Source: Pseudooceanicola onchidii
Lineage (GTDB): Bacteria > Pseudomonadota > Alphaproteobacteria > Rhodobacterales > Rhodobacteraceae
Assembly: GCF_004959925.1 (NCBI RefSeq)
Contig: NZ_SPUW01000001.1
Coordinates: 620,001-684,000, forward strand
Direction of reading: 5' to 3'
Length of the DNA: 64,000 nt
The notes under the pieces are model-generated. The model saw only the letters and a list, made by a program, of their open reading frames with translations. It was not told where the DNA came from and made no database searches. How positions within the stretch are numbered: the stretch's first letter is position 1; every line of letters starts with the position of its first letter. Positions 1 to 64,000 of the stretch are shown in pieces. Position numbers and translations under genes: made by a program.

Positions 1-1
1 G

Positions 2-631
2 ACGGTTCTGTGCCTGTCCTTCGGCGAACGCGGCGAAAGCGCCAAGCTGTGGAAGCGGGAAGGCATGACGCTGGACCGGGTCAAGACCGTCCGGCGGCAA
101 GAGGCCGAAGCGGCCGCGCAGGCGCTTGGGGTGGCGGACCTGGTCTGTCTCGATCTCGGTGATTACCCGCTCGAGTTCTCGACCGACAACAAGATGAAGA
201 TCGTCGATGTGATCCGCAGGGTGCAGCCGGCCTTCATGCTGAGCCATTCGCAGTACGACCCCTACAACACCGACCACATGAACACCACGAACGCGGTGCT
301 GGAATGCCGGATGATCGCCCAGGCCTGGGGGCACAACCCCGGCGAAAAGGTCCTGGGCGCGCCACAGCTTTACCTGTTCGAGCCGCATCAGACCGAACAG
401 ATGGGATGGAAGCCCGACACCTTCCTCGACATCACGCCGGTCTGGGACAAGAAGCGCGCGGCGATCGAATGCATGCAGGGGCAGGAGCACCTGTGGGACT
501 ACTACACCCGCGTCGCACAGCAGCGCGCCAACCACTTCAAGCGCAATTCCGGCGGTCAGTCCGGCGGACGCGATTGCCGATACGCCGAGGGGTTCCAGTC
601 GATCTTCCCCCGGACCGTCGACGAGTTGTGA
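2..631 (+). CDS. galB: GalB-type 4-oxalomesaconate hydratase, PIG-L family (5' partial)
   Basis: The frame is open from the first bases of the window, so the true start lies upstream and only about 209 C-terminal residues are visible. The visible start TVLCLSFGERGESAKLW and the later H-x-x-x-D motif HSQYDPYNTDH (third zinc ligand region) are typical of PIG-L/LmbE-fold hydrolases. The first zinc-binding motif near the N-terminus is outside the window. Within this family the GalB branch hydrates 4-oxalomesaconate to 4-carboxy-4-hydroxy-2-oxoadipate (CHA). That role is supported by the downstream same-strand genes for the CHA aldolase and the oxalomesaconate tautomerase. An ATG at 65 is internal to the conserved region and is not the start. 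Assignment rests on family plus context. Confidence 0.82.
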   Translation, partial: TVLCLSFGERGESAKLWKREGMTLDRVKTVRRQEAEAAAQALGVADLVCLDLGDYPLEFSTDNKMKIVDVIRRVQPAFMLSHSQYDPYNTDHMNTTNAVLECRMIAQAWGHNPGEKVLGAPQLYLFEPHQTEQMGWKPDTFLDITPVWDKKRAAIECMQGQEHLWDYYTRVAQQRANHFKRNSGGQSGGRDCRYAEGFQSIFPRTVDEL

Positions 632-638
632 TCGGGCA

Positions 639-718
639 GGGGGCGCTGCCCCCGCACGTCAAAGCGCGCTTTGACGCGCCCCCCGGAGTATTTCCGGCAA
701 GATGAAGAGGAGGACAGG
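639..718 (+). repeat. Rhodobacterales-type intergenic hairpin + GGAGTATTT leader element, copy 1
   Basis: Two inverted repeats lie directly behind the hydratase stop: GGGGGC/GCCCCC at 639-653, and a perfect 20-base palindrome at 657-676 centred on GCGC. They are followed by CCCCCCGGAGTATTT and CAAGATGAAGAGGAGG, which ends in the ribosome binding site of the next gene (ATG at 719). A degenerate second copy lies at 1681-1737. From memory, leaders of this form recur between genes in Rhodobacterales genomes; that was not checked here. Confidence 0.6.
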
Positions 719-1678
719 ATGGAGCCGACCACGCCAAGCTTCGATATCGCGCATCTGGGCCACATGGAGATGCTGACCGACCGCTATGACGAGAGCCTCG
801 ATTTCTTCACCCGGGTCTACGGGCTGAAGCTGTCGGCCGAAGACGAGACCTCGGCCTACCTGCGCGCCTGGGACGATTACGAATTCCACACGCTCAAGCT
901 GACGCGGGCCGAAACGACCGGGGTGGGGCACATCGGCTATCGCGCGGCCTCTCCGCAGGCGCTGGCGCGGCGGGTCGCGGCGATCGAGGCGTCCGGCTAC
1001 AAGACCCACGGCTGGGTCGAGGGCGATCCGGGGCACGGCCCGGCCTTCCGGTTCGAGGACCCCTTCGGCCATGTCTTCGAGATCTACTACGAAACCAAGT
1101 GGTACGAGGCGCAGCAGGACGCGGACCGCCCGGCGCTGAAGAACACGGCCTCGGCCTTTTCGGGCGCGGCGCCGCGGCGGATCGACCACCTGAACCTGCT
1201 GGCCTCGGACGTGGCCGAATTCCGGCGGTTCATGGAGGTCTGCCTTGGCAGTCGCGTGACCGAATACATCCAGCTGGACAACGGTCGGATCGGCGGCTGC
1301 TGGTTCACGGTGAACAACAAGACCTATGACCTGGCCTGCACCGAAGAACACGGCGGCGGTGACGGCCGTCTGCATCATGTCACCTATGCCACCGACCAGC
1401 GCGAGGACATCCTGCGCGCGGCCGACGTCTTCCTGCAGAACGGCGTGCATATCGAAACCGGGCCGCACAAGCATGCGATCCAGGGGACTTTCTTTCTGTA
1501 TGTCTGGGAGCCCGCCGGCAACCGGGTCGAACTGGCCAACGCCGGGGCGCGGCTGATCCTGGCGCCGGACTGGCAGCCGGTGAAATGGACGGAAGACGAC
1601 CGCAGGAAGGGGCAGGCCTGGGGCCTGAAGACGATCCCGACGTTCCACACCCACGGAACGCCGCCGGTGAAGGGCTAG
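719..1678 (+). CDS. Type I extradiol (VOC-fold) ring-cleavage dioxygenase
   Basis: A 319-residue protein with two vicinal-oxygen-chelate modules (about residues 5-125 and 150-285). The Fe(II) ligands of type I extradiol dioxygenases are visible in the second module: His157 (RIDHLNLL), His220 (RLHHVTY) and Glu271 (NRVELAN). Their spacing of 63 and 51 residues resembles BphC-type enzymes. It should open a catecholic ring next to the diol. I chose ATG 719 because AGGAGG at 708-713 precedes it; a TTG at 671 would add 16 unlikely residues inside the leader repeat. It sits between galB and galC homologues, so the product probably feeds the oxalomesaconate/CHA branch. The exact substrate (gallate, protocatechuate or a methoxylated form) cannot be read from sequence. 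Confidence 0.8.
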
Positions 1679-1680
1679 GG

Positions 1681-1737
1681 GCCGTGCCGCGCAGCGCGGT
1701 ACGGCTCGGGTATTTTGGGAAAGAGGAAGAGGTCAGG
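1681..1737 (+). repeat. Hairpin + GGGTATTTT leader element, copy 2
   Basis: An 11-bp near-perfect stem (1681-1691 with 1695-1705, loop CAG) begins two bases after the dioxygenase stop. It is followed by TCGGGTATTTTGGGAAAGAGG, and the aldolase ATG is at 1738. The order hairpin, GTATTT, purine-rich RBS matches copy 1 at 639-718. Confidence 0.55.
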
Positions 1738-2409
1738 ATGGCTGTTGTCGTGCAGGATGTGAACCGGGCCGATCCCGTGGTGATCGACGGGCTGGCGCGG
1801 GCGGGCGTCGCCACCGTGCATGAGGCGCAGGGGCGGACGGGGTGTCTGGCCAGCCACATGCGGCCGATCTACGGCGGCGCGCAGATCGCCGGGTCGGCGG
1901 TCACGATCTCGGCCCCGCCGGGTGACAACTGGATGCTGCATGTGGCGATCGAACAGCTGCGCGATGGCGACGTGCTGGTGCTGGCGCCGACCGCGCCCTG
2001 CGACATGGGCTATTTCGGCGATCTTCTGGCAACCTCGGCCATGGCGCGCGGCTGCAGGGGGCTGGTCATCGACGCGGGCGTGCGGGACATCCGGGACCTG
2101 ACCGCCATGGGCTTTCCGGTCTGGTCCCGGGCGGTGTCGGCGCAGGGGACGGTCAAGGAAACCCTGGGTTCGGTGAACGTGCCGGTGGTCTGCGCCGGGC
2201 AGCAGATCGAGGCAGGCGACGTCATCGTGGCCGACGACGATGGCGTCTGTGTCGTCCGTCGCGCCGCAGCGGCCGAGGTTCTGGCGAAGGCCGAGGCGCG
2301 GCTGGCGGCGGAAGAGGTCAAGCGGAAGAGGCTGGCCGCAGGCGAGCTGGGGCTGGACATCTACGATATGCGGGGGCGGCTGGCCGAGAAGGGGCTGCGC
2401 TACGTCTGA
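1738..2409 (+). CDS. galC: 4-carboxy-4-hydroxy-2-oxoadipate aldolase (RraA-fold, GalC/LigK type)
   Basis: A 223-residue protein of the RraA-like class II pyruvate aldolase family. It should cleave CHA to pyruvate plus oxaloacetate with a divalent metal. The conserved GDLLA (94-98) and the Arg-Asp pair in DAGVRD (R116, D117), which position substrate and metal in HMG/CHA aldolases, are present. The length matches the family (about 220-240). The start is ATG 1738, with a GAAGAGG Shine-Dalgarno in the preceding leader; an upstream in-frame extension overlaps the dioxygenase and the hairpin and is rejected. It is placed between the ring-cleavage enzyme and the GalD tautomerase. Confidence 0.87.
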
Positions 2410-2419
2410 GGAGGCGGGG

Positions 2420-3478
2420 ATGAGCATTGCGGACGACGGCATCCCCTGCACCTGGATGCGCGGCGGGACCTCGAAGGGGGCGTATTTCCTGGCCAGCGAT
2501 CTGCCCGAGGACCCGGCCACGCGCGATGCGCTGCTGCTGGCGATCATGGGCTCGCCCGACCCGGCGCAGATCGATGGGATCGGCGGGGCGGATCCGCTGA
2601 CCTCGAAGGTGGCCATCCTTTCCGCCTCGGCCCGCGCGGATGCGGATGTCGATTACCTGTTCCTGCAGGTCTTCGTGGACCAACCCCTGGTCAGCGATGC
2701 CCAGGGCTGCGGCAATATCCTGGCCGGTGTCGGACCTTTCGCGATCGAACGCGGGCTGGTCCGGCCCAAGGGCGATGAGACCGAGGTGCGCATTCACATG
2801 CTCAACACCGGCGACATCGCGACGGCCCGGGTCGCCACGCCGGGCGGTCGGGTCAGCTATGTGGGCGATGCGCGTATCGACGGGGTGCCGGGCCGGCATG
2901 CGCCGGTACCGCTGATGTTCGGCGATGTCGCCGGATCGATGTGCGGCGCGCTGCTGCCGACCGGGCGGGTGGCCGACGTGATCGACGGCATCGCCTGCAC
3001 CCTGATTGACAATGGCATGCCCTGCGTGATCCTGCGCGCAGCGGATCTGGGTGTCACCGGCACCGAAGCGCGCGAGGAACTTGAGGCAGACACCGGGCTG
3101 AAGGCGCGGCTTGAGGAGATCCGCCTGCAGGCCGGGCCAAGGATGAACCTGGGTGACGTGCGGGAAAAATCGGTGCCGAAGATGACGCTGGTGTCCCCGC
3201 CGCAGCACGGAGGGGTCATCGCCACCCGCAGTTTCATCCCGCATCGCTGCCACGCCACCATCGGCGTTTTTGCCGCCGTCACCGTCGCGACGGCCTGCAC
3301 GCTGCCGGGATCGACGGCGGCGGGACTTGCCGTCCTGCCCCGGGGCGCGACCTTCGCGATCGAACATCCGACCGGCGCGGCCGAGGTGCTGATCGAGCGT
3401 GACCGCACCGGGCAGGTCACCCGGGCCGGCACCCTGCGCACGGCCCGCAAGCTGTTCGAGGGGCGGGTGTTCGCCTGA
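2420..3478 (+). CDS. galD: 4-oxalomesaconate tautomerase (PrpF family, GalD)
   Basis: A 352-residue member of the PrpF/diaminopimelate-epimerase-like fold. The N-terminal CTWMRGGTSKGAYF (about residues 10-23) is the hallmark of the PrpF/GalD group, and SQCG-type conservation reads here as DAQGCGN. GalD interconverts keto and enol tautomers of 4-oxalomesaconate so that GalB can hydrate it. ATG 2420 is preceded by GAGGAGGCGGGG and lies 10 nt after the aldolase stop, so it is in the same operon. In-frame upstream extension into galC is a shadow. It is the last gene of the + operon; the next gene converges. Confidence 0.86.
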   Translation: MSIADDGIPCTWMRGGTSKGAYFLASDLPEDPATRDALLLAIMGSPDPAQIDGIGGADPLTSKVAILSASARADADVDYLFLQVFVDQPLVSDAQGCGNILAGVGPFAIERGLVRPKGDETEVRIHMLNTGDIATARVATPGGRVSYVGDARIDGVPGRHAPVPLMFGDVAGSMCGALLPTGRVADVIDGIACTLIDNGMPCVILRAADLGVTGTEAREELEADTGLKARLEEIRLQAGPRMNLGDVREKSVPKMTLVSPPQHGGVIATRSFIPHRCHATIGVFAAVTVATACTLPGSTAAGLAVLPRGATFAIEHPTGAAEVLIERDRTGQVTRAGTLRTARKLFEGRVFA

Positions 3479-3490
3479 GACCGCGCCGGG

Positions 3491-4341
3491 TCAGAACCCG
3501 AAAAGCCGTTCTGGCGTGTCGCAGAGCGCTAGCCGCCGGGTGTCTTCGTCCAGCCAGCCCAGCACCGTGTCTGTCAGCAGGCCGTCGTCGGGATAGTCGG
3601 CGGTCGTCCTGGCCAGGTTGTGCGGCCAGTTGGTGCCCCAGATCAGCCGGTTCGGCGCATGGGCGGCGACGGCGCGGGTGACGGCGGCGATGTCGGCGTA
3701 CTCCGGCCCCCCGGTCCGAGAGCTTTCATAGCAGCCCGCCAGTTTGAACCAGCAGCGCCCGCCGTCGATGAGTCGCTTCACGGCAGCAAGTTCGGGCCCG
3801 TCGGGCGCGGCGCCACGGAAGAACTTGCCATGGTGGTCGAGGATCCAGTTCGACCTTAGCCCCGACAGCCGCGCCTCGTGGTCGAGGATATCCGATCCGT
3901 CGAACTGCACCGCCAGCACCCAGCCACGCGCGGCGGCCTTGGCGTCCACGGCCTCAAGCTGCGACAGGCCGACCGCGCCGCCCGGCAGGTCCATGATCCG
4001 CGCGCCGACGATGCCCGCGGCGCTCAGCCGGTCCAGCTCTTGCTCGGAGGTATCGGCGTCGATGACCGCAACGCCCCGGGCCATGTCGCCCAGGTCCTCG
4101 AGGCAGGCCAGCAGGCAGCTGTTGTCGCCCTGCTGTGCGTTGCCCTGCGTCACCACCACCCGCGAGATGCCGATCCATTCGGCCATCTGCCGGTACATGG
4201 CGGGCGTCGGCAGCGGATCCGGCGGGTTGCCGGGGCCGCCGGGCAGGGCGGGATAGCCGGGCAGGTACATGTGGCACTGGGTGTCGATCGCGCCCTCGGG
4301 CAGGCGGATCGTCGGCGGCGTGCCGGTCAGTTTGCGGTCGA

Positions 4342-4345
<4 letters not shown>
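3491..4345 (-). CDS. gli: D-galactarolactone isomerase (amidohydrolase superfamily)
   Basis: A 284-residue amidohydrolase-fold protein of the 2-pyrone-4,6-dicarboxylate lactonase group. The N-terminal HMYLPGYPALPGGPG and the later GARIMDLPGGAV, DHHGKF and IWGTNWPHN motifs match D-galactarolactone isomerase as I recall it from Agrobacterium. That enzyme converts the 1,5-lactone made by uronate dehydrogenase to the 1,4-lactone. The usual HxH metal motif reads Q23-C-H25, so the first His is absent, as in metal-independent lactone isomerases. The gene overlaps the cycloisomerase by 4 nt (ATGA, 4342-4345), which supports this role over a LigI lactonase even though the gallate-type cluster adjoins it. 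Confidence 0.85.
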
Positions 4346-6455
<2,110 letters not shown>

Positions 6456-7193
6456 CTATTTGGATGTGTCGCGCAGCATATTGCGATATCTCTGCTGGCT
6501 GCCCTTCAGGTGATGCCGCATGGCGTCGCGGGCCGTATCGGGGTCACCGGCGGCGATGGCATCGGCAATGGCGCGATGTTCGCCCGAGATCAGGGTGATA
6601 TAGCTGTCCGGGCTGCGCTGCCCGTTGCCGGCCTGCAGCGCCGACCGGGGAATCACCGATTGCCCCAGCACGTCCAGGAACTCGGCAAAGCGCGGGTTGT
6701 TCGCAGCGGCGGCGATGGCGCGGTGAAAGCGGAAGTCGGCCTCGGTGGTGGCCAGCCCCTGCTGGGCCAGGGCGCGGATCTCGGCCTCGGCCTCGTAGAT
6801 CTCTTCTTCCTGCGCGGGGGATCGGCGTGCAGCCGCCAGGGCGGCGGCCTCCATCTCGACGGCCGTACGCAGCTCAAGCATCTCGATTATCGAGGAAATC
6901 TTGTCCACGTCGACAATCTGGAAAGGCCGCTGCACGGGATCTGCGGGCGCAAGGACGAAGACGCCGGCGCCTTGCCGGGGCTCGACCAGCCCGTCCGCGC
7001 GCAGGGTGGCGATCGCCTCGCGGATGACCGTGCGCGACACCGAAAACGCCTCTGTCAGCTGCGCTTCCGAGGGCAGGCGGTCCCCGACCTGCACGTCCCC
7101 GCTGGCGATCTGGGTGCGCAGTTCGGCCACCACCTCGGCCACGAGGTTGCGTCGGCCGCGCCGGGCGGGTCTGTCGGGTGAGGGCTGTGTCAT
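6456..7193 (-). CDS. FadR-type GntR regulator of the uronate genes
   Basis: A 245-residue GntR regulator. The winged HTH is at about residues 15-85 (LPSEAQLTEAFSVSRTVIREAIATLR) and an all-helical FCD ligand domain at about 100-235. The basic N-terminus is PARRGRRN. I chose ATG 7193 because GGAAGGA precedes it; ATG 7259 would add 22 residues without an RBS and cover the divergent promoter. It lies between the kdgD-gci-gli operon and the divergent dctPQM-udh operon and probably represses both, releasing on an acid intermediate. The ligand is inferred from context only. Confidence 0.85.
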   Translation of the reverse strand: MTQPSPDRPARRGRRNLVAEVVAELRTQIASGDVQVGDRLPSEAQLTEAFSVSRTVIREAIATLRADGLVEPRQGAGVFVLAPADPVQRPFQIVDVDKISSIIEMLELRTAVEMEAAALAAARRSPAQEEEIYEAEAEIRALAQQGLATTEADFRFHRAIAAAANNPRFAEFLDVLGQSVIPRSALQAGNGQRSPDSYITLISGEHRAIADAIAAGDPDTARDAMRHHLKGSQQRYRNMLRDTSK

Positions 7194-7260
7194 GTCGGTA
7201 TCCTTCCGTGCCCTGCACATAAGCTGAATACCGGTCACTTTGTCAAATCCTCGCCGCATG

Positions 7261-7289
7261 CATCATATGTGTTGACAAGTTGTATGATG
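7261..7289 (+). promoter_or_regulatory. Inverted-repeat operator over the TRAP operon promoter
   Basis: CATCATA (7261-7267) and TATGATG (7283-7289) form an inverted repeat around a consensus -35 TTGACA (7272-7277). AAGTTGTATGAT (7277-7288) repeats the 12-mer found upstream of kdgD. A repressor bound here would cover the -35 box of the dctP promoter. The GntR gene is transcribed divergently from the same gap. Confidence 0.55.
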
Positions 7290-7348
7290 ATTATCCATAC
7301 CTCCGGCATAGCTGGCGTCGATCGCCAGATCAAATGGGAGGACAAGAC

Positions 7349-8323
7349 ATGACATTTACCCGGATCGCCCTGACCAGTGCCATCGCCGCCCTGGTCGCGG
7401 TGCCCGCCCTGGCAGACCAGTGGCGCGGCTGGAACATTCACCCCGAAGACTACCCGAACTCGATCGCGCTTGAGACCTTCGCGAAGGAAGTGGCGGAAAA
7501 GACCGAAGGCCGGATCGAACCGCAGGTCTATCACAACGCGGTGCTGGGCGATCAGCCGGACGCGATCGAACAGGTGCGCAACGGCGGCCTGGATTTCGCG
7601 AACTTCAACATGGGCCCCATGGGCCAGATCGTGCCCGCGACCAACGTTCTGTCGCTGCCCTTCATCTTCAAGGACGTCGACCAGATGCACGTGGTGATGG
7701 ACGGTGAGATCGGCCAGCGCTTCTCGGACGCTCTGGCGGAAGAGGGGCTGGTCGCCCTGTCGTGGTTCGACAGCGGATCGCGGTCGTTCTACAACACCAA
7801 GCAGCCGATCGAGACGCCGGATGACGTCAAGGGCATGAAGTTCCGCGTGATGAACAACGACCTCTACGTCCAGATGGTCGATCAGCTGGGCGGCAACGCG
7901 ACCCCGATGGCCTATGGCGAGGTCTACCAGTCGCTGAAGACCGGCGTGATCGACGGGGCCGAGAACAACTATCCCTCCTACGACAGTTCCAACCACTTCG
8001 AGGTGGCCAAGTACTATTCGATCACCAACCACCTGATCATTCCCGAATGCCTCTGCGTGTCGACCGCGACCTGGGACGGGCTGTCGGACGAAGACAAGGC
8101 CATCGTGAAAGAGGCCGCCGTGAACGCCGCCAAGGAACAGCGCGAACTCTGGGCTGACCGCGAAATGAAAAGCCGCGAAAAGGTCGAAGCGGCCGGGTCG
8201 CAGATCAACGAGGTCAAGGATCCCAAGGCGTTCCAGGATGCCATGGGCCCGGTCTACGAAGGCTTCATCAAGGCCAATCCCGACCTGGAAAGCCTGATCA
8301 AGGACATCCAGGCCAGCAGCTGA
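7349..8323 (+). CDS. TRAP transporter solute-binding protein (DctP family), probably uronate-specific
   Basis: A 324-residue periplasmic binding protein. It has a Sec signal peptide (about 1-22, ending VPALA) and the DctP fold, with the conserved Arg in MKFRVMNN that pairs with the substrate carboxylate. ATG 7349 has GGGAGGAC upstream; an earlier in-frame ATG near 7280 lies in the operator region. It is the first gene of dctP-dctQ-dctM-udh-ALDH, and close placement with uronate dehydrogenase points to galacturonate/glucuronate uptake. A strong hairpin follows the stop (8338-8366) and may raise its level over the membrane subunits. Confidence 0.88.
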   Translation: MTFTRIALTSAIAALVAVPALADQWRGWNIHPEDYPNSIALETFAKEVAEKTEGRIEPQVYHNAVLGDQPDAIEQVRNGGLDFANFNMGPMGQIVPATNVLSLPFIFKDVDQMHVVMDGEIGQRFSDALAEEGLVALSWFDSGSRSFYNTKQPIETPDDVKGMKFRVMNNDLYVQMVDQLGGNATPMAYGEVYQSLKTGVIDGAENNYPSYDSSNHFEVAKYYSITNHLIIPECLCVSTATWDGLSDEDKAIVKEAAVNAAKEQRELWADREMKSREKVEAAGSQINEVKDPKAFQDAMGPVYEGFIKANPDLESLIKDIQASS

Positions 8324-8337
8324 TCCCTTGCCTTGCG

Positions 8338-8366
8338 ATGCCCCGGCTGCACTCTGGCCGGGGCAT
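8338..8366 (+). terminator. Intercistronic hairpin between dctP and dctQ
   Basis: A perfect 10-bp stem, ATGCCCCGGC (8338-8347) with GCCGGGGCAT (8357-8366), lies 15 nt after the binding-protein stop. The bases after it (TTCACG) are not a real T-run, so it more likely stabilises the dctP transcript or terminates partially than fully. Confidence 0.55.
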
Positions 8367-8384
8367 TTCACGTCGGAGACACGG

Positions 8385-8900
8385 ATGACGTCTGACACGA
8401 ACACCCCGACCCGCGACCCCGTCTTCCGGGTGCTGGACCTTACGGCGCGGGCCTGCATGACCATCGCGGGCATCCAGCTGGTGACCCTGATCGCCATCTT
8501 CGGCTGGCTGGTCTTCGGTCGCTACGTGCTGAACGACACGCCGACCTGGGTCGAACAGGCCGCGCTGATGCTGGTGGTCTGGATCACCTTCCTTGGTGCG
8601 GCGGCCGGGGTCTGGAACCGGGCGCATCTGTCGATCGATTTCGTCCGGGAAATGATGCCCCCCGTCTTCCGTATCCCCCTGCGCTGGCTGGCGGTGCTGG
8701 GCGTGCTGATCTTCGCCGCCTACCTGGCCTGGTACGGCTGGGACCTGGCCGAGAAGACCTGGCGCCGTCGCATCCCGATGCTCGCCATCGCCGAGGGCTG
8801 GCGCGCCGTGCCCATGGCGGTCTGCGGCGTGCTGTCAGTCTTCTATTCCCTCTATCACCTCGCCATGCTTGTCCGTGGCCAAGACCCGGCGGAACTCTGA
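8385..8900 (+). CDS. TRAP transporter small permease (DctQ family)
   Basis: A 171-residue membrane protein with four predicted membrane segments, near residues 25-50, 60-80, 100-120 and 140-160. The amphipathic region has the usual WNRAHLSIDFVREMMP motif of DctQ proteins. It pairs with the large permease to couple uptake to an ion gradient. ATG 8385 follows CGGAGACACGG. The stop abuts the start of the large permease (8901) with no gap. Confidence 0.86.
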   Translation: MTSDTNTPTRDPVFRVLDLTARACMTIAGIQLVTLIAIFGWLVFGRYVLNDTPTWVEQAALMLVVWITFLGAAAGVWNRAHLSIDFVREMMPPVFRIPLRWLAVLGVLIFAAYLAWYGWDLAEKTWRRRIPMLAIAEGWRAVPMAVCGVLSVFYSLYHLAMLVRGQDPAEL

Positions 8901-10178
8901 ATGGGCCTGTCACTGCTTTTCGGCATCTTTGCCCTTGGCCTGATCTCGGGCATGCCGGTCGCCTTCGCGCTTGGCCTGGCGACCGTGGGCGGGTTCCTGT
9001 ACGAAGGACTGCCGATGTTCATCGGGTTCCAGCGGATCCTGTCGGGCATCTCGGTCTTCTCGCTGCTGGCCATCCCCTTCTTCATCTTCGCCGGAGAGCT
9101 GATGATGCAGGGCGGCATCGCCGGCCGCCTCGTGCGGCTCGCCGCTTCGGCCGTGGGCAAGTCGCGCGGCGGGCTGGGGGTCGTGAACGTGGCCTCCTCG
9201 ATGCTTTTCGGCGGCATCTCGGGCTCGGCCGTGGCCGATACCTCGGCGCTTGGGGCCATCCTGATGCCGGTGATGAAGGAAAAGGGCTATGACGCGGATT
9301 ATGCCGTCAACGTCACCGTGACCTCGTCGGTCGCGGGCGTCGTGATCCCGCCGTCGCACAACATGATCCTCTATGCGGTCGCGGCGGGGGGCGTCTCGGT
9401 CTCGCAGCTGTTTGTCGCGGGGATCGTTCCGGGCATCCTGATGTGCCTCTGCCTTGGCATCGTCGCCTGGTACATCGCCGTCAAGCGCGGCTACCCGTCC
9501 GAGGAGTTTCCGGGCTGGCATGCATTGCTGATCAGTTTCGCCGCCGCGATCCCCGGCCTGCTGACGGCGGTCATCATCGTCGGCGGCGTGCTGTCGGGCG
9601 TCATGACCGTGACCGAATCCGGGGCCTTCGGGGCGATCTGGGCGCTGCTGGTCACCGTCTTCGTCTATCGCGAACTGACCTGGCCGGGCTTCAAGCTGGC
9701 CGTGATCTCGGCCGTGCGGACCACGGCGCTGGTGATGGTCCTGGTCGCGACGGCGTCGTCCTTTGCCTACCTGCTGGCGCTGTACCGGGTGCCCGACAAC
9801 CTGGCGACCTTCGTCACCTCGATCTCGTCGAACCCCTTCGTGATCCTGCTGCTGCTGAACCTGACGCTGCTGGTTCTGGGGATGATCATGGACATGGCCG
9901 CGCTGATCCTGATCTGCACGCCGATCTTCCTGCCGGTCGTCGTCGGCCTGGGCATGGACCCGGTGCAGTTCGGCGTCATCATGATGATGAACCTCGGGCT
10001 GGGTCTGTGCACCCCGCCGGTCGGGGCCTGCCTTTTCGTCGGCTGCGTCGTCGGCGGCATCCGGATCGAACAGGCCGTGCGCACGATCTGGCCCTTCTAC
10101 ATCGCCATCCTGGTCGCGCTGATGCTGGTCACCTATGTGCCCGCCGTCTCGATGGCCTTGCCCAACCTGCTGAAATAA
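8901..10178 (+). CDS. TRAP transporter large permease (DctM family)
   Basis: A 425-residue polytopic protein with about 11-12 hydrophobic segments, the size typical of DctM. The family signature FGGISGSAVADTSALG is at about residues 105-120, and the C-terminal half ends NLGLGLCTPPVG. It forms the transport channel with DctQ. The ATG immediately follows the dctQ TGA, so translation is probably coupled. Confidence 0.9.
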   Translation: MGLSLLFGIFALGLISGMPVAFALGLATVGGFLYEGLPMFIGFQRILSGISVFSLLAIPFFIFAGELMMQGGIAGRLVRLAASAVGKSRGGLGVVNVASSMLFGGISGSAVADTSALGAILMPVMKEKGYDADYAVNVTVTSSVAGVVIPPSHNMILYAVAAGGVSVSQLFVAGIVPGILMCLCLGIVAWYIAVKRGYPSEEFPGWHALLISFAAAIPGLLTAVIIVGGVLSGVMTVTESGAFGAIWALLVTVFVYRELTWPGFKLAVISAVRTTALVMVLVATASSFAYLLALYRVPDNLATFVTSISSNPFVILLLLNLTLLVLGMIMDMAALILICTPIFLPVVVGLGMDPVQFGVIMMMNLGLGLCTPPVGACLFVGCVVGGIRIEQAVRTIWPFYIAILVALMLVTYVPAVSMALPNLLK

Positions 10179-10191
10179 GGATCTGACACCC

Positions 10192-10986
10192 GTGAAACGT
10201 CTGCTCATCACCGGTGCCGCCGGTAACCTTGGACAACTGGCGCGCGCGCGCCTTGGACACCTCGCCGACGTGCTGCGCCTGTCCGACATCGCCGACATGC
10301 CCCCCGCCCAAGAGGGGGAAGAGGTCGTGACCTGCGATCTGGGCGACGAGGCCGCCGTGCACGACCTGGTCAAGGATTGCGACGGCATCCTGCATCTTGG
10401 CGGCGTGTCCGTCGAACGGCCCTGGGACCAGATCCAGCGCGGCAACATCACCGGGGTCTACAATCTTTACGAGGCCGCGCGCGCCCACGGCATGCCGCGT
10501 ATCTTCTTTGCCTCGTCGAACCACGCCATCGGCTACTACCGCCAGGACGAGGTGATCGATACCAAGGCCCCGCAGAAGCCCGACGGCCTGTACGGCGTGT
10601 CCAAATGCTTCGGAGAGGCCATGGCGTCGCTCTATCATTCCAAGTTCGGGCAGGAGACCGCGTTGGTCCGCATTGGGTCGTGTTTCGAAAAACCCCGCGA
10701 CCGCCGGATGCTGGCCACCTGGATGTCGCCCGACGACTTCGTCAGCCTCGTCGAATGCGTCTTCCGCGTGCCGATGCTGGGCTGTCCGGTGATCTGGGGC
10801 GTGTCGGACAACAATGAGCGCTGGTGGAACACGGAAACCGCGCGGCTGATCGGCTGGGGGCCGAAGGACAATTCGGAAACCTACCGGGCCGAGGTCGAGG
10901 CCGCCGCCCCGTGCCCCGCCGCCGATGCGCCCGAAAGCGTCTATCAGGGCGGCAAGTTCACCGCCGAACCGATCTACAGGGACTGA
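10192..10986 (+). CDS. udh: Uronate dehydrogenase (NAD-dependent, SDR)
   Basis: A 264-residue extended SDR enzyme that oxidises D-galacturonate or D-glucuronate at C1 to the aldaro-lactone. The nucleotide-binding motif is TGAAGNLG (7-14), SSNH (108-111) supplies the catalytic Ser, and Tyr134 and Lys138 lie in YGVSK. GQETALVRIGSCFE and DDFVSLVECVFR are typical of Udh. The start is GTG 10192, 13 nt after dctM. Its product is the substrate of the - strand isomerase and cycloisomerase genes. Confidence 0.93.
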   Translation: MKRLLITGAAGNLGQLARARLGHLADVLRLSDIADMPPAQEGEEVVTCDLGDEAAVHDLVKDCDGILHLGGVSVERPWDQIQRGNITGVYNLYEAARAHGMPRIFFASSNHAIGYYRQDEVIDTKAPQKPDGLYGVSKCFGEAMASLYHSKFGQETALVRIGSCFEKPRDRRMLATWMSPDDFVSLVECVFRVPMLGCPVIWGVSDNNERWWNTETARLIGWGPKDNSETYRAEVEAAAPCPAADAPESVYQGGKFTAEPIYRD

Positions 10987-10989
10987 CCG

Positions 10990-12498
10990 ATGACCTTCAC
11001 GCCGCAGGGCAAGCACCTGATCGCCGGGCACTGGGTGTCCGGCACCGACACCTTCCGGTCCTCTCCGGCCACGGGCAGCGGGGCAGACTATGCCCGCGGC
11101 ACCGAAGCCGATGTCGACCGCGCCGTAACGGCGGCCGAGGACGCCTTCTGGAGCTACGGCTACCTCTCCCGCGATACCCGCGCGGCCTTCCTTGATGCCA
11201 TCGCCGATGAGATCGAGGCCCGTGGCGCCGACATCACCGCCATCGGCACCGCTGAAACCGGCCTGCCCGCAGCCCGGCTGGAGGGCGAGCGCGGGCGCAC
11301 CACCGGCCAGCTGCGGCTTTTTGCGACGCATATCCGGCTGGGCGCCCATCTGGACGCGCGCCACGATCCCGCCCTGCCGGATCGCAGCCCGCTGCCCCGG
11401 CCGGACCTGCGCATGATCCAGCGCCCGATCGGGCCGGTGGCGGTGTTCGGCGCGTCGAACTTCCCGCTCGCTTTTTCAACCGCCGGGGGCGACACCGCCG
11501 CGGCGCTGGCGGCCGGATGCCCGGTGGTGGTCAAGGGCCATCCCGCCCATCCCGGCACCGGCGAAATCGTGGCGCAGGCGATCCACGCCGCGATCACGCG
11601 CTGCGACATGCACCCCGGCGTCTTCTCCCTGATCCAGGGCGACCAGGTGGGGTTTGCCCAGGCGCTGGTGCAACACCCGCTGATCAGCGCGGTCGGCTTT
11701 ACCGGATCGCTGAAGGCAGGCCGGGCGCTCTTTGACCTATGTGCGCAACGTCCCGAACCGATCCCCTTCTTTGGCGAACTGGGGTCGGTGAACCCCATGT
11801 TCATCCTGCCCGCCGCCGCGCGGGCGCGGGCCGATGACATCGGCACCGGCTGGGCCGGGTCGCTGACCATGGGGGCGGGGCAGTTCTGCACCAATCCCGG
11901 CATCGCGGTCATTCCCACGGGCGCGGATGGCGACCGCATCGTCGCCGCCGCAGCCCGGGCGCTGGCCGATGCCGCGCCACAGACCATGCTGACAGACGGC
12001 ATCGCCGCCGCCTACCGTGAGGGGCAGGAGAGGTTCGCCGCACGCAACGTCGTGCGCCCGGTGGTGACGACCCGCTCGGACGGCCGCAGCGCCACGCCCA
12101 ACCTCTACGAGACCGACGCCGACAGCTACCTGGCCGATCATGGGCTGGGGGAAGAGATCTTCGGCCCCTCGGGCCTGGTCGTCCGCGTGGCGGATGCCGC
12201 GCAAATGGCGCAACTGGCGCGCGGCTTCGACGGGCAGTTGACGGCGACGATCCACATGGACGCCGAAGATGCCGAACAGGCGCGCGACCTGCTGCCGATC
12301 CTTGAACGCAAGGCCGGGCGGATCCTTGTCAACGGCTTCCCCACGGGGGTCGAGGTCGCCGACAGCATGGTGCATGGCGGGCCTTACCCGGCCTCGACCA
12401 ACTTTGGCGCCACCAGCGTCGGCACCCTGTCGATCCGGCGCTTCCTGCGCCCCGTGTGCTACCAGAACCTGCCCGAGGACCTTCCGATCCCCGGCTGA
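10990..12498 (+). CDS. 2-oxoglutarate semialdehyde (2,5-dioxovalerate) dehydrogenase
   Basis: A 502-residue NAD(P)-dependent aldehyde dehydrogenase. The nucleophile is Cys300 in GAGQFCTNPG, the general base Glu263 in FFGELGSVNP, and the cofactor-binding FTGS is at about 237-240. The FFGELGSVNPMF context is typical of the KGSADH branch. It oxidises the KdgD product to 2-oxoglutarate, completing the route into the TCA cycle. It starts 3 nt after udh and closes the operon. Confidence 0.9.
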   Translation: MTFTPQGKHLIAGHWVSGTDTFRSSPATGSGADYARGTEADVDRAVTAAEDAFWSYGYLSRDTRAAFLDAIADEIEARGADITAIGTAETGLPAARLEGERGRTTGQLRLFATHIRLGAHLDARHDPALPDRSPLPRPDLRMIQRPIGPVAVFGASNFPLAFSTAGGDTAAALAAGCPVVVKGHPAHPGTGEIVAQAIHAAITRCDMHPGVFSLIQGDQVGFAQALVQHPLISAVGFTGSLKAGRALFDLCAQRPEPIPFFGELGSVNPMFILPAAARARADDIGTGWAGSLTMGAGQFCTNPGIAVIPTGADGDRIVAAAARALADAAPQTMLTDGIAAAYREGQERFAARNVVRPVVTTRSDGRSATPNLYETDADSYLADHGLGEEIFGPSGLVVRVADAAQMAQLARGFDGQLTATIHMDAEDAEQARDLLPILERKAGRILVNGFPTGVEVADSMVHGGPYPASTNFGATSVGTLSIRRFLRPVCYQNLPEDLPIPG

Positions 12499-12518
12499 CT
12501 TGCCCGGTCACGCCCGGT

Positions 12519-13118
12519 TCAGTCGTCAGGCCGCGTCAGCTCCCACAGCGTGTCGGCGGTGGCATAGTCGCGATACCCCAGCCGGGCCAACGGCGCGGCG
12601 GCGGCGGTGTCGAACCTGCCATCGCGGATGTACTCGTCGCGGATATGGGTCTGCACCACCTGGCCGATCACCAGGTACCGGTCGATCGTGTTGCCCTCGA
12701 TGTCGACCAGCGGCTGGACCGAGATCGTCCGGCATTCCAGCGCGGCGGGGCTTTCGGCCACGAAGGGCGCCCCGACCACCTGCGACACCCCGAGCGTCAG
12801 GCCCGCCAGTTCGAATTCGTTCGCCCCGTCCGGATGGCTGCCCGAGGACACGTTCATCGCATGCTTCAACGCATCCGTGGCCAGCGAAAAGGTGAACTCT
12901 CCCTGCGCCTTGGCGTTCGCGGGCGAATGCTTCATCCCCTCGCTGGTAAAGGCGATCATGTGCGGGGCCGAGCCAAGCGGCATGAAGAAGGAATAGGGGC
13001 CGAGGTTCGGCACCCCGTCGGCGTTCAGCGTGCCGATCCAGCCGATCGGCCGGGGCGCGACAATCGCCTTGAAGGGGTCGTGTTTCAGGATCTCGGGGCG
13101 GTCGGAACCGTAGTGCAT
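12519..13118 (-). CDS. Flavin-reductase-like FMN-binding split-barrel protein
   Basis: A 199-residue protein of the DIM6/NTAB flavin reductase family. The N-terminal region has the typical RPIGWIGTLNADGVPNLGPY. Such proteins bind FMN and either supply reduced flavin to a monooxygenase or act alone; no partner oxygenase is in the window. I chose ATG 13118, with AAGAAGAG upstream, over longer frames. It lies 85 nt downstream of the ABC ATPase on the same strand and could belong to that operon. Function unresolved. Confidence 0.72.
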   Translation of the reverse strand: MHYGSDRPEILKHDPFKAIVAPRPIGWIGTLNADGVPNLGPYSFFMPLGSAPHMIAFTSEGMKHSPANAKAQGEFTFSLATDALKHAMNVSSGSHPDGANEFELAGLTLGVSQVVGAPFVAESPAALECRTISVQPLVDIEGNTIDRYLVIGQVVQTHIRDEYIRDGRFDTAAAAPLARLGYRDYATADTLWELTRPDD

Positions 13119-13203
13119 GGGGCATCTCTTCTTGGGATGCCCCTTCCTGCCACAGCTGCGCCGCCGACCCCAAGGTGCCAAAACGGACAGGCCGGGTGTG
13201 CGA

Positions 13204-14241
13204 TCAGCCGGGGATGGGGCCGGGATGATGGCAGGCGACCACCGCCGCCGGATCCGACACCGGGGCCAGGGGCGGCATGGTCTGGCCGCAAAGCGCCGTC
13301 GCCTTGGGGCAGCGGGTATGGAACCGGCAGCCCGAGGGCGGGTTCATCGGCGACGGCAGGTCACCGGTCAGCACGATCCGCTTGCGCTTGCGTTCCAGGA
13401 TCGGGTCGGGCCGCGGAATGGCCGAGATCAGGGATTGCGTATAGGGATGCTGCGGGTTCGAAAACAGCTCCTCCACCGGGGCCATTTCGACGATGCGGCC
13501 CAGGTACATTACCGCCACCCGGTGCGAGATATGGCGCACCACGCCCAGGTCATGCGCGATGAAAAGATAGGCGCAGCCCAGGTCCTTCTGCAGGTCTTCC
13601 AGCAGGTTCAGGACCCCGGCCTGGATCGACACGTCCAACGCCGAAACCGGTTCGTCCAGCACGATCAGCTTGGGGTTCAGCGACAGCGCGCGGGCAATGC
13701 CGATGCGCTGGCGCTGCCCGCCTGACAGTTCGTGCGGGTACCGGGTGGCCATGTCGGCGGGCAGACGGACCAGGTCGATCAGCTCGGTGATGCGTGTCTT
13801 CAGTGCGGCGCGCGGCAGGTCGGCCAGCCGCAGCCCCTCGGCCAGGATCTGCGCCACCGTCATCCGCGGATGCAACGAGGCCATGGGATCCTGGAAGACG
13901 ATCTGCATGTCGCGACGCAGCTGCCGCAGGTGAGCGTCATCTGCACCGGTCACGTCCTTGCCGCCGACCATCACCTGACCCGAGGTCGGCTGGATCAGCC
14001 GCAGGATGCTGCGCCCGAGGGTCGACTTGCCGCACCCGGATTCACCCACGAGACCAAAGGTTTCGCCCGGCGCGATGTCGAACGAAATGCCCGACACCGC
14101 CTGGACCGCCCCGACTTCGCGGCCCAGCAGGCCGCCCTTCAACGGGAATTCCTTGACCAGGTCGCGCACCGACAATGCCGCCTTCGACGAAATCGGGGGC
14201 AGGGCGGGGACGCCGTCGCGCAGAGGGCTGTTCATGATCAT
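13204..14241 (-). CDS. Dpp/Opp-type ABC transporter ATPase (DppF-like)
   Basis: A 345-residue ATPase. Walker A is GESGCGKST, the signature [15 protein letters not shown] and Walker [13 protein letters not shown]. The C-terminal oligopeptide-transporter extension has the Cys pattern [18 protein letters not shown] 14241 overlaps the preceding TGA by 4 nt (ATGA), which decides the start. It powers the importer encoded upstream (binding protein, two permeases, second ATPase). The substrate is unknown: the family also carries opines, nickel and small polar molecules. Confidence 0.85.
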
Positions 14242-15227
14242 TCCGCCACCTCCGGCGTTACGGTGGTCAGGGGGAAATGGCAGGCGCTGTCGGTTGCGCC
14301 GGTGACACGCAGGGCCGGGTCCGTCTGGTGGCAGACCGGTTGCGCCACCGTGCATCGCGGCGCGAAGGAACACCCGGGCGGGCGGTTGAAGATCGACGGC
14401 GGCGTCCCCTCGATCTGGCGAAGCGCGCCCGTCCCGTCCAGCGTCGGCACCGCGCCGATCAGCCCGGCGGTATAGGGATGCGCGGTGTTATAGAACAACG
14501 GATCCGTCGGCCCGCGTTCGACGATCCGGCCGCCGTACATCACCGCGATCCGGTCCGCGATGCCCGCGACGACGCCCAGGTCATGGGTGATCATGACCAG
14601 GCCGATGCCCAGTTCCTTGCGCAGATCGCCCAGCAGGTCGAGGATCTGCGCCTGCACCGTGACGTCCAGCGCCGTGGTCGGTTCGTCGGCGATCACCAGT
14701 TCGGGCCGGTTGGCCAACGCCATGGCGATCATCGCCCGCTGACGCATCCCGCCGGAAAATTCGTGCGGGTACTGGCGGATACGCTTGGCCGGCTGCGGGA
14801 TGGCGACCAGCTCGAACAGGCGCTCGACCTCCTTGAGAGCCGTGCGGCGTGACATCGACCGATCATGCAGCAGGATGGCCTCGGCGATCTGGTCGCCCAG
14901 CCGCAGCACCGGGTTGAAGGCCGACAGCGGGTCCTGGAAGATGCAGCCGATCGCCTTGCCCCGGATCTTGCGAATCCGTGCGGACGACATGCCGATCAGC
15001 TCTTCTCCGCGGAACTTGGCGCTGCCGGTGACCCGGGCCCCGCGCGGCAGAAGCTGCAGGAAGGCCATCATGGCAATCGACTTGCCCGACCCGCTTTCCC
15101 CCACGATGCCAAGCACTTCGCCACTGTCGACCGACAGGTCCACACCGCGCAGCGCCTCGGCCCGGTTGCCGTCGGCATCGGTGAATTCGATCCGCAGGTC
15201 GGTCATCTCGAGGAGGGGGGCGGTCAT
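14238..15227 (-). CDS. Dpp/Opp-type ABC transporter ATPase (DppD-like)
   Basis: A 329-residue ATPase. Walker A is GESGSGKS, the signature [15 protein letters not shown], Walker [13 protein letters not shown], and the C-terminal motif [15 protein letters not shown]. It forms a heterodimer with the next ATPase. It overlaps both neighbours by 4 nt (14238-14241 and 15224-15227), giving tight coupling across the permease/ATPase genes. Confidence 0.87.
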
Positions 15228-16096
15228 TGGCTTCTCCGGTCGAAAAGGTCGCGCAGGCCATCACCCAGGAACGAGGTCGCCAGCACCACGGTCAGGATTG
15301 CCATGCCGGGGCCGAAGGCGATCCACCAGTTGTAGAACCGGGTCGCCCCTTCGGAAATCATGCTGCCCCATTCGGGCGACGGCGGGGTCGCGCCCAGCCC
15401 GATGAAGGACAGCGAGGCCGCCAGCAGGACGACCTGCCCGAAGTCCATGGTCGCGTTGATCAGCGTCGGCGTCCAGCACAGCGGCAGGACATGCACCCGC
15501 AGCACCCGCAGCGGCGGCGCGCCCCCGGCGACGGCGGCCTCGACATGTTCGCGTTCGCGGACCTCAAGCACCTGCGCCCGCATCAGCCGCGCATAGATCG
15601 GCCACCAGACGATGACCATCGCGATCGAGGCATTGGCCAGCCCCGGCCCCAGCATGGCGGCGACGGCCATGGCCAGCAGGATCGGCGGGAAAGCCACGGT
15701 CACGTCGACGAGGCGCATGATGATCGTGTCCCACCAGCCGCCGAAAAAGCCCGAGATCGCGCCAAGGAAAGACCCGATGGCCACCGCGCAGGCGACCACG
15801 ACGATGGCGATCGGGATCGACCAGACCGCACCGTGCAGGGTGCGGGAAAACACGTCCCGCCCAAGCGCGTCGGTGCCCAGCCAGTGATCCATCGACGGCG
15901 GTTGCAGGCGCCGCCCGACCATCTGCAGCGGATCGGCCAGCGGCCACAGCTGCACGGTCACCACGGTGATCAGCCACATCAGCAGGATCGCGGCCCCGAT
16001 CTTGGCGGTCAGCGGCAGGCGTCTCATCGTGCGCGCGATCGGTCCGGGGGTGCGGCGCGGCGCGATCTGCGCGGCGGGTTGGCTTGCGTCGGTCAT
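15224..16096 (-). CDS. Dpp/Opp-type ABC permease (DppC-like)
   Basis: A 290-residue inner membrane permease. An N-terminal helix (about 30-50) precedes the binding-protein-dependent transport domain with five more segments. The DALGRDVFSRTLHG stretch is typical of DppC, and the EAA loop reads EVREREHVEAAVAGGAPPLR. The start abuts the stop of the DppB-like gene. Confidence 0.87.
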   Translation of the reverse strand: MTDASQPAAQIAPRRTPGPIARTMRRLPLTAKIGAAILLMWLITVVTVQLWPLADPLQMVGRRLQPPSMDHWLGTDALGRDVFSRTLHGAVWSIPIAIVVVACAVAIGSFLGAISGFFGGWWDTIIMRLVDVTVAFPPILLAMAVAAMLGPGLANASIAMVIVWWPIYARLMRAQVLEVREREHVEAAVAGGAPPLRVLRVHVLPLCWTPTLINATMDFGQVVLLAASLSFIGLGATPPSPEWGSMISEGATRFYNWWIAFGPGMAILTVVLATSFLGDGLRDLFDRRSQ

Positions 16097-17110
16097 TCAG
16101 TGCACCTTGATCCGCGGATTGGCCCAGGCATAGGCGATGTCGGTCAGCAGGTTCGCCAGAAGGAAGGCGATCGACCCCACGATGGTCACCCCGCCGATCG
16201 CCGGGTAATCCAGCGACGCCGCCGCGCGCACCGCGTAGGATCCGATGCCGGGCCAGGCAAAGATCGCCTCGGTCAGGACGGCGCCGGTGATGAGGTAGGC
16301 GAAGGTAAAGCCCAGGATCGTCAGCAGCGGGATCATGGCATTGGGCAGCGCATGGCCGACCAGCACCCGCCGTTCGGCAGCGCCCTTGGCGCGGGCCGTG
16401 CGGGCATAGTCCATCGACAGCCCCTCGATCAGCGACGACCGGACAAGGCGCGTGATGACGCCGGTGACGGCCCATCCCAGCACGAAGGCGGGCAGGGCCA
16501 GGTGGGTCAGCGCCTGCACGAAAAGCCCCACGTCGCCCGCGATCAACGCGTCGACAGTGTAGAAGCCGGTGGTATGCGGCGGCGGGTCGACGCGGGGCGG
16601 CAGTCGCCCGGTCCCCGGCACCAGCGAAATGCGCACCGACAGAAGATAAAGAAGGATCAGCCCGGACCAGAAGATCGGCAGCGACGACCCGATCAGCGCG
16701 AAGATCCGCGCGACGCTGTCGATCACCGACCCGCGGAACCGCGCCGACAGAAGCCCAAGCGCCAGCCCCATGACCGTGCCGATGATCATCGCGGCCACGA
16801 CCAGCTCAAGCGTGGCGGGCAGGCGTTCGGCGATATCGGTGGCGACGGGGCGGCGGGTGGTGAACGAGGTGCCCAGATCCCCCTGCACCAGCTTGCCAAG
16901 GTAGACGACGTATCGCACCGGCAAGGGCTGATCGAGGCCCCATTCCGCCTTCACGGCGGCGACGACCTCGGGGTTGGACATCATCCGTTCGGGGACAAGG
17001 GCGGCCAGCGGGTCGCCCTTGGTCATTTGTGACAGAAGAAACGAGACGCTCGCGACCCCAAGCAGCAGGAAGGGAATGGTGATCAGCCGTCTTAGGATAT
17101 ACGCGAGCAT
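16097..17110 (-). CDS. Dpp/Opp-type ABC permease (DppB-like)
   Basis: A 337-residue permease. The N-terminus MLAYILRRLITIPFLLLGV is the usual DppB leader segment, and the GDLGTSFTTRRPV and RTARAKGAAERRV (EAA loop) motifs follow. Six membrane segments are expected. It lies 5 nt after the solute-binding protein stop. Confidence 0.88.
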   Translation of the reverse strand: MLAYILRRLITIPFLLLGVASVSFLLSQMTKGDPLAALVPERMMSNPEVVAAVKAEWGLDQPLPVRYVVYLGKLVQGDLGTSFTTRRPVATDIAERLPATLELVVAAMIIGTVMGLALGLLSARFRGSVIDSVARIFALIGSSLPIFWSGLILLYLLSVRISLVPGTGRLPPRVDPPPHTTGFYTVDALIAGDVGLFVQALTHLALPAFVLGWAVTGVITRLVRSSLIEGLSMDYARTARAKGAAERRVLVGHALPNAMIPLLTILGFTFAYLITGAVLTEAIFAWPGIGSYAVRAAASLDYPAIGGVTIVGSIAFLLANLLTDIAYAWANPRIKVH

Positions 17111-17115
17111 CTGTC

Positions 17116-18702
17116 TTACTTCCGGGAGATTTCGGCCAGCGGCAGGTTGCAGCAGGCCGAGTATCGCACGCCTTCGATATCGTTGCGATAGGCCAGCACG
17201 AGGTTCGGAGAGACCAGCGGAAGGATGATCGCATCCTTCATCATCTCTTCACCAAGCGCGGTATAGGCGGCTTCGGCTTCTTCGCCCGACGAGGCAAGCG
17301 CCTTGGCGTAAAGCTCGGCCTCGGCCGGGTTGGCGACCAGGGCGTCGTTGCCGACCCCGGCGCGACCGGTCCAGGGATAGCCCTCGATCATCGCGAAATA
17401 GGCGACATACTGGCCCGACCCGTAGTAGTCCGGCGCATAGTAGATCGCCGTCACCGGCCATTCGCCCGCACCCAGTTCATCGCGCCAGACCGCCCAGGTC
17501 AGCGGCTTGAGCTCAAGCTCGACACCGACGGCGGCAAAGTCCTGCTGGACCTTCTGCATCATGATGTTGAAGTCGACGCCATAGATGTTGTCGTTGGGAT
17601 AGCCCGCGACCAGCTTGAGATCCGACTGACCGGCGGCGGCCAGCATTTCCTTCGCCTTCTCGACATCCTGTTCACGCGGGGTCAGACCCGCCGTGCCGGG
17701 AAAGCCGTTGGGGATCGGAGCGGCGACCTTGGTGCCGTTGCCGCCCACGGTGAAATCCAGCATCCCGTCATAGTCGATGGCGAGCGCCAGCGCCTGCCGG
17801 ACCTCGGGGGTCAGCACCTCGGACATGCCCTTGGCGCCGGGAATGAAGCCGATGTAGACGAAGTTGAAGGACGGCACGACCTCGGTGGTCACGTCACCCG
17901 ACCGGATCGACTGGGCGGTGTCGGGGTCGATCTGCATGGCGATGTCGACCTGACCGGTTTCCAGCGCCTGGGCCTGGCTGACCGCGTCCTGGATCTGGGT
18001 CACGACGATTTCCGAAAACGCCGGGGCGGTGCCCCAGTAGCTGTCGTTGCGCGCCAGCCGCAGTTCGGCTTCGGGCGAATAGCCCGCCAGTTGGAACGGG
18101 CCGGACCCGGCCGAGTTCTCGAGGAACCAGGGTTCGGCCTTGTCGCCTTCGGCCGCGCCGTCACCGGCAACGGCGCCATTGGCCTCGGCCACTTCGGCGT
18201 TGATGATCCCGGCATAGGGCGCCGAAACCTTGTTGAGGAATTCCGCGTTCGGTGCCTCGACCGTGAACTTGACGGTCTTGGCATCGACGGCTTCGGCACT
18301 GGCCAGCCCGTCCATCAGGAACGACGGCGACGCCTTGAGGTTCTTCAGCCGTTCGAACGTCCATACGACGTCCGAGGCCTCGACCGGGGAGCCGTCGGCA
18401 AAGACCGCGTCCTTCAGCATGAAGGTGAATTCGGTGAAGTCGTCGTTGACCTCCCAGCTTTCGGCCAGGTTCGGGACAAGCGTCTTGTTGTCCGGGTCCA
18501 GCGTCACCAGCGTCTCGTAGACGGCGGTGAGGTAGAACTGGCAGGTGTCGCAGAACGCCCGGCTCGGATCGAGCGAGTTGACGTCCATCGACCGCGCGAT
18601 CACCAGCGTGTCGTCATCCTGGGCCAGGGCAGGGGCGGCGAAGACTGCCGATCCGGCCAGGGCGAGGGCGGTCAGCCCGTGCTTTAGTCTGAAGTGTGTC
18701 AT
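17116..18702 (-). CDS. ABC transporter solute-binding protein, family 5 (DppA-like)
   Basis: A 528-residue periplasmic binding protein. The Sec signal peptide covers about residues 1-25 (ends APALAQ). The SBP_bac_5 body begins DTLVIARSMDVNSLDP, and Cys pairs appear at FCDTCQF and near the C-terminus (SACCN). ATG 18702 is chosen because it gives a clean signal peptide; an upstream ATG at 18744 would overlap the aminotransferase. Co-transcription with the aminotransferase 34 nt upstream suggests an amino compound as cargo, an inference only. Confidence 0.85.
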   Translation of the reverse strand: MTHFRLKHGLTALALAGSAVFAAPALAQDDDTLVIARSMDVNSLDPSRAFCDTCQFYLTAVYETLVTLDPDNKTLVPNLAESWEVNDDFTEFTFMLKDAVFADGSPVEASDVVWTFERLKNLKASPSFLMDGLASAEAVDAKTVKFTVEAPNAEFLNKVSAPYAGIINAEVAEANGAVAGDGAAEGDKAEPWFLENSAGSGPFQLAGYSPEAELRLARNDSYWGTAPAFSEIVVTQIQDAVSQAQALETGQVDIAMQIDPDTAQSIRSGDVTTEVVPSFNFVYIGFIPGAKGMSEVLTPEVRQALALAIDYDGMLDFTVGGNGTKVAAPIPNGFPGTAGLTPREQDVEKAKEMLAAAGQSDLKLVAGYPNDNIYGVDFNIMMQKVQQDFAAVGVELELKPLTWAVWRDELGAGEWPVTAIYYAPDYYGSGQYVAYFAMIEGYPWTGRAGVGNDALVANPAEAELYAKALASSGEEAEAAYTALGEEMMKDAIILPLVSPNLVLAYRNDIEGVRYSACCNLPLAEISRK

Positions 18703-18736
18703 TCTGGGTTTCCCTGTTGGCGCATGAAATGACCGT

Positions 18737-20005
18737 TCACGCATCGATGACCCCCGCCAGTGCGGCGGAGGGTTTCAGCGATGCACGGCTCTGCTTGATG
18801 TCCTCGAAGGCGGCGCCTGTCGCCTCGAGGGTGGTGGCGATGTCCTTGCGGGTCATCGCGGCATTGATGAACATGTTGTGGTAGGGCGACATGTAGACCC
18901 CGCGCTTCATCGCGGCGCGGCAGAAACCGTAGCCCAGGCTGAAGTCCGGATCGTCCTCGAACAGGATCATGGGCAGGGTGACCGGCCCGGTCTGGCGCAG
19001 GGCAAACCCCGTTGCCGCCGCCTGTTCGTCCAGCCCATTGCGCAGGGCCTCACCGATCTGGGTCATGTGTTCCAGGTAATCGCTTTCGCGGACCAGCCGC
19101 AGCGTTTCCAGCGCCGCCGCCATCGGCACAGCCGAGAACCAGTAGGATCCGGTGACGAAGATCGACTTGGCCGCCTCGCGCGCCCGGTCATTGCCCAGCA
19201 GCGCCGAGATCGGCTGGCCATTGCCCAGCACCTTGCCCCAGGCCGACAGGTCGGGGCGCACGCCGATGGTTTCCCACGAACAGTCGCGCGCCAGCCGGAA
19301 CCCGGCCCGCACGTCATCGACCACCAGCAGCGCATCGTGCTCGTCGGCCAGCCGCCGCGCGGTGCGGGCGTATTCGGCATCGGGCAGGGACTGGTCGGCG
19401 AAGGTGTCGTGCCGGAAGGGCGCGGCAAAGATCCCTGCCAGGTCGTCTCCGGCCTCCTTGACCGCATCGGTCAGGGCCTGCGGATCGTTGTAGTCGAAAT
19501 AGATGAAATGCGCCCGGTCCTCGGCCACGACGCCGCCGGGGCGGGGCGTGTTCCAGGGCATCGACCCGTGGTAGGCGTTCTTGGCCAGCAGCACCTTGCG
19601 CTTGCCGCGATAGGCGCGGGCGATCATCAGCGCCATCATCGTCGCATCGGCGCCGTTCTTGCAGAACATCGCCCAGTCGGCGTGGGACACCATGCCGACC
19701 ATCGCCTCGGCCAGGTCGACGATCAGCGGGGACGGGCCGGTCGCCGTGTCGATGCGGGTCTGCTGTTCGCTGACCACGCGGGCAATGTCGGGATGGCCAT
19801 AGCCCAGCAGGTTCGGTCCGTAGCCGCACATGTAGTCGATGTATTCATTGCCATCCACATCGGTGATCCGGGTGCCCTCGGCGCGGGTGAAGAACTGCGG
19901 AAAGTCCTCGGGCATGAGCGCGGTGGACTGGTGGCCGTACATGCCGCCGGGGATGACCTCGGCTGCCCGTTCGCGCAGGGCGCGATCCTTGGAATTGTCC
20001 CACAT
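18737..20005 (-). CDS. Class III PLP aminotransferase (paralogue 1)
   Basis: A 422-residue fold-type I enzyme of the glutamate-1-semialdehyde aminomutase/omega-transaminase group. It opens with EVIPGGMYGH, has the PLP phosphate loop KNGADATM, Asp in VVDDVRAGFR and the Schiff-base Lys258 in SAWGKVLGNG. It resembles the enzyme at 25753-27009 along its whole length (for example VIPGG, YHG, DDVRAGFR). It is the first gene of the ABC transporter operon. It does not sit among haem genes, so GSA-AM activity is unlikely. The substrate is unknown. Confidence 0.82.
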   Translation of the reverse strand: MWDNSKDRALRERAAEVIPGGMYGHQSTALMPEDFPQFFTRAEGTRITDVDGNEYIDYMCGYGPNLLGYGHPDIARVVSEQQTRIDTATGPSPLIVDLAEAMVGMVSHADWAMFCKNGADATMMALMIARAYRGKRKVLLAKNAYHGSMPWNTPRPGGVVAEDRAHFIYFDYNDPQALTDAVKEAGDDLAGIFAAPFRHDTFADQSLPDAEYARTARRLADEHDALLVVDDVRAGFRLARDCSWETIGVRPDLSAWGKVLGNGQPISALLGNDRAREAAKSIFVTGSYWFSAVPMAAALETLRLVRESDYLEHMTQIGEALRNGLDEQAAATGFALRQTGPVTLPMILFEDDPDFSLGYGFCRAAMKRGVYMSPYHNMFINAAMTRKDIATTLEATGAAFEDIKQSRASLKPSAALAGVIDA

Positions 20006-20250
20006 GAGCCTGGTATCCCGTTGGTTTGTAACTGATTTATATCGAGGTTATTGACGGAAAATTCAGCTGACAACTGTTATTGATACGCAGTTGCTGGGTG
20101 TTAACACTTTGGTTTTCAAACTGCGGATTTGCTGTGCAGAGAGGTATTTTATCAAGCAGTACCGGGGGTTAATCCAGCGCAACTGTTTCGGAATTCTGCG
20201 AGTGCACGATGTCCCCGCGCCATCAGTAAGTGATAATTTATTTGATTAAC
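20006..20250. promoter_or_regulatory. AT-rich gap upstream of aminotransferase 1
   Basis: A 245-bp stretch, clearly richer in A+T than the neighbouring genes, separates the TetR stop from the aminotransferase start. It must hold the promoter of the aminotransferase-ABC operon. TGATTTATATC (near 20031) weakly resembles the TGATATATC motif seen elsewhere in the island. I see no gene in it. Confidence 0.4.
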
Positions 20251-20904
20251 TTAGCTGGAAAACTCAGGGTGCGGCAGAAGCTCTTCCGGCAGGTAGATCC
20301 GCAGGTACGCGACCGAGGCGCGCCAGGCCTCCTGCAGGTAGTGATCAGTGATCCGTCCGTGTTCGGCGTATGAGATCATCCAGACCCCGTCCATTACCCC
20401 GATCGAAACCGCCAGCCAGTCTTCCAGCCGGTCAAGCCCGGTGCAGATGAAGCGGCGGCGGAATTCCTCGGCCCGGACCCGCGCGAGTGACGAGTTGCCG
20501 CGCAGGTCCAGCGTCCGCACCTCGGCGCTGACGCCGGCGCCCATGAACAGCCGCAGCGCGGCGGGGCGTCCGTTCAGGTAATCCCGCCCGCGCGACTGGC
20601 GGGTCAGCAGCAGGGTCTGCCACCGATCGGGCGGGGGCGCGATGTGACTGCCCGACAGTTCGGCCAGCTCCTGGTGGAAACGGCGCGCCAGTTCGACGTA
20701 GATCGCGTTGCGGTTGGGGAAGAAGTGATAGACCGAGGGCAGCGGCACCTCGGCCCGTTCGGCGATCATGGCAAGGGTGACTTCGGTGTCGGTGTGTTCC
20801 GCCAGCAGGTCTTCGGTGACGTCCAGCAGGTGGCGCACCCGTTCCTTGCCACGGGTGCGCTGCGGTTGTCGGGCGCTGGACAGTTTCTGGGCGGGTTTCG
20901 TCAT
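20251..20904 (-). CDS. TetR-family regulator (paralogue 1)
   Basis: A 217-residue TetR protein. The N-terminal HTH (about 25-70) ends VYHFFPNRNAIYVELARRF, and a ligand domain follows. It shares blocks such as RPAALRLF-GAGVS and HGRITD with the TetR protein at 27331-28050, so the two are paralogues. It lies 24 nt behind the transketolase pair on the same strand and upstream of the aminotransferase promoter. It probably controls one or both, but no operator was proven. Confidence 0.82.
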   Translation of the reverse strand: MTKPAQKLSSARQPQRTRGKERVRHLLDVTEDLLAEHTDTEVTLAMIAERAEVPLPSVYHFFPNRNAIYVELARRFHQELAELSGSHIAPPPDRWQTLLLTRQSRGRDYLNGRPAALRLFMGAGVSAEVRTLDLRGNSSLARVRAEEFRRRFICTGLDRLEDWLAVSIGVMDGVWMISYAEHGRITDHYLQEAWRASVAYLRIYLPEELLPHPEFSS

Positions 20905-20928
20905 CTCGGCCTCCTGTCCGGGCCGGGA

Positions 20929-21957
20929 TCAGATCCCGGCGATAAAGTCCCGCGCCACCGCTTCGACGCCGGGCGCATCAAGCTGGTAGGCGGCATAAAG
21001 CGCGGCGGGCGGCCCGACCTCGACATAGCAGTCGGGAACCCCGTGCCGCTTGAACGGCAGGCGGGGCAGGTCGATCAGCACCTCGGCCACGGCGGTGCCA
21101 AGCCCGCCGGTCACATTATGCTCTTCCACCGTCATGATCGCCGAGGTTTCCGTGGCGGCAGCGATGACCTCGTCCCGGTCGAGCGGGCTGATCGTGTGCA
21201 TGTCGACGACCCGCACCCCGATGCCGTCCGCCGCCATCGCAAGGGCCGCATCCAGCGCGGCGCGCACCTGGCTGCCGGTGGCGATCAGCGTCAGGTCGGT
21301 GCCTTCGCGCAGGCGGATCGCCTTGCCGATGGTCAGGTCCGGTACCTCGGCATAGACCTCGGGGTCGCGCCCCCGGCCCAGTCGGATGTACATCGCCCCC
21401 GGATGGTCGGCCGAGGCCCGCAGCACCGCCCGCAGGTGGTTGGCATCGGTCGCGCAGATCACCGTCAGATCGGCCATGCAGCGCAGCATCCCCAGGTCTT
21501 CCAGCGCGTGGTGGGACGACCCGTAGAACCCCATGGACATGCCCGAATGCGTGCCGATCACACGGACCGGCATCCGGGGATAGGCGCAGTCGGTGCGGAT
21601 CTGCTCGGCGCCGAGGATCGAGGCAAAGCTGGCGAAGGTTGCGACATAGGGCACCATGCCGCTGGCAGCCATGCCGGCGGCGGCAGTGATCATGTTCTTC
21701 TCGGCGATGCCGAAGTCGAAAAAGCGGTCGGGGTGCACGTCCTTGAAATCGTTGGTGCGGTTGGCAGAGGCCAGGTCCGCCGTCGCCACCACGATACGCG
21801 GGTCGGTCTTGGCCATCTCGGCCAGTTCTTCGCCCAGCACGAAGGCGGGCATGCCCTTTCGCGGGGTGCCGCGCACCGACCGCGTGTCCTTGAAGACCGT
21901 CTTGCCTTCGGTCGTGCCGCGAAAGATCTCGGCCTCGTTCTGCATTTCGGTGGTCAT
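20929..21957 (-). CDS. Transketolase C-terminal subunit (split transketolase)
   Basis: A 342-residue protein with the pyrimidine-binding domain and C-terminal domain of transketolase. It has DLASANRTNDF, the catalytic Glu region FDFGIAEKNM and the C-terminal SPLDRDEVI. It overlaps the N-terminal subunit by 4 nt (21954-21957), the usual arrangement of two-chain transketolases. Split transketolases serve specialised catabolic routes as well as the pentose phosphate pathway. The OtnK/OtnC and aminotransferase neighbours favour a specialised role here. Confidence 0.88.
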   Translation of the reverse strand: MTTEMQNEAEIFRGTTEGKTVFKDTRSVRGTPRKGMPAFVLGEELAEMAKTDPRIVVATADLASANRTNDFKDVHPDRFFDFGIAEKNMITAAAGMAASGMVPYVATFASFASILGAEQIRTDCAYPRMPVRVIGTHSGMSMGFYGSSHHALEDLGMLRCMADLTVICATDANHLRAVLRASADHPGAMYIRLGRGRDPEVYAEVPDLTIGKAIRLREGTDLTLIATGSQVRAALDAALAMAADGIGVRVVDMHTISPLDRDEVIAAATETSAIMTVEEHNVTGGLGTAVAEVLIDLPRLPFKRHGVPDCYVEVGPPAALYAAYQLDAPGVEAVARDFIAGI

Positions 21958-22820
21958 TCTGCGGGCTCCGGTTCATAGGGCTGAAGGCCGGCCTCAAGTT
22001 CGGCCATCACGTCGTCATAGTCTTCGCCGACCAGGTTGCCGACGTGCCAGTCCAGCGACATCTCCATCCGCTTCACGCCGCGCCCCTTGATGGTGTCGAA
22101 GACGATGCACTGCGGTTTGCCGGTGGTGCCCCGGGGCAGGGCATCGAAGGCCGCCAGGATCGACGGCAGGTCATGTCCGTCCACCCGCTGCACGTCCCAG
22201 CCGAAACTGGCAAAGCGGTCGTGCACGGGTTCGATCGCCATGATGTCTTCGGTGTGCCCGTCGATCGACAGGCCGTTGCGGTCCAGCAGGATGACCAGGT
22301 GACCCAGCTTGAAATGGCTGGCCGAGGACACGGCCTCCCAGATCTGGCCTTCCGAGATCTCGCCGTCCCCAAGCATCACGTAGGTCCGGTGGTCGAGCCC
22401 CTTGATCCGCCCGGCCAGCGCCATGCCGACGCCGACGGACAGCCCGTGCCCAAGCGAGCCCGAGGAGAAATCGAGCCCGCGCACCTTCTTCATGTCCGGA
22501 TGATCGCCGTATTTCGACCCGAGCCGCGTGTAGGTGTCCAGTTCGGCCGGGGGGAAATAGCCAAGGTCCGCCAGCACGGGATACAGCCCGATGGCCGCGT
22601 GTCCCTTGGACATGACGAACCGATCGCGGTTGTCCCAGTCCGGCTTGGCCGGTTCGATCCGCATCTGCGCGTAATAGAGGGCCGACAGGATCTCGGCGCA
22701 GGAAAAGGTCGAGGAATAGTGCCCCGCGCCCGCGATCTTGGTCAGCCGGACGGTTTCGGTCCGGATGAACTTGGCGCGGTCTTCCAGCACCGCGATGTTG
22801 ACGTTGGATCTGTCTGGCAT
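21954..22820 (-). CDS. Transketolase N-terminal subunit (split transketolase)
   Basis: A 288-residue protein with the thiamine diphosphate domain. GHGLSVGVGMALAGR and the TPP motif GDGEISEGQIWEA ... LDRN are visible, plus RFVMSKGHAA near the N-terminus. ATG 22820 has GAGGAGAG upstream; a longer frame to 22874 would run through the candidate operator. It heads the transketolase-TetR operon, divergent from the GntR gene at 23036. Confidence 0.88.
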   Translation of the reverse strand: MPDRSNVNIAVLEDRAKFIRTETVRLTKIAGAGHYSSTFSCAEILSALYYAQMRIEPAKPDWDNRDRFVMSKGHAAIGLYPVLADLGYFPPAELDTYTRLGSKYGDHPDMKKVRGLDFSSGSLGHGLSVGVGMALAGRIKGLDHRTYVMLGDGEISEGQIWEAVSSASHFKLGHLVILLDRNGLSIDGHTEDIMAIEPVHDRFASFGWDVQRVDGHDLPSILAAFDALPRGTTGKPQCIVFDTIKGRGVKRMEMSLDWHVGNLVGEDYDDVMAELEAGLQPYEPEPAE

Positions 22821-22841
22821 CGATGGTCTCTCCTCGCTTTC

Positions 22842-22951
22842 GAATTTGATATATCCAGTTTGGCCGTAGATCAAGGAAATTGGTGGAATTGGCCGAAATT
22901 CCTATGGATACGTCCGAAATTGCTGGGGGATTGGTGCATTATGATATATCT
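22842..22951. promoter_or_regulatory. Divergent promoter with paired TGATATATC sites
   Basis: The gap between the transketolase operon (-) and the GntR gene (+) holds TGATATATCCAGT (from 22847) and TGATATATCTACT (from 22942), both built on the palindrome GATATATC. An inverted repeat GGAATT/AATTCC lies at 22885-22902. A third TGATATAT copy lies at 27043 before aminotransferase 2. These are plausible sites for the adjacent GntR/FCD regulator. Confidence 0.5.
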
Positions 22952-23035
22952 ACTGGGCAATCCGCTCGGGCGCCGATTGACACACCGGCCCCCCTGCCGG
23001 ACTTTGACGGCCAGACCACGTGAAAGGGCAGACAG

Positions 23036-23752
23036 GTGAGCGACGCTCAGATCGAAGACGCGGCGACGGAAGACGCCATCCCCCTGTCCGAAGTGGTCTA
23101 TGCCCGGTTGCGCCGGTCGCTGATGCAGGCCGAACTGAAGCCGCACCAGCGGCTCAAGGTGCGTGACCTGGCGCAGCAGATGGGGACGTCGGAAACCCCG
23201 GTGCGCGAGGCGCTGTTCCAGCTGGCCCACGAGGGCGCGATCGAGATCCGGCCAAGGTACTATATCCGGGTGCGCCGCCTGACGCTGGCCGAATACAACG
23301 AAATCCGCGACATCCGCATGAGCCTTGAGCCGATGGCGGCCGAACGCGCGCTGCCGCATGTCGACGACGCGGTGATCGCGACGCTGGCCGCCACCCATGC
23401 CACGCTGGTCGCCGCCGAGGCGTCGGGCGACTGGGCGACGGCCCTGCAGGCGAATTTCGACTTTCATTTCGGCCTCTATTCCCGGTCCGGCATGCCCACG
23501 CTGACCGAGGTTCTGGAAGGTCTGTGGATCCGCATCGGCCCGCTGCTGAGCGAACTCTACCCCGATGCCCACCCGACCTATGCCGGGCGGCACCAGCATG
23601 AAAACGTGCTGGACGCGCTGCGGGCGCGCGACGCCTATGCCCTGCGCGAAGCGATCCGCATGGACCTGATGGAGGGCGGGCGCAACCTGCGTGAACACCT
23701 GGCCGCCCACGAGGCCGACCAGGCGCGGGTCAAGCCGCGCCGCCGCCGTTAA
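23036..23752 (+). CDS. GntR-family regulator with FCD domain
   Basis: A 238-residue regulator. The winged HTH is at about residues 15-80 (LKVRDLAQQMGTSETPVREALFQL). The FCD helical domain at about 90-215 carries metal/ligand His residues in the FDFHFGLY and HQHENVLDAL segments. The start is GTG 23036 after AAAGGGCAGACAG. It diverges from the transketolase operon and faces the OtnC gene (convergent), so it is well placed to govern the sugar-acid genes on either side. The inducer is unknown. Confidence 0.83.
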   Translation: MSDAQIEDAATEDAIPLSEVVYARLRRSLMQAELKPHQRLKVRDLAQQMGTSETPVREALFQLAHEGAIEIRPRYYIRVRRLTLAEYNEIRDIRMSLEPMAAERALPHVDDAVIATLAATHATLVAAEASGDWATALQANFDFHFGLYSRSGMPTLTEVLEGLWIRIGPLLSELYPDAHPTYAGRHQHENVLDALRARDAYALREAIRMDLMEGGRNLREHLAAHEADQARVKPRRRR

Positions 23753-23772
23753 TCACCGTCTTCAGGACGCCT

Positions 23773-24426
23773 TCAGGTGGTGGTCGGCTTGCCGTAGCCA
23801 TAGCTGCGATAGGCCGCGTGCACCTCGGCCATCTCACCATCCGTCAGCAGAACCGGGTCGCCGACCGAGCGGCTCAGCTGCAGCTGATGCGCGAGCACCT
23901 CGAGCTTTTCGGTCTGCCCGAAGGCCGAAGTGAGGCTGCGACCCATGGCGATCATCCCGTGATTGGCCATGAGGCAGGCGGAATAGGTCGTGCCCAGGGT
24001 GCTCACCACCGCATCGGCCAGCGCCTGGCTGCCAAAGGTTTCATAGGGCGCGCAGGGCACCTGATTGCCGCCGAACCCGGCGACCATGTAGTGGAAGGGC
24101 GGGATCGGCTGGCGCAGGCACGACAGCGCGACGCAATAGGTCGGATGGGCATGGACGATCGCCTGCGCCTCGTCCCGCGCGGCATAGATCGCGGCGTGCA
24201 GTGCCCATTCGCTGGACGGTTTCCACCCGCCCGAGAAGCTGCCGTCAAAGGCGACTTCGGCGATCTGGTCGGCGCTCATCCGGTCAGGTTCGACACCCGA
24301 CGGCGTGATCAGCATGCCGGTGCCGAACCGGACCGAGATATTGCCGGCCGTGGCGTTGGACAGCCCGCGCGTGACGCACAGGCGGCTGTGGTCGACCAGC
24401 GCCTGGCGGATTTCGTCTTCGGTCAT
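23773..24426 (-). CDS. otnC: Class II aldolase/decarboxylase, OtnC-like
   Basis: A 217-residue member of the FucA/AraD class II aldolase family. Zinc-binding His residues are visible in IVHAHPTYCVA and MANHGMIAMG, and a Glu in PYETFGS. With a DUF1537 kinase 2 nt upstream it fits OtnC, which decarboxylates 3-oxo-tetronate 4-phosphate to dihydroxyacetone phosphate. The usual partners OtnI and LtnD are not in the window, so the physiological substrate may differ. Confidence 0.75.
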   Translation of the reverse strand: MTEDEIRQALVDHSRLCVTRGLSNATAGNISVRFGTGMLITPSGVEPDRMSADQIAEVAFDGSFSGGWKPSSEWALHAAIYAARDEAQAIVHAHPTYCVALSCLRQPIPPFHYMVAGFGGNQVPCAPYETFGSQALADAVVSTLGTTYSACLMANHGMIAMGRSLTSAFGQTEKLEVLAHQLQLSRSVGDPVLLTDGEMAEVHAAYRSYGYGKPTTT

Positions 24427-24428
24427 GA

Positions 24429-25691
24429 TCAGCCTTTCATTTCGTCCAGGGCGCGCAACAACACGTCGGATGTGCCCAGCTTGCCGGATTTCAGGAAGAA
24501 GGACACCGGGTCGATGCCGTCCGACACGCAGAACCCGCCGCCAAGCGGGCCGCGTGCAAAGGGGCGGACGCGGCGGATGCCAAGCGCCCCGACGACCGCC
24601 CCCGAGGTTTCGCCGCCCGACACGATGAAACGCCGCACGCCCGCGTCATGCAGATGCGCCGCGATGCCCGAAAGCAGCGCTTCGGCCCGACGGGCCGCGC
24701 CCAGTTGGCCGAAGGCGGCCTGGGCGGCCTTTACTCCGTCCGCATCGGCCAGCGTGGTGATCGCGAAGGGGCGGTGCCCGATGTGATCGGCGGCCCAGGC
24801 GCAGGCCTCGGTGATCTGCTGGGGGACGGGCGTGGGGCTGATCAGGTCGATCCGCAGGACCGGATGTTCGGCGGCGAAGGCGGCGGTCTGGTCTTCGGCG
24901 ACCGGCCCGACTGATCCGATCAGAACGGCGACCGGCCCGTCGGCATGACGCGGGGCGGGGGCGGTGCCGGTCAGGCCGGCGGCGCGGTCCAGGCCGACCG
25001 CGATGCACAGCGGATCGCTGGCCACGATCGCCCGCGTCCCGCGCGCCAGCTGCATCGAGACGGTCACGTCGCCATCATCGGCGCAGTCCAGCAGCACCTG
25101 CCGGTGGCCCTTGGCGGCCTCGGCCTGCAGCGCCGCGCGCGCGACGGCTTCGCCCTGCACGAGGTCCAGGTGACTGACGTGGCCGAGCGGAGCGCGCGTC
25201 TGTTGCGACAGGAACCGCACCATGTTCGGGTCCGGCATGGGCGTGACGGGATCAAAGCGCTTGGCGCTCTCGTTCACCAGCGTCGACTGATAGAACATGT
25301 GGCCCATGGCGACGGTGCAGCGGAATTCGGGAAACCCGGCGCTGAGCAGCACGGGCAGGTCGCCATACCGGTCGGCCAGCATGTCGGCGGCCAGGCCGAT
25401 GTTGCCCTCTTCGGTGGAATCGAAGGTGGCGCAGGCCTTGTAGGCGACCGTGGCGCAGCCAAGCGCATCCAGCGCATCAAGGGCGCGGGTCAGTTCGGTT
25501 CGCGCGTCATCGACCGGGATCAGCCGGGTGCGGCTGGCGATGACCACGATCGGTGCCGACAGCGGCGCGGCGGCTGCGGCGTCTTCGGGGTCGAAGAAGA
25601 CCGGGCATTCCAGCCCCGCCTCTTCGAAATAGCTGGCGATCAGCAGGCCGCCGGTGAAATCGTCCGAGATCACGCCGTATCTGGGGCTCAT
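24429..25691 (-). CDS. otnK: Four-carbon acid sugar kinase, DUF1537 family, OtnK-like
   Basis: A 420-residue kinase. The N-terminal substrate domain has the signature ISDDFTGGL near the start, and the C-terminal nucleotide domain has SGGETSGAVVGALG. OtnK-type members phosphorylate 3-oxo-tetronate at C4. Related DUF1537 kinases act on other oxo-acids, so specificity rests on the paired class II aldolase. ATG 25691 follows GGAAGAAAGGACAG. It sits between aminotransferase 2 and OtnC on one strand. Confidence 0.76.
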   Translation of the reverse strand: MSPRYGVISDDFTGGLLIASYFEEAGLECPVFFDPEDAAAAAPLSAPIVVIASRTRLIPVDDARTELTRALDALDALGCATVAYKACATFDSTEEGNIGLAADMLADRYGDLPVLLSAGFPEFRCTVAMGHMFYQSTLVNESAKRFDPVTPMPDPNMVRFLSQQTRAPLGHVSHLDLVQGEAVARAALQAEAAKGHRQVLLDCADDGDVTVSMQLARGTRAIVASDPLCIAVGLDRAAGLTGTAPAPRHADGPVAVLIGSVGPVAEDQTAAFAAEHPVLRIDLISPTPVPQQITEACAWAADHIGHRPFAITTLADADGVKAAQAAFGQLGAARRAEALLSGIAAHLHDAGVRRFIVSGGETSGAVVGALGIRRVRPFARGPLGGGFCVSDGIDPVSFFLKSGKLGTSDVLLRALDEMKG

Positions 25692-25752
25692 GTCCTGTCC
25701 TTTCTTCCGAGGATTCGGTGCACAGCATACATGACCGAAACCGGGCGTTGCG

Positions 25753-27009
25753 TTATTCGGCAGGCACCGCGCGGTGCCCGGCCAGCGCGTCGAAGGCATC
25801 GTCGATGGCCGACAGCGCAGTGTCGATCACGCCATCGGTATGGGCCAGCGACAGGAACATGTTGTGCGTGTGGTGCAGGTAGACGCCCCGGGCCAGCGCT
25901 TGTTGGCAAAAGGCCTCGCCCAGCCTGGCGCCGGGATCATCGGCGAAATGCATGATCGGCATGGCGGGCGGACCGGACAGCGTGACGTCAAAGCCGTGGC
26001 GCGCGGCGCTGCGGGTCAGGCCCTGGGCAAAGCGGGTGCCGGCGGCGCGCAGGCGGGCAGGGCCGTCTTCGCGCTCAAGCACCTCGATCGTGGCGACGGC
26101 GGCGGCCATGGCCGCGCCGCCGTACCAGAAGGACCCGGTGAAGAAACAGGTCTCTCCGGCCTGGCGGAAGCGATCGGTGCCGGTCACGGCGGCCAGCGGA
26201 TAGCCGTTGGCGATGGCCTTGGAATAGGCGGCGAGATCGGGGCGCACGCCGACCTCTTCCCAGCTGCCGCCAAGGTTCAGGCGGAAGCCCGCGCGCACAT
26301 CATCAAGGATCAGCGCCGCATCCAGCCGGTCGCAATGGGCCCGCGCGGCATTTGCAAAGGGTTCGGTCGGCAGCTCTTGTCGCTGCGCAAGGTCGTGGCG
26401 AAAGGCCGACACGACGATCCCGGCAAGATCATCCCCGGCCAGGGCGACGGCCGCATCAAGGCTGTCGGCGTCGTTGTAGTCGTAGGGGATCAGATGCGCC
26501 CGGTCCTCGGCGGTGACACCGATCAGGGAAGGAGAGCTCCACGGCACGGCGCCATGATAGGCGCCGCGTGCCACCAGGATCTTGCGGCGTCCGGTCCCCG
26601 CCCGGGCCAGCGTCACGCAGCTTGTCATCGCGTCCGACCCGTTCTTCTGGAACAGCGCCCAGTCGGCATGCGGGATCGTCGCGACCAGCTTCTCGGCCAG
26701 CCGCACGGCGTGTTCGGTCGGTCCGTTCAGGCAATCGCCGGCGCTGATCTGGGCCAGCGCGGCGCGGTCGACTTCGGGATGGCGGTGGCCCAGGATGATC
26801 GGCCCCCAGCTGCACATGAAGTCGATGTAGTCGCGCCCGTTGACGTCGCGCACCAGCGCGCCGTCGCCCCCTTCGAAGAACTGCGGATAGCCTGCAGGCA
26901 CCGCTTCGGCCCGCATGTGCCCCCAGAGCCCGCCGGGAATGACCTGTCGGGCGCGGGCGCGCAGGCGGCTGTCGGCAGAGTGCGGATCGTTCGGAAGGGC
27001 GGAGGGCAT
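25753..27009 (-). CDS. Class III PLP aminotransferase (paralogue 2)
   Basis: A 418-residue fold-type I aminotransferase with RQVIPGGLWGH, KNGSDAM (PLP phosphate), ILDDVRAGFR and Lys264 in AAYSKAIANG. It is homologous over its length to the enzyme at 18737-20005 but clearly diverged, for example SAWGK versus AAYSK around the lysine. It is the first gene of the -OtnK-OtnC operon, so it probably makes or removes the oxo group that the kinase substrate carries. The amino substrate is unknown. Confidence 0.82.
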   Translation of the reverse strand: MPSALPNDPHSADSRLRARARQVIPGGLWGHMRAEAVPAGYPQFFEGGDGALVRDVNGRDYIDFMCSWGPIILGHRHPEVDRAALAQISAGDCLNGPTEHAVRLAEKLVATIPHADWALFQKNGSDAMTSCVTLARAGTGRRKILVARGAYHGAVPWSSPSLIGVTAEDRAHLIPYDYNDADSLDAAVALAGDDLAGIVVSAFRHDLAQRQELPTEPFANAARAHCDRLDAALILDDVRAGFRLNLGGSWEEVGVRPDLAAYSKAIANGYPLAAVTGTDRFRQAGETCFFTGSFWYGGAAMAAAVATIEVLEREDGPARLRAAGTRFAQGLTRSAARHGFDVTLSGPPAMPIMHFADDPGARLGEAFCQQALARGVYLHHTHNMFLSLAHTDGVIDTALSAIDDAFDALAGHRAVPAE

Positions 27010-27330
27010 GGGCGGATCCTTCGGGGAGTCGGGGAAGTGATATGATATATTAAGTGGCGTATGAGTATTGCGGTCGTCAAGGTGAGTCGTCTTTCTGACT
27101 GCAATAAAATCCGAAAAATGGCGGCTTGAAGGTCATGGATTTGGTGGAAGATATCGAAAAGATTGGAATAATGGCGTATATTGCGGTCGGGTATGGATAT
27201 GGCCCCGTATATGTTGCGAGGAAAAATCAGTCATAATGGTATATCAAAACCCAGTCGCCCGGCCAAAGTCCGTTGCCTTGTGGCACCCGGTCGCGCTGCA
27301 TAGGGTGATCCAACCAGGCAGGAGGACGGC
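27010..27330. promoter_or_regulatory. AT-rich divergent promoter region with repeats
   Basis: The 321 bp between aminotransferase 2 (-) and the TetR gene (+) carry no gene. They contain TGATATATTA (27043-27052), GGTATATCA (from 27239) and an imperfect direct repeat: TGGCGTAT then ATTGCGGTCG at 27054-27075 and again at 27172-27189. Composition is markedly more A+T-rich than the flanking genes. It probably holds operators for the TetR and GntR regulators. Confidence 0.5.
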
Positions 27331-28050
27331 GTGAGCGCATCGGACATCATCGGCGACCCGGCCGCGCAGGGCCGCCCCATGCGGCGGCGCGGGGTCGAAC
27401 GCCACAACCTGATCCTCGATTCGACCGAACGGCTGCTGGCTGCGACCACGGACGAAGACATCAGCCTCGCCCAGATCGCCGAGGACGCCGGCGTCTCGTT
27501 GGCCTCGGTCTACTATTTCTTCCCCAACCGGAACGCCGTCTACGTCGCGCTGGCCCGGCGGTTCAACGAAGAGATCTATCAAAGGTCGATCCTGCCGCCG
27601 ACCGATCCCGAACCGCAAAGCTGGCAAGAGCTTCTGGCGATGAAGCACAAGGCGGCGGCCGTGTTTCAGAACAGCCGTCCGGCAGCGCTGCGCCTGTTTC
27701 TCGGGGCGGGGGTGTCGGTGGCGGTGCGCAATGCCGATTTCGCCGGCAATGCCCGCATCGCGCAAAGTCGCGCCCGCATGTTCCACGCCTATTTCGACAT
27801 GCAGCCCATGCCTGACCTGGCGCACCGACTGGAAATCGCGGCGGCGGCGATGGATGGGGTCTGGTCCCTGTCCTACGGACATCACGGGCGCATCACCGAC
27901 GCCTACCGCGAGGAGGGCACGGCCTGCGCCGTGACCTATCTGCGCCGCTACCTGCCCGAGTTCCTGCCCCGCAAGCCGCTGACCGACGAGGCCTTGGCGG
28001 GCATCGAGGTAGCCCCGCTGACCCCGGACGACACCGCACCGACGGACTGA
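27331..28050 (+). CDS. TetR-family regulator (paralogue 2)
   Basis: A 239-residue TetR protein. The HTH (about 30-72) ends VYYFFPNRNAVYVALARRF. The ligand domain shares AALRLFLGAGVS, MDGVWSLSYGHHGRITDAY and YLRRYLPEFLP blocks with paralogue 1. The start is GTG 27331 with AGGAGG at 27319-27324. It diverges from aminotransferase 2 and probably autoregulates and controls that operon. The ligand is unknown. Confidence 0.83.
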   Translation: MSASDIIGDPAAQGRPMRRRGVERHNLILDSTERLLAATTDEDISLAQIAEDAGVSLASVYYFFPNRNAVYVALARRFNEEIYQRSILPPTDPEPQSWQELLAMKHKAAAVFQNSRPAALRLFLGAGVSVAVRNADFAGNARIAQSRARMFHAYFDMQPMPDLAHRLEIAAAAMDGVWSLSYGHHGRITDAYREEGTACAVTYLRRYLPEFLPRKPLTDEALAGIEVAPLTPDDTAPTD

Positions 28051-28077
28051 CCGCCACCGCCCGGGCACGGGCCAACG

Positions 28078-28113
28078 AAAAACGCCCCCGACGCGATGGC
28101 CGGGGGCGTTTTC
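28078..28113. terminator. Bidirectional intrinsic terminator
   Basis: ACGCCCCCG/CGGGGGCGT forms a 9-bp stem extended by A-U pairs (AAAA before, TTTT after), with a 10-nt loop. It lies between the TetR gene (+) and nqrF (-), which converge, and can stop transcription from both sides. Confidence 0.8.
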
Positions 28114-28128
28114 TGTCTGGTCTCTGGT

Positions 28129-29352
28129 TCAGCCGCCGAAGTCGTCGAGCATGATGTCTTCGCGATCCACGCCCAGATCCAGCAGCATGTTGATCACCGA
28201 CTGGTTCATGATCGGCGGGCCGCACATGTAGAATTCACAATCCTCGGGGGCCGGGTGGTCCTTGAGGTACTGTTCATACAGCACGTTGTGGATAAAACCG
28301 GTCAGGCCGGACCAGTTGTCCTCGGGCAGGGCATCGGACAGGGCGACGTGCCATTCGAAGTTGTCGAACTCCTCGGCCAGCTGGTCGAAATCCTCGACGA
28401 AGAACATCTCTTTCTTCGACCGGGCGCCGTACCAGAAGGTGATCTTGCGGTCGCGGTTCTCAAGCCGCTTGAGCTGGTCGAAGATATGGCTGCGCATGGG
28501 TGCCATGCCCGCGCCGCCGCCGATGAAGACCATTTCCTTCTTGGTGTCGCGGGCGAAGAATTCGCCGAACGGACCGGAAATGGTGACCTTGTCGCCGGGC
28601 TTGAGGTTGAAGATGTAGGACGACATCTGGCCAGCCGGGATATCGGTCGTGCCCGGCGGCGGCGAGGCCACCCGGACGTTGAGCATGATCAGCCCCTTTT
28701 CATCGGGGTAGTTCGCCATGGAATAGGCGCGCTCGATCGGTTCGGCGACCTTGGACTTGTACTGCCACAGGTTGAACTTGTCCCAGTCGGACCGGTATTC
28801 CTCTTCGATGTCGAAGTCGGTGTAGGACAGTTCGTGCGCGGGCGCCTCGATCTGGATGTAGCCGCCGGCGCGGAAGTTCACGTCCTCGCCCTCGGGCAGT
28901 TCAAGAACCAGGTTCTTGATGAAGGTCGCGACGTTTTCGTTCGACCGGACGGTGCATTCCCATTTCTTGACGCCGAAGACCTCTTCGGGGACTTCGACGT
29001 CCATGTCCTGCTTGACCGCCACCTGACACGACAGGCGGTCGCCACAGGCGGCCTCGCGCTTGGTGATGTGGCTTTCTTCGGTCGGCAGGATGGACCCGCC
29101 GCCCGAATGGATGCGCACGCGGCACTGGGCACAGGTGCCGCCGCCACCGCAGGCCGAGGGCACGAAGAGCTTCTGTTCCGCCAGCGTCTGCAGCAGCTTG
29201 CCGCCCGCAGGTACGGAAATCGTCTTTTCGCCGTTGATCGTGATGTTGACGTTGCCGCTGGACACCAGCCGCGACCGCGCTGCGAGGATCAGGGTCACCA
29301 GCGCCAGGACGATCAGCGTGAAGAGGATGATACCAAGTGAAAAAGTTGCCAC
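28129..29352 (-). CDS. nqrF: Na+-NQR subunit F (NADH dehydrogenase, 2Fe-2S/FAD)
   Basis: A 407-residue subunit. An N-terminal membrane anchor (about 5-25) precedes a 2Fe-2S ferredoxin domain with Cys ligands in [11 protein letters not shown] and DRLSCQVA. An FAD domain (RAYSMANY) and NADH-binding domain ([15 protein letters not shown]-terminal EFYMCGPP) follow. It oxidises NADH and passes electrons to the complex that pumps Na+. It is the last gene of nqrABCDEF; the length is standard. Confidence 0.96.
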
Positions 29353-29364
29353 TGTCGCGCCCCC

Positions 29365-29972
<608 letters not shown>

Positions 29973-29973
<1 letters not shown>

Positions 29974-30626
29974 CAGTGCGCCTCCACGGACTGGATCTTG
30001 TATTCACGCTCTTCGACCTGTTCCGGCTTCCAGGTGCGGAAGGCCCAGATGATCAGACCGATCACGAAGAACGCCGAGGGCGGCAGCAGCAGCAGGCCGT
30101 TGGGCACGTACCAGCCGCCGTTGTTCACCGTCTGGAACACGGTCACGCCGAAAAGCGACCCCGAGCCGAACAGTTCACGCACCACCGACACCATCATCAG
30201 CAGCAGGCCATAGCCCAGCCCGTTGCCGACGCCGTCGACAAAGCTGGCCACCGGCGGGTTCTTCATCGCGAAGGCTTCGGCGCGTCCCATCACGATGCAG
30301 TTCGTGATGATCAGGCCGACGAAGACCGACAGGGTCTTGGAAATCTCGTAGGCGTAGGCCTTGAGAACCTGGTCGACGAGGATCACGAGCGAGGCGATGA
30401 TGACCATCTGCACGATGATCCGGATCGACCCGGGGATCTGGTTGCGCAGGACCGAGATGAACATGGACGAAAAGCCCGTCACCAGCGTCACGGCGATCGC
30501 CATCACCAGCGCCACCTGCATGGACGAGGTCACGGCCAGCGCCGAACAGATGCCCAGCACCTGCAGCGTGATCGGGTTGTTGTCGATCAGCGGATCGACA
30601 AGTTGCGAACGGTAGGTCTGAGCCAT
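29973..30626 (-). CDS. nqrD: Na+-NQR subunit D
   Basis: A 217-residue membrane subunit related to RnfE, with the typical [22 protein letters not shown] start and the [14 protein letters not shown] segment supplying the partner Cys for the intramembrane Fe-S centre. It overlaps nqrC and nqrE by one base each. Confidence 0.96.
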
Positions 30627-31447
30627 CAGTCAACCTCTCCTGCTTTGAGACGTTCGAGGAAGGCGCCGTAGCCGGTCTCTCCCATCCAGAAACGCACCAG
30701 GTTATCCACCCCGGCCGATGTCAGGGTCGCCCCGGCCAGTGCATCCACGTAATACTCCTGGCCCTGCGGCGGCACGGTCTTGGCCACGCGAATGGCCAGG
30801 GTGCCGTCTTCGGTGAACAGCTTCTTGCCGTTCCAGAGGGCCTTCCAGCGGGGGTTGTCGACCTCGGCGCCCAGGCCGGGGGTTTCGCCGTGCTGGTAGA
30901 ACTGCAGGCCGAAGATGTCGTTGCCGTTCTCTTCCAGCGCGATGAAGCCATAGAGCGTCGACCACAGGCCATAGCCTTCGATCGGCAGGATGACCTTGTC
31001 GATCTCGCCCGCGTCGTCACGCAGAAGATAGACCATGCGGAAGGCGTCCATCTGGCCGCCGAGCCCCGCGGGATCTTCGTCCAGCGCGCGGACGATCGCC
31101 GGATCGCCCTTCGCGGCCAGCTGATCGAAGGTGTCGATCTCGAACTGGTCGGTGAAGTCGCCGGTCGACAGATCAAGCACATGCGGCTCGAAGTTCGCGA
31201 AGGCCTCGTTCACCGGCGTGGTCTCGTCATAGACGCCCGCCACCTGAAGGATGTTCACCCGCTTGTCGCGCAGCTGGTTTTCGGCCTGCACCGGGCGCAG
31301 GGCCACGGCCGCTGCCGACACGACCATCGAGGCGACGAGGCACAGGGTCACGGCCACCACGACGGTCTTGCCGACACTGTCGGGCGGCGCGGCCAGGAAG
31401 CGGCCGATCGGTCCCTTGGGGCGATCTTGTTGGGTCTGGTCAGACAT
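30626..31447 (-). CDS. nqrC: Na+-NQR subunit C (covalent FMN)
   Basis: A 273-residue subunit. One N-terminal membrane helix (about 25-48) leads to a periplasmic FMN-binding domain. The flavinylation motif is [12 protein letters not shown] near residue 240, where the second Thr accepts FMN from ApbE. It overlaps nqrB by 8 nt. Confidence 0.95.
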
Positions 31448-32639
31448 GACGCTTTGCCCTCCGTTTGATGTTGGCCTGCACGACGAAGTGGTCGATCAGC
31501 GGCGCGAAGACGTTGCCGAACAGGATCGCCAGCATCATGCCTTCCGGGAAGGCCGGGTTGATGACGCGGATCATCACCACCATGAACCCGATCAGCGCGC
31601 CATAGATGTAGCGGCCCAGGTTGGTGTGCGATCCCGACACCGGTTCCGTCACCATGAAGACGAGGCCGAAGGCATAGCCGCCCAGCACCAGGTGCCAGTA
31701 CCAGGGCAGGGCGAACATCGGGTTGGTGTCCGACCCGATCCAGTTCAGCAGCAGCGAAAAGCCGATCATGCCCGCGAGGCAGCCGACCACCATGCGGTAG
31801 TTGGCGATGCGCGTGGCCAGCAGGAAGACCAGCCCCAGAAGCGCGGCCAGCGTCGAGGTTTCGCCAAGCGATCCGGGCACGAAGCCCAGGAAGCTGTCCC
31901 ACCAGGTCATGCCGCGTGCGGCCAGCGCCTGGTACCCGTCCGAGGCCGACACCGCCAGCGCGGTCGCGCCGGTAAAGCCGTCGACCGGCACCCAGACGCT
32001 GTCACCCGACAGCTGTGCCGGATAGGCGAAGTACAGGAACGCTCGGCCCGTCAGAGCCGGGTTGAGGAAGTTCTTGCCGGTGCCGCCAAAGACCTCTTTG
32101 CCGATGACCACGCCGAAGATGATGCCAAGCGCGACCTGCCACAGCGGCGTGGTCGCGGGCAGGATCAGGGCGTAAAGCATGGACGAGACAAGGAAACCTT
32201 CGTTCACCTCGTGCTTGCGCACGGTGGCGAAGATCACCTCGAACACGCCGCCGGCAACCAGCGTCACGATGTAGATCGGCAGGAAATACAGCAGCCCGTG
32301 CGCCATGTTGGCCAGCGGGTTGGCGGCGTTGAAGCCGATGCCCAGGCCGTCGATGATCGCGGCCCGCCAGCCCGAGGCGCCGAATTCGGCGATCGCGAGG
32401 TTGGTCTGATAGCCGGTGTTGTAGAGCGCCATCAGGATGCAGGGGATCGTGGCGAGGACCACGTAGGTCATGATCCGCTTCATGTCGATGTAGCTGCGCG
32501 CGTGCGGCGCGGCGGTGGTCACCGTTTTCGGGGTATAGAGAAAGCTTTCGACCATCTCGTAGATGGGGAAGTAGCGTTCCCATTTGCCGCCCTTTTCAAA
32601 GTTCGGCTCGATACGGTCAAAGAAGTTGCGCAAGCCCAT
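31440..32639 (-). CDS. nqrB: Na+-NQR subunit B (covalent FMN)
   Basis: A 399-residue main membrane subunit with about ten helices. GFTGATALA, near residue 220, is the covalent FMN attachment motif. It forms the quinone-reducing and Na+-translocating core. It starts 3 nt after nqrA. Confidence 0.95.
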   Translation of the reverse strand: MGLRNFFDRIEPNFEKGGKWERYFPIYEMVESFLYTPKTVTTAAPHARSYIDMKRIMTYVVLATIPCILMALYNTGYQTNLAIAEFGASGWRAAIIDGLGIGFNAANPLANMAHGLLYFLPIYIVTLVAGGVFEVIFATVRKHEVNEGFLVSSMLYALILPATTPLWQVALGIIFGVVIGKEVFGGTGKNFLNPALTGRAFLYFAYPAQLSGDSVWVPVDGFTGATALAVSASDGYQALAARGMTWWDSFLGFVPGSLGETSTLAALLGLVFLLATRIANYRMVVGCLAGMIGFSLLLNWIGSDTNPMFALPWYWHLVLGGYAFGLVFMVTEPVSGSHTNLGRYIYGALIGFMVVMIRVINPAFPEGMMLAILFGNVFAPLIDHFVVQANIKRRAKRHV

Positions 32640-32642
32640 TCC

Positions 32643-33986
32643 TTACCCTTCCTTCTCGATCTTGGTCAGGCAGTCGCGCAGCGCCATGCCGTATTCATAT
32701 TTGGCCGGGCAGGCAAAGCCGACGAGGCCAAGGTCCTCTTCGTCAAGCTCGAGCGCGCCAAGCGCCTGGGCCTGATCGGTGTCCATAACCAGAAGCGCCC
32801 GCAGCAGCTGCGTCGGCAGGAAATCCTGCGGCATCAGCGTTTCGAACGTGCCGATCGGCACCATTGCGCGGCGGCCACCGTTGAGGTTCGAGGTCAGCGG
32901 GAACTTGCGGCTGGCAAGGGCGGATCCCAGCACCGGCTGCACCGCGTACTTCGAAATCATCGGGCGGATCCAGCCAAGCGGGATCTGCTTGCGGTCTTCC
33001 TCGATCAGCGTGATCTGGCGGGCATAGCGGCCAAGGTAGGCGGCTTCGTCCACGGCGGCACGGCCCGACAGGACCGACCCCGAGACCATGCGCGCGGGCA
33101 CACCGGCAGGCAGGTCGTTCTGCACCAGTTCCGCCACCGACGCACCGCGGATCGTGCGGATCAGCCGGGGATCGTTGCAGATCGGACCGCCAAGCGCGAT
33201 CAGGACCGACGGATCAAAACGTCCGGTCAGCATCAGCCGGCCGATGGTGATCACGTCCTGATAGCCGATGGTCCAGACGAACCGGTCGGCACGCGGCGTG
33301 TCGAGGAAATGCAGGTGCGTCCCGGCCAGACCGGCGGGATGCGGTCCTGTGAAGGCGACGGCTTCGACACCGGGCAGATCGTGGCCGGGCAGGGCATCGC
33401 CGCCGTCCTGGCACAGGTAGGTGGTGCCTTCGGTCAGCATCGACACGGTGGCCAGGCCCTTGGCGAAGGCCTCGGCCTCCTCACCAATGGCGATGCGCGG
33501 GTCGGCGGCCAGCGGTTCGGTATCCAGTGCGGTGACGTAAATTGCGGCGGGCGTCGCGTCGGGCGCGGGCACCTTGGAATAGGGCCGGGTCCGGAACGAG
33601 GTCCACAGACCGGCCGCGCACAGACGTTCGACGACGCCCTCGCGGGTGGCCGCATCCCCGACCGAGGAGAAATCGATCGGCTGGCCCGCGTTCTCGTCGA
33701 TGTCGATCACGATGCTGATCAGCTTGCGACGGGCGCCACGGTTTATCGCACGAACCTTGCCCGCGACCGGAGAGACGATCTTTGCCTCGGGCATGTTCTT
33801 GTCGAAAAGCACCGGGGATCCGGGCACGACGGTGTCGCCTTCCTCGACGACGATTCGCGGCTTGAGGTCGATGTAATCGTCCCCCAGCAAACCGACGCTG
33901 TGAACGGCCGGTGCCGTCCCGATTTCCTGGCGCGGCGCGCCTGTGATGGGCAAATCCAGCCCCTTGCGCAGCTTGAAACGCTTCAA
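32643..33986 (-). CDS. nqrA: Na+-NQR subunit A
   Basis: A 447-residue soluble cytoplasmic subunit. It opens KRFKLRKGLDLPITGAP, typical of NqrA, and includes the TIGYQDVI region near its centre. It lacks the RnfC ferredoxin Cys clusters, as expected. It is the first gene of the operon; the promoter lies in the 172-bp gap shared with apbE. Confidence 0.95.
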   Translation of the reverse strand: MKRFKLRKGLDLPITGAPRQEIGTAPAVHSVGLLGDDYIDLKPRIVVEEGDTVVPGSPVLFDKNMPEAKIVSPVAGKVRAINRGARRKLISIVIDIDENAGQPIDFSSVGDAATREGVVERLCAAGLWTSFRTRPYSKVPAPDATPAAIYVTALDTEPLAADPRIAIGEEAEAFAKGLATVSMLTEGTTYLCQDGGDALPGHDLPGVEAVAFTGPHPAGLAGTHLHFLDTPRADRFVWTIGYQDVITIGRLMLTGRFDPSVLIALGGPICNDPRLIRTIRGASVAELVQNDLPAGVPARMVSGSVLSGRAAVDEAAYLGRYARQITLIEEDRKQIPLGWIRPMISKYAVQPVLGSALASRKFPLTSNLNGGRRAMVPIGTFETLMPQDFLPTQLLRALLVMDTDQAQALGALELDEEDLGLVGFACPAKYEYGMALRDCLTKIEKEG

Positions 33987-34158
33987 ATTTCTGGTCCCTC
34001 GTTCATGTCTTGGCCGACGAGTCTGCGGTGTGCGCGGGCATACCGAACCCTGCTCGGGCGCTTGCTAGTTCTTTTTTATTCAAATGGCCATAAAGAGCTT
34101 GAAGAGATGTGGACAACACGACTACCAGACGCCAAGTTTTCGAAAAAAGGGGCATGCT

Positions 34159-35187
34159 TTGAGCACTCTGACTACGTTCTCGCGCCGTTCTTTCCTGGTC
34201 ATGCCGCTGGCCCTGGCGGCTTGCAAACCCGGCAGCCAGGTCATTGAAATCCTCGGATTTTCAATGGGTACCTCGTACAAGGTCGTCGCAGTAGATCACA
34301 GCAACCGCCTGAAAGAGGCGGACGTGAAAGCGGCCGTGTCGACCGCGCTGGCGGACGTGAACAAAAGCATGTCGAACTGGGATCCGTCTTCGGAAATCTC
34401 GGTTTTCAACCGTGAAGCGGGCGCGTCGCCGGTCGCGATGTCCGCGCCTCTCACAAATGTGATGACGGCTGCGGCGCAGGTCAACGAAGCCAGCCAGGGT
34501 CGGTTCGACACCACCGTCGGCCCGCTGATCGAACTGTGGGGCTTCGGCGCCCCCGGCACCCGCGCGATGCCCGACGCCCACGAAATCGCCGCCGCACAGG
34601 CGCGCTCGGGCCACGGCAACACGCTGACGATCGGCGCGGGCAGCCTGCGCAAGACGCAAGGCGACACGCAGGTCTATCTGGCCGGAATCGGCAAGGGATA
34701 TGGCGCGGATCACGTCGGCATGGCGCTGCAGGACATGGGCCTGAAGGATTACCTGGTCGAGATCGGCGGCGACCTTTACGCGTCGGGCCGCAACCGGGAC
34801 GGCCTGCCGTGGCAGATCGGGATCGAAACGCCCAACCCCGCGGATCGCGGCATCCTGGGTGTTGTCGGCGTGTCGGGCATGGGCCTGGCGTCCTCGGGCG
34901 ACTACCGCAACTATTTCGACGCGGACGGCAAGCGCTACAGCCACCTGATCGACCCGACCACGGGCCGCCCGGTGGATCACCACACCGCCTCGGCCACCGT
35001 GCTGGCGGAAAACGCGATGCTGGCCGACGCCTGGTCGACCGCAATGAACGTGCTGGGTCGGAAAAAGGGGCTTGAAGTGGCCGCGCGGCACGGGATCGCC
35101 GTGCAGTTCGTCGACCGCGATCACACCGCCGACGGCCTGCGCTTCAAGACTTACGCAAGCGCGGCGTTCAAGGCACTCACCGCCTGA
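34159..35187 (+). CDS. apbE: FAD:protein FMN transferase (lipoprotein, ApbE)
   Basis: A 342-residue flavin transferase that attaches FMN to Thr of NqrB and NqrC. The N-terminus has RRSFLVMPLALAAC, a Tat-like twin-Arg followed by a lipobox ending in Cys, so it is probably an exported lipoprotein. FSMGTSYKV, GKGYGADHV and SGDYRNYF are ApbE hallmarks. The start chosen is TTG 34159, preceded by AAAAAAGGGG; ATG 34084 would add 25 residues in front of the twin-Arg signal and remains possible. It diverges from nqrA and is followed by nqrM. Confidence 0.9.
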   Translation: MSTLTTFSRRSFLVMPLALAACKPGSQVIEILGFSMGTSYKVVAVDHSNRLKEADVKAAVSTALADVNKSMSNWDPSSEISVFNREAGASPVAMSAPLTNVMTAAAQVNEASQGRFDTTVGPLIELWGFGAPGTRAMPDAHEIAAAQARSGHGNTLTIGAGSLRKTQGDTQVYLAGIGKGYGADHVGMALQDMGLKDYLVEIGGDLYASGRNRDGLPWQIGIETPNPADRGILGVVGVSGMGLASSGDYRNYFDADGKRYSHLIDPTTGRPVDHHTASATVLAENAMLADAWSTAMNVLGRKKGLEVAARHGIAVQFVDRDHTADGLRFKTYASAAFKALTA

Positions 35188-35202
35188 TCGCAGGAGCATC
35201 CG

Positions 35203-35451
35203 ATGGCAACCTTCTTTCTGACCTTTACCGTCCTTCTGATGGTCATGACCGGCATGGCGCTTGGCGTGATCTTCATGAACAAGCGGATCAAGGGCAGCTG
35301 CGGGGGGCTGAACGCCATCGGGGATGCCGACCATTGCCTGGTCTGCAACAAGGAAATCGATCCGAATTCGCCGCTGCGCGAACGGCTGGAATGCCCGCGC
35401 GCCCGCAAGATGCTGGAACGAGCCGGCCTGGATGCCGAAACCCGCGCCTGA
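35203..35451 (+). CDS. nqrM: Na+-NQR maturation factor NqrM
   Basis: An 82-residue protein with one N-terminal membrane helix (about 4-25). A Cys-rich segment reads IKGSCGGLNAIG, then HCLVC and LECPR, giving four conserved Cys. NqrM (DUF539) is needed to deliver Fe for the NqrD/E Cys centre. It lies 15 nt after apbE and is followed by an intrinsic terminator. Length and Cys spacing fit the family. Confidence 0.92.
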   Translation: MATFFLTFTVLLMVMTGMALGVIFMNKRIKGSCGGLNAIGDADHCLVCNKEIDPNSPLRERLECPRARKMLERAGLDAETRA

Positions 35452-35480
35452 CATCAGCCTTCGGATGAGAAGATTGAAAG

Positions 35481-35504
35481 CCCCGGCCCTGCGCCGGGGT
35501 TTTT
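35481..35504 (+). terminator. Intrinsic terminator after nqrM
   Basis: CCCCGGC (35481-35487) pairs with GCCGGGG (35493-35499) and is followed by TTTTT. It ends the apbE-nqrM transcript 30 nt past the nqrM stop. Confidence 0.82.
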
Positions 35505-35526
35505 CGTACCGGACCGGCCGACGGCG

Positions 35527-35712
35527 TCAGCCCGGCAGATCCAGGGGCACGAACCCAAGCGTCAGCAACCCGGCCGCCGCGATCAGCCCCCAGACCCAGT
35601 ACATCGCGCGCGGGCCTTCGGTCTTCCAGACCCGGCGGTACTGGTAGCCTGCCAGGCAGGTGACGCAGAAGATCGCCGTGGCAATCAGCGGGCTGAGGGT
35701 CATGTCGTCCAT
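35527..35712 (-). CDS. Small two-helix membrane protein, unknown
   Basis: A 61-residue frame with two hydrophobic stretches (about 7-24 and 38-57) separated by a basic loop YRRVWKTEG. The start ATG 35712 has GAAGGTG upstream; ATG 35703 is an alternative. The sequence looks protein-like and lies in a gap with no competing gene. I do not recognise a family. Confidence 0.5.
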   Translation of the reverse strand: MDDMTLSPLIATAIFCVTCLAGYQYRRVWKTEGPRAMYWVWGLIAAAGLLTLGFVPLDLPG

Positions 35713-35792
35713 CGGGCACCTTCACATCGGGCAGGGCGTTTCGCGCGGTGTAACGGGAAACCGGCGCCGCCACACCCCCGAATTCTGCCGGA

Positions 35793-38700
35793 TCACACCA
35801 GGAAGTCGGTGTCGGACGGCGCCTGCGTCGTCACCACGAAGGGTTCCCAGTCGCCCCAGACGAACCCGTCATGCGCCTTGACCCACAGCGTCTGCACGGA
35901 GGGCGAGGTGTCGCGGCTGAACCAGACGCCATCGAGGTTTTCGGTGACATAGCCGTTGGGGTTGGTCAGTTTCTTGCCGTCGGCCCACCAGTTGCCGGCG
36001 CCGTTGCTGTCCCACAGCTGGATCTTGCTGATCCGGTCGCCGTCCGCGTCGGAATAATTGGCGACGGATTTCAGCCTGACCCAGTTGTAGTCGTCGGTGG
36101 ACATCACCTGGTCGGCGATCTCGACCTCGGGTGCGGCATTGGTCGCACGCGTGGTCAGGGTGAAGGCCTTCCAGCCGCTGAATTCAAAGCCGTCGCTGGC
36201 ATTGACCCACAGCGTCTGGGTCGAGGGCGTGGCATCGCGCTGGAACCAGACACCATCGACGTTGGTGGTCGTATACCCGCGCGAGGCATCGACGACCCGG
36301 CCATCGGCATACCAGTTGTGCCCGCCGGTGCTGTCCCACAGCGTGATCGACCTGATCGGATCGCCGTTGCCATCCTTGATCGACATGACGTCGGGCAGCC
36401 GGGTCCACGGCGTACTGCCGATGACCATCGTCTGGTTGGGCAGGCTGACCACGGGCTTTTCGTTGGCCACCCGTGAATGCAGCTGGAAGCTGTCCCATCC
36501 GCTCCAGTCGTATCCGTCGTGGCCGCGCACCCACAGCGTCTGCACCGAATCCACGGTATCGGGCCGGAACCAGACATTGCCAAGATTGGTGACGGTATAC
36601 CCGGCCGAGGCATCGACGACCTTGCCGTCGGCCCACCAGCTTGCCGTTCCGGTGTCGTCCCAGATCTGGAACTTGCCAAGCGTGTCCCCTTCGGCGTCGG
36701 TCTGGACCAGGACCGACTCCAGCTTGCGCCAGGCGTTGGACGAGGCGAACATGAACTGGTCATTGACCCGGACCTCGGGGCGGGTGTTCAGGTTTTGGGT
36801 CGTCAGGTCGAAGGTTGTCCAGTCGGACCATGCGGACCCGTCCGACGCGCGGATGGCAAGTTGTTGCGTGGTCTCGGTCGCGTCGCGCTGGATCCAGACC
36901 CCGTTCAGGTTGGTCGTCACATAGCCGGCCGTGGCGCCGACGATCCGCCCGTCCGCGTACCAGTTATGGGCACCGGTGGTGTCGCGCAGTTCATACCGGG
37001 TGATCGCGTCACCATCGGGATCGCTGACCGTCAGGTAGTCGGGCAGATGCGCCCACATCGTATCCCTGTCCAGCAGCACCGACTTCATCTGCACAACCGG
37101 CGGCCTGTTGGCGATCGCCAGGTCGGCGAAGTCCATGTGAATATTCCTGGTCAGGTCCCAGGCAAAGGATTTCTGGGCATCCAGATGGCCTGTCTTGCTG
37201 ACACCCTGGTCAAGTCGGCCGAACTGGGCGAAGGCGAGGCTGGCGGTGTCCCGCCCCATCACGCTGTTGACCTGGTTCACCATCACGTCGTTCAGCACGA
37301 TGGACGTGACCGTTTCCTGGCCGTCGCCGATGACGCCAACGCCTTCGATCACCACGTACTTCATCAGGTCGCCGGTGGTCATCGCCTCGTAAAGTCCGAC
37401 GGTCAGCGCGGCGTCGTCGAATTCCAGCACGACATCGCTCAGCTTCGCGGTCGTGGCCCCCTTGTCGCCGACAGGCCCGAACGCGGACAGATCGCCGCCG
37501 TCCCAGCCGTCAAGCTTGAACCACCCCGCGCGGCCTGGATCGGTCGAGGTGCCGTCGATCCCTTCAATCTTGATGTAATACCCGGTCGGCGTGCCAACAT
37601 GCTGCGCGGTGCGCGCGACCATAGCGCTGCTGACCGTGGCCACTGCGTTAATTTCGAGGTCATAGCCGAAGCTCAGCGGGGATGAGGACAGGGCGCCCTT
37701 CGCGTCCACCGTGCGCTGAGTCAGGCCGTAGCGGGTGGTGGTCAGCCCAACGGACTCGGTTCCATCAGCGTTCGTGGCCAGAGCGTCGATCTGCAGGTCC
37801 TCCAGGGAAAGACGGAACAGCTCGTAACTGGTCTTGGTGTCGGCCCCCGCGGTCACGCCGACCAGCGTCGCGTTGGAAAGGACCTTGTTTGTCGCCGCCG
37901 CCAGTTGCGCTTCGGTCAGGGCCAGACCGAAATCCAGGTCCAGATCGATGTAGCCCTCATCGACAAGCGCGCTCAGGTCCAGGCTGTCGACGCGGTAGGT
38001 GCCGGTGTACCCCTTGGTGAGGACGTCCCCGACGCCGAGCCCCTCGATATGCAGGTAGTAGTCGAGGGTCATTGCCCCGCCGACCACCTGCGTGCCGCTG
38101 TCAGAGGTGGCCACTGTCCCGTCGGTCACCGCGCCAAGATCGGCATTCCAGACGCCAAGATCCACGGTCGTCGTCTTGCCCAGAAGGTCGCGCACGGTGT
38201 TCTTGATGCCGGTCTGCTTGGCCGTCAGATCGACCGACATCAGGCCCGGCGACTGGTCCGACTGCACCAGGATCTGGCCGAGGTCCAGCGATACGTCGCC
38301 CAGCCGGTATTCCTCTTGCACGGCGAATTGCGCCTTACCGTCGAAGGCGACGCCATGCACCACGGCGCCGGTCAGCCCGCCCGTTTGCTGCTGGCCGATC
38401 ATCCATGTCAGGGCCGACCCGAAATCCCCGGTCAGGGTCAGCGGCCCGAGGATAGACTTGCCACTTCCGCCCCCGCCACCAAGGCTGGCGAAGGTCGTGT
38501 AGGTCTGGCTGTCCAGTGACAGACTGTCGACACGGATCCAGTTGGCATAGCTATCCCCGGCGACGGCCGCCCCGTTCAGGCCGTCGAACTTCAGGTAATA
38601 GGCGGTGATCGGCGTATCATCGACCGGATCGGTGCCGGGCGTGATCTGGTTGACGGCGACATCCGCTTCATTGGTCGCGAAATCGAACGAGAAGTCGGTG

Positions 38701-40172
38701 CTGCCCGAGACCACGCCGGTCTTCTGGTCGACGAGATGCGTTGTCAGCTGGACCTTCCGGGCGTCCAGCGTCAGCTGGTCGAGGTCGCCGTTTCCGGTCG
38801 TGTCTTCGGTCGCCTGGAAGCGCGAGACGAGGAATTCGTCGATCGCGAGGTCATAGACGACCTGATCCTGGCGCATCCCGATCACGCGCGCCCCGATGCC
38901 GACCTCGGACGTCAGGGACTTGAGATGAAGCTGGGACGCGATGGCAGAGAAGTCGCCGGTGAAGGACAGCGCCCCGAGGTCGGGCGACTTGCCTTCGGTG
39001 GCAAGGCTGAAGTCGAAGGACGACAGCCGGGTATAGCCGCTGACGCCTTTGCTCGTCGCGTTCCCGACGATGTCGTCGAAGGCGATGTAGAAGGTGTCGG
39101 CCGGCATGGCGGCGCGTTCGGGTGTGCTGGTCGGATCGCCCTCGAAGGCCGTTTCGGTCTTGTCGTTGGCTTCGAAGGACCAGCCGAACTGCTGCGTGGT
39201 CTCCTTGCCCGATCCGTCGGTTCCGTAGCTGTAGGTCTTGACCGTCATGGCGCCGACACCGCCGACCCCGAGATCGATCGACTGATCCGCGCCCGTCGCC
39301 ACGTTGTCCAGCAGCACTTTGCCCAACTTGACCTCGAGAAACCGGGTCGCGGTGCCCTTCATGTCGCCATTGGCCAGCACGCCGTCGATCTGAACCTTGC
39401 CGATTGCCTGACCGGTCGCCGCGCTTTGCAGAAGATGCGTCAGCCCCGTGGTCGAATGCAGCGTCAGATCGAAGTCCGCCAAGGTCTTGCCATGCTTGCC
39501 CGAGGCCATGTCCAGAAGGCGGGACTGGTCGATGTCGAAATCCGACAGTTTGAACCAGCCGGCGTAGTCACCCCCTTCGACGGAGCCGTCGATGCCATCG
39601 ATGCGGATGTAGAAGTCGACATTTTCGGGGGCGGATGTTCCCGAGGCCTCAGCACCGTTCGATACGCCGTGCGGGGGCTGGTACACCTGCTGCGTCGACA
39701 CGTCGAACCCGTGTGCCCAGAGGTCGCCGACCTTTCCATCGGGCTCGACGGTCGCAGCCGCAATCCCGGCGCGGACAGTGCCGATCGACAATGAGGCCGT
39801 GACATAGCCTGCCTCGGTTCCGGTCAGGTTGACGGCGCCAAGGGCACCACCGGTGAACGACAGCGTCTCGACGATCGTGTCCGCGTCGTTGACCCCGATG
39901 ATGCGGATCTCGTCCAGCGCCCGGCCCAGGTACATGCCGTCGAACAGCCCCAGGCTGTTGGACCCGAACCTGATGGTCGCGGTCAGATCCTGGAAGTCCA
40001 CCTTCTGTGACGAGGGAAAGGACCCCGAGGTCAGGCCCACATCAGTCGAGGCCACGAAGGCATAATCCGAAAGTTCGAACAAGCCGGGAAAGGCCTTGGT
40101 CGAAATCTCTCCGCTCAGGACCGACGTGTCAGTCGTCAGATCCAGGTCGATAAAATAACGAAGCTCGGCCAC
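35793..40172 (-). CDS. Giant multi-domain protein: six Hcp-like units plus four C-terminal repeats
   Basis: A 1459-residue protein without a Sec signal peptide. Residues 1-1010 hold six consecutive Hcp-like beta-barrel units (about 1-165, 186-338, 359-500, 523-685, 703-843 and 864-1010). Each opens with a line such as FYIRIDGIDG or YYIKIEGIDG and a -GW-L--F segment, the pattern of the type VI Hcp domain. Residues 1022-1459 hold four repeats of about 108 residues with NWYADG, GVWFQRD, QTLWV and DG--WSGW motifs. The C-terminus, DTDFLV, is short and hydrophobic after an acidic residue, as in some type I-secreted proteins. No type VI or type I secretion genes are in the window. The repeats suggest a cell-surface or secreted adhesin-like protein. 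Domain calls are by eye. Confidence 0.8.
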   Translation of the reverse strand: MAELRYFIDLDLTTDTSVLSGEISTKAFPGLFELSDYAFVASTDVGLTSGSFPSSQKVDFQDLTATIRFGSNSLGLFDGMYLGRALDEIRIIGVNDADTIVETLSFTGGALGAVNLTGTEAGYVTASLSIGTVRAGIAAATVEPDGKVGDLWAHGFDVSTQQVYQPPHGVSNGAEASGTSAPENVDFYIRIDGIDGSVEGGDYAGWFKLSDFDIDQSRLLDMASGKHGKTLADFDLTLHSTTGLTHLLQSAATGQAIGKVQIDGVLANGDMKGTATRFLEVKLGKVLLDNVATGADQSIDLGVGGVGAMTVKTYSYGTDGSGKETTQQFGWSFEANDKTETAFEGDPTSTPERAAMPADTFYIAFDDIVGNATSKGVSGYTRLSSFDFSLATEGKSPDLGALSFTGDFSAIASQLHLKSLTSEVGIGARVIGMRQDQVVYDLAIDEFLVSRFQATEDTTGNGDLDQLTLDARKVQLTTHLVDQKTGVVSGSTDFSFDFATNEADVAVNQITPGTDPVDDTPITAYYLKFDGLNGAAVAGDSYANWIRVDSLSLDSQTYTTFASLGGGGGSGKSILGPLTLTGDFGSALTWMIGQQQTGGLTGAVVHGVAFDGKAQFAVQEEYRLGDVSLDLGQILVQSDQSPGLMSVDLTAKQTGIKNTVRDLLGKTTTVDLGVWNADLGAVTDGTVATSDSGTQVVGGAMTLDYYLHIEGLGVGDVLTKGYTGTYRVDSLDLSALVDEGYIDLDLDFGLALTEAQLAAATNKVLSNATLVGVTAGADTKTSYELFRLSLEDLQIDALATNADGTESVGLTTTRYGLTQRTVDAKGALSSSPLSFGYDLEINAVATVSSAMVARTAQHVGTPTGYYIKIEGIDGTSTDPGRAGWFKLDGWDGGDLSAFGPVGDKGATTAKLSDVVLEFDDAALTVGLYEAMTTGDLMKYVVIEGVGVIGDGQETVTSIVLNDVMVNQVNSVMGRDTASLAFAQFGRLDQGVSKTGHLDAQKSFAWDLTRNIHMDFADLAIANRPPVVQMKSVLLDRDTMWAHLPDYLTVSDPDGDAITRYELRDTTGAHNWYADGRIVGATAGYVTTNLNGVWIQRDATETTQQLAIRASDGSAWSDWTTFDLTTQNLNTRPEVRVNDQFMFASSNAWRKLESVLVQTDAEGDTLGKFQIWDDTGTASWWADGKVVDASAGYTVTNLGNVWFRPDTVDSVQTLWVRGHDGYDWSGWDSFQLHSRVANEKPVVSLPNQTMVIGSTPWTRLPDVMSIKDGNGDPIRSITLWDSTGGHNWYADGRVVDASRGYTTTNVDGVWFQRDATPSTQTLWVNASDGFEFSGWKAFTLTTRATNAAPEVEIADQVMSTDDYNWVRLKSVANYSDADGDRISKIQLWDSNGAGNWWADGKKLTNPNGYVTENLDGVWFSRDTSPSVQTLWVKAHDGFVWGDWEPFVVTTQAPSDTDFLV
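35823..37109 (-). repeat. Four tandem 108-residue coding repeats
   Basis: Within the giant protein, units begin near residues 1022, 1130, 1238 and 1346. Each shares (N/S)W(Y/W)ADG, (G/N)VW(I/F), DxxxxxQ(T/Q)L and HDG/SDG followed by W. Order and spacing are constant, so the array arose by duplication. Identity is partial, so the array is not recent. Confidence 0.85.
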
Positions 40173-40366
40173 GGGAAAATCCTTGAATGAAATCCCGGAA
40201 AGTTTAGCCGCAGGGATCGGATTCGGTCAAAGCGATTAATCCATGACAATCCTGCCGGACCCCGGTGCGACCGCGCGACCCCGGACCGCGCGGAATTTCA
40301 CGAGACATCCGGCCCGTATCCGCTAGGGTGGCGCGCATATTTATTGACACCGGGACTGCATTTCAC

Positions 40367-41968
40367 ATGGCCGAAGACAGATCATCAGACAGCTGGCACA
40401 CCGCAACCATCGAACGCGATCAGGCCCTGTTCAGTGAACTGCCTTACGGATCCTTCCCCTACGTGGCCAGTCACCCTGATACGCTGGCCACGGTGGCCAC
40501 GCTGATGGGGCGACAGGTGCCTGCGGTCGCGACGGCGCGGATCCTAGAGTTGGGCTGTGCCTCGGGTGGGAACCTGATCCCGATGGCGGTCGAATACCCC
40601 GGGGCGCGGCTGCATGGCATCGACCTGACCGAGCGGCACATCCGCGACGGGCAGGCGCGCATCGCGGCGCTTGGCCTGTCCAATGTCACGCTCGACGTCG
40701 CGGATCTTTTGACCATCGATTTCGGCGACAACGTCTACGATTACATCATCTGCCACGGCGTCTATTCCTGGGTCGATCAGGCGACGCAACAGGCGATCCT
40801 GCGGTTGATCAAGCGGCACCTTGCCCCGACCGGGATCGCCTATGTCAGCTACAATGTCCTGCCGGGCTGGCAACAGCGCAGCGTGATCCGGGACATCTTC
40901 GCCTTCAGCGATACAGGTCAGGGCAGTGTGCCGGACCGGGTGGCGCGCGGGCGGTGGTTGCTGGACCAGCTGGCCAAGGCCTCGGACCAGTCGACGCCCT
41001 ATGGCCAGATGCTGCGCCGCGAGGCCCAGCACCTGAGCGACCAGAACGACAGTTACCTGATGAGCGAATTCCTCGTGCAGGAAAACAGGCCGTGTTATTT
41101 CAAGGACTTCGCCGCCGATGCCAAGGCCGCCGGGCTGTCCTGGCTGGGCGAGGCCGCGTTGTCGTACCTGATGCAGGGGGCCGCCAACCCGCAGCTGGAC
41201 CAGGTCGTACGGGCCCTCGCGGGGCCGGATGACCTCCAGTACGAGCAATACCTGGATTTCCTTGCAGGCCGCCAGTTCCGCCAAAGTCTTCTGGTGCAGG
41301 ACGAAGCTGCCGTCGCGCGCAAGCTGGTGCCGGGCCGGTTGCAGCGCCTGCACCTGTCCAGCCCGCTGCGGCAACAGGCGATCGAGGCCTCTGAAGGGGC
41401 AGAGCCGTCGGCGCGGCGGCTCAGGGATCCCGTGACCGGGAAATCCATCACCACCAACGATCCTGCCGTGATCGCCGCCTTCGACCATCTGGGGCAACGC
41501 AGCCCCGCCACCATGCCCTTTGCCGAGGTGCTGCAGGTCGCGGTCGCGGCGGCGCCCGAGGGCCCTGCGGCACAGGTCGCCGAACGGGTGGCGCAGGCCG
41601 TGCTGAAACTTGGCCTTGCCGGCCTGTGCACCCTGCGGACCACGCCGATCGGGGCGGGCGGCGCGCAGCCTGTCCGACCCTGTCTTCGGCCGCTGGCCCG
41701 GCAGGAGCTGGCAGATGGTCAGGCCTGGATCACATCGGCCGACCACCGCCCCGTGCACCTCGGAGCTGTCGCGCCGCTGGCCCGCCTTTTCGATGGCAGC
41801 CGCACGGCCGATGCCCTTGCCGCCGCCATCGCCGCGCAGATCGAAGCCGGGGCCGTCGCGGTGGACCTCGACGGATCCGACAGCGCGGCGCAGTCGGTGC
41901 GGCTGATGCAGTCGCTGCTGGTCAGGTTCGCGCTGGCCGGAGTGCTTGCGCCGTCAGAGACCGCCTAG
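40367..41968 (+). CDS. SAM-dependent methyltransferase with regulatory domain (protein-lysine methyltransferase type)
   Basis: A 533-residue protein. The N-terminal class I methyltransferase domain has the SAM loop ILELGCASGGN at about 58-68 and the acidic GIDLTERHI. A middle regulatory domain of the Rickettsia PKMT type follows, then a C-terminal winged-helix-like part. Such enzymes methylate lysines of surface proteins in Rickettsia. ATG 40367 is preferred because homologues start near EDRSSDSWHTATIERD; 40265 would add 34 low-complexity residues. No clear RBS is seen. It diverges from the giant Hcp-repeat gene, a plausible substrate. Confidence 0.72.
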   Translation: MAEDRSSDSWHTATIERDQALFSELPYGSFPYVASHPDTLATVATLMGRQVPAVATARILELGCASGGNLIPMAVEYPGARLHGIDLTERHIRDGQARIAALGLSNVTLDVADLLTIDFGDNVYDYIICHGVYSWVDQATQQAILRLIKRHLAPTGIAYVSYNVLPGWQQRSVIRDIFAFSDTGQGSVPDRVARGRWLLDQLAKASDQSTPYGQMLRREAQHLSDQNDSYLMSEFLVQENRPCYFKDFAADAKAAGLSWLGEAALSYLMQGAANPQLDQVVRALAGPDDLQYEQYLDFLAGRQFRQSLLVQDEAAVARKLVPGRLQRLHLSSPLRQQAIEASEGAEPSARRLRDPVTGKSITTNDPAVIAAFDHLGQRSPATMPFAEVLQVAVAAAPEGPAAQVAERVAQAVLKLGLAGLCTLRTTPIGAGGAQPVRPCLRPLARQELADGQAWITSADHRPVHLGAVAPLARLFDGSRTADALAAAIAAQIEAGAVAVDLDGSDSAAQSVRLMQSLLVRFALAGVLAPSETA

Positions 41969-42858
41969 AGCGCCTCAACCGCATCCTCGGGTGCCGATCG
42001 CACCACGCCGCGCAGCGTGTCGCGGGCCAGTTCCGCCGTTGCCTCGACCACCAGCCTGTCGAAATCGGCGTCGCCGCTTTCGCTCAGCCTGCGGGTCTCA
42101 TCTGAGAGCGCGGGATAGCTGCCCTCCCACGGGGCACCGTTGCGCAGACCGAAGCCCGCGATGACCTTGGCCGGGTTGCGTTCAAACTCGCCGCCGCCGC
42201 CCTTGATCACGCTCAGCTGGTCCCAGCCCAGAAGCGCCGCCGCATCCGCCTGCAACAACCGGTACGAGGGGTGAAAGACCCCCTGCACGCTGGCCCGCGC
42301 CCGGCCCGGATTGAGCATCCGGCAGACCGTGTTGACGCAGGACCGCAGCCCGAAGGTGTCGCGCAGGTTCAGCAGGGCAAAAAGCGCGGGGTGGGCGGTT
42401 TCGAGCGTCATGTAGGCGATGCCGTCGCGGGCCAGCAGGGCCTCGGCCTCGGTCGCCGTGGCGGCCATGCCGATGCCCGCATCCGGCAACCCGTCGCGCA
42501 CCTTGCGATCCGCGCCGTTCCAGCCATGCAGCAGCACGCGGTGGCCGTCGTCGGCGATGCGGCGGGCGGCGTGCAGAAACAGTGGCGCGCCCCGCGTCCG
42601 CCCCGCAGCGTAGGACGGCCAGTCCAGGTCGACCCCGCCGACCGGGGCAATCCCGGCCTGCGCGGCTTCGGCAAAGCCGGCGATTTCCGGGGCCGTTTCG
42701 CCCTTCATCCGCAGCAGCATGAGGATCGCGCCAACGGCCTCGGGCGCGGCTTCGCCCGACAGCATCTGGCGCATCGCGTCCGTGGCCTCTTCCCGCGTCA
42801 GCGACCGCGACCGCCCGGGGCCGCGTCCAAGGGTGCGCACGTGTTCGGCCAGGCTCAC
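41965..42858 (-). CDS. ybiB: YbiB/TrpD2-like protein (anthranilate phosphoribosyltransferase fold)
   Basis: A 297-residue protein of the glycosyltransferase family 3 fold. An N-terminal helical domain (SLTREEATDAMRQMLSGEA) is followed by the nucleoside phosphorylase-like domain. The phosphoribosyl-pyrophosphate loop is degenerate compared with TrpD, as in YbiB/TrpD2, whose E. coli member binds nucleic acid. It overlaps nasA by 4 nt (42855-42858), so it is co-translated with nitrate reductase. Its last 4 nt overlap the convergent methyltransferase gene. Its role in nitrate assimilation is unknown. Confidence 0.78.
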   Translation of the reverse strand: MSLAEHVRTLGRGPGRSRSLTREEATDAMRQMLSGEAAPEAVGAILMLLRMKGETAPEIAGFAEAAQAGIAPVGGVDLDWPSYAAGRTRGAPLFLHAARRIADDGHRVLLHGWNGADRKVRDGLPDAGIGMAATATEAEALLARDGIAYMTLETAHPALFALLNLRDTFGLRSCVNTVCRMLNPGRARASVQGVFHPSYRLLQADAAALLGWDQLSVIKGGGGEFERNPAKVIAGFGLRNGAPWEGSYPALSDETRRLSESGDADFDRLVVEATAELARDTLRGVVRSAPEDAVEAL

Positions 42859-45488
42859 TCGGCGGCTTCCCTTGTCGTGGTCGTGGCGATCAGCGCCGCG
42901 ATCTCGGGTCGGCAGGATCCGCAGTTGGTGCCGGCCTGCAGCGCGTCACCGATAGCCTCGACGCTGATCAGCCCGTTCTGTTCGATGGCGCGCACGATGG
43001 TATTCACACCCACGCCGAAGCAGGAACACAGCACCGGGCCGGGGTCGAGCTGCCCGACAGGCCGCCGCCCGCCCAGCACTTGCGGCGCATCCGTGCCGGG
43101 CAGGGTGGCCAGGTAATCGCGCATGACGGCCACGGGTTCGCGTGCGATGAAAATCGCCCCCATCAGCCCGCTGTCGGTCGAAAGTGCCACTCGCGTGATC
43201 CCCCGGCCCGCGTCCCGGATGGTCGAGACCTGCGCCTGTTCAATGCCGAATATGCGCCGGGCCTCGGCATCCCAGTCCGCGATCTCGGTCGTTCCGGCAA
43301 ACTCTGCGCGGAACCCGGCCGTGGTCCGGGCAAGGGCCCAGTACTCCCCCGGCAGATCCATCGGACCGGAGGACACGGCGAATCCGTACCACCCGGCCTT
43401 GAACCGTTCAACCGACACGACCGAGGCCTTGCTTTCCGGCTGCCCCGACACCGGATCGACCGCCGCTGCCACCACCGCGTCGATCCGGGCCGAGGGCGCG
43501 GTTTCGCCCGTCCAGTGCATCGGTGCGAAGACCTGACCGGGCTGCACGCTGTCGGTGATGCGCGCGCGCAGGATCGCGCGGCCCGTGGGGCTTTGGATCT
43601 GCACCAGATCGGCCGCCGCGATCCCCTGCCGCTGCGCGTCATCGGGGTGGAGCTCAAGGAAGGGCTCGGCCAGGTGCGCGGACAGGCGCGGCGACAGGGC
43701 GGTCCGCGTCATCGTGTGCCACTGGTCGCGGATGCGCCCGGTGTTGAGCCGGAAGGGATAGCGCCGGTCGGTCTTCGCGGCGGGCGGCTGCCAGCGCACG
43801 GGGATCATCCGCGCCTTGCCGTCAGCATGGAAGAACTGCCCGTCCGCAAAGAACCGTCCGCCGGTGCGCGCCTGCGTCACCGGCCAGCGCACCGGTGCAA
43901 AGGCGTCGTAGGCCTCGTCGTCGATGTCCATCAGGCCCGAGATGTCGAAATCCCGGCCAAAGCAGCGCCCCGCGATGCCCGACAACGCGGCGTATTCACG
44001 AAAGATCTCGGCCGCGGAGGCATAGTCGAAGGCCGCGTCGAACCCCATGCGACGCCCGACCTCGGCCAGGATCGCCCAGTCCGGCCGCGCGCTGCCCGGC
44101 GCGGTTAGCACGGCCCTCTGGCGGCTGATCGTGCGGTCCGAATTGGTCACCGTGCCGTCCTTTTCCGCCCAGGCGGTCGCAGGCAGAAGCACATCGGCCA
44201 GCCGCGCGGTGTCGGTCGCGCCGGTCACGTCGCTGACCACGGTGAAATCGCACCCCGCGATGGCATCACGCACCCGGTCGGCATCGGGCATGGTGACGGC
44301 CGGATTGGTATGGATGATCCACAGCGCCTTGATCCGCCCGTCGCCCACGGCCCGGAACATGTCCACGGCCTTCAGCCCCGGCGCCTCTGGCATCACCGGC
44401 GCTTCCCAGAAGCTCCGCACGGCGCTGCGGTGATCGGGGTTTTCGATGTCCAGATGACAGGCCAGCATATTGGCCAGCCCGCCGACCTCGCGCCCGCCCA
44501 TGGCATTGGGCTGTCCGGTGACCGACAGCGGCCCGCAGCCGGGCTTGCCGACGCGCCCCGTGGCGAGGTGACAGTTCAGGATCGCGTTGACCTTGTCCGA
44601 GCCCGAGGTCGACTGGTTCACCCCCTGGCTGAACACCGTCACCACCTTTTCGGTCTTGATCCAGAGATCACAGAAGGCGGTGATCTGCGCCGCGTCCAGG
44701 CCCGTCGCGTCGATCGTGTCGCACTGCGCGGCGCGCAGGGTGTCGTCGAAGTCGTTGATCTGCCTCACGTATCCGGCGTCTACCGCGCCAGTTTCATAGA
44801 TCCGCGTCAGAAGCTGGTTGAAGAGCGCCACATCCCCGCCCGGCGCAATCGGCAGATGCAGGTCTGCGGTGTCGCAACTGGCCGTGCGGCGCGGATCGAT
44901 GACAACGATCCGCGTGCCCCGGGCCTTCCGCGCCGCCAGCAACCGCTGGTAAAGCACCGGATGACACCAGGCGAGGTTCGACCCGACCAGCACGACCAGG
45001 TCGGCCTCGTCCAGGTCCTCGTAGGTTTGCGGCACCGTGTCGGTCCCGAAGGCGCGCTTGTGGCCCGCCACGGTCGAGGCCATGCAAAGCCTTGAGTTCG
45101 TGTCGATATTCGCCGACCCGATGAAGCCCTTCATCAGCTTGTTGGCGACGTAGTAGTCCTCGCTCAGCAATTGCCCCGAGACGTAGAAGGCCACGCTGTC
45201 GGCGCCGTGATCGGCGACGGTCTGGCGGAACCGGTCGGCCACCTGTTGCAGCGCCGCGTCCCAAGGTGTCGCGACCCCGCCGACCATCGGCGCGCGCAGC
45301 CGCCCGCCCAGCCCGACGGTTTCGCCTAGCGCCGAGCCCTTGGAGCAAAGCCGCCCGAAGTTCGCCGGGTGGTCCGGGTCGCCCCGCACATCCAGCCCGC
45401 CCATCCCGTCCGCACGCAGCAGAACACCGCAGCCGACACCGCAATAGGGGCAGGTCGACCGGACCTCGGGCAGGGCGGAGCCGTCCAT
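42855..45488 (-). CDS. nasA: Assimilatory nitrate reductase catalytic subunit
   Basis: An 877-residue molybdopterin enzyme. The N-terminal 4Fe-4S motif is CPYCGVGCGV with a later GRLCSKG. The Mo-bis-MGD body covers about 60-690. A C-terminal BFD-like 2Fe-2S module carries Cys in VLCSCFGVGV and TNCGSCRPE. The C-terminal Fe-S extension is typical of assimilatory enzymes fed by NADH or ferredoxin chains. It overlaps ybiB (ATGA) and abuts nirD by one base (45488). Confidence 0.93.
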   Translation of the reverse strand: MDGSALPEVRSTCPYCGVGCGVLLRADGMGGLDVRGDPDHPANFGRLCSKGSALGETVGLGGRLRAPMVGGVATPWDAALQQVADRFRQTVADHGADSVAFYVSGQLLSEDYYVANKLMKGFIGSANIDTNSRLCMASTVAGHKRAFGTDTVPQTYEDLDEADLVVLVGSNLAWCHPVLYQRLLAARKARGTRIVVIDPRRTASCDTADLHLPIAPGGDVALFNQLLTRIYETGAVDAGYVRQINDFDDTLRAAQCDTIDATGLDAAQITAFCDLWIKTEKVVTVFSQGVNQSTSGSDKVNAILNCHLATGRVGKPGCGPLSVTGQPNAMGGREVGGLANMLACHLDIENPDHRSAVRSFWEAPVMPEAPGLKAVDMFRAVGDGRIKALWIIHTNPAVTMPDADRVRDAIAGCDFTVVSDVTGATDTARLADVLLPATAWAEKDGTVTNSDRTISRQRAVLTAPGSARPDWAILAEVGRRMGFDAAFDYASAAEIFREYAALSGIAGRCFGRDFDISGLMDIDDEAYDAFAPVRWPVTQARTGGRFFADGQFFHADGKARMIPVRWQPPAAKTDRRYPFRLNTGRIRDQWHTMTRTALSPRLSAHLAEPFLELHPDDAQRQGIAAADLVQIQSPTGRAILRARITDSVQPGQVFAPMHWTGETAPSARIDAVVAAAVDPVSGQPESKASVVSVERFKAGWYGFAVSSGPMDLPGEYWALARTTAGFRAEFAGTTEIADWDAEARRIFGIEQAQVSTIRDAGRGITRVALSTDSGLMGAIFIAREPVAVMRDYLATLPGTDAPQVLGGRRPVGQLDPGPVLCSCFGVGVNTIVRAIEQNGLISVEAIGDALQAGTNCGSCRPEIAALIATTTTREAAE

Positions 45489-45817
45489 CAGGCCACTCTC
45501 CGCGATCCGATGGAGGCCGCGTCGATCTGAACCCGGTCACCCTCCACCCGCACGGGGTAGGTGGTGATGCGGGCGTCTTCGCCGATGGCCTCGCCGGTGT
45601 TCAGATCAAACACCCAGTTGTGCAGCGGGCAGGTGATCTTCTGGCCGTGCACGATGCCCTCGGCCAGCGGCCCCGCCTTGTGCGGGCAGGTGTTCGAGGC
45701 CGCGAAGACCTCGGCCTCGGCCGTGCGGAACAGCGCGATGCAGCCCACGGGCGTCTTGATCACGCGCGCCCCGCGCAGGGGGACGTCGTCCAGCGATCCG
45801 ATGTCGATCCAGCTCAT
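45488..45817 (-). CDS. nirD: Nitrite reductase small subunit (Rieske-like NirD)
   Basis: A 109-residue Rieske-fold protein. ATG 45817 is preceded by AAGGAGA. Both Rieske ligand pairs are visible, TCPHKAGP and CPLHNWVF, so a 2Fe-2S cluster can bind, unlike many NirD proteins that have lost it. It partners NirB in the NADH-dependent six-electron reduction of nitrite to ammonium. Longer frames upstream run through the hairpin-rich gap and are rejected. Confidence 0.9.
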   Translation of the reverse strand: MSWIDIGSLDDVPLRGARVIKTPVGCIALFRTAEAEVFAASNTCPHKAGPLAEGIVHGQKITCPLHNWVFDLNTGEAIGEDARITTYPVRVEGDRVQIDAASIGSRRVA

Positions 45818-45894
45818 TGGGTGTCTCCTTGAGTCGTCATCACAGGCATCCCCTTCAGTTGGCGAACAAGAACTCCGCCCCGAACATATGTCCC

Positions 45895-46020
45895 GCCCGG
45901 CGGTAACGCCGGGCAGTGCCGCGTTGACCGGCAGGTGTTTGCAGGCAAACACCGAGAGGGGCCCGCCCCCCAGGGCGGTGCTTTCGCGCCACCCTCGGGG
46001 CGGTCGCTGCCCTCAGCGAC
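45895..46020. repeat. Cluster of four hairpins between nirB and nirD
   Basis: Inverted repeats lie at 45895-45914 (GCCCGGCG/CGCCGGGC), 45934-45953 (GGTGTTTGC/GCAAACACC), 45963-45978 (CCGCCC/GGGCGG) and 46003-46020 (GTCGCTG/CAGCGAC). None has a T-run, so they look like REP-type or mRNA-stabilising elements. The gap (45818-46076) is the largest inside the downstream part of the operon and holds no supported gene. Confidence 0.6.
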
Positions 46021-46076
46021 GACCGCAGTCGGACTTGCTCTCATGACACCTGAATGGGCAGCGATTGTGGACCCAC

Positions 46077-48509
46077 TCATTCCGCCGCCTCCAGCGTCAG
46101 ATCGGCCAGCGGCTGGTACCGCTCGGCGCGCGTCTTCACATGATCCGCCCAGGGATCCTTGCGATAGACCGTCTGCGACAGCTCGAAGGCCTCGACCAGC
46201 CGCTGGCGTTCTGCCAGATCGTCGACGACCCGCGCCTTCACCCAGTCGAGACCCACCTTCTTGACCCACTTGTAGGGCCGGTCCAGGTACTTGGCGTTCT
46301 CGCGGTAGAGTTGGATGAAGGCCACCGTCAGCGCGATCGCCTCCTCCTCGGTCGCTGCATCCGCCAGGCGTTCCGTTTCCTTCACGTCCATGCCGGCCGC
46401 GCCCGCGACCCCGATCTGGTAGCCCGAGTCGACGCAGATGATGCCCACGTCCTTGCAGGTCGCCTCGGCACAGTTGCGCGGACAGCCGGACACGCCCAGC
46501 TTGACCTTGTGCGGCGTCCACGACCCCCAGAGGATCTTTTCCAGCTTGATCCCGAGGCCCGTGGAATCCTGGGTGCCAAAGCGGCACCAGTCGGACCCGA
46601 CACAGGTCTTCACGGTGCGCAGACCCTTGGAATACGCATGTCCCGAGACCATCCCGGCGTCGTTCAGATCGGACCAGATGGCGGGCAGATCTTCGCCCTT
46701 CACGCCCAGCAGGTCGATCCGCTGGCCGCCGGTGACCTTGACCGCCGCGCCGTATTTCTCGGCCGCATCGGCAATCGCGCGCAGCTCTTTCGCGTCGGTC
46801 ATCCCGCCCCACATCCGCGGCATGACCGAGAAGGTGCCGTCCTTCTGGATATTGGCGTGTTTGCGTTCGTTGATGAACCGCGACTGCGGGTCATCCTGAT
46901 ACTCGACCGGCCAGTCCGCCAGCAGGTAGAAGTTCACCGCAGGCCGACAGACATGACAGCCGTTGCGCGTCTTCCAGCCAAGCTCCTGCCAGACGGCCTC
47001 TTGCGACTTAAGTTCCTGCGACTTGATCAGCCGCCGCACGTCCTCGTGCGTCAGGTCGCAGCACCCACAGATCGGTTGCGTGGTCGGCAGCACGAAGCTG
47101 TCGCCAAGCGTGACCTGCAGCACCTGCTCGACCAGCCCGGTACATGTCCCGCAGGACGCGCTGGCCTTGGTCGTGGCCTTCACGGCGCCCAGATCGGTCG
47201 CCCCCGCTTCGATCGCCGCGACGATGTCGCCCTTGCACACGCCGTTACAGCCACAGATTTCCGCCTCAGGCGGCAAGGCTGCAACGGCTGAGAGAGGGTC
47301 CGCAGAGGCGCCCCCCTGGAAGGCAGGCCCGAAGATCAGTGTCTCGCGCATCTCGGCGATGTCGGTGCCGTCCTTGATCAGCCCGAAGAACCAGTTGCCG
47401 TCGGCCGTGTCGCCATACATCACCGCCCCGATCAGGCGGTCATCCTCGATCACCAGCCGCTTGTAGATACCCCGACCCGGGTCGCGATAGACGATGTCCT
47501 CGCGCCCCTCGCCGTCGCCAAAGTCGCCCGCACTGAAGAGATCGCAGCCCGTGACCTTCAGCTTGGTCGACAGCTCTTTCATCTGGAAGGTCGCGTCTTC
47601 GCCGGTCAGGGTCTTGGCCAGCACCTTGGCCTGATCGTAAAGCGGCGCGACAAGTCCGAAGACGTTGCCCTTGTATTCGATGCATTCACCGACGGCGTAG
47701 ACGTCTTCGACCCCCGTGCGCATCTGCGCATCCACGTGGATCGCCCGGCCGCAGGGGATACCCGCATCCTTGGCCAGCTGCACCGCCGGGCGGATGCCCA
47801 CGGCCATCACGACGATGTCGCAGGGCAGTTCGGTGCCATCCTTCAGAACGACCTTTTCAACCTTGCCGTCGCCTTCGATCCGGTCGGTCGAGGCTTCGAG
47901 CATCACGGTGATCCCGCGCCCCTCAAGATCCTTCTTCAGAAGATACCCCGCCGCCGGATCCAGCTGCCGCTCCATCAGGTGGCCCATCAGGTGCAGGACC
48001 GTCACCTCCATGCCGCGCAGCCGTAGCGCCGCCGCGGCCTCAAGCCCCAGCAGGCCACCGCCGATGACGACCGCCCTGGCACCCGGTTTGGCCGAAGCCT
48101 CGGTCATCGCATCGGTGTCTTCCAGATCGCGGAAGGCCACCACGCCCGGCAGATCATGGCCGGGGCAGGGGATGATGAAGGCCGACGACCCGGTGCCGAA
48201 GACCAGCTTGTCGTAAGGCACTTCGCCCTTTTCGCCGACGACCACCTTGCGGGCGGTATCGACCGAAATGACCTTTTCGCCGAACCGGCAATTCACCTTG
48301 TTCGAGCCATACCAATCGTCGTCGTGGGTGACGATCTCGGCAAAGCTCTTCTCGCCGGACAGCACCGGCGACAGCATGATACGGTTATAGTTCCCGCGCG
48401 GCTCCGCGTTGAAGAGCGTGATGTCATACGCCCCGGCGTCCGCTTCGATCAGGTGTTCCAGGAACCGGCCAGAGGCCATCCCGGCACCGATAACGACAAG
48501 TTTCTGCAT
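46077..48509 (-). CDS. nirB: Assimilatory nitrite reductase large subunit (NADH)
   Basis: An 810-residue enzyme. The N-terminal FAD/NAD domains (VVIGAGMASGRFLEHL; second Rossmann VVIGGGLLGLEAA) are followed by a BFD-like 2Fe-2S domain (CGCNGVCKGD ... SCGTC). A second Cys set follows (CGCCDLTHED ... GCHVCRP). The siroheme-4Fe4S domain has CVGSDWCRFG and GCPRNCAEATCKD. It reduces nitrite to ammonium. Siroheme comes from cysG at 56012-57382. It starts 12 nt after the GAF gene. Confidence 0.95.
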   Translation of the reverse strand: MQKLVVIGAGMASGRFLEHLIEADAGAYDITLFNAEPRGNYNRIMLSPVLSGEKSFAEIVTHDDDWYGSNKVNCRFGEKVISVDTARKVVVGEKGEVPYDKLVFGTGSSAFIIPCPGHDLPGVVAFRDLEDTDAMTEASAKPGARAVVIGGGLLGLEAAAALRLRGMEVTVLHLMGHLMERQLDPAAGYLLKKDLEGRGITVMLEASTDRIEGDGKVEKVVLKDGTELPCDIVVMAVGIRPAVQLAKDAGIPCGRAIHVDAQMRTGVEDVYAVGECIEYKGNVFGLVAPLYDQAKVLAKTLTGEDATFQMKELSTKLKVTGCDLFSAGDFGDGEGREDIVYRDPGRGIYKRLVIEDDRLIGAVMYGDTADGNWFFGLIKDGTDIAEMRETLIFGPAFQGGASADPLSAVAALPPEAEICGCNGVCKGDIVAAIEAGATDLGAVKATTKASASCGTCTGLVEQVLQVTLGDSFVLPTTQPICGCCDLTHEDVRRLIKSQELKSQEAVWQELGWKTRNGCHVCRPAVNFYLLADWPVEYQDDPQSRFINERKHANIQKDGTFSVMPRMWGGMTDAKELRAIADAAEKYGAAVKVTGGQRIDLLGVKGEDLPAIWSDLNDAGMVSGHAYSKGLRTVKTCVGSDWCRFGTQDSTGLGIKLEKILWGSWTPHKVKLGVSGCPRNCAEATCKDVGIICVDSGYQIGVAGAAGMDVKETERLADAATEEEAIALTVAFIQLYRENAKYLDRPYKWVKKVGLDWVKARVVDDLAERQRLVEAFELSQTVYRKDPWADHVKTRAERYQPLADLTLEAAE

Positions 48510-48521
48510 CTCTCGGCTCCT

Positions 48522-49463
48522 TTAAAGGTACCAGGCCACGACGTGGCTGAGTTCACCGTGTTGATGGATGGGCAGCGCGACCATTGACGCATAGCCCGCC
48601 GTGATCCCCGGTTTGCCCGCCTCGATCACCGGCACGCCGGTGCCCAGCACGCGGCCGATGGCCCCCTGCCAGGCGACGGCCTTGCGTTCGTTGCCGGCGT
48701 TTTCGGGATCCCAGAGCGCGCCGTCGCGGGCACAGATCCCGTCGACCAGCCGCGCTTCGTTCGCGCTGCCGTTGCGGGCGGCGCGGGCGTCCCAGATCTC
48801 GAACCGGCGGGCGATCGGCGTGCCCTGGGCCGACAGCAGCGTGAGCACGAAGGACGTGTCGCCCGGCACCGGGATCGGCAGGCCCAATCCCGTCGTCAGT
48901 CCGGCCTTGGCCGCACTGTCGGCGCGGATGAACTTGTAGCCCGAACCGAGGTCGCGCATCAGCATCGGCGTGTGCGAGGACCAGACACCGCCGGGCAGGC
49001 CCTGGCCGCGCGGGAAATGCGTGTGCTGGCTGACCCATTCGAAATGCTTGGCGGCCCCGTAGTAGCCATCGTCGAGCATCAGGAGCCCGTCGTTTTCGTG
49101 CCAGACCTCGATCGCGCCGGTGCGCTGATCATCGTCGCCGCACAGCACGACCAGCACGGCCTTCAGCACCTTGCCATCGAAGACCGGGATCGCCACGGCC
49201 GAGGTCAGCCCGGCCTCGGCCGCGGCTTCGATCCGCTGAAAGTACGACCCGTCAAACCCCTTGAGCACGACCGGCCGTGCCTCGGCCCAGGCCTTGCCCG
49301 GCAGCCCTTCGCCCTTTGCGAAGGACACGCGGCGCGAGGCGTCTTCGAACGCGGCGAGGGTGCCATAGTCGCCCCCGGCATGGACCAGCGTGTCACCCTC
49401 GGGCACCCAGACCTCGGAGACCTGGATGAAGGTGCGGACCTCGGCGTCCAGAACCGTTTCCAT
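48522..49463 (-). CDS. GAF-repeat protein of the nitrate operon
   Basis: A 313-residue protein. Two related modules repeat the order FAKGEGLPGKAW ... AEAGLTSAVAIPV and FPRGQGLPGGVW ... AKAGLTTGLGLPI. A shorter third stretch (ITAGYASMVALPIHQHGE) suggests three GAF-like units without an output domain. ATG 49463 overlaps the ATPase TGA by one base (TGATG); GTG 49466 is possible. It lies between the transporter and nitrite reductase genes, so it may sense nitrate, nitrite or redox state, or bind a reductase subunit. Function unknown. Confidence 0.7.
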   Translation of the reverse strand: METVLDAEVRTFIQVSEVWVPEGDTLVHAGGDYGTLAAFEDASRRVSFAKGEGLPGKAWAEARPVVLKGFDGSYFQRIEAAAEAGLTSAVAIPVFDGKVLKAVLVVLCGDDDQRTGAIEVWHENDGLLMLDDGYYGAAKHFEWVSQHTHFPRGQGLPGGVWSSHTPMLMRDLGSGYKFIRADSAAKAGLTTGLGLPIPVPGDTSFVLTLLSAQGTPIARRFEIWDARAARNGSANEARLVDGICARDGALWDPENAGNERKAVAWQGAIGRVLGTGVPVIEAGKPGITAGYASMVALPIHQHGELSHVVAWYL

Positions 49464-51175
49464 CACGCGGCCTCCTTCTTCTTGGCGTCGGGCGTGGCCT
49501 TGGCGGTCTTTTCGGACTTTCCGGTCGCGCCGTGTTCGTATTCTTCAAGGAAATCGAGGACCTGCTCGCGGTAGAGGTAGTAATCCGGATGCTCCAGCAG
49601 CGCCTTGCGGGTGCGGGGGCGGGGCAGGTCGACGTTGACGATCTTGCCGATGGTGGCCTGCGGCCCGTTGGTCATCATGACGACGCGGTCGGCCAGCAGG
49701 ATTGCCTCGTCCACGTCATGGGTCACGCAGATCGCGGTGACCTTGGTGCGGGACCAGACCTCCATGAGAACCTCCTGCAGCTCCCACCTTGTCAGGCTGT
49801 CGAGCATGCCGAAGGGTTCATCCAGCAGCAGCAGCTTGGGCGACAGGGCAAAGGCCCGCGCGATGCCGACCCGCTGCTTCATGCCATTCGACATCTCGGA
49901 GGCGGACTTGTTCATCGCATCGCCAAGGCCCACCCGTTCAAGGTAATAGTCGACCACGTCCTGCCGTTCGGCCTGCGACGCCTTGGGATAGACCTTGTCG
50001 ACCCCGATCGCGACGTTTTCGCGGGCCGAGAGCCAGGGGAAAAGGTTTGGCGACTGGAAGACGACGGCCCGTTCGGGGTCGGCCCCCTGCACGTCATAGC
50101 CATCCAGCTTGATCACGCCCTTCGAGATGTCGTTCAACCCCGCGACCATGGTCAGCACAGTGGACTTGCCGCAGCCCGAATGCCCGATGAGCGAGATGAA
50201 TTCCCCCCGGTCGAGTTTCAGGTTGAAGTCTTCGACGACCGTCAGCGGCCCCTTGGGGGTCGGGTAGATCTTGTGCAGCTGTTCGAACGAAAGATACCGC
50301 TGATCGATCAGGCCCTTCTGCGCGTCGGCCACGGCCGAGGGCAGGTTGGCGTCATGGGTGTGCTTGGGCTGGATGTCGGGCAGGATGCGCGACCCTTCCG
50401 GCTTGGCCTCGATGCCCACGTCCATCAGGTAGTTGGTGACCTCGGCCCGCAGCCTCTTGAAGGTATCGTCGTGGTTCATGGCCGACCGTTCGCGGGGACG
50501 CGGGATGGTCACCTTGAATTCGGCGCCAAGCGTCCCGTCGGGGTTCAGCGTGACGATCCGGTCGGCCAGCACGATGGCCTCGTCCACGTCGTTGGTGATC
50601 AGAACGCAGGTCTTGCGGTCGGCCTGCCAGATCGCCTCGATCTCGTCGGCGAGGTTGGCCCGGGTCAGCGCATCCAGCGCCGACAGCGGTTCGTCCAGCA
50701 GCAGGACCTCGGGGTTCATCGCCAGGGCCCGTGCCACGTTGACCCGCTGGCGCATCCCGCCCGACAGTTCGGCCGGGCGGCGGGTGGCGGCGTGGCTCAG
50801 CCCCACCATCTTGACGTAATGCGCGACCTTTTCGGACTTTTCCTTGGCGGGCATCGACGGGAAGACCGAATCCAGCGCCAGCCGGACGTTCCCTTCGACG
50901 GTCAGCCAGGGCATCAGCGAATAGCTTTGGAAGATCACGCCGCGTTCGGGGCCGGGGCCTTCGATCGGCTTGCCCTTGAAGGTGACCTCGCCGAAGGAGG
51001 GCGTCTCAAGCCCTGCCATCAGGTTGATCAAGGTCGTCTTGCCGGTGCCCGAAAAGCCCAGGATCACCAGGAATTCGCCCTCGGCGACCTCAAGGTCGAT
51101 CCCCTTGAGAACCGTCGTCAGCTGGGTGCCTTCGCCGAAGCCTTTGTAGACGTTGTCGAACTTGAGAATGCTCAT
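49463..51175 (-). CDS. Nitrate ABC transporter, fused double ATPase (NrtC/NrtD-like)
   Basis: A 570-residue chain with two complete ABC ATPase domains. The first (about 1-245) has GFSGTGKTT, LSGGMRQRVNVARA and LLLDEPLSALD. The second (about 295-540) has GHSGCGKST, SNGMKQRVGIARA and LLLDEPFGMLD. Cyanobacterial NrtC joins one ATPase to a substrate domain and NrtD is separate. Here the substrate domain is missing and two ATPases are joined, giving a built-in heterodimer. It drives nitrate uptake with NrtA and NrtB. A charged Lys/Ala-rich tail ends the protein. Confidence 0.88.
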   Translation of the reverse strand: MSILKFDNVYKGFGEGTQLTTVLKGIDLEVAEGEFLVILGFSGTGKTTLINLMAGLETPSFGEVTFKGKPIEGPGPERGVIFQSYSLMPWLTVEGNVRLALDSVFPSMPAKEKSEKVAHYVKMVGLSHAATRRPAELSGGMRQRVNVARALAMNPEVLLLDEPLSALDALTRANLADEIEAIWQADRKTCVLITNDVDEAIVLADRIVTLNPDGTLGAEFKVTIPRPRERSAMNHDDTFKRLRAEVTNYLMDVGIEAKPEGSRILPDIQPKHTHDANLPSAVADAQKGLIDQRYLSFEQLHKIYPTPKGPLTVVEDFNLKLDRGEFISLIGHSGCGKSTVLTMVAGLNDISKGVIKLDGYDVQGADPERAVVFQSPNLFPWLSARENVAIGVDKVYPKASQAERQDVVDYYLERVGLGDAMNKSASEMSNGMKQRVGIARAFALSPKLLLLDEPFGMLDSLTRWELQEVLMEVWSRTKVTAICVTHDVDEAILLADRVVMMTNGPQATIGKIVNVDLPRPRTRKALLEHPDYYLYREQVLDFLEEYEHGATGKSEKTAKATPDAKKKEAA

Positions 51176-51188
51176 GATACGTCCCCGA

Positions 51189-52274
51189 TCAGCGGTTGTT
51201 GGTGAAGGTGAAGGCGGCCTGCAGGGCGAACATCACCCGGTCGAGCAGGAAGCCGATGATCCCGATGGTGAAGACCGCGACCATGATCTTGGCGAGCGAC
51301 TGCGACGACCCGTTCTGGAATTCGTCCCAGACGAACTTTCCAAGGCCGGGGTTCTGCGCCAGCATTTCCGCCGCGATCAGGACCATCCAGCCCACACCAA
51401 GCGACAGGCGCAGACCGGTGAAGATCAGCGGCAGGGCCGAGGGCAGGACCAGCTTGGTGATCTTGGTCCAGGTGTTCATCTTCAGGACCTTCGAGACGTT
51501 CACGAGGTCCTTGTCGATCGAGGCCACGCCAAGCGAGGTATTGATCAGCGTCGGCCAGAGCGAACAGAGTGTCACCGTGATGGCCGAGATCAGGAACGAC
51601 TTGGAAAAGAGCCCGTCATTCGTCGTGTAGACGGCCGAGACGATCATCGTCACGATCGGCAGCCAGGCGAGCGGCGAGACCGGTTTGAAGATCTGCACCA
51701 GCGGGTTGAGCGCGGCGTTCGCGGTGACCGAAAGGCCTGCGGCGATGCCAAGCGGCACGGCGACCACGGTGGCGATCAGGAAGCCGAAGAAGACGGTTTT
51801 GATCGAGGTCCAGATCTGCTGGTAGTAGGACGGCGCGCCGGTATAGGCGACCATCTTGACCTGGTCTTCCTTGCCCGCGGCGATCAGTTTCTCGTTCCGC
51901 TTGGCGACCATGTCCTCGAACTTGGCCTTCTTGGCGGCCTTGTCCTGCGCGTCTTGATGCAGGTTCACGACTTCGGTCCAGACCTGGCTGGGGCCCGGCA
52001 CGGCGCCAAGCGAGGTCTGCACGCGAGGCGCGAGGTTGGACCAAAGCGCGAGAAACAGCGCGATGGCCAGCAGCGGCACGCCCAGCAGGCGCCAGACGTC
52101 CTTCATCTGGGCGCGCGGGTTGTCCCCGGCCGCGGCCTTGATCAGGGGGGCGACCCAGGCAAGGCCCAGGACGGTCAGCCATTTGTCGGCCTTGTTGACG
52201 GTGGTAAAGAGCCGGGCGCGACGGGCTTCCTTGGCGGCGGCGGCGTCCAGATCCTGGTGGTCGATGGCGGTCAT
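51189..52274 (-). CDS. nrtB: Nitrate ABC transporter permease
   Basis: A 361-residue membrane protein. The C-terminal binding-protein-dependent permease domain has VPLGIAAGL and SPLAWLPIVTMI. An N-terminal extension with an extra helix and the charged loop AQDKAAKKAKFEDMVAKR (about residues 100-120) is longer than in SsuC-type permeases. It lies 13 nt before the double ATPase. Confidence 0.9.
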   Translation of the reverse strand: MTAIDHQDLDAAAAKEARRARLFTTVNKADKWLTVLGLAWVAPLIKAAAGDNPRAQMKDVWRLLGVPLLAIALFLALWSNLAPRVQTSLGAVPGPSQVWTEVVNLHQDAQDKAAKKAKFEDMVAKRNEKLIAAGKEDQVKMVAYTGAPSYYQQIWTSIKTVFFGFLIATVVAVPLGIAAGLSVTANAALNPLVQIFKPVSPLAWLPIVTMIVSAVYTTNDGLFSKSFLISAITVTLCSLWPTLINTSLGVASIDKDLVNVSKVLKMNTWTKITKLVLPSALPLIFTGLRLSLGVGWMVLIAAEMLAQNPGLGKFVWDEFQNGSSQSLAKIMVAVFTIGIIGFLLDRVMFALQAAFTFTNNR

Positions 52275-52329
52275 GATGTCCGTCCTTGCTGTAGCTGGGT
52301 TCTGTAGGGGCCACGCCGTTGCGGCCTTG

Positions 52330-52420
52330 GGGGATCGACGTCGGGCGGCGTTCGCTCCTACCGGAGCCTCACCCCGCCCGCCGTCCCGTCATGGGGTACG
52401 CGTCGGCACGCACCCCGGGG
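52330..52420 (-). other. Intercistronic hairpins between nrtA and nrtB
   Basis: In the 157-bp gap, GGGGT/ACCCC with inner pairing (52393-52416) and a smaller GCTCC/GGAGC stem form structures in the transcript. No T-run follows. They probably protect or partially terminate the nrtA message so the binding protein is made in excess. Confidence 0.45.
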
Positions 52421-52431
52421 AAGGTCAGGCC

Positions 52432-53796
52432 TTAGCCTTGCACCTCGTTGCCCACGACCTTCTGTTCGCCCTTCAGGCCGATCGGCAGACTTTCCAGGTA
52501 GGCATTGGGCGTCTTGCCGTCGAAGGGGATGCCGTCGATGATGTCTTCGGCCGGGGTCGGCGCCTTGTAGCCATCGCTGTCCCAGGGGAAGTCGGCTTCG
52601 TTCGCCAGGCCTTCGTCGACCAGCAGACGGGCTGCTTCGAGGTAGATGTCCGGGCGATAGACCGACTTGGCGACCTCGTCGTACCATTCGTCCGACTTCG
52701 CATCGGCGATCTGGCCCCAACGGCGCATCTGGGTCAGGTACCAGACGGCGTCGGAATAGAAGGGGTAGGTCGCGTTGTAGCGGAAGAAGACGTTGAAGTC
52801 GGGGACCTCGCGCTTGTCGCCCTTCTCATACTCGAAGGTGCCGGTCATGGAGTTCGCGATCACCTCGGCATCCGCGCCGACGTATTCGGGCTTGGCCAGG
52901 ATCTCGACCGCCTCCATGCGGTTGGCGTTGTCGTTCTCGTCCAGCCAGATGGCCGCGCGGATCAGCGCCTTGGTCACCGCCTTGGTGGTGTTCGGGTACT
53001 GTTCGGCAAATTCGGCGGTGATGCCAAAGACCTTCTCTGGGTTGTTCTTCCAGAGTTCATAGTCGGTGATGACCGGAACGCCGATGCCCTTGAACACCGC
53101 CTGCTGGTTCCACGGTTCGCCCACGCAGTAGCCGTAGATCGTGCCGGCTTCGAGCGTGGCGGGCATCTGCGGCGGGGGCGTCACGGACAGCAGAACGTCA
53201 GCCGCGATCTGGCCCGAGATGTTTTCGGGGCTGTAGAAGCCCGGGTGCAGACCACCGGCGGCCAGCCAGTAGCGCAGTTCGTAGTTGTGGGTCGAGACCG
53301 GGAAGACCATGCCCATGTTGAAGGGCTTGCCTTCGGACTTGTACTTTTCAACCACCGGCGCCATCGCGGCGGCGGAAATCGGGTGCTGCGGGCGGCCGTC
53401 ATCCATGGTGGGGATGTTCGGCTTCATCTGTTCCCAGACCTCGTTCGACACGGTGATGCCGTTGCCGTTCAGGTCCATCGAGAAGGGGGTGATGATATGC
53501 GCCTCGGTGCCGAAGCCGATGGTGGCGGCCAGCGGCTGACCGGCCAGCATATGCGCGCCGTCCAGCTGTCCGCCGATCACGCCGTCCAGCAGAACCTTCC
53601 AGTTCGCCTGCGCTTCCAGCGTGACGAACAGACCCTCGTCAAGGAAGTAGCCCTGTTCATAGGCCACGGCCAAAGGCGCCATGTCGGTGAGTTTGATGAA
53701 CCCGAAGGTCAGTTCGTCTTTTTCAAGCTCAAGCTCCGCCAAGGCGGGCGAGGCCAAGGCCACAGAGGCCATCAGACCAAAGAGAACTTTCTTCAT
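52432..53796 (-). CDS. nrtA: Nitrate-binding periplasmic protein
   Basis: A 454-residue NrtA/CmpA-family binding protein. The signal peptide is about residues 1-21 (ends ASPALAE). The body includes [21 protein letters not shown], the family opening, and YCVGEPWN near the nitrate pocket. No lipobox is seen. It is the first gene of the nrt-nir-nas operon, whose leader carries a predicted NasT-controlled terminator (53848-53925). Confidence 0.92.
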
Positions 53797-53847
53797 CGTC
53801 TTTCCTTTCCAGATAGCTCCGGTCCGGCAAGGGACGGAGCATGAACG

Positions 53848-53900
53848 AAAAAAAGCCGCAGTACGTCACGCCTTGAGATGGGCGGAGTACGAGCGGCTTT
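53848..53900 (-). terminator. Intrinsic terminator in the nrtA leader (attenuator)
   Basis: On -, AAAGCCGC and GTAC pair with GTAC and GCGGCTTT (53893-53900/53887-53890 with 53861-53864/53852-53859), followed by a run of seven U. It sits about 50 nt upstream of the nrtA start, so it must be bypassed to express the operon. Its 5' arm is shared with the second AxxGxx hairpin. Confidence 0.82.
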
Positions 53901-53925
53901 GCTCAGCTTGTCCCTGTCGATGGGA
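53890..53925 (-). promoter_or_regulatory. Predicted NasT (ANTAR) dual hairpin in the nrtA leader
   Basis: On -, hairpin 1 is UCCC-AUCGACA-GGGA (53925-53911), with A and G at loop positions 1 and 4 and one extra loop base. Hairpin 2 is UGAGC-AAAGCC-GCUCG (53905-53890), a six-base loop with A1 and G4, reusing the 5' arm of the terminator. Linked AxxGxx hexaloop hairpins are the known ANTAR target. NasT binding should favour hairpin 2 and block termination. Confidence 0.72.
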
Positions 53926-54033
53926 AATTCAAAAACCGTCAGCGCCATTGCGTCCGGTTGCATTCTGGATAGGCCGCACAGCAGCAGGAAAAAAGATCAA
54001 AGCCGGGAAAAGGTCAGGATTCGACGATTTTGC

Positions 54034-54059
54034 ATGTGCAGAAATGCGGGTTTGCACAT
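54034..54059. promoter_or_regulatory. Inverted repeat between nrtA and nasT
   Basis: ATGTGCA (54034-54040) and TGCACAT (54053-54059) form a perfect 7-bp inverted repeat with a 12-nt spacer in the divergent control region (53797-54255). A dimeric activator or repressor such as a nitrogen regulator could bind. The half-sites face opposite to the usual NtrC arrangement. The rest of this region apart from the attenuator shows nothing I can name. Confidence 0.4.
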
Positions 54060-54255
54060 TGTTTCATCAGATGCCCGGGGTGGGTCGCGAAAAATACGCG
54101 GCATCGGAACGGTCCGGGTTTCCCTCGGGCCGGGCACACGCCTGTATGCGTTGATCCCGGGCGGGTGATTCCTCGCGCAGCCGTCTGGTGTACAGGCCCC
54201 GGAAGGGCCCCGAAACACCTTGTCCCGCGTCCCGCTGCGGCGCAGAATTGGAGCC

Positions 54256-54840
54256 ATGGCCAACCAGCTTTCCATCCTTGTCGTTGAATCGGATCGGGAC
54301 CGGGCGTTGCAGATCGTCGATGGTCTGGGCGGCGGCGACCAGTTCGCGATCTCCGTCATCTCTGAATCCTCCGGGCTTGCGCGGCGCGTCGCCGAACTGA
54401 ACCCCGACGTGGTGCTGATCGACCTTGAAAGCCCCTCGCGCGATATTCTTGAAGAGCTCGCCTCGGCGTCCGGCCCGCTGGAACGTCCCGTGGCGATGTT
54501 CGTGGACCGGTCCGACGACGGGCTGACCCGTGCAGCGGTCGAAGCGGGGGTATCGGCCTATGTCGTGGACGGTCTGCAGACGCATCGCATCCGGCCCGTG
54601 CTGGATGCGGCAATCAGCCGGTTTTCCGTCTTCAAGCGGATGCGGACCGAGCTTGAGACCACGAAGCGCGCGCTGGAAGAACGCAAGGTCATCGACCGCG
54701 CCAAGGGCATCTTGATGAAATCCAAGGGCCTGTCGGAAGAAGAGGCCTATGCCATGCTGCGCAAGACCGCGATGGACCGGGGCCGACGCCTGTCGGACGT
54801 GGCCGAGGCGCTGGTGACCGCGGCGGGTCTGCTGTCATGA
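54256..54840 (+). CDS. nasT: NasT: ANTAR RNA-binding antiterminator
   Basis: A 194-residue protein. The N-terminal pseudo-receiver domain (about 5-125) has SILVVESDRD and VLIDLESPS. The C-terminal ANTAR three-helix domain (about 130-192) has AKGILMKSKGLSEEEAYAML, the conserved RNA-binding pattern. NasT binds paired hairpins in nas leader RNA and prevents termination when released from NasS by nitrate or nitrite. The start is ATG 54256. It overlaps nasS by 4 nt and diverges from nrtA. Candidate target hairpins are in the nrtA and cysG leaders. Confidence 0.93.
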   Translation: MANQLSILVVESDRDRALQIVDGLGGGDQFAISVISESSGLARRVAELNPDVVLIDLESPSRDILEELASASGPLERPVAMFVDRSDDGLTRAAVEAGVSAYVVDGLQTHRIRPVLDAAISRFSVFKRMRTELETTKRALEERKVIDRAKGILMKSKGLSEEEAYAMLRKTAMDRGRRLSDVAEALVTAAGLLS

Positions 54841-55997
54841 GCGATGTGCTGACGGCAGGCTTCCTGCCCCTGACCGATGCCGCCCCGCTGATCGTTGCGC
54901 GCGAAATGGGTTTTGCCGCGGAAGAGGGGCTGGAGCTGTCGCTGATCAAGGCGACCTCGTGGTCGTCGCTGCGCGATTACCTTCTGTTGGGCAAGCTGGA
55001 CGCGGCCCAGATGCTGGCGCCGGTGCCGGTGGCCCATGCCCTTGGCCTTGGCGCGCTGGGCGGCATGGATGTGATCGCCGCGCTGAACCTGTCGGGCAAC
55101 GTCGTGTCGGTCAGCAAGGCGATCGCGGCGGAAATGCAGGCGGCGGGCTACGGGTTCGATTTCACCGACGCCGCCGCCGCCGGCCGCGCGCTGATCGCCC
55201 TGGGCCGGCCGCTGCGCATCGCCGTGCCCTTTCCCTTCTCGATGCATGCGGAACTTCTGTATTACTGGCTCGACACGCTCGGCCTTGCCGCGCCGCAGTC
55301 GCTGTCGGTGCGCACCGTTCCCCCGCCCCTGATGGCCGAGGCCATGGCCGACGGAGAGGTCGATGCCGTCTGCGTCGGCGAACCCTGGGGGTCGCTGGCG
55401 GTGGAAAACGGCGATGGCGTGATGTTGTTGCCGACCTCGGCGATCCGCCAATCCGCGATAGAAAAGGTGCTCGCGGTGCGCTCGGGCTGGGCCGAGGACA
55501 ACCCCGACCTGACCCGCAAGGCCCTGCGCGCACTTTGGCGGGCGGCAAGCTGGCTGGACCAGCCGGAAAAGCGGGAAGTCGCGGCCGAGATCATGGCGCG
55601 GCCGGATTACCTGGGCCTGCCGGTCGACCTTGTCGAACGCGGGTTGCGGGGCAATTTCACGATTTCGCCGCAGGGGGATCTGCGCGCCGCGCCCGGGTTC
55701 CTGACCTTCGCCAGCGGCGCGGCGGGCTTCCCCTGGCGGTCGCAGGCGGCCTGGATCGGGATGCGCATCGCCGCACGCACAGGGTTGGACCAGGCCGAGG
55801 CCATGGCCGCCGCCCGCGCGGTTTTCCGCACCGACATCTACCGCGATCACCTGCGGGGCGTCAGCGCGGATCTGCCAAGCGCATCGCAGAAACTGGAAGG
55901 CGGGCTGGACCACGCGACCGAGGTCGCCTCGGAAAGCGGGCGGGTCATCCTGCCGCCCGACCGGTTCTTCGACGGGACGGTCTTCGACCCGGACTGA
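54837..55997 (+). CDS. nasS: NasS: nitrate/nitrite sensor (NrtA-like, cytoplasmic)
   Basis: A 386-residue NrtA/CmpA-fold protein without a signal peptide. Its opening TAGFLPLTDAAPLIVAREMGF and VCVGEPWGSLAV parallel nrtA, but it stays in the cytoplasm. NasS holds NasT inactive and lets it go on binding nitrate or nitrite. It overlaps nasT (ATGA 54837-54840). Confidence 0.92.
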   Translation: MSDVLTAGFLPLTDAAPLIVAREMGFAAEEGLELSLIKATSWSSLRDYLLLGKLDAAQMLAPVPVAHALGLGALGGMDVIAALNLSGNVVSVSKAIAAEMQAAGYGFDFTDAAAAGRALIALGRPLRIAVPFPFSMHAELLYYWLDTLGLAAPQSLSVRTVPPPLMAEAMADGEVDAVCVGEPWGSLAVENGDGVMLLPTSAIRQSAIEKVLAVRSGWAEDNPDLTRKALRALWRAASWLDQPEKREVAAEIMARPDYLGLPVDLVERGLRGNFTISPQGDLRAAPGFLTFASGAAGFPWRSQAAWIGMRIAARTGLDQAEAMAAARAVFRTDIYRDHLRGVSADLPSASQKLEGGLDHATEVASESGRVILPPDRFFDGTVFDPD

Positions 55998-56011
55998 GCG
56001 GGGGAGGGGCC

Positions 56012-57382
56012 TCAGGCCACCTGCCGCGCCGCATTCGCCAGCGACTTGGGGTACCGCACCATGATCACCGCCGGGCTGGCGATCGCTTCGGCCTGCACGG
56101 TCGCGGCCAGATCGCCCAGCATGCAAGTCACATGGCGCTCCTGTTGGGTGGAGGCCGCCGCGACGATGTCCACCGGGCAGGCTGCGGGCGCACCGCCCCG
56201 GATCAGCCCGGCCTGCACGTCCCGGGCCTTGTCGACGGCCATGTAGAAGGCCGTGGTCGTGCCCGGACGCACCAGCGTGGCGCTGTCGGGCGCGGCGTCG
56301 CCCGGGCGGCACATGCCGGTCGAGATGGTGAAGCTGTCGGTCTCTCCGCGTTCGGTCAGCGGTGTCTGGATCGTGGCGGCAGCGGCCGAGGCTGCAGTGA
56401 TCCCCGGCACGACCTCGACCTCGATCCCGGCAAGGCGCGCGGCGGTGATTTCCTCGGTCGCGCGGCCGAAGATCGACGGGTCGCCGGACTTCAGCCGCAC
56501 GACGCGCCGACCCTGCGCGGCCTCGGCCACGATCAGCTGGTCGATCCGCTCCTGCGGCCAGGCCGAGGCCCCGACGGCCTTGCCCACGTAGACGCGGTCG
56601 GCGTCGCGCCGGGCAAGCTCCAGCACCTCGGGATCGACCAGCCGGTCGTAGAAGATGATATCGGCCTGCTGCAACCGCTGCACCGCCCGCAGCGTCAGCA
56701 GGTCGCGCGCGCCGGGGCCTGCTCCGACCAGCGCGATATGACCGCGCCGTTCGGGGGCTGCACCGGCCTCGACCGCCGCCTTCAGCATCGACGCCGCCGC
56801 CCGTTCACGCCCCGCCAGATGCGCGCGAAAGGCGTCGCCGGTGAACGCCCATTCCCAAAACGCCCGGCGGTCTGGACGCGCGATGTGCTGTGCCACAGCC
56901 CCCCGCAACCGCCCCGCCAGCGCGACGAAGGACCCAAGGCGCGGCGACAGCATGGTCTCGACCTCGGTCTTGATCGCGCGGCCCAGAACCGGGGCCTGTC
57001 CTTCGGTGCCGATGGCCACGACCACCGGGTCGCGATCGACGATCGAGGGCGTGAAGGCATCGCAGAGCTCGGGCTGGTCGATCACGTTGACCACGGCCCC
57101 CGCAGCCCGGGCCTGCACGGCCAGCGCCACGTCCCACGCCGGGCAGCCGGTTCCGATGAAGACCAGCGCCGCGTTGTCAAAGACGCCGGCCGCATCGGTC
57201 ACGTGATCCGCCCGGCCCGTATCGACCAGCGCCTGAAGCTCGGCATCCAGCGCATGGGCCAGCAGGGTGATCCGGGCTTCGGTCTTGAGGATCAGTCGGG
57301 TCTTGCGGGCGATCTCCTCGCCTCCGCCGCACAGAACCACGCGGCGCCCGGCCATCTTGAGGAACATGGGGAAGGTCTTCAT
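56012..57382 (-). CDS. cysG: Siroheme synthase CysG (trifunctional)
   Basis: A 456-residue protein. The N-terminal precorrin-2 dehydrogenase/ferrochelatase half (about 1-205) begins with VVLCGGGEEIARKTRLIL. The C-terminal uroporphyrinogen-III methyltransferase half begins with LVGAGPGARDLLTLRAVQRL and has VVRLKSGDPSIFGR. It makes siroheme for NirB. ATG 57382 has AAGGAG upstream. Its leader holds a second predicted NasT-controlled terminator. Confidence 0.94.
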   Translation of the reverse strand: MKTFPMFLKMAGRRVVLCGGGEEIARKTRLILKTEARITLLAHALDAELQALVDTGRADHVTDAAGVFDNAALVFIGTGCPAWDVALAVQARAAGAVVNVIDQPELCDAFTPSIVDRDPVVVAIGTEGQAPVLGRAIKTEVETMLSPRLGSFVALAGRLRGAVAQHIARPDRRAFWEWAFTGDAFRAHLAGRERAAASMLKAAVEAGAAPERRGHIALVGAGPGARDLLTLRAVQRLQQADIIFYDRLVDPEVLELARRDADRVYVGKAVGASAWPQERIDQLIVAEAAQGRRVVRLKSGDPSIFGRATEEITAARLAGIEVEVVPGITAASAAAATIQTPLTERGETDSFTISTGMCRPGDAAPDSATLVRPGTTTAFYMAVDKARDVQAGLIRGGAPAACPVDIVAAASTQQERHVTCMLGDLAATVQAEAIASPAVIMVRYPKSLANAARQVA

Positions 57383-57402
57383 GGAACGCTCCTTGCAACG
57401 CG

Positions 57403-57452
57403 AAAAGGCCGCCGACAGCACATGACGAGGGTCATGATCGTCGGGCAGCCTT
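57403..57452 (-). terminator. Intrinsic terminator in the cysG leader (attenuator)
   Basis: On -, AAGGCUGCC(C)GAC (57452-57440) pairs with GUCGGCGGCCUU (57416-57405) with one bulged C and a U-G pair, followed by UUUU. An inner hairpin CATGAC/GTCATG (57421-57436) caps it. It lies 20 nt upstream of the cysG start. The U-run is short, so termination may be partial. Confidence 0.7.
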
Positions 57453-57478
57453 GCCCAAAATCCGGTCTGTCGGGATTT
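57441..57478 (-). promoter_or_regulatory. Predicted NasT (ANTAR) dual hairpin in the cysG leader
   Basis: On -, hairpin 1 is AAAUCCCG-ACAGAC-CGGAUUU (57478-57458), six-base loop with A1 and G4 and one bulged C. Hairpin 2 is UGGGC-AAGGCU-GCCCG (57457-57442), six-base loop with A1 and G4, and its loop and 3' arm are the 5' arm of the terminator. The arrangement matches the nrtA leader. Confidence 0.78.
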
Positions 57479-57598
57479 CGCGACGCCGTTGTCGCATGAA
57501 TAACGCCTAGCCGCAGGTCCGCGCGACGGGCAAGGATTATCGGCACCCGGCGCGGTCGGACCCCGCCGGATGCCCGAAACTTCAGCAGATGCGCGCGT

Positions 57599-58447
57599 CT
57601 ATTCGGCGACAACCCGGTTACGCAGCAGGCCGATCTGGTCGACCTCGACCTCGCAGACATCGCCCGGCTTCATCCACAGCTGCGGCTTGCGCGCCATGCC
57701 GACCCCGGCCGGAGTGCCAGTGACGATCAGGTCACCGACCTCAAGCGTCATGACCGCCGACAGCTTTTCGATCAGCGTGGCGACGTCATAGATCAGCGCG
57801 TCGGTATTGGCGTCCTGCACGACCTCGCCGTTGAGGCGGGTGGTGATGCGCAGGCCCTTGGCGCCCGCGGGCAGGGCATCGGCGGTGACGAAATCCGGTC
57901 CAAGCGCGCCGGTCGCGTCGAAGTTCTTGCCAAGGGTCCACTGCGGCGTGGCCATCTGGAAATCGCGGATCGACCCGTCGTTGAACAGCGTATAGCCCGC
58001 GACATGGTCCAGCGCGGCGTCGCGGCTGATGTGCCGCCCGCGCTTGCCGATCACTGCCACGACCTCGCCTTCATAGTCGAACTGGTCCGAGGCCGTCGGG
58101 CAGACCAGATCGCCCTCGTGTGGCACGAGGTTGTCGTTGAACCGGACAAAGACCGTCGGATAGGGCGGTGCCTCGTGCCCCGTTTCGGACGCGTGGTCGG
58201 CATAGTTCAACCCGACGCACAGCACCTTTCCGGCACGCGTGAAGGGCAGGGCGGGCGTGATGGAGGCCGGGTCGATCACATCGCCCGCCGCCAGCACCTT
58301 GGCCGCCTGGTCGAGCGTCCCCGCCCGAAGGATATCATCCAGCGATCCGGGGAAGGAGGCATCCTCCTCGAGCAGGCCGGCATATCCGGCCCCGGTCTGA
58401 ATGGCGAGCCCGGCGACACCGTCGCGAGTGAAAGCAAAAAAGCGCAT
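57599..58447 (-). CDS. Fumarylacetoacetate hydrolase family protein
   Basis: A 282-residue FAH-superfamily enzyme. Metal ligands are visible in the DYEGEVVAVIG and FNDGSIRDFQ segments, and the C-terminal GDLIVTGTPAGVGM loop is standard. ATG 58447 follows GGGAGGACCTC. Members cleave acylpyruvates, hydrate 2-oxo-pent-4-enoates or decarboxylate oxaloacetate. Nothing nearby fixes the substrate. It lies between cysG and a thioredoxin gene with no clear operon. Confidence 0.85.
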   Translation of the reverse strand: MRFFAFTRDGVAGLAIQTGAGYAGLLEEDASFPGSLDDILRAGTLDQAAKVLAAGDVIDPASITPALPFTRAGKVLCVGLNYADHASETGHEAPPYPTVFVRFNDNLVPHEGDLVCPTASDQFDYEGEVVAVIGKRGRHISRDAALDHVAGYTLFNDGSIRDFQMATPQWTLGKNFDATGALGPDFVTADALPAGAKGLRITTRLNGEVVQDANTDALIYDVATLIEKLSAVMTLEVGDLIVTGTPAGVGMARKPQLWMKPGDVCEVEVDQIGLLRNRVVAE

Positions 58448-58546
58448 GAGGTCCTCCCTTTGCGCGGAATGAACCACGCGGGGGCGGAAGGTGCAATCGG
58501 CCTTCGCAGGGCGGTCTGACAGGGGGGCTGCCGTGCCCCGACAGGA

Positions 58547-59125
58547 TCAGTGCCGGTCGCGGATCACCGCGATCCGGTCGCGCAGCATGGCTTCGGAGAT
58601 TTCGCCCAGGAATACTGACACCAGCGCTCCGTCGGCTGCAAAGAAGAAGGTCGCAGGCAGCCCCGCGCCACCGAACCGCCGGGCCAGCCGCTTGTCCGGG
58701 TCCAGCACGACGTCGCGCCCCGACAACCCTTCGGTCGCCAGATAGAGCGCGACCTGTTGCGGCGTCTCGGCCTGATTGGCAAAGGCCACATCGATGTCGG
58801 GCATGGCCTCTGCGATCCGTTGCATCATCGGCATTTCGCTGCGGCAGGGGCCACACCATGTCGCCCAGAGGTTCAGGACCAGCGGCCGCCCGTTGCGCTG
58901 CCCCAGATCGCGGACCTCGCCGCCCAGGGTCGTGACAGGCGTGTCCCGGATCGTGCTGCCATCACCGGGCGGGTCCTGCACCAGCGCCGAAAATCCCCCG
59001 GTCAGCACGCCGATCCCCGCGACGAAGGCCAGCGGCCGCCCGATCTGGGTCCGCCGCAGCAGCACTGCGGCCAGTGTCAGACTGCCGAGGATCAGCAGCG
59101 GCATAAGGGTCGAAAGCGTCGGCAC
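58547..59125 (-). CDS. TlpA-like membrane-anchored thioredoxin
   Basis: A 192-residue protein with two N-terminal hydrophobic segments (about 7-20 and 27-45), then a thioredoxin domain with the active-site WATWCGPC. It ends with FLGEISEAMLRDRI. It probably reduces disulfides in the periplasm, for example for cytochrome or copper-site assembly. The start chosen is GTG 59125 with AAGGACAG upstream; ATG 59104 would shorten it by 7 residues. A longer frame to 59542 would cross the tRNA gene and is rejected. Confidence 0.8.
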   Translation of the reverse strand: MPTLSTLMPLLILGSLTLAAVLLRRTQIGRPLAFVAGIGVLTGGFSALVQDPPGDGSTIRDTPVTTLGGEVRDLGQRNGRPLVLNLWATWCGPCRSEMPMMQRIAEAMPDIDVAFANQAETPQQVALYLATEGLSGRDVVLDPDKRLARRFGGAGLPATFFFAADGALVSVFLGEISEAMLRDRIAVIRDRH

Positions 59126-59235
59126 GGCGCGGCTGTCCTTCGGTGGAACCAGGGGCCACTTTTGTGGGGACAGCCCGCGAAGGCCAGAGCCCAGAGGCCA
59201 TTCCGGGATCACGATGCCGCCAGATGAATGAAAAA

Positions 59236-59266
59236 GAAAAAAGCCTCCGTTTCCGGAGGCTTTTTC
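59236..59266. terminator. Intrinsic terminator downstream of tRNA-Gly
   Basis: AAGCCTCCG (59241-59249) pairs with CGGAGGCTT (59254-59262) around a TTTC loop, flanked by A-runs and T-runs on both sides. It ends the - strand tRNA transcript 24 nt past the CCA. Confidence 0.85.
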
Positions 59267-59289
59267 TTCACTCCCCTGAGGGAGGATGT

Positions 59290-59364
59290 TGGAGCGGGCG
59301 AGGCGATTCGAACGCCCGACCCTAACCTTGGCAAGGTTATGCTCTACCCCTGAGCTACGCCCGC
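59290..59364 (-). tRNA. tRNA-Gly (anticodon GCC)
   Basis: Read on -, a 75-nt cloverleaf starts GCGGGCGTAGCTCA and ends with encoded CCA. The acceptor arm GCGGGCG pairs with CGCCCGC, the D-arm is GCTC-AGGGGTA-GAGC, the anticodon stem-loop ACCTTGCCAAGGT gives GCC, and the T-arm contains GTTCGAATC. All arms pair well. Confidence 0.97.
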
Positions 59365-59366
59365 TT

Positions 59367-59701
59367 CCTTGGGTAGGGCAGCGTTTAATCAAACCCCGGG
59401 GGGGCTGCAAGAGAGAATTTTGGGGTCGGTGCACTTTTTTTCGCGCGTCGGTCCGGCGACCGTTCGGCCCGTGCAAACGCGGGGCGCTTGCGGCACAGCG
59501 GACCGGTGACCGCACCCGAAAATGGCGGGTCCAGGGAACCAACTGGCTCCGTCTGGTCAGGATTGTTCGACCAGCGTCGTGCCGTGCCTGGGCAGGTCGC
59601 GCCGATCAGTGTCATTTCCGTCCTAAAGTTAAACTGCGACACATTGATCTGGCCGCAGCGCACAGCGTAAAATCGCATCATTCAAACAAGGGATACGCAT
59701 C
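59367..59701. other. Gap between tRNA-Gly and the VPLPA-CTERM gene
   Basis: The 335 bp hold the tRNA promoter (-) and the promoter of the + strand gene. Short open frames here look random. I see no conserved structure apart from G/C runs at 59395-59405. Confidence 0.5.
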
Positions 59702-60325
59702 ATGAAACATATTTTGGCCACCACCGCGCTGTCGCTGCTGACTGCGACGGCCGCGACGGCCGGTACATTGGGTTACGGACTGACGATCAGCGGGTCTTCC
59801 TCCGTCGGCGCCAACTTCAACGTGCCGAAGCTGAGCCTGTCCAATACCGGCGATACCGGAGAGATCACGGCCTTTTCGATCACCGTTGGGGATACAGACT
59901 ACAATTTTGATTACTTCTCGGGCGCACTTACTCCACCTGCTGGTGGAACGGTGTCCATCACCTTGGGGGACCAGACGAACGGCGGCGTTAGATATGACGA
60001 GGTTGCGCTGGCTTTTACCGACTTCGGCCCGGGTGAGATGTCGAGCTTCTTTCTGGATATCGACTCGGACTCAGCGAATACTGTCGAAAGTTTCCGCGAA
60101 GTGCTGTTTGACAACGGGCCAGCTCTGAACTCGGTCGTCAGTGTCAGCTTTTCGACAGGCGACATTCTGTCCATGGTCTTGCCCGACAGCCAGACCCAGC
60201 TGACGACGTATTCGTTCGGCCAGTCAAAGATCGTCGATGCGGCCGTGCCGCTGCCGGCGTCGATCCCGCTGCTGCTGGCCGGTCTCGGCGCGCTTGGCGT
60301 GGTGCGGTCCCGCCGGCGCAGTTGA
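59702..60325 (+). CDS. VPLPA-CTERM sorted exported protein
   Basis: A 207-residue protein. The signal peptide is about 1-20 (ends ATAATA). The body is beta-rich and unrecognised. The C-terminal sorting signal is VPLPASIPLLLAGLGALGVV followed by RSRRRS: motif, hydrophobic helix, basic tail. In Rhodobacterales such signals are processed by a dedicated exosortase and the protein is usually linked to exopolysaccharide. No exosortase gene is in the window. Few Lys and many Ser/Thr/Asp residues fit an extracellular protein. It is followed by a strong terminator. Confidence 0.88.
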   Translation: MKHILATTALSLLTATAATAGTLGYGLTISGSSSVGANFNVPKLSLSNTGDTGEITAFSITVGDTDYNFDYFSGALTPPAGGTVSITLGDQTNGGVRYDEVALAFTDFGPGEMSSFFLDIDSDSANTVESFREVLFDNGPALNSVVSVSFSTGDILSMVLPDSQTQLTTYSFGQSKIVDAAVPLPASIPLLLAGLGALGVVRSRRRS

Positions 60326-60343
60326 GACACCAAAATCGATGAC

Positions 60344-60370
60344 AAAGGGGCGCGATTTCGCGCCCCTTTT
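60344..60370. terminator. Bidirectional intrinsic terminator
   Basis: AAAGGGGCGCG (60344-60354) pairs with CGCGCCCCTTT (60359-60369) around ATTT, with a T following. It separates the VPLPA-CTERM gene (+) from pyruvate carboxylase (-) and serves both. Confidence 0.85.
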
Positions 60371-60396
60371 CACAACGTCAACATACTTCGGTCCTG

Positions 60397-63300
60397 CTAT
60401 TCGAACTCGACCAGCAGGTCCTTCGCGTCGATCTGCGCGCCTGCGCCGACGTAGACGGCCTTGACCACCCCGTCGCGGTCCGCGTGCAGGCCGGTCTCCA
60501 TCTTCATCGCCTCGATGGTCAACAGCAGGTCACCCTCCTTCACCTTCGCACCCGGCGACACCGCCAGCGTCGCCACCACGCCCGGCATGGGGGCGGCAAC
60601 ATGCGCCGGGTTCGTCGGATCGGCCTTGGGGGCCGCCGCCTTGGCCCCGGTCGCCTTGCGGTCCGGCACGCGCACCACGCGGGGCTGGCCGTTCAGTTCG
60701 AAGAACACCCGCACCTCGCCGTCATCCTGCGTCGGGCCGACCGTGACCAGCCGGATTTCCAGCGTCTTGCCCGGGTCGATCTCGGCGGTGATCTCTTCTT
60801 CGGGCTCCATGCCGTAGAAGAAGGTCAGCGTCGGAAGCGTGCGGACGGGGCCGTAAAGCTCGTGCCGCGTGGCGTAGTCGGTGAAGACCTTGGGATACAT
60901 GAGGTATCCGTTCAGATCTTCATTATCGATGTCGACGCCGTTCAGCGCCGCGCTGGCCTCGGCCCGCTTTTCCTCAAGATCGGTGGCGGGCAGATGCGCG
61001 CCGGGGCGGTCGGTATTGGGGGCCTCGCCCTTCAGGACCTTCTTGACGATCGCGTCCGGGAACCCGCCCGGAGGCTGGCCGAGATTGCCGCGCATCATGT
61101 CGACGACCGAGTCCGGGAAGCTCACGTCCTTCTTCGGGTCCTCGACATCCGCACGGGTCAGGCCCTGGCTGACCATCATCAGCGCCATGTCCCCCACGAC
61201 CTTGGACGACGGCGTGACCTTCACGATATCGCCGAACATCTGGTTCACGTCTGCATAGGCCTGCGCGACCTCGTGCCAGCGTTCCTCAAGCCCCAAAGAC
61301 CGCGCCTGCGCCTTTAGGTTGGTGAACTGCCCGCCCGGCATCTCGTGCAGGTAGACCTCGGAGGCGGGGGCCTGCATGCCGGATTCAAACGCCGCGTACT
61401 GGCCGCGCACGGCCTCCCAATAGTTCGACACCTCGCGCACGGCGGCAATGTCGATGCTGCTTGCGCGGTCCGAGTGCTTCAGCGCCTCAAGCACCGATCC
61501 GAAGGTGGGCTGAGAGGTGTTGCCCGACAGCGCATCCATCGCGGCGTCGACACAATCCACGCCCGCCTGCGCGGCGGTCAGGATCGTCGCAATCGCCGCG
61601 CCCGAGGTGTCATGCGTGTGGAAGTGGATCGGCAGGTCGACCGCATCCTTCAGGGCCGGGAACAGGACGGCCGCCACCGGGGCGGTCATCACGCCCGCCA
61701 TGTCCTTGATGCCCAGCACATGGGCGCCGGCCTTCTCCATCTCTTTCGCCATGTCGACGTAATACTTGATGTCGTACTTGGCGCGTGCCGGGTCCAGGGC
61801 GTCGCCGGTGTAGCAGATCGTGCCTTCGCAGATCTTGCCGCTGGCCTGCACCGCATCCATCGCGACGCGCATGTTTTCCACCCAGTTCAGGCTGTCGAAC
61901 ACGCGGAAGACATCCACGCCCGTCTCGGCCGCCTGGCGCACGAATTCCTGCACCACGTTGTCGGGATAGTTGGTATAGCCCACCCCGTTCGAGGCGCGCA
62001 GCAGCATCTGCGTCAGGATGTTCGGCATCTTTTCACGGATGTCGCGCAGCCGCTGCCAGGGGCATTCCTGCAGGAACCGATAGGCCACGTCGAAGGTCGC
62101 ACCGCCCCAGCATTCGACCGAAAACAGCTGGCTCAGGTTGCTGGCATAGACCGGCGCGATCTTGACCATGTCGATCGATCGCATCCGCGTGGCCAGGAGC
62201 GATTGGTGCCCGTCGCGCATCGTGGTGTCGGTGAACAGAAGCTCCGTCTGGTCCTTCATCCACTTGGCGACTGCCTCTGGCCCCTTGTCGTCCAGCATCG
62301 TCCGCGTCCCGGCGGGGGGCTTGGCCTGCTGCAATTCGGGGATGCGCGGCGGCTTGAGGTCGGGGTGCGGCAGCGGACGGCCCTGCACCTCGGGATGCCC
62401 GTTCACGGTGATGTCGGCGATATAGGTCAGGACCTTCGTCCCCCGGTCGCGGCGCGGCTTGAAATCGAACAGCTCGGGCGTCGTGTCGATGAACTTTGTC
62501 GTGTACTGGTTCGACAGGAAGGTCGGGTGCTTCAGCAGGTTGATGACGAAGTCGATGTTCGTGCTGACGCCCCGGATACGGAATTCGCGCAGGGCCCGAT
62601 CCATCCGGCGGATCGCAAGTTCGGGCGTCGGGGCCTTGGCGGTCACCTTGACCAGCAGCGAGTCGTAATACCGCGTGATCACGCCGCCCGCATAGGCCGT
62701 GCCACCGTCCAGGCGGATGCCCATGCCGGTGGCTGATCGATAGGCGCTGATCCGGCCGTAGTCGGGGATGAAATTGTTCGTGGGGTCTTCGGTGGTGATC
62801 CGGGTCTGCAAGGCGTGCCCGGTCAGCTTGACGTCGTATTGGCTGGCCTTGCCGGTGGCCTCGGCCAGCGCCTTGCCCTCGGCGATCATGATCTGCGCCT
62901 GCACGATGTCGATGCCGGTGACCTCTTCGGTCACGGTGTGTTCGACCTGCACGCGGGGGTTCACCTCGATGAAGTAGAACTTGCCCGTTTCCATATCCAT
63001 CAGGAATTCGACGGTGCCCGCGCATTCATAATTCACATGGGCGCAGATCTTGCGGCCCAGTTCGCAGATCTCTTCGCGCTGCGCCTCGCTCAGATAGGGG
63101 GCCGGCGCACGTTCGACGACCTTCTGGTTTCGGCGCTGCACCGAACAGTCGCGTTCATAGAGGTGATAGATCGACCCGTGCTTGTCGCCGAGGATCTGCA
63201 CCTCGACATGGCGCGCGCGGGTGATCATCTTTTCCAGATACCCCTCGCCATTGCCGAAGGCCGCTTCGGCCTCGCGGCGCCCCTCCAGCACCTTTTCCTT

Positions 63301-63840
63301 CAACTCCTTGGAGTTCGTCACGGGCCGCATGCCCCGCCCGCCGCCGCCCCAGGACGCCTTGAGCATCAGCGGATAGCCAATCTCCTCGGCCTCCCTGGTG
63401 ATGGCGTCGAAATCGTCGCCCAGCACCTCGGTCGCGGGGATGACGGGCACGCCCGCCGCCACGGCGACCTTCCGCGCGCTGGCCTTGTCGCCAAGCGCGC
63501 GCATGGTTTCCGCCTTCGGGCCGATAAAGGTGATCCCAGCCGCGTCACAGGCATCCACGAAATCCGGGTTTTCCGACAGCAGGCCATAGCCCGGATGGAT
63601 CGCATCGGCACCGGACATCTTGGCGACGCGGATGATCTCCTCGATCGACAGGTAGGCCGCGACCGGCCCCAGCCCTTCACCGATCTTGTAGGCCTCGTCC
63701 GCCTTGAAGCGGTGCAGGCCCAGCTTGTCCTCCTCGGCGTAGACCGCGACGGTTTTCTTACCAAGCTCGTTCGCCGCCCGCATGATGCGGATCGCGATTT
63801 CGCCTCGGTTGGCGATCAGGATTTTCTGGAAATCGGCCAT
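60397..63840 (-). CDS. pyc: Pyruvate carboxylase (single chain)
   Basis: A 1147-residue biotin enzyme that carboxylates pyruvate to oxaloacetate. The biotin carboxylase domain covers about 1-455 (ILIANRGEIAIRIMRAA; ATP-grasp SWGGGGRGMRPV). The carboxyltransferase barrel is at about 530-810, with TTMRDGHQSLLATRMR, ECWGGATFDVA and metal His residues in HFHTHDTSG. An allosteric linker follows, then the C-terminal biotin domain with EAMKMET (biotinyl Lys about 1113). Length is standard. The gene stands alone and may be regulated by the TGCAAAC repeats upstream. Confidence 0.97.
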   Translation of the reverse strand: MADFQKILIANRGEIAIRIMRAANELGKKTVAVYAEEDKLGLHRFKADEAYKIGEGLGPVAAYLSIEEIIRVAKMSGADAIHPGYGLLSENPDFVDACDAAGITFIGPKAETMRALGDKASARKVAVAAGVPVIPATEVLGDDFDAITREAEEIGYPLMLKASWGGGGRGMRPVTNSKELKEKVLEGRREAEAAFGNGEGYLEKMITRARHVEVQILGDKHGSIYHLYERDCSVQRRNQKVVERAPAPYLSEAQREEICELGRKICAHVNYECAGTVEFLMDMETGKFYFIEVNPRVQVEHTVTEEVTGIDIVQAQIMIAEGKALAEATGKASQYDVKLTGHALQTRITTEDPTNNFIPDYGRISAYRSATGMGIRLDGGTAYAGGVITRYYDSLLVKVTAKAPTPELAIRRMDRALREFRIRGVSTNIDFVINLLKHPTFLSNQYTTKFIDTTPELFDFKPRRDRGTKVLTYIADITVNGHPEVQGRPLPHPDLKPPRIPELQQAKPPAGTRTMLDDKGPEAVAKWMKDQTELLFTDTTMRDGHQSLLATRMRSIDMVKIAPVYASNLSQLFSVECWGGATFDVAYRFLQECPWQRLRDIREKMPNILTQMLLRASNGVGYTNYPDNVVQEFVRQAAETGVDVFRVFDSLNWVENMRVAMDAVQASGKICEGTICYTGDALDPARAKYDIKYYVDMAKEMEKAGAHVLGIKDMAGVMTAPVAAVLFPALKDAVDLPIHFHTHDTSGAAIATILTAAQAGVDCVDAAMDALSGNTSQPTFGSVLEALKHSDRASSIDIAAVREVSNYWEAVRGQYAAFESGMQAPASEVYLHEMPGGQFTNLKAQARSLGLEERWHEVAQAYADVNQMFGDIVKVTPSSKVVGDMALMMVSQGLTRADVEDPKKDVSFPDSVVDMMRGNLGQPPGGFPDAIVKKVLKGEAPNTDRPGAHLPATDLEEKRAEASAALNGVDIDNEDLNGYLMYPKVFTDYATRHELYGPVRTLPTLTFFYGMEPEEEITAEIDPGKTLEIRLVTVGPTQDDGEVRVFFELNGQPRVVRVPDRKATGAKAAAPKADPTNPAHVAAPMPGVVATLAVSPGAKVKEGDLLLTIEAMKMETGLHADRDGVVKAVYVGAGAQIDAKDLLVEFE

Positions 63841-63911
63841 GGGGTCTTCTCCATGAGAGGGACATTTCGCGAAGCAAACGACATGCCGCGCCGCAGCGCA
63901 AGGGGCGAATA

Positions 63912-63948
63912 TGCAAACTGCAAACGGTTAAGGCTGCGGACTGCAAAC
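63912..63948. promoter_or_regulatory. TGCAAAC repeats upstream of pyc
   Basis: TGCAAAC occurs at 63912-63918, 63919-63925 and 63942-63948, that is, 7 and 23 nt apart. The group lies 72-108 nt upstream of the pyc start. Rhodobacterales short-chain fatty-acyl regulators (ScfR/PccR type) are known to use TTTGCAAA-like half-sites, so such a regulator is a candidate. The rest of 63841-64000 shows no gene. Confidence 0.45.
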
Positions 63949-64000
63949 CCAGCAAAGCCCTTGCCCCATAAGGCGAAGGAGGGTTTGCGCTAACCTTTGG

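Follow-up and report, generated by a model that had tools for sequence, protein, structure and literature searches.

A candidate NasT-type antitermination leader upstream of the siroheme synthase gene cysG in Pseudooceanicola onchidii

Described ANTAR targets and the nitrate locus

The RNA targets of ANTAR-domain antiterminators, as described in the portions of the cited sources that we consulted, consist of two hairpins joined by a variable linker, with hexaloops that have A at position 1 and G at position 4 (A1/G4) (PMC3369931). The motif obtained for NasR by SELEX comprises two hairpins with A1/G4 loops and a terminal C:G pair (PMC7496416). In the eut system of E. faecalis the linker is 5–12 nt long, and a linker of 14 nt impairs induction (PMC3369931). 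In Paracoccus denitrificans, the NasS-NasT complex dissociates on nitrate or nitrite; NasT, which is oligomeric once freed, binds to the leader of nasA (PMC3795266); a nasT mutant is without the nasABGHC transcript (PMC5424462). The nirBD-PA1779-cobA operon of P. aeruginosa is reported to be under NasT antitermination (Romeo et al. 2012, cited in PMC8092218 and PMC12830290). The NasT of B. diazoefficiens interacts with the nosR leader, and NasT hairpins have been predicted there before nirA and coxS (PMC6759348), while cysG of S. meliloti is co-transcribed with narB (PMC6616083). No report of a NasT leader specific to cysG was found in the literature searched, in agreement with the preliminary description of this locus, which knew of no such target; words starting with "siro" or "cys" occur 0 times in the text of PMC6759348. 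An earlier computational listing among the supplementary targets of PMC3369931 is possible, and in the parts of the literature consulted P. aeruginosa cobA offers a precedent for siroheme at the level of an operon.

We analyzed a stretch of 64,000 nucleotides from P. onchidii (the window), in which nasT and nasS adjoin cysG. The nasT gene (54220–54840, plus strand) encodes an ANTAR-domain antiterminator (PF03861, E 7e-24), and a search with its sequence returned only itself in its own genome (E ≤ 0.001). It is followed by nasS (54837–55997, plus strand), a putative nitrate/nitrite sensor of the NMT1_2 family (PF13379, E 2.1e-64). The cysG gene (56012–57382, minus strand, ATG at 57382) encodes a full-length siroheme synthase of 456 aa (PRK10637, 499.9 bits against a cut-off of 400). 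A nitrate cluster, nrtA-nrtB-nrtC-GAF gene-nirB-nirD-nasA, runs on the minus strand from 53796. The names nrtA, nrtB, nasA and nasS were given by context, for nasS its position beside nasT, their scores being under the NCBIfam cut-offs. The gene between nrtC and nirB in this cluster (48522–49466, minus strand) encodes a GAF-domain protein.

Anatomy and folding of the cysG leader

On the minus strand upstream of cysG, three hairpins, H1, H2 and H3 in 5' to 3' order, are followed by a predicted intrinsic terminator. H1 (57480–57495; GCGAC-AACGGC-GTCGC) was recovered by a motif finder, in alignments and in the fold of a 60-nt prefix; its hexaloop at 57490–57485 has A1 and G4 and is closed by a C-G pair. 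Folding placed H2 at 57457–57479, with the loop ACAGAC at 57470–57465. H3 (57443–57456; GGGC-AAGGCT-GCCC), which emerged from the motif finder, the alignments and the covariation, presents a hexaloop at 57452–57447 that also has A1, G4 and a closing C-G pair. The terminator (57403–57452), seen in folds and alignment, pairs a 5' arm at 57452–57440 with a 3' arm at 57416–57405, and its T run (57406–57403) is short in the window, with 4 T. H3 and the terminator are mutually exclusive, since the terminator 5' arm takes in both the loop and the 3' arm of H3. The leader has the features by which ANTAR targets are defined: two hairpins with stems of 3 bp or more, a variable linker and A1/G4 hexaloops (AACGGC in H1, AAGGCT in H3), a second hairpin that is predicted to overlap and exclude the terminator, with pairing support in both folds, and an ANTAR protein (NasT, PF03861) in the same genome. 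The terminal C:G pair of the NasR SELEX motif closes the loops of both H1 and H3.

The preliminary description had reported a dual hairpin with the loops ACAGAC and AAGGCU, both A1/G4, whose second stem shares its 3' arm with the terminator. Both hairpins are present, and the folds bear out the sharing, with the H3 loop also involved. The hairpin taken to be the first is the middle one of three, H1 having been missed. H3 is conserved with A1/G4; the loop that is A1/G4 in every one of the 59 leaders measured below belongs to H1 rather than being ACAGAC. The pairing of H2 with H3 as the full motif was rejected on account of H1 upstream and the conserved A1/G4 loops in H1 and H3.

Visual reading of the aligned upstream regions, in which the row of locus L020 is misanchored, gave a weak candidate promoter (57504–57533, minus strand) with TTGCCC at 57533–57528, an 18-nt spacer and TAGGCG at 57509–57504. 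If this pair is correct, it would weakly suggest that the transcript starts just 5' of H1. A simple scanner found no match to the sigma-70 promoter consensus at the cysG leader and, with its loop limit of 8 nt, also missed the cysG terminator. The ribosome site of cysG, AAGGAG at 57394–57389 as read by eye, lies 3' of the terminator, which points to transcriptional rather than translational control.

Folding was compared with that of shuffled sequences. The region 57401–57480 folds better than chance (z −4.1), as does the terminator part 57401–57456 (z −4.4), and in neither case did any of 200 shuffles do as well; the folding of the 36-nt piece 57445–57480 alone was no better than chance (z −0.5). 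The ACAGAC hexaloop is seen in the centroid fold, and the minimum-energy fold narrows the H2 loop to 5 nt. A 60-nt prefix of the leader adopts the H1-H2-H3 fold with a modest gain over shuffles (z −1.9), a 56-nt prefix without the end of H3 gives another structure instead of the H1-H2-H3 fold, and the full-length leader adopts the terminator fold with H1 opened (z −2.8).

We propose that the cysG leader is, with high probability, a nitrate-responsive transcription antiterminator that is read by NasT and serves a dedicated siroheme synthase. This proposal is based on the anatomy of the leader, its conservation and covariation, its co-occurrence with nasT and the RNA family that it shares with the nrtA leaders; from these we infer NasT binding, a nitrate response and read-through at the cysG leader. 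Without nitrate, NasS would hold NasT, the nascent leader would form the terminator (57452–57403) and polymerase would stop 5' of cysG. With nitrate or nitrite, NasT would be freed and would bind H1 and H3 at their A1/G4 hexaloops, while H2 could serve as a spacer or as a third NasT contact. Stabilization of H3 would block the terminator because the H3 loop and 3' arm belong to the terminator 5' arm. The leader of nrtABC-nirBD-nasA would work likewise, and if both leaders are controlled by NasT, siroheme supply would climb together with the siroheme enzyme NirB.

Conservation, loop letters and RNA family of the leader

The leader was examined in the window and 80 related cysG loci, the best 80 of 147 sampled. 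It was present at all 16 cysG genes with a free upstream region (the window and 15 loci) and at 0 of the remaining 65. In 64 of these 65, the end of an open reading frame of 150 aa or more falls within a span from 25 nt 5' of the cysG start to 3 nt 3' of it; the remaining one (L077) is cut by a contig end. A NasA match lies within the locus in 62 of the 65 (the exceptions being L023, L055 and L077), and a majority of the related loci found have cysG within a nas operon.

A strict motif finder with a loop distance limit of 40 picked H1 and H3 in 8 of the 16 leaders, and the other 8 were assigned by eye and alignment. When the aligned leaders were scored for the H1/H2/H3 fold, 95.0% of cells were paired and 4 pairs had changed on both sides; the covariation was 0.248 compared to a shuffled mean of 0.173, a value reached by 0 of 500 shuffles. 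The terminator-containing form had 93.7% of cells paired and 7 pairs changed on both sides, with a covariation of 0.316 against a shuffled mean of 0.223, also reached by 0 of 500 shuffles; both of these shuffle controls are inflated by kinship. In the terminator itself, 4 of the 11 pairs have changes on both sides. Sliding the partners lowered the paired cells to 22–51% for H1-H2-H3 and to 33–66% for the terminator form, a control that is biased in that the structure was drawn from the same sequences.

The letters of the loops were measured in 59 distinct leaders (18 cysG, 2 SUMT and 39 nas-linked), which remained after duplicates were removed from 64 matches; the counts are not selection-free, as the collecting model rewards such letters. 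The H1 loop has A1 and G4 in 59 of 59 with a closing C-G pair in 58, and the H3 loop has A1 in 56, G4 in 59 and the closing C-G pair in 59. The loop starts of H1 and H3 are 38 nt apart in the window, 35–53 nt in 58 of the 59 leaders and 27 nt in L023. H2 has the form CCC-N7-GGG in 33 leaders, where loop position 4 is G in 33/33 and position 1 is a purine in 32/33; it is a CCCG-ANNGNN-CGGG hexaloop in 6 and has other forms or is absent in 20. The semi-conserved form of H2 in other leaders is CCC-RNNGANN-GGG. H2 is therefore a conserved element that is not universal.

These counts bear on a variant that overlaps with our proposal, namely that NasT control is exerted through H2 and H3 as the active pair and that H1 is accessory. 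Both H2 and H3 can present A1/G4 hexaloops in the window and the two hairpins adjoin. Moreover, R1/G4 letters occur in the strongest linker hairpin of 22/59 leaders, compared to a mean of 4.0 and a maximum of 11 for 200 base-shuffled linkers (kinship ignored), and the H2 G4 is found in 31/34 leaders of the nrtA alignment. However, the A1/G4 letters in 59/59 and the C-G closure in 58/59 belong to H1 and not to H2, H2 takes the CCC-N7-GGG form in 12 of the 18 cysG leaders, and the L023 leader is without H2. We regard this variant as unlikely and continue with H1 and H3 as the pair that NasT would bind.

The relationship between the cysG and nrtA leaders was examined with RNA-family models. R1 was built from the 16 cysG leaders only. 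In its own genome it found two good sites, cysG and the nrtA leader of the window, with E values of 1.3e-14 and 2.9e-6, the latter at 40.0 bits; the next match had an E of 0.43. The best 30 R1 matches listed across 198 family genomes are all upstream of nas or siroheme genes. Of these, 23 precede nrtA, 5 precede full cysG, one precedes a SUMT-only gene and one is at another nasTS-linked position. The R1 matches L166 (23.5 bits) and L167 (23.7 bits) were left out of the 59-leader counts. An R1 match in L066 (29.3 bits, E 4.5e-4) was discarded as a target because it falls within an open reading frame.

R3 was built from 34 nrtA leaders, none of them from the window genome. Its training set was 34 of the 39 nas-linked leaders, with L023, L035, L088, L119 and L123 excluded. 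R3 is only partly independent of R1, as its training leaders had first been gathered with R1. With R3, the window cysG leader scores 45.8 bits (E 7e-8 in 1.6 Mb). The other NasT-type leader of the window, 5' of nrtA-nrtB-nrtC-(GAF)-nirB-nirD-nasA (53844–53959, minus strand; found with both R1 and R3), scores 65.8 bits. These are the same two sites as with R1 in the window genome, the next R3 match there having an E of 1.6. At E ≤ 3.5e-5 R3 matches 13 of the 16 cysG leaders, and it is weak on the other three, L017, L018 and L020 (E 0.007, 0.015 and 0.31). It had no match beside the cysG start in any of the 65 leaderless loci. The match to the nrtA model, the conservation of the leader and its co-occurrence with nasT favor the earlier suggestion that siroheme synthesis may be co-controlled with nitrate/nitrite reductase by NasT antitermination.

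The weak R3 scores of L017, L018 and L020, together with the short T run in the window, could also indicate that the hairpins are a relic, the cysG leader being an nrtA-type copy that has decayed or is passive, with cysG expressed constitutively. This is very unlikely, as compensatory changes are found in both alternative folds and H1 retains A1/G4 and the closing C-G pair in all 18 cysG leaders. Further evidence against a relic is the presence of the leader in every one of the 18 sampled members of a single clade, two of which were added for their leader matches. The CysG proteins of these members (the window, the 15 loci and the two added genomes) form this clade with an SH-aLRT of 100, nested among leaderless CysG, in a quickly searched tree in which the outgroup row L003 is very long.

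Co-occurrence with nasT and other siroheme genes

Of the 198 family genomes, 82 gave a nasT match (E ≤ 1e-25) and the other 116 did not. R1 matches at E ≤ 1e-3 were confined to 53 genomes with nasT, none of the 116 others having one (Fisher p 2e-27, kinship ignored), and 29 nasT genomes had no R1 match at that threshold; at E ≤ 0.01 the numbers were 55/82 and 4/116. The genomes of 14 of the 15 leader-bearing cysG loci (all but L014) were searched for nasT, and each of the 14 carries one. The nrtA leader is also found in 13 of these 14 genomes; one (L164) has it only at E 0.125.

Since the gene product makes siroheme, feedback is plausible, and the leader could be controlled by a factor other than NasT, such as a siroheme or heme riboswitch or another protein, with its ANTAR resemblance a matter of appearance only. 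Searches with the Rfam covariance models argue against this possibility, as they returned no match in 57300–57620 up to an E of 1, and only one tRNA at the gathering threshold in the whole window. In addition, the cysG and nrtA leaders belong to one RNA family, the matches at E ≤ 1e-3 are restricted to nasT genomes and the ANTAR letters are present in the H1 hexaloop as well as in that of H3. Control by another factor is very unlikely, and NasT is the favored reader of the cysG leader.

Gene order in the related loci places a TrpD-like gene between nasA and cysG where this was checked. In the window, a TrpD-like stretch (Glycos_trans_3N type; 42076–42852, minus strand) comes straight after nasA, and cysG is elsewhere. 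In L009 and L011 cysG is still behind the nas genes and the TrpD-like gene, and the leader is already present. In L023 a leader (8617–8710, plus strand) comes after nasTS, with a TrpD-like gene and cysG about 300 nt further along; this leader scores weakly (26.7 bits with R1, 28.5 bits with R3).

NasT-type leaders were also found before stand-alone genes for SUMT (uroporphyrinogen-III methyltransferase). One is in Salipiger bermudensis (L153, 1501–1610, minus strand), which has three leaders, before cysG, SUMT and nrtA, and a second precedes a SUMT-only gene in L099 (G088; 1501–1609, plus strand). H2 is an A1/G4 hexaloop in both SUMT leaders. The window genome holds a second CysG-like protein (L169, 99–1522, plus strand), the next-best CysG relative with 36% identity, whose methylase domain is under the Pfam cut-off. 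Its gene sits in a sulfate-assimilation cluster (DUF2849 / NIR_SIR / PAPS reductase), and the leader models gave no match at it in searches of this genome.

A class-wide search of 385 genomes with the R2 model gave matches in 12 of them at E ≤ 0.01, among them the window genome. Seven of the 13 further loci from this search (L170–L176) adjoin nas-type genes. H1/H3-like hairpins were recognized by eye in L170–L174 and L176; L175 is without them. The matches L177–L182 look like chance by eye and were rejected. In L173 (1501–1618, minus strand; G567, from another family of the class), the leader lies before a nirB-like gene and has three hairpins that fit A1/G4 by eye. L173 suggests that the three-hairpin layout extends past the family of the window.

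We tentatively propose, as a possibility with somewhat less than even chances, that NasT targets of this alphaproteobacterial kind are three-hairpin antiterminators in which H1, H2 and H3 all tend to R1/G4 and an oligomeric NasT reads three loops. As part of the same tentative proposal, the switch would have been placed repeatedly before siroheme genes: in the cysG clade, at the Salipiger-type SUMT/cobA and possibly at the TrpD-like-cysG unit behind nasTS.

Comparison with described systems

The switch is of a known kind, for which cysG may be a new target, and the three-hairpin layout is possibly a variant of it. The NasT regulon likely gains a cofactor gene through a dedicated leader, which would tie siroheme supply to the demand of nitrite reductase even for a cysG outside the nitrate operon. 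The locus also offers an evolutionary case, in which a gene at the end of an operon in related loci becomes separate and bears the same RNA switch. Because one genome has two siroheme synthase genes, one with and one without a leader match, their dependence on nitrate is directly comparable.

As far as the consulted parts of the sources go, the resemblance to the P. aeruginosa nirBD-PA1779-cobA operon is that NasT control reaches a siroheme-pathway gene, here cysG and there cobA; however, cobA shares its operon with nirBD, whereas the window cysG has a leader of its own. The B. diazoefficiens case is similar to the window in that NasT hairpins stand before separate nitrogen genes, that for nitrite reductase included (PMC6759348). 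P. denitrificans has the same NasS-NasT pair and a hairpin leader before its nitrate genes (PMC3795266, PMC5424462); its target is the nas operon and that in the window is cysG. By eye and fold, the nasS-nasA gap on the P. denitrificans plasmid contains the hairpin GGCGC-AACGGC-GCGCC, whose loop is identical to that of the window H1, and a hairpin with the loop GACGAT. R1 gave no match to the P. denitrificans nasA leader, and H3 was not recognized there by eye. The EutV and NasR targets, in the parts described in PMC3369931 and PMC7496416, are like the cysG leader in their A1/G4 hexaloops, their closing C-G pairs and a second hairpin that is exclusive with the terminator. They differ in spacing: the eut linker is short, whereas a third hairpin usually lies between the two conserved loops here, a separation by a hairpin rather than by a short linker that bears on how ANTAR proteins recognize their targets.
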